Shown here piece by piece: positions 1 to 35,344 of a stretch of 35,344 nucleotides of DNA. A program made the position numbers and the translations under genes. The notes below the pieces were generated by a model. The model searched no databases. It was not told where the DNA came from and worked only from the letters and a program-made list of their open reading frames with translations. Location: contig JASKKH010000018.1 of NCBI GenBank assembly GCA_030154265.1, positions 1 through 35,344 on the forward strand, given 5' to 3'. Positions within the stretch are counted from its first letter, which is position 1; each line of letters begins with the position of its first letter. This stretch comes from Clostridia bacterium. GTDB lineage: Bacteria > Bacillota > DSM-521 > Neomoorellales > Neomoorellaceae.

Positions 1-980
1 AGATAATCACCAAAAGGTAAAAATCTAAGTCTTGTTAACACCAAACTTAAAGCCACAAGAATATAAGGTGTCCAGGCAGTTAATAAAGGAATATGTGAAC
101 TTTCTGTGCCTGAACCGGCTTTTTCTAAACCGAGCCATTCTTCTTCCCATTTATCCTGGTCAGGGAATACCCAAATATTCTTAGGCATAAGGAAGCCTTT
201 CATAGCTGCAAGTGTCACAACAGCCAAACCGATTAATCCTCCAAGTAGTGAAGGAACCTCACAGCCCATGGTTAATGCAACCAAAACATAGGGAACAGTG
301 AAGGCAAAACCGGCAAATATGGCAAACGGTGCAACCTCTAAACCTTTCTTCCAGCTGCGGTTTTCTCCCTCACCAAAAAATGCTGTCAACATACAGACCA
401 TCATAAGGGGTACAAAAATACCACATATACCATGAAAGATAGCCGCAGATATGCCGATTTGCCTGACGTATTCAGCCATTGTCAGACCTTCGGGAAAGGT
501 ACTTGTAACAGCAGGAATATTTAAAGCAACATCCATACCTACTATTATAGGGGTACCTACTGCACCAAAAGAAACAGGTGTACTGTTACAAATCAAACAA
601 ACCATAACTGCTGCCAGGGGAGGGAAGCCCATACCAAGTAAGAGCGGTGCAGCAATAGCTGCCGGAGTACCGAAACCTGCAGCGCCTTCAATAAAAGCCC
701 CAAACATCCAGGCGATAATGATAGCCTGAATTCTGCGGTCACGGGTAACGTTATTAAAGCCGTTGTTAATTGAAGCCAAGGCACCACTGGTCTTTAAAAC
801 CTGCAACAAAGCGATGGCACCTAAGACAATGATAAATAGTTTCATTGCATTAAGAAAACCATTAATACTTGCCGCAGCAATCCACTGGGTATTCATACCC
901 CATACTGAGAAGCCTAGAATCGATGCCACAATCCATGCGATGGGCATGGCTTTGGTTGCCGGCCAATTCATACCTACCAT
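1..980 (-). CDS. lctP: L-lactate permease (LctP/LldP family), partial, C-terminus beyond window
   Basis: The minus-strand reading frame is open from about 1036 to the left edge and encodes a polytopic membrane protein. It carries the lactate permease hallmark [19 protein letters not shown] and a conserved early block [12 protein letters not shown]. The family imports L-lactate or glycolate with protons through the cytoplasmic membrane (TC 2.A.14). The start is unclear. The first usable ATG is at 980, but a strong Shine-Dalgarno (AAGGAGG, about 1011-1017) lies 31 nt upstream of it, with no ATG, GTG or TTG at proper distance. In-frame sequence upstream reads [10 protein letters not shown], which looks like the natural first membrane segment, and the frame is closed by a TAA at about 1037-1039. 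A CTG near 1025 or a non-canonical ATC at 1001 could be the real start, or the 5' end is damaged. The upstream region holds four operator-like modules. Confidence 0.85.
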
Positions 981-1021
981 GAGTATAAATACTAACGCGA
1001 TAGGTACTAGCCTCCTTGTTT

Positions 1022-1080
1022 TCAGGGGAACCCCTATTTAGTCTCTTTTTAGTCCGTTTTAAGGGGTCCCCTTTCCCTGA
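1022..1080. repeat. 59-bp inverted-repeat structure at the lctP start
   Basis: Two GC-rich palindromes, AGGGGAACCCCT at 1024-1035 and AAGGGGTCCCCTT at 1061-1073, face each other and are bracketed by TCAGGG (1022-1027) and CCCTGA (1075-1080). The whole forms an imperfect inverted repeat in otherwise AT-rich DNA, just where the lactate permease start codon is expected. It could be a transcript hairpin or the footprint of a small mobile element. Confidence 0.55.
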
Positions 1081-1121
1081 TTTGTTAGTGGTTAGAGCCG
1101 ATCGTTTTTTTTAAAGCATTC

Positions 1122-1267
1122 ATAAAAGTCCATCTTTTAATAAATTGATAATTATTCTGAAGAGTTTAATTATTAAATTGTTCTTTAAATTATACATAAA
1201 AGTTCATCTGTTATTTTATTTAACCTGATTAGCTGTCATTTTAAATAAACACCTTATAATCGTCCAT
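1122..1267. repeat. Three short direct repeats upstream of lctP
   Basis: On the plus strand CATAAAAGTCCATC (about 1125-1138), CATAAAAGTTCATC (about 1194-1207) and a weaker TTATAATCGTCCATC (about 1253-1267) recur at spacings of roughly 60-70 bp. Between them the sequence is AT-rich with no coding signal. Function unknown. Confidence 0.4.
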
Positions 1268-1299
1268 CAAACTTACCTATATATCGGTCAAATTTATTT

Positions 1300-1460
1300 A
1301 AGCGCGACTTCCGGAAGGACAAAGGCTTTTTTTGAAAGCCTATATTAAGATTTAAAAAGCAACTATTCTTCTAGTACCACCTCCTTTCTTATAGTTTTTG
1401 CCAAGTGGTAAGGCCACCCGACATTATCTCTATTCGCCACGATGCTCAAGAATCCTTTTG
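1300..1460 (-). repeat. Tandem module 4 (nearest lctP) with GntR-like palindrome
   Basis: Read on the minus strand, this is the copy closest to lctP of a four-times repeated module: AAAAGGATT box (1451-1459), 26 nt, ATGTC, palindrome GTGGCCTTACCAC (1405-1417), purine tract AAGAAAGGAGGTGG (1377-1390), then a block related to the CCACGG block of the other copies (about 1308-1330). A small hairpin (AGGCTTT/AAAGCCT) lies at its end. No open reading frame fits it. Confidence 0.6.
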
Positions 1461-1569
1461 ACATTGTAAAAATTTTTTAAATTGATGTAATTTATTTATA
1501 AATTAAAATAGTTAAAATTAATTAATTGTACTAAATTATTTAAATCGATTAAAAATTTAACAAATCGTT

Positions 1570-1740
1570 TGTAATTCCGTAGATGATTGGGCAAAGCTTT
1601 AGAGTTCTATAAATTTGTTTTAACTTTTAATATTTAAATTATCCTATAATAACCCCTCCTTCCTCTGAGCTTCAGGAATATATGTCAGGTGGTCAGGCCA
1701 CCTGACATATATCTTAATTCTACGTACCGGAATCCTTTTG
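1570..1740 (-). repeat. Tandem module 3 with a perfect 15-bp-arm palindrome
   Basis: Same order of elements as its neighbours: AAAAGGATT box (1731-1739), palindrome (1678-1712), purine tract GAGGAAGGAGGGG (about 1653-1666 on the plus strand), and a CTACGG block with TTTGCCC (about 1576-1600). The palindrome is the most perfect of the four. Confidence 0.6.
1678..1712. promoter_or_regulatory. Perfect palindrome, candidate GntR-type operator or RNA hairpin
   Basis: Arms ATATATGTCAGGTGG (1678-1692) and CCACCTGACATATAT (1698-1712) are exact inverted copies around the 5-nt centre TCAGG. The core TGGTCAGGCCA resembles the TGGTnnnACCA-like sites bound by FadR-subfamily GntR repressors of lactate and pyruvate genes. 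As RNA it would fold into a 15-bp hairpin, but no U-run follows, so it is unlikely to be a terminator. Confidence 0.55.
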
Positions 1741-1879
1741 TTGAAGTGTATATTTTTTTGTGATATTTTTATTAAGTATGAATATTTTTATAAATTAAAA
1801 AACGGTCTAATGATTTTCTGCTTAATTGTCTAAATCGAGGAACAATTAAGTTGATAAAAACACTTTGGTTGCTTTGGTA

Positions 1880-2042
1880 TTGCCGTGGATTTTGAAGGGT
1901 AAAACTTTATAGATTTTTATTTTTATCAAAAATATCGATATTTTTTAAAAACTATCCCTCCTCCCCTTTTAATAAGTTGGTTATTCAATGGTAAGGCCAC
2001 TGACATAAACTCTATTCGACACCAATCATCAGAATCCTTTGT
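1880..2042 (-). repeat. Tandem module 2 with GntR-like palindrome
   Basis: Elements in minus-strand order: AAAGGATT box (2033-2040), 26 nt, ATGTC, half-perfect palindrome GTGGCCTTACCAT (1988-2000), purine tract AAAAGGGGAGGAGGG (1955-1970), a perfect AT palindrome AAAAATATCGATATTTTT, then ATCCACGGCAATACC (about 1875-1890). No gene. Confidence 0.6.
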
Positions 2043-2200
2043 TAAATTTAAATTTTTATAAATTATTGTTTATTCTAATATATATAAAAAAAGTAATAAG
2101 ATATGAATAATCTGAATTATTTTGTTAATTAATTATCAAAATCAATGGCTAACTACAAACCTGGTAATACATTTTGTCACATTTCGATATTAAGATTTTA

Positions 2201-2350
2201 GTGGTACCGTGGAGTTTAAGAAGGCAAGGCAAAAAATTTTTGTACTCCCCCCCTTTCTTAAGAAACATTTTTTTAACAGCTTTGTCAGGTGGTCATATGG
2301 TCTGACCGCTTGGCACAATATTCCTTCTACATTAAATCATAAAATCCTTC
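2201..2350 (-). repeat. Tandem module 1 (farthest from lctP) with GntR-like palindrome
   Basis: Elements in minus-strand order: AAGGATT box (2343-2349), 26 nt, GTGCC, palindromic region CGGTCAGACCA plus a second half TGACCACCTGAC (2283-2308), purine tract AAGAAAGGGGGGGAG (2244-2260), and CTCCACGGTACCAC (2201-2214). It begins directly after the decarboxylase terminator. No gene. Confidence 0.6.
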
Positions 2351-2367
2351 TGGTATAATATAGAAAT

Positions 2368-2407
2368 TTTTAAAAAAATAAAACCGCAGTAAATTAATCT
2401 GCGGTTA
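2368..2407 (-). terminator. Intrinsic terminator of the Orn/Lys/Arg decarboxylase gene
   Basis: Minus-strand stem AACCGCAG / CTGCGGTT (2382-2389 with 2399-2406) is followed by TTTATTTTTTT. The stem begins within the decarboxylase stop codon. Confidence 0.9.
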
Positions 2408-3913
2408 AGCTAACTCAGCACAGCCGGAAAATTCCCGTTCAATACTCACTGTCCTTTTTAAAACACGAATATATTTAAGTTCCGGATCTTCAGGTCCTTG
2501 TAAATCAGCTTGTTCTTCTTTTAAAAGATTTATATAATCGATAACTTCCCTTGTAATAACTTCTCCAGGACAAATTAAAGGAATACCTGGAGGATAGGCA
2601 GTTATAACCTCTGCACTAATCTCTCCCTCGGCATACTCTAGTTCCAGATTGCATGTCTGGCCGTAAAAAGCTTCTCTTGGCAATACTGCCATGCGAGGTA
2701 TAGAAGGTAAAGGGGGATAAAACTTAACAATATTTTTTAACGAATGCTTTACAGCAATATCTCGAAAAGCCTCTATTATGCGATTAGCTGTGTGATAATC
2801 ATCGCCTATAGACACCAATAGTAAAACATTATAAAGGTCAGAAAGTTCTACTTGAATTTTATATTCCTCACGTAAAATCGACTCCATCTCATAACCGGAA
2901 AGTCCCAGGCCTTGGACATTAATAGTAATTTTAGTAGGGTCTAAATCAGAACAACCAGGAAGGGAGGTCACTTCTTTCCCCATCAAACTCAAGCCATCTA
3001 TTTTCGATAACTCTCCTCGGATTAATTTAGTTATATCTAAAACTTGTTCTAAACGTTGGCGTCCATTAATTGCCAATTGTTTTCGAGCTATATCTAACGA
3101 AGAAAGTAAAACATAAGAAGGACTTGTCGTTTGAGACAGATTAAGAACTGCTTTAATCTGTCTGAAATTTATTCGGTCTCCCTGGGCTAATAAAACTGAA
3201 GTTTGCGTCATAGAGCCCCCTAATTTATGAGAACTAACAGCAGCTAAATCTGCCCCTGCTTCCATTGAAGACATTGGTAAAGAAGGATGAAATTTTAAAT
3301 GGGCTCCATGAGCTTCATCTACTAAGACTGGAATGTCATAACTATGGCTTATCTCAACAATCTGTTTAAGTGATGGTACTGTCCCATAGTAATTGGGGCT
3401 TATTACAAAAACTGCCTTGACGTCAGGGTGTTCCTCCAATGTTTTTTTCAAATTTTCTGGAGTTATACCCATAGAAATACCATAATCAACATTAACTTCC
3501 GGTTCAATATAAACAGGACGGGCTCCACTTAGAATTAAACCTCCTAATGCCGAGCGATGGGCATTACGAGGGATAATTATTTTGTCTCCAGGTTGGCAAA
3601 CAGCCAAAATCATGGCTTGAATACCGGAAGTCGTCCCATTTACTAAGAAAAAGGCATGGTCCGCACCATAGGCGGCAGCCATAAGTTCTTCCGCTTCTTT
3701 TATAACATCATGAGGATTACAGATATTGTCAAGGCCTGGTACACAGGTTAGGTCCATTGCTAATGTTCGTTCTCCAATATATTCTTTGAACTCTGGTAAA
3801 GCACGCCCCTGTTTATGTCCGGGTACATGAAAAGGAATAACTCCCTCATCAATATATTTTTTAACTGCTGTAAAGATCGGTGTTTTGGTTTGGTCCAAAG
3901 GCATCGCCCCCAA
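2405..3913 (-). CDS. Orn/Lys/Arg decarboxylase family protein (PLP-dependent, SpeA/YaaO-like)
   Basis: This is a fold-type I PLP enzyme of about 500 residues, as usual for Bacillus-type arginine/lysine decarboxylases (about 480-490). Visible motifs are HVPGHKQG near residue 30 (substrate loop), LVNGTTSGIQA near 90-100 (PLP phosphate), VDEAHGAH near 198-205 (Asp and His contacting PLP), and SSHKLGGSMTQTS with the Schiff-base lysine at about residue 230. The C-terminal decarboxylase domain includes AYPPGIPLICPGE. It should decarboxylate a basic amino acid to a polyamine precursor in the cytoplasm; whether arginine, lysine or ornithine cannot be read from the sequence. The longest frame starts with TTG at 3913 (GGAG upstream); ATG at 3904 is an alternative. 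It stands alone, with its own terminator. An arginine substrate would fit the arginine operon in this window, but that is only inference. Confidence 0.9.
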   Translation of the reverse strand: MGAMPLDQTKTPIFTAVKKYIDEGVIPFHVPGHKQGRALPEFKEYIGERTLAMDLTCVPGLDNICNPHDVIKEAEELMAAAYGADHAFFLVNGTTSGIQAMILAVCQPGDKIIIPRNAHRSALGGLILSGARPVYIEPEVNVDYGISMGITPENLKKTLEEHPDVKAVFVISPNYYGTVPSLKQIVEISHSYDIPVLVDEAHGAHLKFHPSLPMSSMEAGADLAAVSSHKLGGSMTQTSVLLAQGDRINFRQIKAVLNLSQTTSPSYVLLSSLDIARKQLAINGRQRLEQVLDITKLIRGELSKIDGLSLMGKEVTSLPGCSDLDPTKITINVQGLGLSGYEMESILREEYKIQVELSDLYNVLLLVSIGDDYHTANRIIEAFRDIAVKHSLKNIVKFYPPLPSIPRMAVLPREAFYGQTCNLELEYAEGEISAEVITAYPPGIPLICPGEVITREVIDYINLLKEEQADLQGPEDPELKYIRVLKRTVSIEREFSGCAELA

Positions 3914-4027
3914 TTCCTGCTCCCTAATGCAACAGATTTTATTACACCATAAACCAAAAAAGAATTCAAGAAGTTCCTATATATTTCTATGGTTTTGAGT
4001 TCTACTAAGTTACAAGTAACCCCTATC

Positions 4028-4188
4028 AAAAAAGGGATTGTCCCAAAAGTGTATAAATAGGTAGTTTAATCCCAAAAAAGTATCCCGTAACACTACAAAA
4101 GTTGTACGGGATAAACTATTTATGACGCGATTTCATGCTAAAGTAGAGTTAAAAAATTTCGGAAAAAGACTATTGGGACAGCCCCTTT
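4028..4188. mobile_element. MITE-like element with terminal inverted repeats
   Basis: The ends AAAGGGATTGTCCCAAAAG (about 4031-4049) and, inverted, AAAGGGGCTGTCCCAATAG (about 4170-4188) match at about 16 of 19 positions. Between them lie about 120 bp without coding capacity, including a strong hairpin. Ends of the GGGGCTGTCCCAA type are common on insertion sequences, so this looks like a non-autonomous remnant. No clear target duplication was found. Confidence 0.5.
4074..4112 (-). terminator. Hairpin with T-run, repeat copy 1 (terminator-like on minus)
   Basis: ATCCCGTACAACT / AGTGTTACGGGAT form a nearly perfect 13-bp stem, followed on the minus strand by ACTTTTTTGGG. It lies downstream of the uracil-glycosylase-like gene. 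An almost identical sequence (two or three differences in 38 bases) is at 23285-23322, so it may be a dispersed repeat used as a terminator. Confidence 0.65.
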
Positions 4189-4207
4189 GTAAACGTTGAA
4201 GTAACAA

Positions 4208-4762
4208 CTATTTATGTAGTTGTAGAATAATATCTCGGGCTATAACCTCAAGCCTTTTTACTGTATTTCTTCTACCCTCTTCTTTATTATTAGCCCTGAC
4301 TATTGGGTTGTTATTAATATCTGTTTTAATACTATTAAGTTTTCGCATTGATAAGTGACAAGTTCTAATAACTTTGCAACTATCAGCTAATTTTAATTTG
4401 GATACGGCAAGGTAAGCTTTATCCCCAAAGCTAATAATATATCTTTTTATATGGAAAATTTCTTTATATAATCTTTCAAGATTTTTAAGATCCAGTATCT
4501 CTTTTTCGGTAGCTTCTGATCTATTTGTTGCTGCCATATACTCTACTTTATCCCAAGCATTAGTAACTGTAGCATCTACCCGCAACGGAACCTTAACTCC
4601 CTGGGATCTAAGAATATCAATAAGTATATCTAAGTTTTTACCAGTAACAGCAGCTGCCGGTCGACCAGCTTTTTCTTCATGACGACCTGGACAGGAAAAA
4701 ACATATGCTACTTCATCATTAATTCCTTTTTCGTAATGAGGACTGCCAGTTGGAACTCCCAT
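4208..4762 (-). CDS. Uracil-DNA glycosylase-like superfamily protein
   Basis: The N-terminal block SCPGRHEEKAGRPAAAVTGKN (about residues 24-44) resembles motif 1 of the UDG superfamily, where family 4 enzymes read GEAPGxxEDxxGRPFVGxxG. A later CHLSMRKLN sits where UDGs have the HPS/HLS loop, and FGDKAYLAV resembles the conserved strand before it. The canonical catalytic residues are not clearly present, so base-excision activity is unproven; binding of nucleic acid or a nucleotide is as likely. Start: ATG 4762 follows GGGGGGAG. A TTG at 4780 adds six residues, but its apparent AGGAGG is part of the terminator stem of the upstream gene, so I prefer 4762. It is not obviously part of an operon. 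Confidence 0.65.
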   Translation of the reverse strand: MGVPTGSPHYEKGINDEVAYVFSCPGRHEEKAGRPAAAVTGKNLDILIDILRSQGVKVPLRVDATVTNAWDKVEYMAATNRSEATEKEILDLKNLERLYKEIFHIKRYIISFGDKAYLAVSKLKLADSCKVIRTCHLSMRKLNSIKTDINNNPIVRANNKEEGRRNTVKRLEVIARDIILQLHK

Positions 4763-4785
4763 ATTCTCCCCCCATGACAATCAGG

Positions 4786-4814
4786 AAAAGCCTCCTATAA
4801 CCGGAGGCTTCTAA
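4786..4814 (-). terminator. Intrinsic terminator of zinc-ribbon gene
   Basis: Minus-strand stem AGAAGCCTCC / GGAGGCTTTT with loop GGTTATA, ending in TTTT, lies 5-30 nt behind the stop codon of the zinc-ribbon gene. Confidence 0.8.
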
Positions 4815-4818
4815 TTAG

Positions 4819-5253
4819 TTATTCAGCGTTATCATTAATTAGTTCGCCACATTTTTGGCAAAAATTGGCATCTTCTGCTAAGGTCTGCCCACAATTGGGG
4901 CAAGTTAAAAGTTTCTCCCCACACTTGCTACAATATGAAGCATCAATACCTGAAACTGCTCCACAATTAGGGCATTTAATCTCCGGTGGTTGGGAACTCT
5001 CAATCCGTTTATTGATTTCATCAATTTGCTTTTCAAGCTCTTTAATATCATTGCAAATAGCAGCTACTTCTTCATTTCCTGTGGTGTTTTGGGAATATGC
5101 TAAGTAAATAATACGTCCTATTTCCAATTGTTTCTCTTCAATTTGTTTCTCTAAACTAGATTTCTTAAATTTAAGCTTCGTAACTTCCACCAACTCTTCT
5201 GACCTTTTTGTTACCAGACCCAATCCGCTTTCAATTTTCTTTATAAAATCCAT
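4819..5253 (-). CDS. Coiled-coil protein with C-terminal double zinc ribbon
   Basis: The product has 144 residues in two parts. Residues 1-90 are highly charged and helical (KKSSLEKQIEEKQLEIGRI, DIKELEKQIDEINKRIE), which predicts a coiled coil. Residues 93-140 hold two zinc ribbons, each with two CxxC knuckles: CPNCG with CSKCG, and CPNCG with CQKCG. No signal peptide or membrane segment is present. Such proteins occur widely in Firmicutes and their function is unknown; protein-protein or nucleic acid contacts are plausible. The start ATG at 5253 has AAAGGGG 6 nt upstream. It is monocistronic, with a terminator directly behind it. Confidence 0.85.
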   Translation of the reverse strand: MDFIKKIESGLGLVTKRSEELVEVTKLKFKKSSLEKQIEEKQLEIGRIIYLAYSQNTTGNEEVAAICNDIKELEKQIDEINKRIESSQPPEIKCPNCGAVSGIDASYCSKCGEKLLTCPNCGQTLAEDANFCQKCGELINDNAE

Positions 5254-5364
5254 TCTTTTTCCCCTTTAAAACTTAATTTTGAAATTTATTCCTCTACTTT
5301 TAGTTTATATTCTTTAGTCTATATTATTTTATAATCATAATTCAAGTAAGCCTACACAAAATCT

Positions 5365-5400
5365 AAAAAAAGGCTGTTGAACAAAGCAACAGCCTTTAAA
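5365..5400 (-). terminator. Intrinsic terminator of FBP aldolase/phosphatase gene
   Basis: Stem AGGCTGTTG / CAACAGCCT (5371-5379 with 5387-5395) with a 7-nt loop, followed on the minus strand by seven T. Confidence 0.92.
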
Positions 5401-5438
5401 AATCATAAAATTTTTCTGTTACATCCCAATCGCTTTCC

Positions 5439-6572
5439 CTATTTTGCACCTATTTTAGCTTCCATAGCTTCATCGTCCTGATCGATTTTAATGAAACGAT
5501 TTTTAAGTTTTTTCATAACCTGGGGCATAGAAGTATATTCCATATCTTCTAAAGGTAATCGATGTGGTTCAAATGGTCCTAATGAACGCAAGTAATTTGC
5601 TATTTCATTAGCAGTTTGGCGTGCTTTATCAAAGGCCACATCATCAAAGAGGTCTGTAGGACCAACCAAACGACCTTTAGATAACTGGAAGCCCATAGCT
5701 CTTACCCGTGCAGGTCCGTCAAAACGTGTAGGTGCCAAATCATTCTTACCTACAGGCATCAGGGGCCCTACATGGGATCCACGCATCCAGCCAGCTACTA
5801 AGTGAGGATTAGCAAAAGGCTCTAAAACTTCCCCAACTGCAGGAAGCCCGCTTTGGCAACGAACTATGCAAACAGGATCATCTTTTCCTACATAACGTCC
5901 CGCCATAAGGTTCATCCGTTGGGTACTGGAAACCGCAGCAATTTCGTCAGTAGTCTTTGAACGAACAGACTTGATACAATAGCGCCCCGGTGCGCCAATA
6001 AATACTAGTAAATCATAAAGTTCTTCAGGCAGGGAGAATTCTACCTTTTCATTTTTAATCAGGTCATAAACCTCAAAACGGAAACCTTTGTGCATTTTGG
6101 GATCTATAACTAAACCGATAGTATTAAAGGGATCTGCAAACATTTTATAGAGAGGTAAGTTCCAAGCTCCCGGCTCAGTCTTATCTGCAGCAAAAATAAC
6201 AATGGGTTCACTCTTACGTTCTTCAAACTCCATCTCGGCGACACCAGGACCCATACCCTTTATATTACCAGAAAATGCATCGGATAAAAGATCCTGGCCA
6301 GCACCATAAAGTTTTAATTCTTTAGCAACTTTAGTACATTCCAAAAAAACATCCCAAGCCATACGATGAATTTCTGGATTATCAACACCATATTTATGAG
6401 TCATTATGAGGTCAATATCGTCCCCAATGTTAACTACTTTGTAATCAATCAATTGTTTGTTTTCAGCAAGACAACGCTCAGCTGTTTCCAAAAGCTGGGG
6501 GTGAACACTGGAATGACCAACAAACCCTCCGATATCTGCTTTAATAACACTTAATGTAATCTTCTCTCCCAA
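5439..6572 (-). CDS. fbp: Bifunctional fructose-1,6-bisphosphate aldolase/phosphatase (archaeal type, class V)
   Basis: The product is about 377 residues, close to the usual 360-390. It begins with ITLSVIKADIGGFVGHSSVHP, carrying the Asp and His metal ligands, followed by GDDIDLIMTHKYG (metal-binding Asp pair), GAGQDLLSDAFSGNIKGMGPG and DPFNTIGLVIDPKMHKGF, all diagnostic of the class V enzyme. It converts dihydroxyacetone phosphate and glyceraldehyde 3-phosphate to fructose 6-phosphate in one active site, and makes gluconeogenesis unidirectional. This type is typical of archaea and of deep or thermophilic anaerobic bacteria, including many Clostridia. Start: ATG 6581 abuts the Shine-Dalgarno AAGGGGG, whereas TTG 6572 lies 9 nt behind it and gives the N-terminus LGEKITLSV expected for the family, so TTG is preferred. 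It is followed by a strong terminator. Confidence 0.93.
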   Translation of the reverse strand: MGEKITLSVIKADIGGFVGHSSVHPQLLETAERCLAENKQLIDYKVVNIGDDIDLIMTHKYGVDNPEIHRMAWDVFLECTKVAKELKLYGAGQDLLSDAFSGNIKGMGPGVAEMEFEERKSEPIVIFAADKTEPGAWNLPLYKMFADPFNTIGLVIDPKMHKGFRFEVYDLIKNEKVEFSLPEELYDLLVFIGAPGRYCIKSVRSKTTDEIAAVSSTQRMNLMAGRYVGKDDPVCIVRCQSGLPAVGEVLEPFANPHLVAGWMRGSHVGPLMPVGKNDLAPTRFDGPARVRAMGFQLSKGRLVGPTDLFDDVAFDKARQTANEIANYLRSLGPFEPHRLPLEDMEYTSMPQVMKKLKNRFIKIDQDDEAMEAKIGAK

Positions 6573-6770
6573 GGAAAGCATCCCCCTTAAAACATAATAA
6601 ATTAAATTATGTTATACTATATGCGAAAAACCCATAAATAGAATAGCATATTACTTAAAACATGTAAACATAATGTTTAAATAATATTTAAACAAATAAC
6701 AACATAAAACGGAAACATCAATATGTATATTTATCATCTATTTAAATTATGACACCAGGATTAAATTTTT

Positions 6771-8075
6771 TTATTTTATTATCTCATAAATTAAAGGTTG
6801 GGATTCCGGCTTTTTATTTGATAAAGTATAGGCATTTATAAACTGTTCTTTTGCCTTTTCAAAGTTGTCCTTCTCATTAACATGAAAAATAGCTAAGGGT
6901 TCCCCTTTTGTTAAATAATCACCTTTACGTTTTTTTAGTTCAATACCGACAGCTAAATCAATTGGGCTAGTTTTAGTGACCCGTCCAGCCCCTAATAGCA
7001 TAGCTGCCTCCCCAACCATACGCGTCTCAATATTATAGATATATCCGTCAGATAGGGCAGTTATAGTTATTTGATGCTTAGCTTGGGGTAAGAGTTCAGG
7101 TCTTTCTACAACTGCGGGATCTCCTCCCTGAGCAGCTATAAATTCCTTTAATTTTGTTAATCCCCGACCTGTTGTTAATAAAAGTTCTAAGCGTTCATAA
7201 CCTTCCTCAGCAGATTTTACTACCCCAGCCAAAAGGAGCATTTGGCTTCCCAAAGTAAAGCAAACTTCCTTTAATTCCTTGGAACCGTTACCGGCTAAAA
7301 CTGAAATAGCCTCTTTGACTTCCAGCGCATTACCTACCATCATACCCAGGGGTTCATCCATATTAGTAATAACAGCCACAGTTTTGCGCCCTATTCCCCG
7401 GCCAATGTCAACCATGGTTTGAGCTAAATCTTTGGCCGAACTAAGATCTGGCATAAAGGCTCCATTCCCAACCTTCACATCTAAAACTATAGCATCAGCA
7501 CCAGCAGCAATTTTTTTGCTCATAACACTACTGGCAATTAATGGGATACTTTCAACCGTTGCCGTTACATCCCTTAAAGAATAGAGTTTGCCATCAGCCG
7601 GTACTAAGTTGCCCGTCTGAGATGTAATGGCTAACCCTATTTCCTTTACTTGCCGAAACATTTCTTCATAGGATAACTGAACCCTAAACCCTGGAATTGA
7701 TTCAAGCTTATCTATAGTCCCTCCGGTATGACCTAAACCCCTTCCAGCCATTTTAACAACAGGTATTCCAGCAGCAGCAACTAAAGGAGCCAAAACTAAA
7801 GTAGTAGTATCAGCTACACCACCAGTACTATGTTTGTCAACTTTAATCCCCGGAACCGCACTCCAGTCAATTTGTTCCCCTGATTCAACCATTGCCTGGG
7901 TAAGGGCAACTGTTTCCTCCTTATCCAAACCACGAAAAAAGACGGACATCATAAAAGCCGCCATTTGATAGTCAGGAATATGCCCTTGTGTATAATCTTG
8001 AATCATAGTCTTAATTTCTGCCGAAGTAAGTTTTAACCCTTCTCGTTTACGGCGAATTAATTCGACCATTCGCAT
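6771..8075 (-). CDS. pdp: Pyrimidine-nucleoside phosphorylase
   Basis: The protein has 434 residues, the normal length for Pdp/DeoA. It carries the phosphate and pyrimidine site KHSTGGVADTTT (about 81-92), the family signature AGRGLGHTGGTIDKLESIPGF (about 109-129), then SLRDVTATVESIPLI and SSVMSKKIAAGAD. The C-terminal beta domain is complete. It cleaves uridine, deoxyuridine and thymidine with phosphate to the base and (deoxy)ribose 1-phosphate, in cytoplasmic nucleoside salvage. The start ATG 8075 follows AAGGGGG; ATG 8069 is an alternative. It does not sit with other deo genes here, and no own terminator is obvious before the AT-rich gap to the aldolase/phosphatase gene. Confidence 0.95.
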   Translation of the reverse strand: MRMVELIRRKREGLKLTSAEIKTMIQDYTQGHIPDYQMAAFMMSVFFRGLDKEETVALTQAMVESGEQIDWSAVPGIKVDKHSTGGVADTTTLVLAPLVAAAGIPVVKMAGRGLGHTGGTIDKLESIPGFRVQLSYEEMFRQVKEIGLAITSQTGNLVPADGKLYSLRDVTATVESIPLIASSVMSKKIAAGADAIVLDVKVGNGAFMPDLSSAKDLAQTMVDIGRGIGRKTVAVITNMDEPLGMMVGNALEVKEAISVLAGNGSKELKEVCFTLGSQMLLLAGVVKSAEEGYERLELLLTTGRGLTKLKEFIAAQGGDPAVVERPELLPQAKHQITITALSDGYIYNIETRMVGEAAMLLGAGRVTKTSPIDLAVGIELKKRKGDYLTKGEPLAIFHVNEKDNFEKAKEQFINAYTLSNKKPESQPLIYEIIK

Positions 8076-8120
8076 ACTCTAAAAGCCCCCTTAAAGAAGC
8101 TCCACTTGGAGTTTGAAATA

Positions 8121-8168
8121 AAAAGAAAAAAGTAACCTCTTGCCATAAAGCAAACAAGAGGTTTTTAT
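8121..8168 (-). terminator. Intrinsic terminator of iorAB
   Basis: Stem AACCTCTTG / CAAGAGGTT (8134-8142 with 8155-8163). On the minus strand it is followed by ACTTTTTTCTTTTT. It also has a T-run on the plus strand, but no plus-strand gene ends here. Confidence 0.88.
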
Positions 8169-8203
8169 AACAATTATACCTATTTATAACAATATATGTC
8201 AAC

Positions 8204-8791
8204 TTAAATTCCTGCTGTTTCCCATCCTAATTGGAAAGCTTTTTTGTTAATTTCTAAGAAACGTTCTGGAACTGATGAAGCTAATGCTTCTTCCCAGGCT
8301 TCCCGACTTATAGGTAAGTACTTTGCCAAAGCACCCATCATTACCACATTAACAGCTTTAACGTTACCCGCCTGGCGAGCCAGATCAAAGGCATCAAGCA
8401 TTAATGTATTAGTAACCATTTTACTCATTTCATCCTCCAGAGCAGAAGGATAAGTTGTCGCTCCTATTAGAACTGGAAGAGGATGAATTTCTTCTTTATT
8501 TACAATCAACTTACCATCTGCGTTCAGGTAAGGCAACCATCGCCTAGCTTCTAACTTTTCAAAGGCTACAAGGAAATCTGCAGTACCTTCAGCCATAGCC
8601 GGTGAGTATACCTTGGGACCAAAGCGAACCTGAGTTACAACACTGCCACCACGTTGAGCCATACCATGAATATCTGAAACCTTAACTTCTCCCCCAAGGG
8701 AAACTGCAGCCCTTGATAAAATACGACCAGCCAAAATAGTTCCTTGGCCTCCAACCCCAACTAGTAAAATATTATATACTTTATTACTCAT
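8204..8791 (-). CDS. iorB: Indolepyruvate:ferredoxin oxidoreductase, beta subunit
   Basis: The protein is about 195 residues, the usual size for the gamma-domain subunit of 2-oxoacid:ferredoxin oxidoreductases. It has NILLVGVGGQGTILAGRIL near the N-terminus (nucleotide-type GxGGQG loop) and HGMAQRGGSVVTQVRFG, the block shared with IorB and PorC. With IorA it oxidises indolepyruvate and other aryl pyruvates to aryl acetyl-CoA, reducing ferredoxin. The ATG at 8791 overlaps the end of iorA by 8 bp and has AGGTGAGG just upstream; a GTG at 8800 would be longer but is less well placed. Translational coupling with iorA is likely. A terminator follows. Confidence 0.93.
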   Translation of the reverse strand: MSNKVYNILLVGVGGQGTILAGRILSRAAVSLGGEVKVSDIHGMAQRGGSVVTQVRFGPKVYSPAMAEGTADFLVAFEKLEARRWLPYLNADGKLIVNKEEIHPLPVLIGATTYPSALEDEMSKMVTNTLMLDAFDLARQAGNVKAVNVVMMGALAKYLPISREAWEEALASSVPERFLEINKKAFQLGWETAGI

Positions 8792-10574
8792 TAGCCTCAC
8801 CTGCTTTCACTATGGCCTTTGCCGGGCAAATCTGAGTACAAATGCCACAACCATTACACTGTACCTGGTCGACTACCACCTTCTTACCATCAAACGACAG
8901 AGCTGGACAGCCTAATCTTAAGCAGATTTTACAACCACGGCAAGCCTCAGGGTCGACCACACAAGTTGCCTCTTTTTCTTTACTTAACAGTGCACATGGA
9001 CGACGGGCAATAATTACAGAAGGTTCATCAGCTTCTGTCTCTTCACGAATAGCCTTTTCTACAGCTTTTAAATCATAATTATCAACTACTTGTACCCGTT
9101 TTATGCCTAATCCTTTAACAACCTGTTCTAAATCTACCTTATGGGCCTCTTCATGGCTAGCCGTATATCCTGTACCAGGATGATCCTGATGCCCAGTCAT
9201 GGCAGTAGTACTATTATCAAGGATTATCAAGGTGCCGTTTCCGCCATTATAAACCATGTTAACAAGTCCGGTCATGCCGGAATGTAAGAAAGTAGAGTCG
9301 CCAATTACACCTACCACTTTACGGCCAAACTCATTGCCTCTAGCCTTTTCTAACCCTAAAGAAACTCCCAGACTGGCCCCCATACAAATACATGTATCCA
9401 TGGCTTGCAGGGGAGGGGTAGCCCCCAAGGTATAACAACCGATATCACCAGCTACCACCATATTGAGTTTTTTCAGAATATAAAAGACAGCACGGTGGGG
9501 ACAGCCTGCACACATCAAAGGAGGTCTATTAGGAAGATTTGTTTCTGCCGTTGCAGCAGCTTGCATTGCCTCTGGCTTAGCCAAAGGAGCTAGTTCTGGA
9601 TCCAATTCTGCTACTTTTGCACCTACTGTCTTAGCAACAATATTACTGTTTAGTTCATCAACCCGTGGAATTAGCTCTTTGCCGATAACAGGTAAACCCC
9701 ATGCACGGATTTGGTCTTCAATGAATGGCTCTAGTTCTTCAACAACATAACAAGTCTCTACATTATTTATAAATTCACGAATTAGATTCTCCGGTAAAGG
9801 ATATGTTAAGCCTAATTTTAATACTGAAACATCAGGCATAACTTCTTTAACGTACTGATAAGCTATTCCGGAAGTAATTACTCCTACCCGCTTGTCAGCC
9901 CATTCCACACGGTTTAAAGGACTTGTTTCAGCATACTCCATGAGTTTCTTTCTGCGCTCTTCAACCACATAGTGGCGGGCTTTACCATAAGCAGGTAACA
10001 TAACGTATTTAGTAGGTTCTTTTGAATAATCTTTGAGGGATACTTCTTTACGCTCACCCAGCTCAACCAAACTATACGAATGAGCTACTCTAGTGGTAAG
10101 GCGAAGCATAACCGGAGTATCAAACTGCTCGCTAAGATCAAATCCGAACCCTACCATATCCTTTACTTCCTGACTATCGGAAGGCTCAAGACAAGGCATC
10201 TGGGCCATACGAGCATAAAAACGGTTATCCTGTTCATTCTGGGAACTAAATAAACCTGGATCGTCGGCGGATACTAAAATTAACCCGCCATTCACTCCAG
10301 TATATGCCAGAGTCATTAGAGGATCAGCTGCTACATTAACCCCTACATGTTTCATAGCAGCCAAAGCCCTGGCCCCACCAATGGAAGCACCAATTGCTAC
10401 TTCCAAGGCTACCTTTTCATTAGTAGACCATTCAGCATAAACTTCTTTGTACTGGGCTATGGCTTCTACTATTTCTGTACTTGGAGTACCTGGATAAGCA
10501 GCCGCTACCCTTACTCCTGCTTCCCAGGCTCCACGAGCCAAAGCATGATTCCCAATAAGTAATTCTTTCTTCAC
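8784..10574 (-). CDS. iorA: Indolepyruvate:ferredoxin oxidoreductase, alpha subunit
   Basis: The protein has about 596 residues and the full IorA architecture. An N-terminal pyruvate-ferredoxin-type domain (GNHALARGAWEAGVRVAAAYPGTPS) leads to a middle domain, then a TPP-binding domain with GDIGCYTLG and the motif GDSTFLHSGM followed by NMVYNGGNG and LDNSTTAMTGHQDHPG. The C-terminus is a two-cluster ferredoxin, CRGCKICLRLGCP and CNGCGICTQICP, for electron transfer. Substrates are aryl pyruvates from Trp, Phe and Tyr. Start: GTG at 10574 lies 7 nt behind AGGAGAGG; an upstream in-frame extension lacks a ribosome binding site. Downstream of it is iorB (overlap) and upstream a phenylacetate-CoA ligase gene, which fits aryl acetate/aryl acetyl-CoA interconversion with ATP gain. 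Confidence 0.95.
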   Translation of the reverse strand: MKKELLIGNHALARGAWEAGVRVAAAYPGTPSTEIVEAIAQYKEVYAEWSTNEKVALEVAIGASIGGARALAAMKHVGVNVAADPLMTLAYTGVNGGLILVSADDPGLFSSQNEQDNRFYARMAQMPCLEPSDSQEVKDMVGFGFDLSEQFDTPVMLRLTTRVAHSYSLVELGERKEVSLKDYSKEPTKYVMLPAYGKARHYVVEERRKKLMEYAETSPLNRVEWADKRVGVITSGIAYQYVKEVMPDVSVLKLGLTYPLPENLIREFINNVETCYVVEELEPFIEDQIRAWGLPVIGKELIPRVDELNSNIVAKTVGAKVAELDPELAPLAKPEAMQAAATAETNLPNRPPLMCAGCPHRAVFYILKKLNMVVAGDIGCYTLGATPPLQAMDTCICMGASLGVSLGLEKARGNEFGRKVVGVIGDSTFLHSGMTGLVNMVYNGGNGTLIILDNSTTAMTGHQDHPGTGYTASHEEAHKVDLEQVVKGLGIKRVQVVDNYDLKAVEKAIREETEADEPSVIIARRPCALLSKEKEATCVVDPEACRGCKICLRLGCPALSFDGKKVVVDQVQCNGCGICTQICPAKAIVKAGEANE

Positions 10575-10767
10575 AGTTTCACCTCTCCTAAAGACATTAA
10601 CCCACAAACATAGACAATAATCCCAAACATTTTTATTTATTGTAACTTAATATGCCAATGTATGCTACTACTTTTTATAGGCAATATTTTGGGGTAGCAA
10701 CTACTTTATTAATCAAAAGAAACAGCTACCTCTAAATATAAAATCTTAGAGTTTTAAAAGAAGGCCT

Positions 10768-12066
10768 TTATTTATTACGCAAGTCAATAACTCGCTGTGC
10801 TTTTCCTTCACTTCTTTCTATACTATTAGGTTCTAATAAACGCACCTTGGCCTTTAATTGTAAAGTCGTATTTAGAAGGTCACCAATTCTTTCTTCCAAT
10901 TCCTCTAAGCATCGATAACGGTCACTAAAGAAATTGGGATCTACTTCTACCCTGACTTCTAATTCATCCAGATAATTACGTTTACTAACAACTAATTGAT
11001 AATGCGGTGAAACTCCTTCTATCTCCATCAGTACACTTTCGACCTGAGAAGGGAAAACGTTAACACCACGAATAATCAACATATCGTCAGTGCGACCAGT
11101 AATTTTGGATAATCGCGCAGTAGTACGTCCACAACGACAAGGCTCATAATTTATTGAAGAAATGTCATGAGTACGATATCGCAAAACAGATAAAGCTTCC
11201 TTGTTAAGATTGGTAATAACTACTTCACCTTTAACTCCTGGTGGACAAGGTTCCCCTGTAACCGGATCGATAATTTCAACCAAAAAGTTGTCTTCTGCAA
11301 TATGTTGACCATCCCGATACTCACATTCACCTGAAATACCAGGACCCAAAACCTCAGATAAACCGTAATTATCTGTAGCTAATATTCCCCAGCGACGTTC
11401 AATCTCCTGAAGCATTTCTCTACTAGAAGCCTCGCCGCCAAATAGACCCAACCTAACAGGTAGTTCTTGAGGATTTACCCCTTCTGCCTCTGCAACTTCA
11501 GCAAGATGTAAAACATAAGATGGTGTTCCGACAAGTACTGTTGTACCAAAGTCCTGCATTAACATAATTTGCCGCCTTGATTTCCCAGCAGCAGCTGGAA
11601 TAACAGTAGCCCCAACTCGTTCTAAACCATAGTGCAAACCAAAACCGCCGGTAAAAAGGCCATATCCAAAAACTACTTGTACAACATCATCAGAAGTTAC
11701 TCCAGCAGTAGAAACCATTCTTGCCACTAAATCTGTCCAGGTTTCCATATCTCTTTTTGTATAACCTACAACTGTTGATTTACCGGTAGTTCCAGACGAG
11801 GCATGAATACGCACAAGCTCCTTTGAAGGTACCGCAAAAAGTCCGAATGGGTAATTCTTACGGAAATCTTCCTTGGTCGTCATTGGTAACAATCGTACAT
11901 CAGCCAAGGTGCGAATATCTGTGGGGCGAACACCACGGGCGTCCATAGCTTGACGGTAAAAAGGAACACGCTCATAAACCCTAGCTACCGTTTCTTGCAA
12001 TCGTGATAATTGTAGTTCTTCCAGTTCAGCGCGGGACATACACTCATGTTTAGGATCCCAAATCAT
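10768..12066 (-). CDS. paaK: Phenylacetate-CoA ligase family protein
   Basis: A 432-residue member of the AMP-forming adenylating superfamily, the normal length for PaaK. The phosphate loop SSGTTGKSTVVGYT lies at about 90-103, DNYGLSEVLGPG and GEVVITNL follow in the middle, and RTDDMLIIRGVNVFPSQ at the hinge marks the C-terminal domain. The family makes aryl acetyl-CoA from aryl acetate, CoA and ATP. Next to iorAB it may run in reverse as an acid-thiokinase-like step or activate aryl acetates formed during amino acid fermentation; the substrate is inferred. Its ATG overlaps the 3' end of the symporter gene by 17 bp, so the two are probably coupled. About 190 nt separate it from iorA, and a separate iorA promoter is possible there. 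Confidence 0.93.
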   Translation of the reverse strand: MIWDPKHECMSRAELEELQLSRLQETVARVYERVPFYRQAMDARGVRPTDIRTLADVRLLPMTTKEDFRKNYPFGLFAVPSKELVRIHASSGTTGKSTVVGYTKRDMETWTDLVARMVSTAGVTSDDVVQVVFGYGLFTGGFGLHYGLERVGATVIPAAAGKSRRQIMLMQDFGTTVLVGTPSYVLHLAEVAEAEGVNPQELPVRLGLFGGEASSREMLQEIERRWGILATDNYGLSEVLGPGISGECEYRDGQHIAEDNFLVEIIDPVTGEPCPPGVKGEVVITNLNKEALSVLRYRTHDISSINYEPCRCGRTTARLSKITGRTDDMLIIRGVNVFPSQVESVLMEIEGVSPHYQLVVSKRNYLDELEVRVEVDPNFFSDRYRCLEELEERIGDLLNTTLQLKAKVRLLEPNSIERSEGKAQRVIDLRNK

Positions 12067-13558
12067 CAGTCACCAATCCTTTTGATACTATGTTCTTTAC
12101 CTTGTTAGCCCCAAAGACCTTGGCTAAGTGCTTACTAGAAAAAGCCGGTGTTACGAGGCTAACTAATGGCACAACTCCTAAGGGTATAATCATAGCCAAA
12201 CAACCTATAGTAGGTATAACGCTACTATCTAAGTGATAGTAAAAAGATAACCCTATGGATATAAAAAACCCACTCAACAGTCCTGCCCAGGCTCCCGCCT
12301 TAGTGGTACGAGGCCAGAAAAGTCCATATAGATAGGGCGCCAGGAAAGCTCCTGCCAAAGTACCCCATGATAAGGACATGAGAACTAAAATTATAGTGGG
12401 TTTTAAAGCAATATAAACGGACAGCCCAATAAAGAAAACGCATAAAACACGTAATAAAGTTACAATCACCCGGTGAGAGACCCCTGATACTGTTCCCCGA
12501 ATAAGGTCTATGGCTATAGCGGAACTGGATACCAATACCAATGAAGCCAAAGTTGACATTGAAGCCGCCAATACCAACAACATAATTAATAACCCTACCC
12601 AAGGAGGTAAAAACTGGTCTATAATTTGCGGCATTATTAAATCGGGGTTAGGGTTGCCGTTTAAAAGGGGTATTTGATTGTTAAAGAACAGTCGACCAAG
12701 AGCCCCTGGAAAATATGCACCAGTAGCAATAATTACGGCAAATATGGTTGAAACAATTGTAGCCGCCCTAATAGAACGTTCATCTTTAATTGCATAGAAC
12801 TTTTGCACCATTTGAGGTAATCCCCAAGGACCTAAACTTGTTAAAACAACCAGTGATAATAAGGAAATCCAGTTGGGTCCCATCGGTGAAACCAGGCTAT
12901 GGTCGATAGCTGCCAAACGGTTTATGCCTGTAATCAATCCCCCTACAGGTTCCGAGTTTATGATATAAAACAAAAATACAAATATACCGCCAATCATCAC
13001 AAGGCCTTGAATAAAATCGGTTAATGTCACAGCTAAGTATCCACCTAAAACCAGATAAAAAGCCGTAAGCATAGCCATTACAATAAGAGCCGTAGCAAAA
13101 TCAATCTGAAAAACATGTTCAAATAAATAACTTAAACCTAAATATACAGAAGCTGAATATGGAACCATAAATATAAAAATCAATAAAGCCCCTACTGTCC
13201 TTAACCATGGGCAATCATACCGTGCAGCTAAAAATTCAGGCATGGTTAAAGCATTAAGCCGTACGGTCATCTCCCTTGTTGGTCGAGCTAAAACCTTCCA
13301 AGCTAAAAAAGTCCCTACAAAGGCATTACCAACTACAATCCACAAATCAGATAAACCAAATCCCCAACCAACTTTACCTGCGTAACCAATAAATATAACA
13401 GCAGAAAAATAGGTCGTACCATAGGCAAAAGCCGATACCCAGGGGCCAATATTTCGATTTCCCAAAAAAAAGCCGCTTACATCTTTAGTTTTTCTTGAGC
13501 TAAAAACACCAATAGAAAAAAGAACAATAAAATAAATGCCCAAAATAAAAAACTTCAT
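12050..13558 (-). CDS. Sodium:solute symporter (SSS family)
   Basis: The product is about 502 residues with around 13 hydrophobic segments. SSS features are the first helix FILGIYFIVLFSIGVFSSRKTKDVSGFFLGNR, the block FSAVIFIGYAGKVGWGFG, and LVLGGYLAVTLTDFIQGLVM. It should use the sodium gradient to import an organic solute. Family members take up proline, pantothenate, acetate, amino acids or keto acids; the linkage to paaK and iorAB suggests an aromatic acid, amino acid or carboxylate, but the substrate is not readable. Start: ATG 13558 is 8 nt behind GGAGG; an upstream in-frame start at 13591 has no ribosome binding site. First gene of the likely operon. Confidence 0.92.
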   Translation of the reverse strand: MKFFILGIYFIVLFSIGVFSSRKTKDVSGFFLGNRNIGPWVSAFAYGTTYFSAVIFIGYAGKVGWGFGLSDLWIVVGNAFVGTFLAWKVLARPTREMTVRLNALTMPEFLAARYDCPWLRTVGALLIFIFMVPYSASVYLGLSYLFEHVFQIDFATALIVMAMLTAFYLVLGGYLAVTLTDFIQGLVMIGGIFVFLFYIINSEPVGGLITGINRLAAIDHSLVSPMGPNWISLLSLVVLTSLGPWGLPQMVQKFYAIKDERSIRAATIVSTIFAVIIATGAYFPGALGRLFFNNQIPLLNGNPNPDLIMPQIIDQFLPPWVGLLIMLLVLAASMSTLASLVLVSSSAIAIDLIRGTVSGVSHRVIVTLLRVLCVFFIGLSVYIALKPTIILVLMSLSWGTLAGAFLAPYLYGLFWPRTTKAGAWAGLLSGFFISIGLSFYYHLDSSVIPTIGCLAMIIPLGVVPLVSLVTPAFSSKHLAKVFGANKVKNIVSKGLVTDDLGS

Positions 13559-13824
13559 CCTGCCTTCCTCCCATCCTACCTGAAGTTTCAAATTATTAAT
13601 TTATTAGTTATTCTATAATTTAATATAGATTCCTGCTGATAAGATTTACTTATAGTTAAAAAAACTTTGTCCATATATTAGTTAACAAAACGTAGTATAT
13701 AAAACGCCATTTTTAGGTTATAATATGCACGCTTATACATCAAATACTCTTCACCAAATGATTAAATAATAATTTACCACTTACGCGCGCTTACCTTTAT
13801 AAATAAGAAAATTAATCCTTAAAA
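13559..13824. other. Intergenic region upstream of the symporter gene
   Basis: About 270 bp, AT-rich, without a coding frame. A weak minus-strand promoter is possible: TTTGAT, 16 nt, TATAAC (about 13715-13742). No riboswitch or T-box element is recognised. Confidence 0.4.
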
Positions 13825-13866
13825 CAAATGCCTCCTTACCTGGAAAATAAAGGAGGCATTTTTATA
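13825..13866 (-). terminator. Terminator of the arginine operon
   Basis: Stem ATGCCTCCTT / AAGGAGGCAT with a 12-nt loop. On the minus strand it is followed by TTGTTTT; on the plus strand by TTTTTATA. It lies just downstream of argH, the last gene of the operon. Confidence 0.85.
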
Positions 13867-13870
13867 TCCA

Positions 13871-15244
13871 TTACATATCGAGAATCTTCTTGGCCCGTTC
13901 CAGAGCTTGTCTGACAGCGTCAGGGGCCGGCCCCCCAGGTAGATTGCGACCATTAACACAAGCTTCAATACTAAGACAGTCAAAAATATCTTCCTCGAAG
14001 AAAGTAGAAAAAGATTGTAACTCTTTAAGGGTTAGCTGGGATATGGTTTTACCAATCTTAAGACAATGAAGAACCAATGAACCCACTACGGCATGGGCTT
14101 CCCGGAAAGGCACTCCCTTTCTCACCAGATATTCAGCTACGTCAGTAGCATTAGCAAATCCCTGGTCAGCTGCCTTTCGCATATTATCCTTCTTAAATTT
14201 AGTCGTAGCTAACATAGGAGTAAATACCATTAGGCAACCTTTAACGGTATCAACAGCATCAAAAAGTGCTTCCTTATCTTCCTGCATATCTTTGTTATAA
14301 GCTAAGGGCAACCCCTTCATAACAGTTAGCATTCCCATAAGGTGACCATAGACCCTGCCTGTTTTCCCTCGTACAAGTTCGGCGACATCAGGGTTTTTCT
14401 TCTGTGGCATCATACTAGAACCTGTACTGTAGGCATCATCTAGTTCTATAAAACTAAACTCTTCACTGGACCAAAGGATTAATTCCTCACAAAAGCGACT
14501 TAGATGCATCATAATTAGTGAAGCAACTGATATGAATTCAACAACATAGTCACGATCACTAACAGCATCAAGAGAATTGGCGCTCATATCTTTAAACCCT
14601 AATTCCCCAGCAACCTTTTTCCGGTCAATCGGTAAGGTCGTACCCGCCAAGGCACCTGCCCCCAAGGGTAGGATATTGACTCGCTCCAAACAATCATTTA
14701 AACGTTGATAATCACGATAAAACATTTCAAAATAAGCCAACAAATGATGAGCCAAAGTAACCGGCTGAGCCTTTTGAAGATGGGTATAACCGGGCAAAAT
14801 AGTATCTATGTGTTCGCTAGCAATATCTACTAATACTCTCTGTAAACCCGTAAGAAGATCTTTAATACTATTAATTTCATCTTTCAAATACAGGCGCAAA
14901 TCAAGAGTAACCTGGTCGTTTCGGCTGCGACCGGTATGTAACTTTTTCCCCACATCCCCAATACGCTCTGTTAAAAGTTTTTCAACATTCATATGAATAT
15001 CTTCTGCGCCTATATCGAAAGTTACCTGTCCGGCATCAATATCTTTCCGGATAGATTTTAATCCTTCAACAATCTTTTCTCCTTCTTCAGGAGTTAAAAG
15101 CCCTACCGCTGTCAACATCCTGGCATGGGCTATAGAACCCTCTATATCCTGTTTATAAAGGCGTTGATCAAAACTTATAGAAGAATGAAAATCTTCTACC
15201 AGTCTATCAGTTGTCTTGGTAAAACGCCCACCCCAAAGTTTCAT
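13871..15244 (-). CDS. argH: Argininosuccinate lyase
   Basis: 457 residues, as expected. It begins [10 protein letters not shown], typical of ArgH, and has [23 protein letters not shown] (about 111-120), [16 protein letters not shown] and the fumarase/ASL signature [12 protein letters not shown] with the catalytic flexible-loop serine. It splits argininosuccinate to arginine and fumarate, the last step of arginine synthesis. The ATG has GGAGG 9 nt upstream. It is the last gene of the arg operon, separated from argG by 114 nt that hold a large hairpin (see below), which may tune the argG to argH ratio. Confidence 0.97.
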
Positions 15245-15284
15245 AGCTATTTCCTCCGCAAAAAACTAATTTGTATTATATAAG

Positions 15285-15335
15285 GGTAGATCCCTTTTTG
15301 CCTTCGTAGCCATAAGGGAACCTACCCTATTTTCT
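15285..15335 (-). other. Large intercistronic hairpin between argG and argH
   Basis: On the minus strand GGGTAGG..CCCTT (about 15317-15333) and AAGGG..CTACCC (about 15286-15300) pair with a small bulge across a loop with a second short stem. There is no U-run after it on the minus strand, so it is more likely an RNA processing or stability element than a terminator. Confidence 0.55.
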
Positions 15336-15358
15336 TTATATATTGTTATAGCTCCTGG

Positions 15359-16570
15359 TTACTTCTTTAACCCAGTTCTCTCTTCCATTAGGGCTCTCAC
15401 TTTTAGAGGTAGACCAAAAAGGTTAATAAATCCACCTGCATCCTTATGGTCATAATCACCACCAGCACCAAAGGTCACTACATCCTCACTGTAGATAGAA
15501 TATGGTGATTTGGCACCTGCCGGAGTACAGTTACCTTTATATAGTTTTAATCTTACTGTACCAGTAACTGTTTCCTGAGTACTGTCCACAAAAGCATCCA
15601 AAGCCTTCTTCAATTGAGAGAACCAATTGCCATCATAAACAAGTTCTGCATATTTAGCTGCAACCTGTTCTTTGAAGTGCATTGTCATGCGGTCTAAAGT
15701 TAAATACTCTAATTCCTGATGAGCCTTGTAAAGGATAGTACCTCCTGGTGTCTCATAAACGCCCCGTGACTTCATACCCACCAAACGGTTTTCGACAATA
15801 TCATCAATACCTATTCCATTGGCCGCACCCAATTTATTTAGTTTCTCTACCAAAGCTACAGAATCCAACTTTTTACCATCAACAGCTACTGGTATCCCTT
15901 TTTCAAAATCAATTGTTACATATGTAGCCTTATCTGGTGCCTTTTCCGGTGGCGTAATTATTAAATAAAGATCATCCTGGGGTTCGTTCCAGGGGTCTTC
16001 TAAATCGGCCCCTTCGTGGCTTAAATGCCATAGGTTACGATCCATACTATAAGGCCGTTCCTTACTTACCGGTACGGGAATACCTCTCTCATTTGCATAA
16101 TCAATGGCTTCCTCGCGGGAACGAATATCCCATAAACGCCATGGTGCAACAATCTTTAATTTCGGGTTTAATGCTTTTATTGCTAATTCAAAACGTACCT
16201 GATCATTACCTTTACCGGTAGCACCATGAGCAATTGCTGTTGCCCCTTCTTTATTGGCTATATCCACTAAACACTTAGCTATAAGAGGCCGGGCAAAGGA
16301 AGTACCTAAAAGGTATTTACCCTCATAAACAGCACCAGCTTTAAGGGTAGGCCAGATGTATTCTTCAACGAACTCTTTCTTGGCATCAACTATATAAACT
16401 TTACTGGCTCCACTTTTAATTGCCTTTTCCTCTACAGGAGCTAATTCTTCCCCCTGACCAAGATCAACAGCTACAGCAATAACCTCATAACCATAGTTTT
16501 CTTTAAGCCAAGGAATAATAATAGAAGTATCCAGACCACCGGAATACGCAAGAACTACTTTTTCTGCCAT
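15359..16570 (-). CDS. argG: Argininosuccinate synthase
   Basis: 403 residues, the standard length. The N-terminal P-loop AYSGGLDTS (about 8-16) belongs to the ATP pyrophosphatase fold, and [13 protein letters not shown] (about 115-127) and [14 protein letters not shown] (about 172-185) are the aspartate and citrulline sites. It joins citrulline and aspartate with ATP cleavage to AMP and pyrophosphate. The ATG is preceded by AAAGGAG at about 10 nt. It follows argF by 67 nt and precedes argH. Confidence 0.97.
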
Positions 16571-16637
16571 TTGTCTCAGGCTCCTTTCAGGCCAAAATAA
16601 AAATAATATTTAAGAATATATTAATTAACATCATGAA

Positions 16638-17579
16638 TTACATTAATGCCGCCATAATGGCTTTATGTGCATGCAGACGATTTTCGGCTTCGTCAAAAAC
16701 AGCTGATTGGGGTCCATCTATTACTTCATCGGTAATTTCTTCGCCACGGTGAGCCGGTAAACAGTGGAGAACTATGGCATCTTTCTTTGCCAGTTTTAAC
16801 AAATCGCTGTTAATCTGATAATCCTTAAAAACCTTACGTCGTTTTTCAGCTTCAGCTTCTTGTCCCATGCTTGCCCAAACATCGGTATAGAGTACATCTG
16901 CTCCTTTAGCTGCCTCTTTGACATCATCAGTAACTAAAATCTGACAATCATTATCCTTAGCTATCTGTTTAGCTTCTTTTAATATCTCAGGCATCGGTTC
17001 ATAACCTTTTGGACAAGCAATGGTTACATTGAGTCCCAATTTGGCCCCTCCGTACATGAGAGAATGGGCAACATTATTACCATCACCTACATAAGTAAGG
17101 TTTAATCCCTTTAAAATGCCCTTCCTCTCACGAATAGTCATTAAGTCCGCCACAACTTGAGTAGGATGGAGAAGGTCTGTTAAACCATTAATAACAGGAA
17201 TAGTAGCATTGGCGGCTAATTCTTCTACATCCTGATGAGAATAAGTTCTAATCATAATCCCGTTTAGATAGCGTGATAAAACTCGTGCCGTATCAGCAAT
17301 GGTTTCACCCCGCCCTAACTGTAAGTCATCGTTTGTTAGGAAAAGAGGTAACCCCCCTAATTGGTAGATACCAACTTCAAAAGATACCCTGGTACGAGTC
17401 GATCTCTTAGTAAAAATCATCCCTAAGCTCTTACCTGCTAATAAAGGATGAGGTTCTCCCTTTTTAACTTTAGCCTTAAGCTCATCTGCTAAGTCTATTA
17501 AATATAATATCTCCTCGCTACTAAAATCCTTAAGTGATAGAAAATCACGGCCTTTTAAGGTTGTTGTCATGTCAGTCAC
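16638..17579 (-). CDS. argF: Ornithine carbamoyltransferase
   Basis: 313 residues, normal for anabolic OTCases. The carbamoyl phosphate loop FTKRSTRTRVSFE lies at about 55-67, the HPTQ loop at LLHPTQVVADL, and the ornithine loop at VLHCLPAHRGEEI with the catalytic cysteine. It makes citrulline from ornithine and carbamoyl phosphate. The start is GTG 17579, 8 nt behind AAAGGAG; the next ATG at 17570 is too far. It lies in the operon between argD and argG, so it is anabolic rather than part of an arginine deiminase set. Confidence 0.97.
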   Translation of the reverse strand: MTDMTTTLKGRDFLSLKDFSSEEILYLIDLADELKAKVKKGEPHPLLAGKSLGMIFTKRSTRTRVSFEVGIYQLGGLPLFLTNDDLQLGRGETIADTARVLSRYLNGIMIRTYSHQDVEELAANATIPVINGLTDLLHPTQVVADLMTIRERKGILKGLNLTYVGDGNNVAHSLMYGGAKLGLNVTIACPKGYEPMPEILKEAKQIAKDNDCQILVTDDVKEAAKGADVLYTDVWASMGQEAEAEKRRKVFKDYQINSDLLKLAKKDAIVLHCLPAHRGEEITDEVIDGPQSAVFDEAENRLHAHKAIMAALM

Positions 17580-17644
17580 TTTTAAGTCTCCTTTCAGCCC
17601 TTAAACAACCCGAAGCTATCTGTATTTTTATCCTAATAGTCTTT

Positions 17645-18841
17645 TTACCCTAATACTTCCTGTAATGCATCCTTTAAAACTTTTAAAGCCTGGTCGATTT
17701 CATCTTTGCTTACTGTTAACGGTGGTAATAAACGCAAAACATGGCCATGAAGAGAATTAATTAATAAACCCCGCTTTTGACAAGCAGCCACTATAGCATC
17801 TGCCGGGCCATCAACTTCAATTCCTAATAAAAATCCACGGCCACGTATTTCCTTTAACTGTTTAAATTCTCCAGCAAGTTTTTCTAACTCTTGATATAAA
17901 TAGCCACCCAGTGATTGAACCTTCTCTACTAAACCCTCTTCAAGAATTGTTTTAAAAGCCGCTACACCAGCTGCCATAGCTAGAGGATTACCACCAAAAG
18001 TAGAAGCATGATCACCTGGAACAAAAGCCTTTGCTACCTGTTCTCTAGCCAACATAGCCCCTACTGGTACCCCTCCTGCCAGGGCTTTAGCCAAGGTCAA
18101 AATATCTGGCTCAACCTCATAATACTGATAGGCAAATAAACTACCAGTCCGCCCCAGGCCACATTGGACTTCGTCGAATATAAGTAAAAGTCCTTCTTCA
18201 TTACAAAGATCTCGGACAGCCTTAAGGTAATCCTTGCTGGCCTCATAAACCCCTCCTTCGCCTTGAACGGGTTCCATCATAACAGCACAAGTTTTACTAC
18301 CTACTGCTGCCCTGAGGCTGGACAAATCATTAAAAGGAACATATTTAAAACCCATGGGTAAAGGTGCAAAACCCTGGTGGAACTTCTTCTGCCCGGTGGC
18401 TGTCAAAGTAGCCATTGTACGCCCATGAAAAGACCGGCGCATAGTAATAATCTCATAACTTTCCGGACTTCGGTATTCCTTGGCATACTTACGGGCCAAC
18501 TTTATTGCTGCTTCATTAGCCTCAGCGCCACTATTACAAAAAAACACTTTATCTAAATCAGAGTTCTCTACTAATAGTTTGGCTAACTCTACCTGAGGCT
18601 CAATCCAGTAAAGATTAGAACAATGAATTAGTTTACTGGCTTGCTGACGAATGGCTTCTACTACTTTAGGGTGACAATGACCTAAAGAATTTACTGCCAG
18701 ACCGCCAACAAAGTCTAAATATTCATTACCATCAGCGTCTACCACTTTAGTACCTGTTCCTTCTACAAGTGCAAAAGGGTAGCGCCCATAGGTTTTCATT
18801 ACGTATTTTTCCCCTTGGGTTACAATTGTTGCATTATCCAT
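17645..18841 (-). CDS. argD: Acetylornithine aminotransferase
   Basis: 398 residues, class III PLP aminotransferase. Visible are FVGGLAVNSLGHCHP (about 43-57), FCNSGAEANEAAIKLAR (PLP phosphate, about 101-117), FDEVQCGLGRTG (PLP ring Asp) and LAKALAGGVPVGA with the Schiff-base lysine, then STFGGNPLAMAAG. It makes N-acetylornithine from N-acetylglutamate semialdehyde with glutamate as amino donor. The ATG has GGAGGTGG 6-8 nt upstream. It lies between argB and argF, and may also serve lysine synthesis as succinyl-DAP aminotransferase. Confidence 0.95.
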   Translation of the reverse strand: MDNATIVTQGEKYVMKTYGRYPFALVEGTGTKVVDADGNEYLDFVGGLAVNSLGHCHPKVVEAIRQQASKLIHCSNLYWIEPQVELAKLLVENSDLDKVFFCNSGAEANEAAIKLARKYAKEYRSPESYEIITMRRSFHGRTMATLTATGQKKFHQGFAPLPMGFKYVPFNDLSSLRAAVGSKTCAVMMEPVQGEGGVYEASKDYLKAVRDLCNEEGLLLIFDEVQCGLGRTGSLFAYQYYEVEPDILTLAKALAGGVPVGAMLAREQVAKAFVPGDHASTFGGNPLAMAAGVAAFKTILEEGLVEKVQSLGGYLYQELEKLAGEFKQLKEIRGRGFLLGIEVDGPADAIVAACQKRGLLINSLHGHVLRLLPPLTVSKDEIDQALKVLKDALQEVLG

Positions 18842-18876
18842 TCCCTACCACCTCCACAGTAACTCCTCAACCCCGT

Positions 18877-19773
18877 TTAGTTGTCTTTAACAACCATCGT
18901 CCCCACTCCGGTATCAGTGAATATTTCTAATAAAATTGAATGGGGTATACGCCCATCAATAATATGAGTTTTACTAACACCACCAGTAAGAGCACGGATA
19001 CAACAGTTAACCTTGGGAATCATTCCCCCGGCTATTACACCTTGTTTAATAAGTTCTGGTACCCGACTAATTTCCAAAGAAGATATCAGAGAGGTTTTAT
19101 CATTACGATCAGCCAAAATACCCTCAACATCAGTAAGTAATACAAGTTTATCCGCTTTCAGGGCTACAGCCAGTTCTCCTGCTACTAAATCAGCATTAAT
19201 ATTGTAGCTTTCGCCATTAGGTCCCACCCCAATAGGAGCCACAACAGGAATGTACCCTTGAGATATGACTGTTTCGATGATACCAGGGTTAATCCTTTCA
19301 ACCTGACCAACATACCCTAAGTCCACATCTATTTCTTCACCATTCGATTTCTCCATATGGATTAATTGCTTCTTTGCTTCTATTAAATGGCCATCCTTGC
19401 CACAAAGACCGATAGCCTTACCTCCAAAACAATGAATATTAGCAACAATTTCTTTATTCACTTTACCGACCAATACCATCTCTACAATTTCCATGGTTTC
19501 GGCATCAGTAACTCTTTGGCCCTGCACAAATTCCGACTGTTTACCCAAACGTTTTAACATGCCTGTAATTTCCGGCCCGCCACCATGGACAATCACAGGA
19601 TTCATTCCAACCAAACGCATAAGTACAGCATCTTGCATAACTGCTTTCTTTAATTCACAGTTAACCATGGCATTACCGCCATATTTAATAACCACTGTTT
19701 TCCCGTAAAACTTACGAATATATGGCAAGGCTTCAATTAAAATACCTGTTTTTTCAAGAGGGGATAAAACCAA
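18877..19773 (-). CDS. argB: Acetylglutamate kinase
   Basis: About 298 residues of the amino acid kinase family. [10 protein letters not shown] near the N-terminus binds ATP phosphates, [11 protein letters not shown] binds acetylglutamate, and [23 protein letters not shown] and GMIPKVNCC complete the fold. It phosphorylates N-acetylglutamate, the usual arginine-feedback step. The N-terminal extension found in arginine-sensitive hexameric enzymes seems short, but [23 protein letters not shown] matches the N-terminal helix of that type. A GTG at 19785 overlaps its own AGGAGG; the TTG at 19773 is 11 nt behind it and gives the family N-terminus, so I prefer it. It starts 19 nt after argJ. Confidence 0.95.
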
Positions 19774-19792
19774 TTTTACAGCCACCTCCTAT

Positions 19793-21010
19793 TTAAGTCC
19801 GGTAAGAGGCGTTAATCTTTACATAGTCATAAGTCAAATCACAGCCCCATGCAGTAGCACCAGCTGTTCCTTGTTTTAAATCCAGGGTAATTATAATTTC
19901 TTCTTCTTTAAGTATCATAGCCGCTTTATCTTCATTAAAAGGCAAAGGCTCTCCGTTGGCAGCCATTTGTTCTGAACCCGCTGCACTTTCTAAGTAAATA
20001 TCAATTTTAGTCGGATCGAAATCTGCCCCCGAATAACCGGCAGCACAAATAATACGACCCCAATTTGCATCAGCACCAAAAACAGCACTCTTCACTAAAC
20101 TGGAAGCAGCCACTGACCGAGCTAGTTTTTTTGCATCAGCCTCACTGGCTGCCCGGCAAGCCCTAACAGTAATAAGTTTAGTCGCACCCTCACCATCCCT
20201 GGCAATAAGACGAGCCAGGTAACAACAAACATATTCCAATGCTTCCTCAAAAGCCTTATATTCCTCTACTGTTAATGGGGTATTATTTGCACAACCATTA
20301 GCTAAAATAGCAACCATATCATTTGTACTGGTATCACCGTCTACTGTTACCATGTTAAAGGTTCTATCTGCTACAGCCCGCAAAATCTGCTGTAATTTCT
20401 CCTGTTCCATCCCTACATCAGTAGTTAAAAAGCAAAGCATCGTTCCCATATTGGGATGAATCATACCAGAACCTTTAGCTATTCCCCCTATTGTTACCGT
20501 TGTTCCCCCCAACGGAAGCTTAACTGCAATTTCTTTTTCTCTGGTATCGGTAGTCAAAATGGCTTTGGCTGCATCATTACCACCAGTTGCCGATAATTGA
20601 TTTGCTGCTTTTTCGATGCCATGGGCTATTTTATCCATGGGTAGGGGGACCCCTATAACACCAGTAGAAGCCACAATCACTTGTTCAGGTTCACAATTTA
20701 AATGTTTAGCTGTTATAACTGCCATTTCCTTTGCGTCCTGATAACCACGTGAACCTGTACAAGCATTGGCATTACCGCTATTAACTACCACAGCTCGAAC
20801 TATTCCCTTTTTAAGATGTTCCTGTGTAACCACCAGGGGAGCTGCTTTAACTTTATTTTTAGTATATATAGCCGCAGCTCTTGCTGGTACCTCACTAACA
20901 ATCAAAGCCATATCTTTCTTTTCTTTTTTTAAACCTGCTTCAATCCCAGAACACAAAAAACCTTTTGGAGCTGTTATTGAACCATCAACTACTTGGATAT
21001 CTTGATTCAT
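19793..21010 (-). CDS. argJ: Bifunctional glutamate N-acetyltransferase/amino-acid acetyltransferase
   Basis: 405 residues of the ArgJ family, an Ntn-type protein that cuts itself into two chains. The cut site region KGSGMIHPNMGTML places the nucleophile at Thr190; the residue before it is Gly rather than the usual Ala. Further motifs are SGNANACTG and VDGDTSTND. It moves the acetyl group from acetylornithine to glutamate, so the pathway is of the cyclic type; no argE or argA is seen here. Start: ATG 21010 is 8 nt behind GGAGG and leaves a 37-nt gap to argC; the in-frame extension to 21097 overlaps argC and has no ribosome binding site. Confidence 0.96.
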   Translation of the reverse strand: MNQDIQVVDGSITAPKGFLCSGIEAGLKKEKKDMALIVSEVPARAAAIYTKNKVKAAPLVVTQEHLKKGIVRAVVVNSGNANACTGSRGYQDAKEMAVITAKHLNCEPEQVIVASTGVIGVPLPMDKIAHGIEKAANQLSATGGNDAAKAILTTDTREKEIAVKLPLGGTTVTIGGIAKGSGMIHPNMGTMLCFLTTDVGMEQEKLQQILRAVADRTFNMVTVDGDTSTNDMVAILANGCANNTPLTVEEYKAFEEALEYVCCYLARLIARDGEGATKLITVRACRAASEADAKKLARSVAASSLVKSAVFGADANWGRIICAAGYSGADFDPTKIDIYLESAAGSEQMAANGEPLPFNEDKAAMILKEEEIIITLDLKQGTAGATAWGCDLTYDYVKINASYRT

Positions 21011-21047
21011 ACCTAAATCCTCCACAATAGTTATACTCCTTACCTTC

Positions 21048-22088
21048 CTAAGGACATAATCCTGCAAAATCGAGAGCTGTTGTTTCCGGATAACCAAACA
21101 TCAGGTTGAAATTTTGAATTGCCTGGCCCGAAGCCCCCTTAGTCAGGTTATCAATGACACTAGCTACCACCACACGATTAGTACGTTCGTCAACCGTGAG
21201 ATTTATGTAACAATTATTACTACCATAAACCCATCGCGTATGGGGCCATTTACCCTGTGGTAACAAATGAACAAACGGGGATTCACTATAGAATTCCTGA
21301 TAAACCTGCCTGAGTTCTTCTTCGGTTACCGTTTTGGCCAAGTTAGCATACATTGTGCTTAAAATTCCCCGGCTGATGGGTAACAAATGAGGAGTGAATA
21401 ATATATTTATATTTTCGCCAGAAAGATTGGTTAATTCTTGTTCAATTTCGGGTGTATGTCTATGACTGGCTACACCATATGGATTAATATTTTCATTACA
21501 CTCTACAAACAGACTGGTAACTTTTGCTCCCCGACCAGCACCAGAAACCCCTGATTTGGCATCAATTATAATGGATTTGGGATCTAAATAACCCTTCTTT
21601 AATAAAGGTGCTAAACCCAAAATAATACTGGTAGGATAGCAACCTGGATTAGCTACCACCTCAGCCTTACAAATTTCCTCACGGTAAATTTCAGGCAAAC
21701 CATAAACAGCATTTGCTGCAAGTTCATGATTATCATGTTTTACCTTATACCATTCTTCATAAGTTTGGGCTTTCCTAAAACGCAAATCGGCTCCCAAATC
21801 GATAACGCGGACACCCTTTTCCAAGGCCTTACTGGCTACCGATACAGAATGGCCATGAGGCAAAGCTATAAAGACCACTTCTACCCTCTCCAGGACTTCT
21901 TCAACATTTAAATCTTCGCAGGCAATATCCGTAAATCCCGTTAGACTCGGGTAAACTTCCGCCATATGCTCGCCAGCATAACTACGTGATGTAAGGGCTA
22001 CAAGTTCTGCTTCTGGATGTCTGCTTAAAAGGCGTACTAACTCAGCCCCAGTATATCCAGTAGCCCCAATAATACCAACTTTAGTCAA
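21048..22088 (-). CDS. argC: N-acetyl-gamma-glutamyl-phosphate reductase
   Basis: 346 residues, the normal length. The NADP-binding GIIGATGYTGAELVRLL starts the protein, and VANPGCYPTS carries the catalytic cysteine; SGVSGAGRGAK and PYGVASHRHTPEIEQEL complete the active site. It reduces acetylglutamyl phosphate to the semialdehyde. First gene of argCJBDFGH. The start is TTG at 22088, 9 nt behind a perfect AAGGAGG, with no ATG nearby. The promoter region upstream has a candidate ARG box. Confidence 0.96.
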   Translation of the reverse strand: MTKVGIIGATGYTGAELVRLLSRHPEAELVALTSRSYAGEHMAEVYPSLTGFTDIACEDLNVEEVLERVEVVFIALPHGHSVSVASKALEKGVRVIDLGADLRFRKAQTYEEWYKVKHDNHELAANAVYGLPEIYREEICKAEVVANPGCYPTSIILGLAPLLKKGYLDPKSIIIDAKSGVSGAGRGAKVTSLFVECNENINPYGVASHRHTPEIEQELTNLSGENINILFTPHLLPISRGILSTMYANLAKTVTEEELRQVYQEFYSESPFVHLLPQGKWPHTRWVYGSNNCYINLTVDERTNRVVVASVIDNLTKGASGQAIQNFNLMFGYPETTALDFAGLCP

Positions 22089-22119
22089 CCAAAGGAACCT
22101 CCTTGTAAATGTGTTTATA

Positions 22120-22150
22120 ATTATACGACTTTAATGCATAAGTATGCAAT
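22120..22150 (-). promoter_or_regulatory. Promoter of arg operon with candidate ArgR/AhrC box
   Basis: A minus-strand -10 TATAAT lies at 22120-22125, with a weak -35 TTGCAT 18 nt upstream. Over the -35 lies the palindrome TGCATACTTATGCA (22135-22148), which matches the ARG box core TGAATnnnnATTCA at most positions, with C and G at the third positions from the ends. Repression by an ArgR/AhrC-type regulator is inferred. Confidence 0.55.
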
Positions 22151-22196
22151 AGGTTGGGAAAAATTTTAATTTATTTTAACATAAACTGATTAATAG

Positions 22197-22228
22197 TTAA
22201 AAAAAACAGCCTGATTTTAGGCTGTTAG
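22197..22228 (-). terminator. Intrinsic terminator of SH3-domain protein gene
   Basis: Minus-strand stem AACAGCCT / AGGCTGTT, loop AAAATC, followed by eight T. It insulates the arg promoter from the gene upstream. Confidence 0.9.
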
Positions 22229-22256
22229 ACACGAGAACTAAAATGAACTATACAGA

Positions 22257-23222
22257 CTATGGTAAATAATCAATTTCTGACTTTAAGATATATCCCACCT
22301 GACCATTTTTTGTTTTAACCCGCCAATAAGCCGGTTCCCCCGGTTTTAGCCAGGATAAAAGATCTTCCTCCTCGAGTATCGCAACTTTTTCCCCGGCTTT
22401 TAATTTTTGTTTATCTATATATTTATTCCCCTGTCGTATTTTTAAGCTCGTGTTCTTACTAACCCGGCCTTCGGCCATAACCATCGCTCCCCATGCCGGG
22501 TTCCAACAATAAGTATGTGTTACTGTCCGGCTCCGTACATTTTTTCGAGAACTGTTAACATCCTCTGAAGCCCAAAGAGTTTGGTTACTGATGGTCTTTA
22601 TGAGCAGTTTTCCATCTTTATGCGAAAAATCAGTTGCTACTTTTTCAGTTACCCCTTGCCACCCTTTACCCTGATTAAACCATTTTTTGTTCCACCGTTC
22701 TTCATTACCGACAACCTTACGCCACACTTCCTTTAACCCATGTCCCTCCCAGGTATACAGAACATAGAAACTACTTAAAAAATACGCCCCAAAACGCTCA
22801 TCTAATAGCTCCCGAACCAACACTGCATTATGACCATTTTCCAGTCGTATTACTTTAACCTCTTGTATCGGTAGAGTATTTATATAGGTAAGCATAACCG
22901 GCTGGTCTTGATTATTGCTAAAAATACCTACTAAACCTCGGTCTTTAGATATAGTTACCCCAATAATCTTTTCTATTCCCGCATTAGGAGTTAGATCTCC
23001 CTCCGCCTGAAAATGGTAAATCCCTGCCCCTCTACCACAAGCAAGATCCTTTAAAATTTCCTCACCCTTTTTTACATCTTGCTTTTGGACTTCCTGGCTC
23101 ATCACGGCCATTGCCCGTGCCTCATAAGTACTAGGATGACTACCTGAAGTACGGTTATAAAAGACGAACCCAGCTAAAATTAAAATAATTATAGCCCTAA
23201 GCCAATACCTTTTGTTACCCAT
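22257..23222 (-). CDS. Membrane-anchored protein with C-terminal SH3-like domain
   Basis: 321 residues. An N-terminal single membrane segment (WLRAIIILILAGFVFY, about 8-23) acts as signal anchor; the rest should lie outside the membrane. The middle part is not recognised. The C-terminal 65 residues resemble a bacterial SH3 domain (LKIRQGNKYIDKQKLKAGEKVAILEE, YWRVKTKNGQVGYILKSEI), as in cell-wall binding proteins. Start: ATG 23222 is 6 nt behind AGGAGGG; longer in-frame starts at 23255 and 23240 lack this spacing. It is monocistronic between two terminators. Function unknown; a role at the cell envelope is likely. Confidence 0.8.
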   Translation of the reverse strand: MGNKRYWLRAIIILILAGFVFYNRTSGSHPSTYEARAMAVMSQEVQKQDVKKGEEILKDLACGRGAGIYHFQAEGDLTPNAGIEKIIGVTISKDRGLVGIFSNNQDQPVMLTYINTLPIQEVKVIRLENGHNAVLVRELLDERFGAYFLSSFYVLYTWEGHGLKEVWRKVVGNEERWNKKWFNQGKGWQGVTEKVATDFSHKDGKLLIKTISNQTLWASEDVNSSRKNVRSRTVTHTYCWNPAWGAMVMAEGRVSKNTSLKIRQGNKYIDKQKLKAGEKVAILEEEDLLSWLKPGEPAYWRVKTKNGQVGYILKSEIDYLP

Positions 23223-23284
23223 GTCCAACCCTCCTGTCATTAAATTTTTATGCACTAAGACAGCAGGTATGTATAACCATAGAT

Positions 23285-23325
23285 AAAAAAGTATCCCGTA
23301 TCACTACAAAAGTGGTACGGGATTA
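23285..23325 (-). terminator. Hairpin with T-run, repeat copy 2 (terminator of M20 gene)
   Basis: ATCCCGTACCACT / AGTGATACGGGAT stem with loop TTTGT, followed by ACTTTTTTATC on the minus strand. It lies directly behind the M20 gene and is almost identical to the copy at 4074-4112. Confidence 0.75.
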
Positions 23326-23347
23326 AGTGGGGCTAACGACCCATTTA

Positions 23348-24505
23348 TTAGTCTTTAAATTCCTTCTTAATTAATTTTAATAAATTATTATCCAGCATAA
23401 CATCTGCTGCAGTTAAGGCCAAAGCCTTGGTTGCTATAATTAGTGTTTCTCGCCCAGCCTTACTCTTCACTGCTTGAGCAAAATCCCTGGTATGGGGAGC
23501 TATTTTTTTACTGTTAATAGCCAAGTAAGGATGAATAGCTGGTACTACCCGACTAATATTGCCCATATCTAATGAACCTCGGCTATAGCAAACTGATTTA
23601 ATATTATTTACACCTAACATTGAAATATTGTTTTTCCATACTGCAGCTAAAGTTCGACTAACCTTCATGGCTTCATAGGACGGTTCATATTTTCTGTACC
23701 AAAAATGTGCCCCTGTTAATAAGGCCGCTGCCGAAGCACAATTTTCAACCCGCTTCACCACAAGATCTAGTTTCCTGCGATTACGAGCCCTTACATACAA
23801 GCGAGCTACAGCCCGTTCTGGCGTAACATTCGGAGTTATACCTCCTTCTGTAATAATCCCGTTAATATTAGCTTCGTCCTTTAAGTAAAGCCGCAAGCTG
23901 TTTATATTGTTAAAGAATTGGATAACAGCATCTAAAGCGTTAATACCTTCCTCCGGACTGGAAGAAGCATGGGAAGCCTTCCCTTCGAAAACAAATTCTA
24001 ATGCATCCATCGCTAATGAATGTATTTCAACTATGTTAGTATCACTGGGATGAAACATCATTGCAACATCAACGTCATCAAAAACACCTTGATTAGCTAA
24101 TAACACCTTAGCCCCTTTAGTTTCTTCGGCCGGAGTCCCTATTACAAGAATACTACCTTCAATTTCTTTAATAGCAGCCAGCGCCACGGCTGCCCCAAAA
24201 CTGGCCGCAGCGATTAAATTATGACCACAAGCATGACCAAGTTCCGGTAGTGCATCATACTCAGCTAACAAAGCCACTCTAGGTACGTCGCCGTTTGGAA
24301 ATTCAGCTTTAAAGGCTGTTGGTAAATCACAAAGAGACCTGGTTATTTCAAAGCCTTTATCCCTCAAAATGCCTGTCAAAAGATCAACAGCAAAAAATTC
24401 TTCATTTCCTACTTCCGGATGCTCCCAGATGGAATCTGCTACTTGAAAAATGTCTTCTTTTAAATTTTCAATTGTATTAATAATCTTTTCCTGAATTTCA
24501 TTCAT
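23348..24505 (-). CDS. M20 family (AbgB/aminoacylase-like) metallo-amidohydrolase
   Basis: 385 residues of peptidase family M20D. Metal ligands are in LLAEYDALPELGHACGHN (about 78-95; note His and Cys-Gly-His) and GTPAEETKGAKVLL (Glu-Glu pair, about 122-135). A dimerisation domain follows with ASHASSSPEEGINALDA and ITPNVTPERAVARLYVRAR, and the C-terminus has a further histidine in IHPYLAIN. Relatives hydrolyse p-aminobenzoyl-glutamate, N-acyl amino acids or small peptides. The substrate here is unknown. The ATG has GGGGAG 8 nt upstream. It is transcribed apart from the neighbouring genes and divergently to a small plus-strand gene. Confidence 0.88.
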   Translation of the reverse strand: MNEIQEKIINTIENLKEDIFQVADSIWEHPEVGNEEFFAVDLLTGILRDKGFEITRSLCDLPTAFKAEFPNGDVPRVALLAEYDALPELGHACGHNLIAAASFGAAVALAAIKEIEGSILVIGTPAEETKGAKVLLANQGVFDDVDVAMMFHPSDTNIVEIHSLAMDALEFVFEGKASHASSSPEEGINALDAVIQFFNNINSLRLYLKDEANINGIITEGGITPNVTPERAVARLYVRARNRRKLDLVVKRVENCASAAALLTGAHFWYRKYEPSYEAMKVSRTLAAVWKNNISMLGVNNIKSVCYSRGSLDMGNISRVVPAIHPYLAINSKKIAPHTRDFAQAVKSKAGRETLIIATKALALTAADVMLDNNLLKLIKKEFKD

Positions 24506-24589
24506 CGGTCATACTCCCCATACCAAAAAAAGTTTAATCGATAATACTAAAGGGGATAATAAAACGAAAGGATTAAGGAGGTAACACCA

Positions 24590-24796
24590 ATGTTTTTAAA
24601 CTATACCTGCAACAATAAAAATTGTCCCTACATAAAACAAGGTATGTGTGAACTTAGCGGGCAATCGGATCAGTACCATCCTGCTACTTGCCCTTACCGG
24701 CACCAATTAAGAACAAAAAATCATGGAACTGAATTAAATACATTGGAACACTTACCCAGTAACCTATCCAGTGCTTATCACCATCGCATTCCCTAA
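24590..24796 (+). CDS. Small Cys-rich hypothetical protein
   Basis: 68 residues on the plus strand between minus-strand genes. An excellent AAGGAGG lies 8 nt before ATG. The cysteines are at 7, 12, 20 and 34, the first two spaced as CxxxxCP and the last in CPY, and so could bind zinc or form a small knuckle. The C-terminal half is polar and unremarkable. A possible promoter with GATAAT lies near 24555-24560. The gene ends 1 nt before the stop of the convergent aminopeptidase gene. Not recognised as a family; the ribosome binding site and clustered cysteines are the reason to call it. Confidence 0.65.
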   Translation: MFLNYTCNNKNCPYIKQGMCELSGQSDQYHPATCPYRHQLRTKNHGTELNTLEHLPSNLSSAYHHRIP

Positions 24797-24797
24797 A

Positions 24798-25730
24798 CTA
24801 TATTATGCTTTCTCCATCGATAACAAGCTTAGGGTTTAATAAAATACCATCTAAATGACTTGGGGCTTCTACCTTACCTCCAATAGTACTGTTATCACCA
24901 AGGGCAACATGAACAGTTCCTAACACTTTTTCATCTTCTAATGTGTTACCGGTCAGTTTTGCTTTAGGATTTAGACCGATTCCTAATTCAGCAATATTAC
25001 GACTTTCAGTACCATAACGGTTTAAAATTTCATTTAGGATCTTAGCCTCTTCACCACCATCTACTTGAACAGCTTTACCAGCTTCTACTTTAATACGTAA
25101 AGGTTCCTTTAATGCCCCTATTCCGGCCATAGACCCATCTATTACCAACATCCCATTAGCAGTACCTTCTACGGGAGCTACGTAAGCTTCACCAGCCGGA
25201 AGATTGCCAAATTCCCCTGGCCGATGGTAAATTCCAGTGTCAGGTTGACCTTCTCTTCCATCAATACTAAAGGTTAAATCCGTCCCTGCAGGTGTTGTTA
25301 AATGCACCTTTTTCCCACGATTTAGTATATCTATATATTTGTCACAATCTTTGGCCATTGCTTTATAATTAACGGCAAGAGTTCGCTCTAACATATCACT
25401 TGTAGCCCCAGGCAGAGAAGCAATTCGTGCCCCTTTCTCATTAGAGGCCCAACGGGCACGGGTATGAGATAAAGATTTACTGGTAATTAAAATAACAACT
25501 TTAGCCTTAGTCATGGCAGCAGCTACCATATCAGGTGGCTCTTCCCCACTATTAGACCTTGGTAACATGGATATCATTGCTGCCTCAGATTTAAGTTTTC
25601 TGGCAGCCTGATAAAAGGCTTCCCCAATAGATTGAGAGTCTGTATCCGTTACAACAAGAACACTATCTTCCTCAGTTACATTCATACATTCTGTTAAAGC
25701 CAAACGACAGGCTTTTTCCAGGTCCGGCAT
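24798..25730 (-). CDS. Aminopeptidase-like protein (M29/NicX-related)
   Basis: 310 residues. It resembles the leucyl aminopeptidase (M29/NicX) group: VLVVTDTDSQSIGEAFYQAARKL near the N-terminus, LTTPAGTDLTFSIDGR in the middle, GEFGNLPAGEAYVAPVEGTANG with the Glu residues that would bind metal, NIAELGIGLNPKAKLTGNTLEDEKVLGTVHVALGDN, and a C-terminal histidine in APSHLDGILL. Members cut N-terminal residues or open rings in nicotinate-type compounds, so the substrate is open. It lies 25 nt behind amrS, so probably in one operon with amrA and amrS. The ATG follows GGAGG by about 9-10 nt. Confidence 0.78.
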   Translation of the reverse strand: MPDLEKACRLALTECMNVTEEDSVLVVTDTDSQSIGEAFYQAARKLKSEAAMISMLPRSNSGEEPPDMVAAAMTKAKVVILITSKSLSHTRARWASNEKGARIASLPGATSDMLERTLAVNYKAMAKDCDKYIDILNRGKKVHLTTPAGTDLTFSIDGREGQPDTGIYHRPGEFGNLPAGEAYVAPVEGTANGMLVIDGSMAGIGALKEPLRIKVEAGKAVQVDGGEEAKILNEILNRYGTESRNIAELGIGLNPKAKLTGNTLEDEKVLGTVHVALGDNSTIGGKVEAPSHLDGILLNPKLVIDGESII

Positions 25731-25755
25731 AAGTACTGGACTGCCTCCTTTTACT

Positions 25756-26751
25756 TCATTCTTTTGTAACTATAGCTAATTCTTCACCACAATTGCTGCA
25801 CTTTCTCCCTATTAATCCTTCTATAACAATATTATAGCTCATACGCCTGATTACTAAATTATCACAGAATGGACAATAGGTATTATTGGCTTCTATCCCA
25901 GGTACATTGCCCAAGTAAACATAATGCAGATATTGGCGAGCCTTTTCCCACACGCGCTCCATAGTAGTCAAAGGAGTAGGGGATAATTTTAAACGATACC
26001 TGGGAAAATAACGGGAAAAATGAATGGGTGTATCTATCCCCAAATTATCCCTTACCCAACGAACCAGAGTTGTCAATTCATCTATATTATCATTTAATTC
26101 AGGGACTATTAGGGTCGTAATCTCTATATGGCCCCCTGATTTTGCTACTGCTGCTGAGGTTCTAAGAACAGGCTGATAATCCCCACGAACAACCTTACGG
26201 TAGAAATCCTGGTTAAACCCTTTTATGTCTACATTCCAGGCATCAATCAATTGTAGTAATTCTGCTAACGGTTCCGGCTCAATAAACCCATTAGTTACCA
26301 TAATATTCTTTAGGCCAGCCTCCCTGGCCAGCTTAGCTGTAGCCAAAACAAATTCAAACCAAACAAGAGGTTCTGAATAAGTGTAAGCAATTCCTAGACT
26401 ATTTAATTCTTTGGCTTTATTGACAAGATCCTCGGGAGTAATTGTTACCGTTTGAGGTTCAGTTTGAGCTATCTGCCAATTTTGGCAAAACTGACAGCTA
26501 AAATTACACCCGTAAGTACCCGTCGATAAAACATTACTGCCGGGGTAAAAATGATAAAGTGGCTTTTTTTCAATAGGATCAAGGGCTAGAGAAGAACACC
26601 TGCCAAAGTTAAGAGTAATTAAGTCACCTTCTCGATTTTCGCGTACCCGGCAAACACCCCGGTTCCCGGGGCCAATAATACAATTATGGGGACAAAGACT
26701 ACATTTTACTTTACCATCCTCTAACTTTACATAATACTTGGCTTCAGTCAT
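25756..26751 (-). CDS. amrS: AmmeMemoRadiSam system radical SAM enzyme
   Basis: 331 residues. A radical SAM enzyme with the cluster motif CNFSCQFC (Cys82, 86 and 89), preceded by a Cys-rich N-terminus (CSLCPHNC, Cys17, 20 and 24, and GVCRVR, Cys34), as in pyruvate-formate-lyase activase-like AmrS. The C-terminus has a zinc ribbon, CPFCD and CSNCG. The radical reaction of this system is not known. The gene lies 31 nt downstream of amrA, in the same direction. Confidence 0.92.
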   Translation of the reverse strand: MTEAKYYVKLEDGKVKCSLCPHNCIIGPGNRGVCRVRENREGDLITLNFGRCSSLALDPIEKKPLYHFYPGSNVLSTGTYGCNFSCQFCQNWQIAQTEPQTVTITPEDLVNKAKELNSLGIAYTYSEPLVWFEFVLATAKLAREAGLKNIMVTNGFIEPEPLAELLQLIDAWNVDIKGFNQDFYRKVVRGDYQPVLRTSAAVAKSGGHIEITTLIVPELNDNIDELTTLVRWVRDNLGIDTPIHFSRYFPRYRLKLSPTPLTTMERVWEKARQYLHYVYLGNVPGIEANNTYCPFCDNLVIRRMSYNIVIEGLIGRKCSNCGEELAIVTKE

Positions 26752-26782
26752 TGCTAATATACTCCATTCTATAGCACTGGAT

Positions 26783-28159
26783 TTAATGATAGCGTTTTAC
26801 TTTAAACCTTTCCACTTTAAAAGGCTCATTATGACCAATGCCAGCCTTTTGAAGGGCAATTGCTACCTGCTCCTCAACTGTTTCTACTCCTTCCAGATCA
26901 GGTAAAAGCAACCCTCTCCTATGCCCATGGCTAACAATAACACCATAGACCTTAGGATCCAAATCTGCTAAGGTAGCCGGCTCCGGTTCTCCCAAAATAT
27001 CAACTGAAAAATCTAATTCAGGCAACTCATCTATGGAAATTGGCGGAAAACGCGGATCTTCTAATCCAGCCGCTAAGGCATTATATATAATTTCCTCGGC
27101 AAGATTAGACCTTGTAGGACCGGTAGTACCAATACATCCTCGTAAGTTTCCATGTTTTTTTATGGATACAAAGGCTCCCCCTTGGTCACTTAATTCAGGC
27201 GGCAAGGGGTCAGGAACAGGTAACACCTCACCTGTCCTTAAGTAATATTCCAAACTCTGACGAGCCAATTTAACCGGCAGTGAAACACCTGACTCTTTGT
27301 CAAACTTAGGCATAAGACTATGTCCCGCTACTTCTCTACCGGGTTTTAAATGAGCAACTAAATAACCCACCCCAAAAGGGCCCTCGTAAGATAGAACTTC
27401 CCCCTGGATTTCATGGCCATCCAAGGTCCCTAAAGCCATTATTAAAGAACGCAGTCCACATTCCCCGGCTTTATGGGCAAGTTCTTCCGGAATATCTATT
27501 ATTCCCTCAACATCCAAGGCTTTAAGTAATTCCTCTATCTTTTTATCAAAAACCTCCCCCTCGGGCGTATATCCTGCCGGTGCCTCTGGTGTAAGTCGAT
27601 GAGACATATCGCCACTGGCTATAACTAAAACCTTAAAAGGACTTTTTTTAATAGCCCTGGCTATAGCAACACCGCATGAATATAGTTTTTTTCGATTCAG
27701 GAGGGCCATGCCTAAGGCAACCAAGGGAGTCTCTAAACCTGCCTGTCGAAGATAATAAAGAGGTACCATCATTCCATGGTCTATTTCTGGCGTTAAACCG
27801 TATTGCCTGCATGTTTTCTCATCAAGCCAAGCAACCGGCACCCCATCTTTTTTAAGCTCAGATGCAATATCACGAGTTAAATCTAAATTCAAGTCATATG
27901 TAAAGTTAACTTCCCCTGCACCGAAAGTCCCTAAGTCTCCTTTTAGTTTTGGTACACCCCATAAACCAACAGCGTCACGAAAAACAGGCCCATGAGGAGA
28001 TATAATAATGACAGCATCAGGATGATGAGCCGCTAATTCAGACGCCAGCTCCTTAGATGCTGTTATCGTAGCCGCAATTTTATTTATTTCCCCACGCCCT
28101 ACTTCTGGCACCATAATTGGTGGGTGGGGCATTAAGGCAACATCCGTTATCCATCCCAT
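26783..28159 (-). CDS. amrA: AmmeMemoRadiSam system protein A (LigB-like + AMMECR1 fusion)
   Basis: 458 residues in two parts. Residues 1-270 resemble the LigB class III extradiol dioxygenase/MEMO fold, with [12 protein letters not shown] (His12), ISPHGPVF (His56), [13 protein letters not shown] (about 125-137) and [18 protein letters not shown] (about 181-198). Residues 285-458 are an AMMECR1 domain with the diagnostic LRGCIG (339-344), [14 protein letters not shown] and [16 protein letters not shown]. With AmrS it forms the conserved system of unknown function found in anaerobes and archaea. The ATG has AGGGGGAG upstream. It is the first gene of amrA-amrS-aminopeptidase. Confidence 0.92.
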
Positions 28160-28255
28160 CCTATCTCCCCCTTAAATTTAGACCTACATATATTCTTTAT
28201 ATACTTATACCATTCTTACCAATTTGTCTTAGATTAATTAGCACTTTCAGTATCA

Positions 28256-28295
28256 TAATAAAAAATAACAGCCCTTTCTTTATGTATTGGCTGTA
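28256..28295 (-). terminator. Terminator of cwlD
   Basis: Stem ACAGCC / GGCTGT with a 15-nt loop, then TATTTTTTATT on the minus strand. The stem begins inside the last codons of cwlD. Confidence 0.75.
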
Positions 28296-28993
28296 AGATA
28301 ATCAATAATACCTGAGTAAATGGCAAAAGCCATTTGCCTTTGGTACAGAGGATCAGCTAAAAGTTTTTCTTCCTTGGGATTGGATATAAAACCAACTTCA
28401 ACAATAACCGCTGGTATATCTTGAGTCCGGAGAACATAAGCATCAATCCCCATAGCAATTCTATCGGTATTTTTTAATTTGTTTTTAACTGAAGCCTGGA
28501 TTGCTTCCGCTAACTTTTTACCCTCAGTTGAGCCAGGACTGTAAAAAACCTGGCAACCACTCTCACGATTATCAAAGGCATTACAATGTATAGAAATAAA
28601 TAAGTCAGCACCGACTCTTTTAGAAAGTTTAACCCTTTCAACCAGGTCATCACCTGACTTACCTTCATATACATTAGCATCCTGGCGAGTTAAAAAAACT
28701 CTGGCTCCACCTTGACTTAAATATGTAGCAAGATATTTACTAATGTCTAAATTAACTTTTTGTTCGGGAGTACCTCCTGGCCCCATTGCTCCATCATCTA
28801 TACCACCATGACCAGGGTCAACAGCTACAATATGATTGGCTACTACCCAGGATAGAGCCTTAATAGACTGTTCCTCTTTTATGGCTTGATAGTAGCTCCA
28901 ACCCCAAATTCCCGCAAGGGATAAAGCTGCCAGCACAACACCCCAGATTAAACTTTGAATACGTCTCCAAGAAATAAACAGTATTTTAACCAT
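28280..28993 (-). CDS. cwlD: N-acetylmuramoyl-L-alanine amidase CwlD-like (Amidase_3)
   Basis: 237 residues, the CwlD size. One N-terminal membrane segment (about 12-33) directs it outside. The Amidase_3 domain has the zinc ligands DPGHGG (His62), EQKVNLDI (Glu77) and SIHCNA (His136), and the catalytic Glu in VIVEVGFISN (Glu199). CwlD removes peptides from muramic acid so that muramic delta-lactam can form in the spore cortex, allowing germination. Its presence implies sporulation. The ATG follows GGGGAGAGGGG. It stands alone with a terminator. Confidence 0.9.
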   Translation of the reverse strand: MVKILFISWRRIQSLIWGVVLAALSLAGIWGWSYYQAIKEEQSIKALSWVVANHIVAVDPGHGGIDDGAMGPGGTPEQKVNLDISKYLATYLSQGGARVFLTRQDANVYEGKSGDDLVERVKLSKRVGADLFISIHCNAFDNRESGCQVFYSPGSTEGKKLAEAIQASVKNKLKNTDRIAMGIDAYVLRTQDIPAVIVEVGFISNPKEEKLLADPLYQRQMAFAIYSGIIDYLTANT

Positions 28994-29104
28994 AATCCCC
29001 TCTCCCCCTGTAAAACATATGCCCTTAATTACTTGGTTAAACCAGACAACTATTTCCTACAAGGGGATATTTAAACAGTAATTTCTGTTGTTTTTTGAAG
29101 AAAA

Positions 29105-29160
29105 TATAGGCTTAGAAGCAAAGCCTGGAGTAGGTATCACTTTATATTAAGCCTGGTAAG
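29105..29160 (-). terminator. Terminator region of GGDEF/HD-GYP gene
   Basis: Two small stems behind the stop codon: AGCCT/AGGCT, then AGGCTT/AAGCCT followed by ATATTTTCTT. The second is the likelier terminator. Confidence 0.55.
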
Positions 29161-29161
29161 G

Positions 29162-30883
29162 CTAACTTGCTTCAACATCAATATCCTTAGTTGCTTCCCC
29201 TCTATGTAAATAATAAATGGAATCAACTACATTCATAAAAGCCTCAATAAGTTCCGGGTCGTAAAAAGTTCCCGCCCCAAGTTGTAGTTCTTTTAAACAT
29301 TCTTCATAACTCAGAGCATTACGGTATGGCCGATTAGACATCATAGCATCAAAACTATCTATAATGCGCAGGATCCTGGCGCTATACGGTATTTGATTTC
29401 CTTTTAATCCATAGGGGTACCCTGAACCATCAAAATTTTCATGGTGGTAAAGAACTACAGGTGAACAATCTGATAGTACCGCCACCTGTTCAATTATTTC
29501 AGCTCCCCATATAGGGTGTTGTCTGATAGTATATATATATTCCTCATCTTTTAAGGGTGAGGTTTTATTCAAAATCTCACGTTGTATTTCAATCTTACCA
29601 ATGTCGTGTAAAAATGCCCCTATCTCAAGTATTTCCTGCTCTTTTTTAGGTAAATTAAGATATTGTCCAAAAATACGAGTATACTCTGTAACACGTTCGG
29701 AATGTCCCCTTGTATACCGGTCCTTTGCATGAATGACACTAAGAAGTGTTTTTAACATATTAGCTAAGTCCCTGTCACTAAATTTAAAAGAAGCACATAT
29801 TTCATCAAATACAGAGTAGTAAATCTTAGATCTATTCTTAGTAACCGACTTAGCAGAAAAAAGAGCGTCATCTGTCCGTACAATTAATTCTTTTAATGTC
29901 TTAGCATGAAATGGATATGTTGCAATACCTATAGATAAAGTCAGCTTTTTTCCAGGCAAGTACTCTTTTCCATCAAAAGAATAACTCTCTATATTTTTAC
30001 GTATTTTTTCTGCAACTTCTAATGCTTGTTGGCTATTATATCCTGGTAAAATAATAGCAAACTCTTCGCCCCCATAACGTGCAGCAGTGACCTCTTTTGG
30101 TATCACTTTTTTTATTATTTCACCTGCAATCTTTAAAACTTCATCACCTTTAATATGACCTAATGTATCGTTATAAATTTTAAAATTATCTATATCTGCA
30201 ATAATAAGTGACAATTCTTTTTTCTGTTCCTCCGCCTTATCAAAAGCCTTATTTAAAACATGATAAAAGTATCGCTTATTCCATAGTCCGGTAAGTTCAT
30301 CTTTATTTGCTAATTCTTCAAGCTTTTTTAGGGTTACTCTTTCAATATCTATAAACCCTCCAACTAACCAGGCTGTCATAAATATTATCATGGTTAAAAT
30401 TAAATCCACTTCGAAGGTTTTAGATGGTCCTTCCCAGGAATCGTACAATAAATTCCAGGCAAAAATTGCAACGCTACAGAAACAACAATATATTATTCCA
30501 TATTTCTTTCCATGATTTACAGAAGCATAAATTACTGGTATTAAATAAAGTATCTTTAAAGACCTGCCGTTTAATTCTGCAAAAACAACGATAGACACCG
30601 TTAAAGCAAATACAATAAAAGTTACAATTAAACCACTAATCCCTGGGTTTTCTTTTAAGGTCATAGATGATAAATTATCTCTTCTTGTATAAGCTATCCC
30701 ACATAAAGCAAAACTAGAAAAAATTATTACATTTATCGCCAGGTAATTATCCATTACCTTATTATAAATAAAAGGAACTTTAAAAATACCAAATAAAGCC
30801 ATAACTACTAAGGTTAAAGCTGTTAAATGGAAAATTAATATATACTCGCTAACTTTTTTGTTCCGTTCTTTTTCCCACTTCAT
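29162..30883 (-). CDS. Membrane GGDEF + HD-GYP protein (c-di-GMP synthesis and breakdown)
   Basis: 573 residues. About six hydrophobic segments fill residues 14-178. A GGDEF domain spans about 192-360 with DELTGLWNKR and the active motif GGEEF (271-275). An HD-GYP domain spans about 375-560 with HD at 426-427 and HHENFDGSGYP (480-490). Both catalytic motifs look intact, so it could make and hydrolyse c-di-GMP. The usual RxxD inhibitory site before GGEEF is not visible (VTAA stands there). It is the last gene behind a c-di-GMP riboswitch and agrBD, 54 nt after agrD, with a hairpin between. The ribosome binding site is weak (GGGGT). A role in local feedback on the leader RNA is inferred. Confidence 0.93.
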   Translation of the reverse strand: MKWEKERNKKVSEYILIFHLTALTLVVMALFGIFKVPFIYNKVMDNYLAINVIIFSSFALCGIAYTRRDNLSSMTLKENPGISGLIVTFIVFALTVSIVVFAELNGRSLKILYLIPVIYASVNHGKKYGIIYCCFCSVAIFAWNLLYDSWEGPSKTFEVDLILTMIIFMTAWLVGGFIDIERVTLKKLEELANKDELTGLWNKRYFYHVLNKAFDKAEEQKKELSLIIADIDNFKIYNDTLGHIKGDEVLKIAGEIIKKVIPKEVTAARYGGEEFAIILPGYNSQQALEVAEKIRKNIESYSFDGKEYLPGKKLTLSIGIATYPFHAKTLKELIVRTDDALFSAKSVTKNRSKIYYSVFDEICASFKFSDRDLANMLKTLLSVIHAKDRYTRGHSERVTEYTRIFGQYLNLPKKEQEILEIGAFLHDIGKIEIQREILNKTSPLKDEEYIYTIRQHPIWGAEIIEQVAVLSDCSPVVLYHHENFDGSGYPYGLKGNQIPYSARILRIIDSFDAMMSNRPYRNALSYEECLKELQLGAGTFYDPELIEAFMNVVDSIYYLHRGEATKDIDVEAS

Positions 30884-30894
30884 GATTTATACCC

Positions 30895-30926
30895 CATAAA
30901 ATATAGAGAGGCATGTCACCTCTCTA
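30895..30926 (-). terminator. Hairpin between agrD and the GGDEF gene
   Basis: Stem AGAGAGG / CCTCTCT (30919-30925 with 30905-30911), loop TGACATG, then ATATTTTAT on the minus strand. It may end most agr transcripts before the GGDEF/HD-GYP gene. Confidence 0.65.
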
Positions 30927-30937
30927 ACCTTTATTTA

Positions 30938-31072
30938 TTATTTCCTTAAGCTCTTTGGTACTTCTGGTTCATAATGCATATAGTAACAGGCTGATGCAGC
31001 ATTTATAGAAGCAATAAAAGTAATAAGAAAAGCTGCAGAAGCTAATACCATTGTGCTTAAGCGCTTGAACAT
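30938..31072 (-). CDS. agrD: AgrD-like cyclic lactone autoinducer peptide precursor
   Basis: A 44-residue peptide with an N-terminal amphipathic/hydrophobic leader (MFKRLSTMVLASAAFLITFI), then ACYYMHY around Cys29, and the acidic tail EPEVPKSLRK. The order leader, Cys-aromatic core, PEVPKSL tail is the pattern of AgrD-like cyclic lactone precursors in Clostridia. AgrB would cut after the core and close a thiolactone on Cys29; ring size is uncertain (residues after Cys29 are YYMHY). The ATG lies behind GGGAGGTGAAAAC and overlaps the end of agrB by 16 bp, the classical agrB-agrD arrangement. No agrC/agrA pair is in the window. Confidence 0.9.
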   Translation of the reverse strand: MFKRLSTMVLASAAFLITFIASINAASACYYMHYEPEVPKSLRK

Positions 31073-31677
31073 GTTTTCACCTCCCTCAAATTAATTATCC
31101 TGGCTAATAAAATCATTAGACTCTGCCAGGTCAGTCCAACAGCCCCCGAAAAAGAAAGGGAAGGCCATCGTCTTAACATAAAGAGTAAGATTAAAGGAAC
31201 AATTATGGAAACAAAGATGGCCATCAGGTGTAACTTATGTCTAAGAACAGGTGATTTTATCGGTTTTTCTGGGTTTATTACCGGAGTATACAATATGCTT
31301 ATCAATAAACTGAAAAATCCACTGGATATGACTATATATAAAATATAAACCTTATTAAGAAAGCTTAAGCTTAGTAATAAACATATAAAACCCATAGTAC
31401 TAAAAATTAACACGGTAAAAACAATACATTTAAAAGGCGAGCTTAGATGTTTTCCCCCACCAGGTAACCTTAATAAACTCGCCGCAAACAAAGCAACCAC
31501 TGTCTCAGCCGGAGCCCCTACTAAAAAGCCACCTGCAATTACAGCTAGAAAACCTATAATCCCAATAAAAATTAACTCCAACCCATACACTAAAATTTCT
31601 TCGGGATAACTGTCAGATTTCTGTAACTTTATGGTTAAATATCTGGCACAGTTAACTGCTAATTTGTTGATACTCAA
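31057..31677 (-). CDS. agrB: Accessory gene regulator B (autoinducer-processing peptidase)
   Basis: About 206 residues with five or six membrane segments. The conserved RLPGGGKHLSSPFKC holds the catalytic His and Cys. With the TTG at 31677 as start they are His77 and Cys84, the same numbers as in S. aureus AgrB, and the N-terminus SINKLAVNCARYLTIKLQ matches the family. An upstream in-frame start at 31722 would overlap the previous gene by 71 bp and has no ribosome binding site; the site for 31677 is itself weak (GAAGGG, 13 nt away). AgrB cuts AgrD and forms the cyclic peptide in the membrane. It overlaps the frameshifted gene upstream and agrD downstream. Confidence 0.9.
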   Translation of the reverse strand: MSINKLAVNCARYLTIKLQKSDSYPEEILVYGLELIFIGIIGFLAVIAGGFLVGAPAETVVALFAASLLRLPGGGKHLSSPFKCIVFTVLIFSTMGFICLLLSLSFLNKVYILYIVISSGFFSLLISILYTPVINPEKPIKSPVLRHKLHLMAIFVSIIVPLILLFMLRRWPSLSFSGAVGLTWQSLMILLARIINLREVKTCSSA

Positions 31678-32184
31678 TTGACTGCCCAGTCCCTTCAAAT
31701 TTCCTTTGATTAAACTTAACAACTAACAACGACACAGCAAAAAGTAATATAACATTAGGCCAACCTGATAAAATAGTCATTAAGTTACTACTGTAAAGTT
31801 CCTCAAGGCTTAATCCGAATAAATTGAAAACCCAAACGAAAGCGGTCTCTCCTATAACCACAGTTAATAATTTTACAATTGCACTTCTTACAGCTATTCC
31901 CAAACTACATGAAGTAAAGAGTTTAAAAATTACTATTGTAATCCAAAAATTTAAAATAGTATTAACCCCAAAGGATATGGGTAATAAACGAATTAAGTAA
32001 AAAATAACCCCAAAAAGCATGCCCATTGGCAATATAGATTCCAACGTAAATTATAGCCAGCAACAGCATACATAAGAGTAGCAATACCTATAGATTCAGG
32101 TAACCCTTGAAACAACCAAACCATAAAAGGAATTTTCATTAGTCGCCAATCGCCTCCCTGTATCATAATTCTATATTTGGTCAA
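31652..32184 (-). pseudogene. Polytopic membrane protein gene with a frameshift
   Basis: Two overlapping frames look like one gene. The 5' frame starts with TTG 32184, 5 nt behind AGGAGG, and codes MTKYRIMIQGG..GLPESIGIATLMYAVAGYNLRW. At about 32041 it continues off-frame, while the neighbouring frame (from TTG 32044) codes ESILPMGMLFGVIFYLIRLLPISFGVNTILNFW and further membrane helices down to 31652. A single lost base near 32041 would split the protein. Joined, it would have about 175 residues and 4-5 helices; it is not a known enzyme. It is the first gene behind the c-di-GMP riboswitch and overlaps agrB. A sequencing error, a real null allele, or a programmed frameshift (no clear slippery heptamer seen) are all possible. 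Confidence 0.65.
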
Positions 32185-32233
32185 GTTTTCCTCCTAAAAT
32201 CTATTTTTATCGTGTATTTAAGGCATAATTAAA

Positions 32234-32269
32234 CAAAAATAAAAGCCTCGGGCAAATCTCCGAACCTTA
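32234..32269 (-). terminator. Terminator of the c-di-GMP riboswitch expression platform
   Basis: Minus-strand stem AAGGTTCGG / CCGAGGCTT with a G-G mismatch, followed by TTATTTTTG. It lies about 160 nt after the aptamer and 50 nt before the first start codon. A second inverted repeat, GGCAACTC/GAGTTGCC (32376-32384 with 32294-32302), could form an alternative fold. Confidence 0.65.
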
Positions 32270-32411
32270 AATTATTAAATCATTAACATGCAATGGCAAC
32301 TCAGGCATAACTACTTCTTTACTGCTCTGTCTCTTCCTCTATTTCTATAGTTTTGGTCTCTTCTTTCTCTATTTGGAGTTGCCAAAAATAGCTAAGTATA
32401 ACCAGTTATTT

Positions 32412-32520
32412 TTAAGCATTTTCGGCAACCCGGCTACCATAGTCATAATCATAATCATACAATAATTTAATCTTAGGCCCGCGCCTTGCGTCTTCGACTT
32501 TCATCGAATTTGTCATTATC
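32412..32520 (-). promoter_or_regulatory. c-di-GMP-I (GEMM-I) riboswitch aptamer
   Basis: Read on the minus strand, the element has the GEMM-I hallmarks in order: GACAAA, stem TTCGA/TCGAA closed by a GAAA tetraloop, GACGCAA, GGCGCGGGCCTAAG, and then, behind a variable arm, TATGGTAGCCGGGTTGCCGA. The pair CCTAAG..TATGG is the 11-nt receptor that docks the GAAA loop. The aptamer binds c-di-GMP in this family. It is transcribed from its own promoter and stands about 230 nt before the first gene of the agr cluster. Confidence 0.9.
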
Positions 32521-32535
32521 GTATGTCCTCATATA

Positions 32536-32565
32536 ACTATACATATTCCTTCGGTTAAAACTCAA
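32536..32565 (-). promoter_or_regulatory. Promoter of the c-di-GMP riboswitch/agr cluster
   Basis: -35 TTGAGT, 18 nt, -10 TATAGT on the minus strand; the expected start of RNA is about 10-15 nt before the aptamer. Confidence 0.65.
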
Positions 32566-32621
32566 TGTTCTTAGGGTAAATAAAATTAACGATTATGTTT
32601 TTTATTCTTCAGAATCTACTC

Positions 32622-32650
32622 TTGCTTTAATGAGAGATTTTACTTATAAT
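32622..32650 (+). promoter_or_regulatory. Promoter of the Mn riboswitch/TerC gene
   Basis: -35 TTGCTT, 17 nt, -10 TATAAT on the plus strand, about 18 nt before the aptamer. Confidence 0.7.
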
Positions 32651-32667
32651 GGAATAAATGAATAATG

Positions 32668-32787
32668 TAAAGGGGAGTAGCTTTTTAATAAAGTCGTCAG
32701 TACGAGATTAATTTCTCCGGCTTTATTAGCAACTTCGGTTGTTAGCAAGACCTTTACCGATATTAGGTGAAGGTCTTTTTATTTTTT
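32668..32787 (+). promoter_or_regulatory. yybP-ykoY (Mn2+) riboswitch with intrinsic terminator
   Basis: Typical yybP-ykoY sequence: AAAGGGGAGTAGC, GTCGTCAGTACG, CTCCGGCTTTATTAGCAAC, GTTGTTAGCAAGACCTTTACC. The last segment pairs with GGTGAAGGTCT (32766-32776), followed by TTTTATTTTTT, a terminator. In this class Mn2+ binding stabilises the aptamer and lets the transcript run into the exporter gene. The gene begins 47 nt after the terminator. Confidence 0.92.
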
Positions 32788-32833
32788 CTAGGTTATTTCT
32801 GTTAAATCAAATTAAAGAAGGGAGAGGTATCGT

Positions 32834-33640
32834 TTGGACTATCAGTTATTATTAGAATACGGTTGGGTATTCATAGTCTTAATTGGTTTAGAAGGGATAT
32901 TAGCAACAGATAATGCTTTGGTAATGGCAATAATGGTTAAATATTTACCGGAAGAACAACGCAAAAAAGCCTTATTTTATGGTTTAGCCGGAGCTTTTGC
33001 CTTACGGTTTGGTTCTTTATTTGCTATTTCTTACTTAGTAGGTATTTGGCAGGTGCAAGCCATTGGAGCAACATACTTAATTTTTATGACAATCAATCAC
33101 CTGGTTAAAAAATTCGTTTATCAAAATGATTCAAATGATAATACCGAAAGTAGGTCTGGAAATGGTTCAGGGTTTTGGTTTACAGTTTTAAAAGTTGAAT
33201 TGGCTGATATCGCATTTGCGGTGGACTCTATCTTGGCTGCCGTAGCTTTAGCGGTAACATTACCAGAAACCACTCTACCTCAAATAGGAGGACTAGACGG
33301 TGGAAAGTTTTTAGTTGTTTTATCAGGTGGATTTTTAGGGCTGGTGATTATACGCTTTGTTGCTACATATTTTGTTAGACTATTACAGCAGAAACCCGGT
33401 TTAGAAACTGCTGCCTATTTAATTGTTGGTTGGGTAGGTATAAAATTAGCAGTATATACATTAGCTCATCCTGAATTAGGAATAATTCACGAAGGTTTCC
33501 CTGAAATGATCACATGGAAAATTACATTTTGGATAGTTTTACTTACAATAGCCCTCGGGGGCTGGTTTTTATCTAAAGAGGAAAACATTATAGATAAAAA
33601 CAGTACAAACGTCGATAGTAAAAACGTTGTCCGGTTTTAA
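32834..33640 (+). CDS. TerC family membrane protein, likely Mn2+ exporter (YkoY-like)
   Basis: 268 residues with about seven to eight membrane segments. The TerC acidic motifs are visible: LEGILATDNALVMA (about 19-32) and VELADIAFAVDSILAA (about 118-133), whose acidic residues form the metal path. TerC/YkoY proteins export Mn2+, partly to feed secreted metalloproteins. The yybP-ykoY riboswitch upstream supports a manganese role. The start is TTG 32834, 6 nt behind AAGGGAGAGG; no ATG competes. The last 20 residues are polar and variable. It is the only larger plus-strand gene in the window. Confidence 0.93.
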   Translation: MDYQLLLEYGWVFIVLIGLEGILATDNALVMAIMVKYLPEEQRKKALFYGLAGAFALRFGSLFAISYLVGIWQVQAIGATYLIFMTINHLVKKFVYQNDSNDNTESRSGNGSGFWFTVLKVELADIAFAVDSILAAVALAVTLPETTLPQIGGLDGGKFLVVLSGGFLGLVIIRFVATYFVRLLQQKPGLETAAYLIVGWVGIKLAVYTLAHPELGIIHEGFPEMITWKITFWIVLLTIALGGWFLSKEENIIDKNSTNVDSKNVVRF

Positions 33641-33708
33641 GTGCTTTATCCACCGGGCAACCTGTACACGGCTTACTGCGCCGGTGCTATTGACACCAAT
33701 CGGGCACC

Positions 33709-33750
33709 AAAAAAGGGTTCTCAGCACCTGACCGATGCCTGGAACCCTTG
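33709..33750 (-). terminator. Terminator of tRNA-Gly
   Basis: Minus-strand stem AAGGGTTC / GAACCCTT followed by TTTTGG, 8 nt behind the tRNA CCA end. Confidence 0.8.
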
Positions 33751-33757
33751 ATATTAT

Positions 33758-33832
33758 TGGAGCGGAAAACGGGATTCGAACCCGCGACCCTCGGCTTGGG
33801 AAGCCGATGCTCTACCACTGAGCTACTTCCGC
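33758..33832 (-). tRNA. tRNA-Gly(CCC)
   Basis: 75 nt with encoded CCA. Acceptor GCGGAAG pairs with the 3' side, the D-arm reads AGCTCAGTGGTAGAGC, the T-arm GGTTCGAATCC, and the anticodon loop TTCCCAA in stem TCGGC/GCCGA gives CCC. Confidence 0.95.
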
Positions 33833-33896
33833 ACGTTATTAGAAAACTTATCAGGATTTTGATATTAGCTACCTTCCTCAACGTTTTGCACATTAT

Positions 33897-33925
33897 ATTA
33901 TACAATGGAACCTTAAGCCAGTCAA
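33897..33925 (-). promoter_or_regulatory. Promoter of tRNA-Gly
   Basis: -35 TTGACT, 17 nt, -10 TATAAT on the minus strand, 65 nt before the tRNA. Confidence 0.8.
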
Positions 33926-34009
33926 TAACTACAAAATAATGGCATTAGGGTGAGACATCACATGCTTTGCTTTTTGTCAATAATTACGATTTATTAGCAA
34001 ATAAACCCC

Positions 34010-34038
34010 TTGACAAAATTCCTAAAGCTCTATAAAAT
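34010..34038 (+). promoter_or_regulatory. Promoter of the tRNA-Lys/Glu/Asp cluster
   Basis: Consensus -35 TTGACA, 17 nt, -10 TAAAAT on the plus strand, 10 nt before the first tRNA. Confidence 0.85.
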
Positions 34039-34048
34039 ATACTCCTGT

Positions 34049-34124
34049 GGGCCATTAGCTCAGTTGGCAGAGCACCTGACTTTTAATCAGGGTGTCGGTG
34101 GTTCGAATCCACCATGGCTCACCA
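34049..34124 (+). tRNA. tRNA-Lys(TTT)
   Basis: 76 nt with encoded ACCA end. Acceptor GGGCCAT pairs with ATGGCTC, the D-arm is AGCTCAGTTGGCAGAGC, and the anticodon loop CTTTTAA in stem CCTGA/TCAGG gives TTT. First of three tRNAs. Confidence 0.96.
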
Positions 34125-34137
34125 ATAAAAAAGTCGT

Positions 34138-34212
34138 GGCCCGTTGGTCAAGAGGTTAAGACACAAGCCTTTCACGCTTGTAACGGGGGTTCGATTCCCC
34201 CACGGGTCACCA
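34138..34212 (+). tRNA. tRNA-Glu(TTC)
   Basis: 75 nt with CCA. Acceptor GGCCCGT pairs with ACGGGTC, and the anticodon loop CTTTCAC in stem CAAGC/GCTTG gives TTC. 13 nt behind tRNA-Lys. Confidence 0.96.
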
Positions 34213-34217
34213 TATTT

Positions 34218-34294
34218 GGAGCCGTAGTGTAGTGGTTTAACATGTCGGCCTGTCACGCCGAAGATCGCGGGTTCAAATCCCGTCGGCTCCGCCA
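34218..34294 (+). tRNA. tRNA-Asp(GTC)
   Basis: 77 nt with CCA. Acceptor GGAGCCG pairs with CGGCTCC, and the anticodon loop CTGTCAC in stem TCGGC/GCCGA gives GTC. 5 nt behind tRNA-Glu. Confidence 0.96.
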
Positions 34295-34298
34295 AGCT

Positions 34299-34337
34299 AA
34301 AATAAAACCCCTTTTTAGAAGGGTTTTATTTTTTTTA
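34299..34337. terminator. Bidirectional terminator between tRNA cluster and fadR-type gene
   Basis: Stem AAAACCC / GGGTTTT with T-rich tails on both strands (ATTTTTTTT on plus, ATTTTAG on minus). It ends the tRNA transcript, and perhaps the regulator gene from the other side, though that is about 105 nt from its stop codon. Confidence 0.85.
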
Positions 34338-34443
34338 TTTATTATCTGGATATGCTAATGCTACTTCTATATATTCTAATCTTTATTTAAATTTTATCTT
34401 GTAAAACTCCGACTTGCGGTAACTTTATTTTAATAGGCAATAC

Positions 34444-35145
34444 TTATTCCCCTCTTAAAACCTTCTCAACAAAGAGTGAGTGTTTAATTATCGCTTCCCT
34501 GGCTGCCTCTGGATCATGTTTTTCAAGGGCTTTTAGTATTTGTTTATGTTGTTTTAACAACAACTCCGGATTTCCAGGAGTTGTATAGAGTCGCTGGCGG
34601 CTAGTTCTAAGTACCTGGCGCATAGTCTCGTAAACTGTACGCATGAGGCGAAGTAAAACAGAATTTCTAGCCGCCTCGGCTATGGCCAGGTGAAAGTTTA
34701 AATCAACATCTTCTGTTACACCCTCATACAGGTTTTGTTCCATTTCTACTAATAAATCATCCATCTTTTTTAAATCCTCTGAAGTAACTCGCTCAGCAGC
34801 TAAATGAGCTGCCTGACCCTCCAAAGCCAAGCGAACTTCTAATATCTCCATAGCGGCTTGAGAGTCTAAAAGCAAGGCCATAGCTAATGGTTCTATAATA
34901 GCTTCATCACGGATATTCTGGACAAACGTTCCTTCCCCTGGACGGATTTCTAACACTCCCACCGTCCTTAAAGCACTTAAAGCCTCCCGTACAGAAGCGC
35001 GACTTACCCCTAAATTTTCCGCGAGTTCCCTTTCAGAAGGTAAACGTTCCCCAGGTTTTAATTTGCCCTCGCTAATAAGCTGTTTAATTTGGCATACAAT
35101 CTCTTCATAGATTTTTTTCGTACGGATTGGCTTCAAATCCTTCAA
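34444..35145 (-). CDS. GntR family transcriptional regulator, FadR subfamily (FCD domain)
   Basis: About 233 residues. N-terminal winged helix with ERLPSERELAENLGVSRASVREALSALRTVGVLEIRPGEGTFV (about 34-77), the GntR signature. The C-terminal FCD domain has DLNFHLAIAEAARN, QHKQILKAL and IKHSLFVEK, which give the Asp/His metal or ligand site of FadR-type regulators. These often control lactate, gluconate or other organic acid genes by binding TGGTnnnACCA-like operators; four such palindromes lie before the lactate permease gene in this window, a suggestive but unproven match. Start: a TTG at 35145 is 9 nt behind AGGAG; the TTG at 35154 directly abuts it. Confidence 0.93.
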   Translation of the reverse strand: MKDLKPIRTKKIYEEIVCQIKQLISEGKLKPGERLPSERELAENLGVSRASVREALSALRTVGVLEIRPGEGTFVQNIRDEAIIEPLAMALLLDSQAAMEILEVRLALEGQAAHLAAERVTSEDLKKMDDLLVEMEQNLYEGVTEDVDLNFHLAIAEAARNSVLLRLMRTVYETMRQVLRTSRQRLYTTPGNPELLLKQHKQILKALEKHDPEAAREAIIKHSLFVEKVLRGE

Positions 35146-35261
35146 TAAATCCAACTCCTATTCTTCAACATTATTCTCCACTATAGTTATACTGATACTT
35201 TTTTTGTTCTTTTTTGAAAAATAAATCCTTATTTAAAGATACCCTATAAATCTACTGTATA

Positions 35262-35298
35262 TTATATTATATTATCATTTTTCAACAAAAAAAGTCAA
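35262..35298 (-). promoter_or_regulatory. Probable promoter of the GntR regulator gene
   Basis: -35 TTGACT (35293-35298), 18 nt, then a TAATAT run (TAATATAATATAATATAC) on the minus strand; the exact -10 hexamer is ambiguous. Confidence 0.5.
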
Positions 35299-35305
35299 TT
35301 AGTTC

Positions 35306-35344
35306 CTATTCTGCTAAAATTTCCGCTGTGTGTTTAACCTTTAT
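35306..35344 (-). CDS. Possible C-terminal end of a minus-strand gene (partial)
   Basis: From the right edge, one minus-strand frame reads IKVKHTAEILAE and stops at TAG (35306-35308). Such an ending (xxHxAEILAE) is seen in Fe-S proteins of lactate or glycolate oxidation, but 12 residues are too few to assign anything. Confidence 0.3.
   Translation of the reverse strand: MKVKHTAEILAE

Follow-up and report, generated by a model that had tools for sequence, protein, structure and literature searches.

Peptides of the AgrD family are processed and exported by AgrB proteins. In the agr systems of staphylococci and clostridia (agrBDCA), these two families are accompanied by an adjoining membrane sensor, the AgrC histidine kinase, and by AgrA. 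In Clostridioides difficile, the orphan agr1 locus (agrB1D1) has no cognate agrC or agrA and its receptor was stated to be unidentified (PMC10602386), and in strain R20291 agr affects c-di-GMP enzymes, although indirectly, via AgrA and transcript levels (PMC3754575). The c-di-GMP-I (GEMM-I) riboswitch Bc1 of Bacillus thuringiensis, which has a long platform with two hairpin positions, controls a chemoreceptor (PMC11218506).

Here we analyzed a 35,344-nucleotide stretch of DNA (the window) from a Moorella relative, which carries an operon resembling each of these systems in part. The operon shares the AgrB and AgrD families with agrBDCA, as well as an adjoining membrane sensor, since its first gene, M, is related to the N-terminal half of AgrC-like kinases, but it lacks the AgrC kinase domain and AgrA. 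Its output domain is instead GGDEF/HD-GYP, and the predicted signal is therefore c-di-GMP. Like agrB1D1, it is an agrBD locus devoid of cognate agrC and agrA, with the difference that a receptor candidate is encoded within the operon. As in R20291, agr would act on c-di-GMP enzymes, but the enzyme itself is proposed to be the receptor output, in place of the indirect AgrA route. Finally, the leader is of the Bc1 type with regard to its aptamer, long platform, and two hairpin positions, but it precedes an agr operon, its proximal hairpin lacks a T-run, and its aptamer is able to pair with the distal terminator region.

Results

Organization of the operon. The original prediction described a GEMM-I aptamer with a promoter and a candidate terminator, an autoinducer peptide with its processing enzyme, and a membrane protein with both cyclase and phosphodiesterase domains. 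Rfam, domain profiles, and a consensus scan recovered all of these parts on the minus strand (Table 1), yet gene M had been overlooked. The order is promoter, aptamer, a platform of ∼280 nt with a distal terminator, M, agrB, agrD, and the gene for a 6TM-GGDEF-HD-GYP protein. Because M sits between the leader and agrB, the 3' end of the aptamer is ∼280 nt from M and ∼700 nt from agrB.

TABLE 1 Features of the operon, in the order of transcription (positions within the window)
Feature	Positions	Strand	Basis or remark
Promoter-like TTGAGT-18-TATAGT, directly 5' of the aptamer	32536..32565	-	Consensus scan
c-di-GMP-I (GEMM-I) aptamer	32421..32524	-	Rfam RF01051
Anti-P1 hairpin	32369..32431	-	GGGUUGCCGAAAAUGCU (32431-32415) pairs with AGCUAUUUUUGGCAACUC (32393-32376)
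Distal region with complementarity throughout the aptamer, a candidate for antiterminator pairing	32232..32300	-	Duplex energy
Distal intrinsic terminator, followed by UUUUAUUUUUG	32234..32270	-	Hairpin scan, folding
M, small membrane protein gene	31652..32139	-	Homology to AgrC-like kinases, in their N-terminal sensor half
agrB, peptide-processing membrane protease	31057..31722	-	PF04647, E 2.5e-31
agrD, cyclic peptide precursor ...NAASACYYMHYEPEVPKSLRK	30938..31072	-	TIGR04223, E 8.8e-10
Perfect hairpin in the interval between agrD and the last gene	30904..30926	-	Weak terminator or processing stem
6TM-GGDEF-HD-GYP protein, 573 aa	29162..30883	-	GGDEF, E 1.9e-42; HD-GYP, E 4.8e-36

Comparison with relatives points to the TTG at 31677 as the likely start of agrB. 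The C-terminal tail of AgrD is conserved in relatives ([YH][EQ]PEVPxSLRK) and preceded by variable residues, an arrangement typical of AgrD signals. The last gene product has a membrane part of six predicted helices and intact catalytic motifs (GGEEF at 271, HDIGK at 426, and HHENFDGSGYP at 480), from which the enzyme is predicted to be able to make or break c-di-GMP; an RxxD inhibitory site is absent from this protein.

M and the 6TM protein as a candidate receptor. M is spread over two frames (32184-31993 and 32044-31652) of a single gene, which has lost one base after TGG near 32043. The M genes of relatives are intact, and no slippery site for programmed frameshifting was seen by eye in M. 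As M is frameshifted in the assembly, this genome may encode a broken receptor. The M profile matched residues ∼10 to 165 of ∼460-aa kinases adjoining agrB in 11 loci (lowest iE, 1e-22), and four of these kinases beside agrB are GHKL kinases; other loci have a separate M and a short GHKL kinase in place of the M-fused AgrC-like kinase. The idea that M and the 6TM domain form a single family was rejected, as we detected no relationship between the two. Fold searches of both against the PDB gave no significant match (the best for the 6TM domain was the membrane cyclase ImcA, with a nonsignificant E of 0.024 and TM of 0.36 to 0.39), and sequence searches of the PDB gave no meaningful match.

The operon contains no kinase domain, M resembling only the sensor half of AgrC, and no LytTR domain or AgrA was found across the whole assembly, in agreement with the earlier claim that agrC and agrA are missing. 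One GHKL-type ATPase domain is present elsewhere in the assembly, in a 483-aa open reading frame on contig C42. Given that M elsewhere forms the N-terminal half of AgrC-like kinases, the best receptor candidate is M together with the 6TM protein, based on gene fusion, neighborhood, and output swapping. The GGDEF/HD-GYP protein, originally suggested as one of two options for sensing the peptide, is still a strong candidate because its output swaps with histidine kinases, but M, being related to the sensor half of AgrC, would be the other, perhaps primary, peptide-binding subunit. The same assembly harbors a second AgrD gene and M-like genes at a contig edge, so a further receptor could exist beyond those found.

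Conservation of the cassette. A single AgrB sequence retrieved no relative from the collection of genome contigs; relatives were recovered by searching with an alignment of the 6TM domain. The original prediction would have been refuted by a gene order confined to this genome, and we found the order conserved far beyond it. Sufficient upstream sequence was available for 63 loci with the 6TM domain: the full order M-agrB-agrD-6TM protein was present in 52, and agrB-agrD directly preceded the 6TM protein gene in 57. Moorella, Thermanaeromonas, Thermacetogenium, Syntrophaceticus, Romboutsia, and Faecalimicrobium are among the genera with the cassette. The 6TM domain carries GGDEF and HD-GYP in most loci and is fused to a histidine kinase in a minority (L135, L137, L153, L154, L158, and others). 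Since dozens of other bacteria share the gene set, the peptide signal is probably wired directly into c-di-GMP in bacteria that bear it.

The leader and its predicted sign of control. Promoter-like matches in the consensus scan were no more frequent than in shuffled sequences, so the promoter call rests on position. The aptamer scored 55.8 bits with the Rfam covariance model (gathering score, 35; E, 1.8e-8) and retains G20, A47, and the GAAA loop; G21 is changed to A, which mispairs with C46, and one nucleotide position is deleted. We take G21-C46 to be a supporting pair beside the ligand-contact nucleotides G20 and A47 of the c-di-GMP-I aptamer. These positions follow the Vc2 numbering, taken via PMC11218506. 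The score is the lowest among the riboswitch aptamers of the genome except L008, and the leader is paralogous to a Flp-pilin leader across ∼165 nt (E about 1e-21). The aptamer is diverged and may be decaying. The anti-P1 hairpin occupies the position of the intact terminator of the Flp-pilin leader, with the T-run missing here; judged against this paralogue, the proximal terminator is degenerate and its ancestral T-run is lost.

Farther downstream, a terminator-like hairpin with a T-run was found at 32264-32247 (-9.1 kcal/mol). The duplex between the aptamer and the distal region reached -55.6 kcal/mol, compared to -31.3 ± 4.4 kcal/mol for shuffled sequences (0/1000 shuffles). Complementarity to the aptamer persisted with an unselected 200-nt stretch (z of -5.1, 0/200 shuffles), which rules out chance pairing for this window, and the same 200-nt test gave z values of -3.1 to +1.5 for the other seven riboswitches of the genome, L002 being the one that reached -3.1. 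The pairing potential of aptamer and terminator region predicts, at the level of RNA folding, that c-di-GMP turns the operon off. Whether c-di-GMP controls the operon in this genome is uncertain, given the orthologous cassettes without a riboswitch, the diverged aptamer, and the lost T-run.

Among the M-agrB-agrD-GGDEF/HD-GYP cassettes examined, only that of this genome has a riboswitch. Two c-di-GMP riboswitches were discarded as cassette elements, as the L116 riboswitch is that of a chemoreceptor gene at a distance of 4 kb, and that of L081 lies downstream of the cyclase. In four other genera, c-di-GMP-I riboswitches are located 60 to 205 nt 5' of classical agr operons (L114, L165, L189, L197, and L216), each accompanied by a terminator hairpin. 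The coupling of riboswitch and agr as such is therefore recurrent.

Discussion

We consider it fairly probable that the locus is a variant agr quorum-sensing operon with c-di-GMP, and not a two-component system, as its output, placed in this lineage under a c-di-GMP-I riboswitch. The AgrD peptide would be processed and exported by AgrB and sensed by a membrane receptor composed of M and the 6TM domain, as gene fusion, neighborhood, and output swapping suggest. Peptide binding would shift the balance between cyclase and phosphodiesterase activities, and cell density would thereby set c-di-GMP. According to RNA folding, the ligand-bound aptamer would leave the distal terminator free and expression would stop; in the ligand-free state, the anti-P1 hairpin would dismantle the aptamer, which would pair with the terminator region and thus let transcription continue. 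With leader control of the OFF type and c-di-GMP as the output, the feedback loop is predicted to be closed.

The riboswitch half of this proposal faces a real competitor, which we regard as possible though not the expected outcome: the leader may be a copied Flp-pilin riboswitch that is decaying and no longer responds to c-di-GMP, with the operon constitutive or otherwise controlled and only the link from peptide to c-di-GMP being real. The paralogy of the two leaders, the derived G21A change, the deletion, the T-run lost after the proximal hairpin, the low aptamer score, and the frameshift in M all fit such a decay, whereas an aptamer that retains G20, A47, and the GAAA loop and stays above the Rfam gathering score, and a complementarity to the distal terminator far beyond that of shuffles, are unexpected in a decaying leader. 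Since c-di-GMP-I riboswitches of both signs exist and the platform is unusually long, c-di-GMP could also switch the operon on, which we find improbable because the fold that disrupts the aptamer also disrupts the terminator and because the paralogous Flp-pilin leader shows, by eye, an evident OFF arrangement.

The peptide half could fail if the GGDEF/HD-GYP protein were merely cotranscribed and the peptide were sensed by another kinase or acted on other cells. The GHKL-type ATPase domain on C42 and the additional agrD/M locus on the edge of a contig leave room for this scenario, but it seems unlikely in view of a gene order conserved over many families, the swapping of output domains behind the same 6TM domain, and a genome without a LytTR regulator. 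That the AgrB/AgrD peptide has a nonsignaling role, for instance a bacteriocin-like one, would agree with the lack of an adjoining classical receptor pair; the conserved AgrD tail after variable residues and the constant linkage to a sensory protein make it very improbable.

In the open-access literature, we found no description of agrBD with a GGDEF/HD-GYP receptor or of a c-di-GMP riboswitch on agr, in line with the original prediction, which knew of no described circuit of this form. The variant operon that we favor proposes a receptor for agrBD genes lacking agrC and agrA, a question that stands for orphan agrBD loci, and, if true, it would connect a peptide signal directly to c-di-GMP. 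More tentatively, at close to even chances, the cassette may represent a widespread form of peptide quorum sensing in Bacillota, where the cyclic AgrD peptide would be received by M and the 6TM-GGDEF-HD-GYP protein, c-di-GMP would serve as the readout, and no dedicated transcription factor would be involved, some lineages closing the loop via a c-di-GMP riboswitch on peptide production. The c-di-GMP riboswitches ahead of agr operons in several genera would place the decision to signal under second-messenger control.

The operon and its conservation

The operon runs on the minus strand from 32565 down to 29162 and comprises a promoter-like element, an aptamer, an expression platform and four genes. 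The original prediction had listed the promoter-like element, the aptamer, agrB, agrD and the GGDEF/HD-GYP gene, all of which are present, but had missed the first gene, M, which encodes a small membrane protein. A missing base just after TGG near 32043, either a sequencing error or a true mutation, splits M into two overlapping frames; both halves are matched by the M profile, and M is a single frame in close relatives (L040 to L044). Between agrD and the last gene stands a perfect 10-bp hairpin, possibly a partial terminator setting the ratio of agrD to the GGDEF/HD-GYP gene. On the other strand, ahead of a TerC/YkoY gene, an element composed of AAAGGGGAGTAGC...TCGTCAGTACGA...and a hairpin with a T-run resembles, on visual inspection, a yybP-ykoY manganese riboswitch; Rfam reported none there at the gathering score.

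Features of the agr operon and its surroundings in the window
Feature	Position	Strand	Remarks
yybP-ykoY-like element	32660-32780	+	resemblance by eye
Promoter-like element	starts at 32565	-	upstream of aptamer
c-di-GMP-I aptamer	32524-32421	-	RF01051, 55.8 bits
Expression platform	between aptamer and M	-	~280 nt
Region complementary to aptamer	32300-32232		
Leader terminator	32270-32234		
M	32139-31652	-	two overlapping frames
agrB	between M and agrD	-	PF04647, E 2.5e-31
agrD	between agrB and 6TM gene	-	TIGR04223, E 8.8e-10
10-bp hairpin	30926-30904	-	between agrD and 6TM gene
6TM-GGDEF-HD-GYP gene	fourth gene, ends 29162	-	573 aa, six predicted N-terminal helices

We then looked for the N-terminal six-helix (6TM) domain of the last gene in 398 genomes sampled across the phylum and found it in 62. 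Of the 63 loci that had 1.6 kb or more of sequence upstream of the 6TM gene, 57 had agrB and agrD ahead of it and 52 showed the full order M-agrB-agrD-6TM, so that the order, as the original prediction required, extends beyond this genome and into several families (examples came from Moorellaceae, Syntrophomonadaceae, Thermacetogenium, Syntrophaceticus, Ammonifex, Romboutsia, and Faecalimicrobium). Since AgrB was found in 163 of the 398 genomes, mostly in one to three copies each, we estimate that it would neighbor a 6TM gene by chance in well under 1% of cases. One locus (L045, 7385-9557, genome G008) lacks M and has truncated agrB and agrD genes next to an intact 6TM-GGDEF-HD-GYP gene, as if the peptide had been lost and the candidate receptor kept.

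Candidate receptors of the peptide

The operon resembles agr in its AgrB, AgrD and AgrC-type sensor half, but the AgrC kinase and AgrA, both defining, are absent, so that it counts as a variant and not as classical agr. Of the agrC and agrA originally noted as absent, no LytTR domain was found in the assembly, and the AgrC sensor half is present as M. M shares homology with the N-terminal region (residues ~10 to 165) of AgrC-like kinases from 11 agr loci, is fused to a kinase in L216, and adjoins a separate kinase gene in L114, L165, and L189. On these sequence grounds, M is the AgrC sensor half as a stand-alone protein, and in the GGDEF/HD-GYP cassettes the 6TM protein takes the place of the kinase.

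A second line comes from the outputs, which vary behind one 6TM domain at the same cassette position. Most are GGDEF plus HD-GYP; in cassette paralogues that form a second clade in Moorella and relatives (L046 to L057), the GGDEF motif is degenerate and the HD-GYP signature kept, so the output is probably phosphodiesterase only. The domain precedes a PAS/GAF-histidine kinase in L135, L137, L153, L154, and L158, and also, in another gene order or without agrBD, in L129, L139, L155, and L204. Where outputs are exchanged behind a constant domain, that domain would be expected to serve as the input. The original prediction had left the choice between the 6TM protein and an outside receptor; output swapping favors the former, and M joins it as a second candidate subunit. 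Together, the two lines make M plus the 6TM protein the candidate receptor, in which the peptide may bind M, the 6TM domain or both. No relatedness was detectable between M and the 6TM domain, and no solved structure was significantly similar to either.

The genome (1.99 Mb, 99.9% complete, family of Moorella) has one AgrB and, outside the operon, one clear match to a GHKL-type ATPase. At the left edge of its contig C4 (L222, 2-966), a second AgrD, AAASGSWGYQPGVPEKLLK, with Ser replacing Cys, is followed by two M-like frames and cut by the contig end. This is probably a second, incomplete agr locus, so other receptors may exist in the genome.

Predicted switching of the agr leader

The genome contains eight c-di-GMP-I riboswitches, preceding (names assigned by reading translations) Flp pilin, flgB, a pilC-like gene, a chemoreceptor, an HD-GYP gene, a secreted protein, a PAS-domain gene, and the agr operon. 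The flgB riboswitch (L006, 1501-1589; G000:C56:66001-66089) has A at the Vc2 G20 position, a substitution also known in cGAMP-type GEMM-Ib riboswitches, and may sense another dinucleotide. Only the Flp-pilin leader aligns with the agr leader as a paralogue (~165 nt, E about 1e-21). In that leader, an obvious terminator has a 5' arm able to pair with the 3' strand of P1, which we read as an OFF arrangement. The agr leader keeps this anti-P1 pairing (14 contiguous pairs, -22.5 kcal/mol, equaled by 4 of 1,000 shuffles), its hairpin has lost the T-run, and its terminator lies farther downstream. The region around that terminator is complementary to the whole aptamer (-55.6 kcal/mol versus -31.3 ± 4.4 when shuffled; 0 of 1,000 as good). 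In an unselected test of the 200 nt following each of the eight aptamers (200 shuffles), the agr leader gave a z of -5.1 (0/200) and the other seven -3.1 to +1.5. The best overall fold pairs the aptamer with the terminator region (-71.9 kcal/mol, against about -58.6 for the aptamer and remainder folded separately), which predicts that transcription reads through in the absence of c-di-GMP and terminates in its presence. A serious rival is that the leader is decaying and no longer responsive, as its diverged aptamer would suggest: by the numbering of PMC11218506, it retains G20 and A47, has A at the G21 position and is one base short in P3. On the folding, we predict that c-di-GMP represses the agr operon.

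The riboswitch-agr linkage in other operons

All other GGDEF/HD-GYP cassettes examined lack a c-di-GMP riboswitch directly upstream. Of 65 agr loci that have no 6TM gene, chosen as the best-scoring AgrB matches and not drawn at random, five from four genera (L114, L165, L189, L197, and L216) have a c-di-GMP-I aptamer 60 to 205 nt upstream of the first gene, all above the Rfam gathering score (73.1 bits in L114) and all with a terminator hairpin in between. The four operons whose gene content was read (L114, L165, L189, and L216) encode M, alone or fused to the kinase, together with a GHKL kinase, agrB, agrD, and a LytTR-type regulator. With about 6 to 15 such riboswitches per genome and an assumed 1,500 transcription units, the chance of four independent cases is roughly 0.0003 to 0.006, with fewer than one expected, for loci that are best AgrB matches. 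By this count, the linkage recurs, on other agr operons. Between the riboswitch terminator and the first agr gene, L165 (~2530-2610), L189 (~2530-2620), and L197 (~2480-2560) carry direct repeats such as TTCAGACAAG with a ~21-nt period; these are candidate LytTR boxes, and autoinduction may bypass the riboswitch.

In Clostridioides difficile, reported links between agr and c-di-GMP are indirect (PMC3754575), and the orphan AgrD1 peptide is described as having no known receptor (PMC10602386). Searches of the open-access literature found neither a GGDEF/HD-GYP receptor with agrBD nor a c-di-GMP riboswitch on agr, in agreement with the original prediction, which knew of no such circuit. The analysis establishes the parts and how widely they are conserved, the exchange of outputs, the homology of M to AgrC, the repeated pairing of riboswitch with agr, and the complementarity within the leader RNA. 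In the circuit inferred from these, the AgrD peptide would be received by M and the 6TM protein, the GGDEF/HD-GYP enzyme would respond in one direction or the other, and the resulting c-di-GMP would repress the operon, closing the loop.
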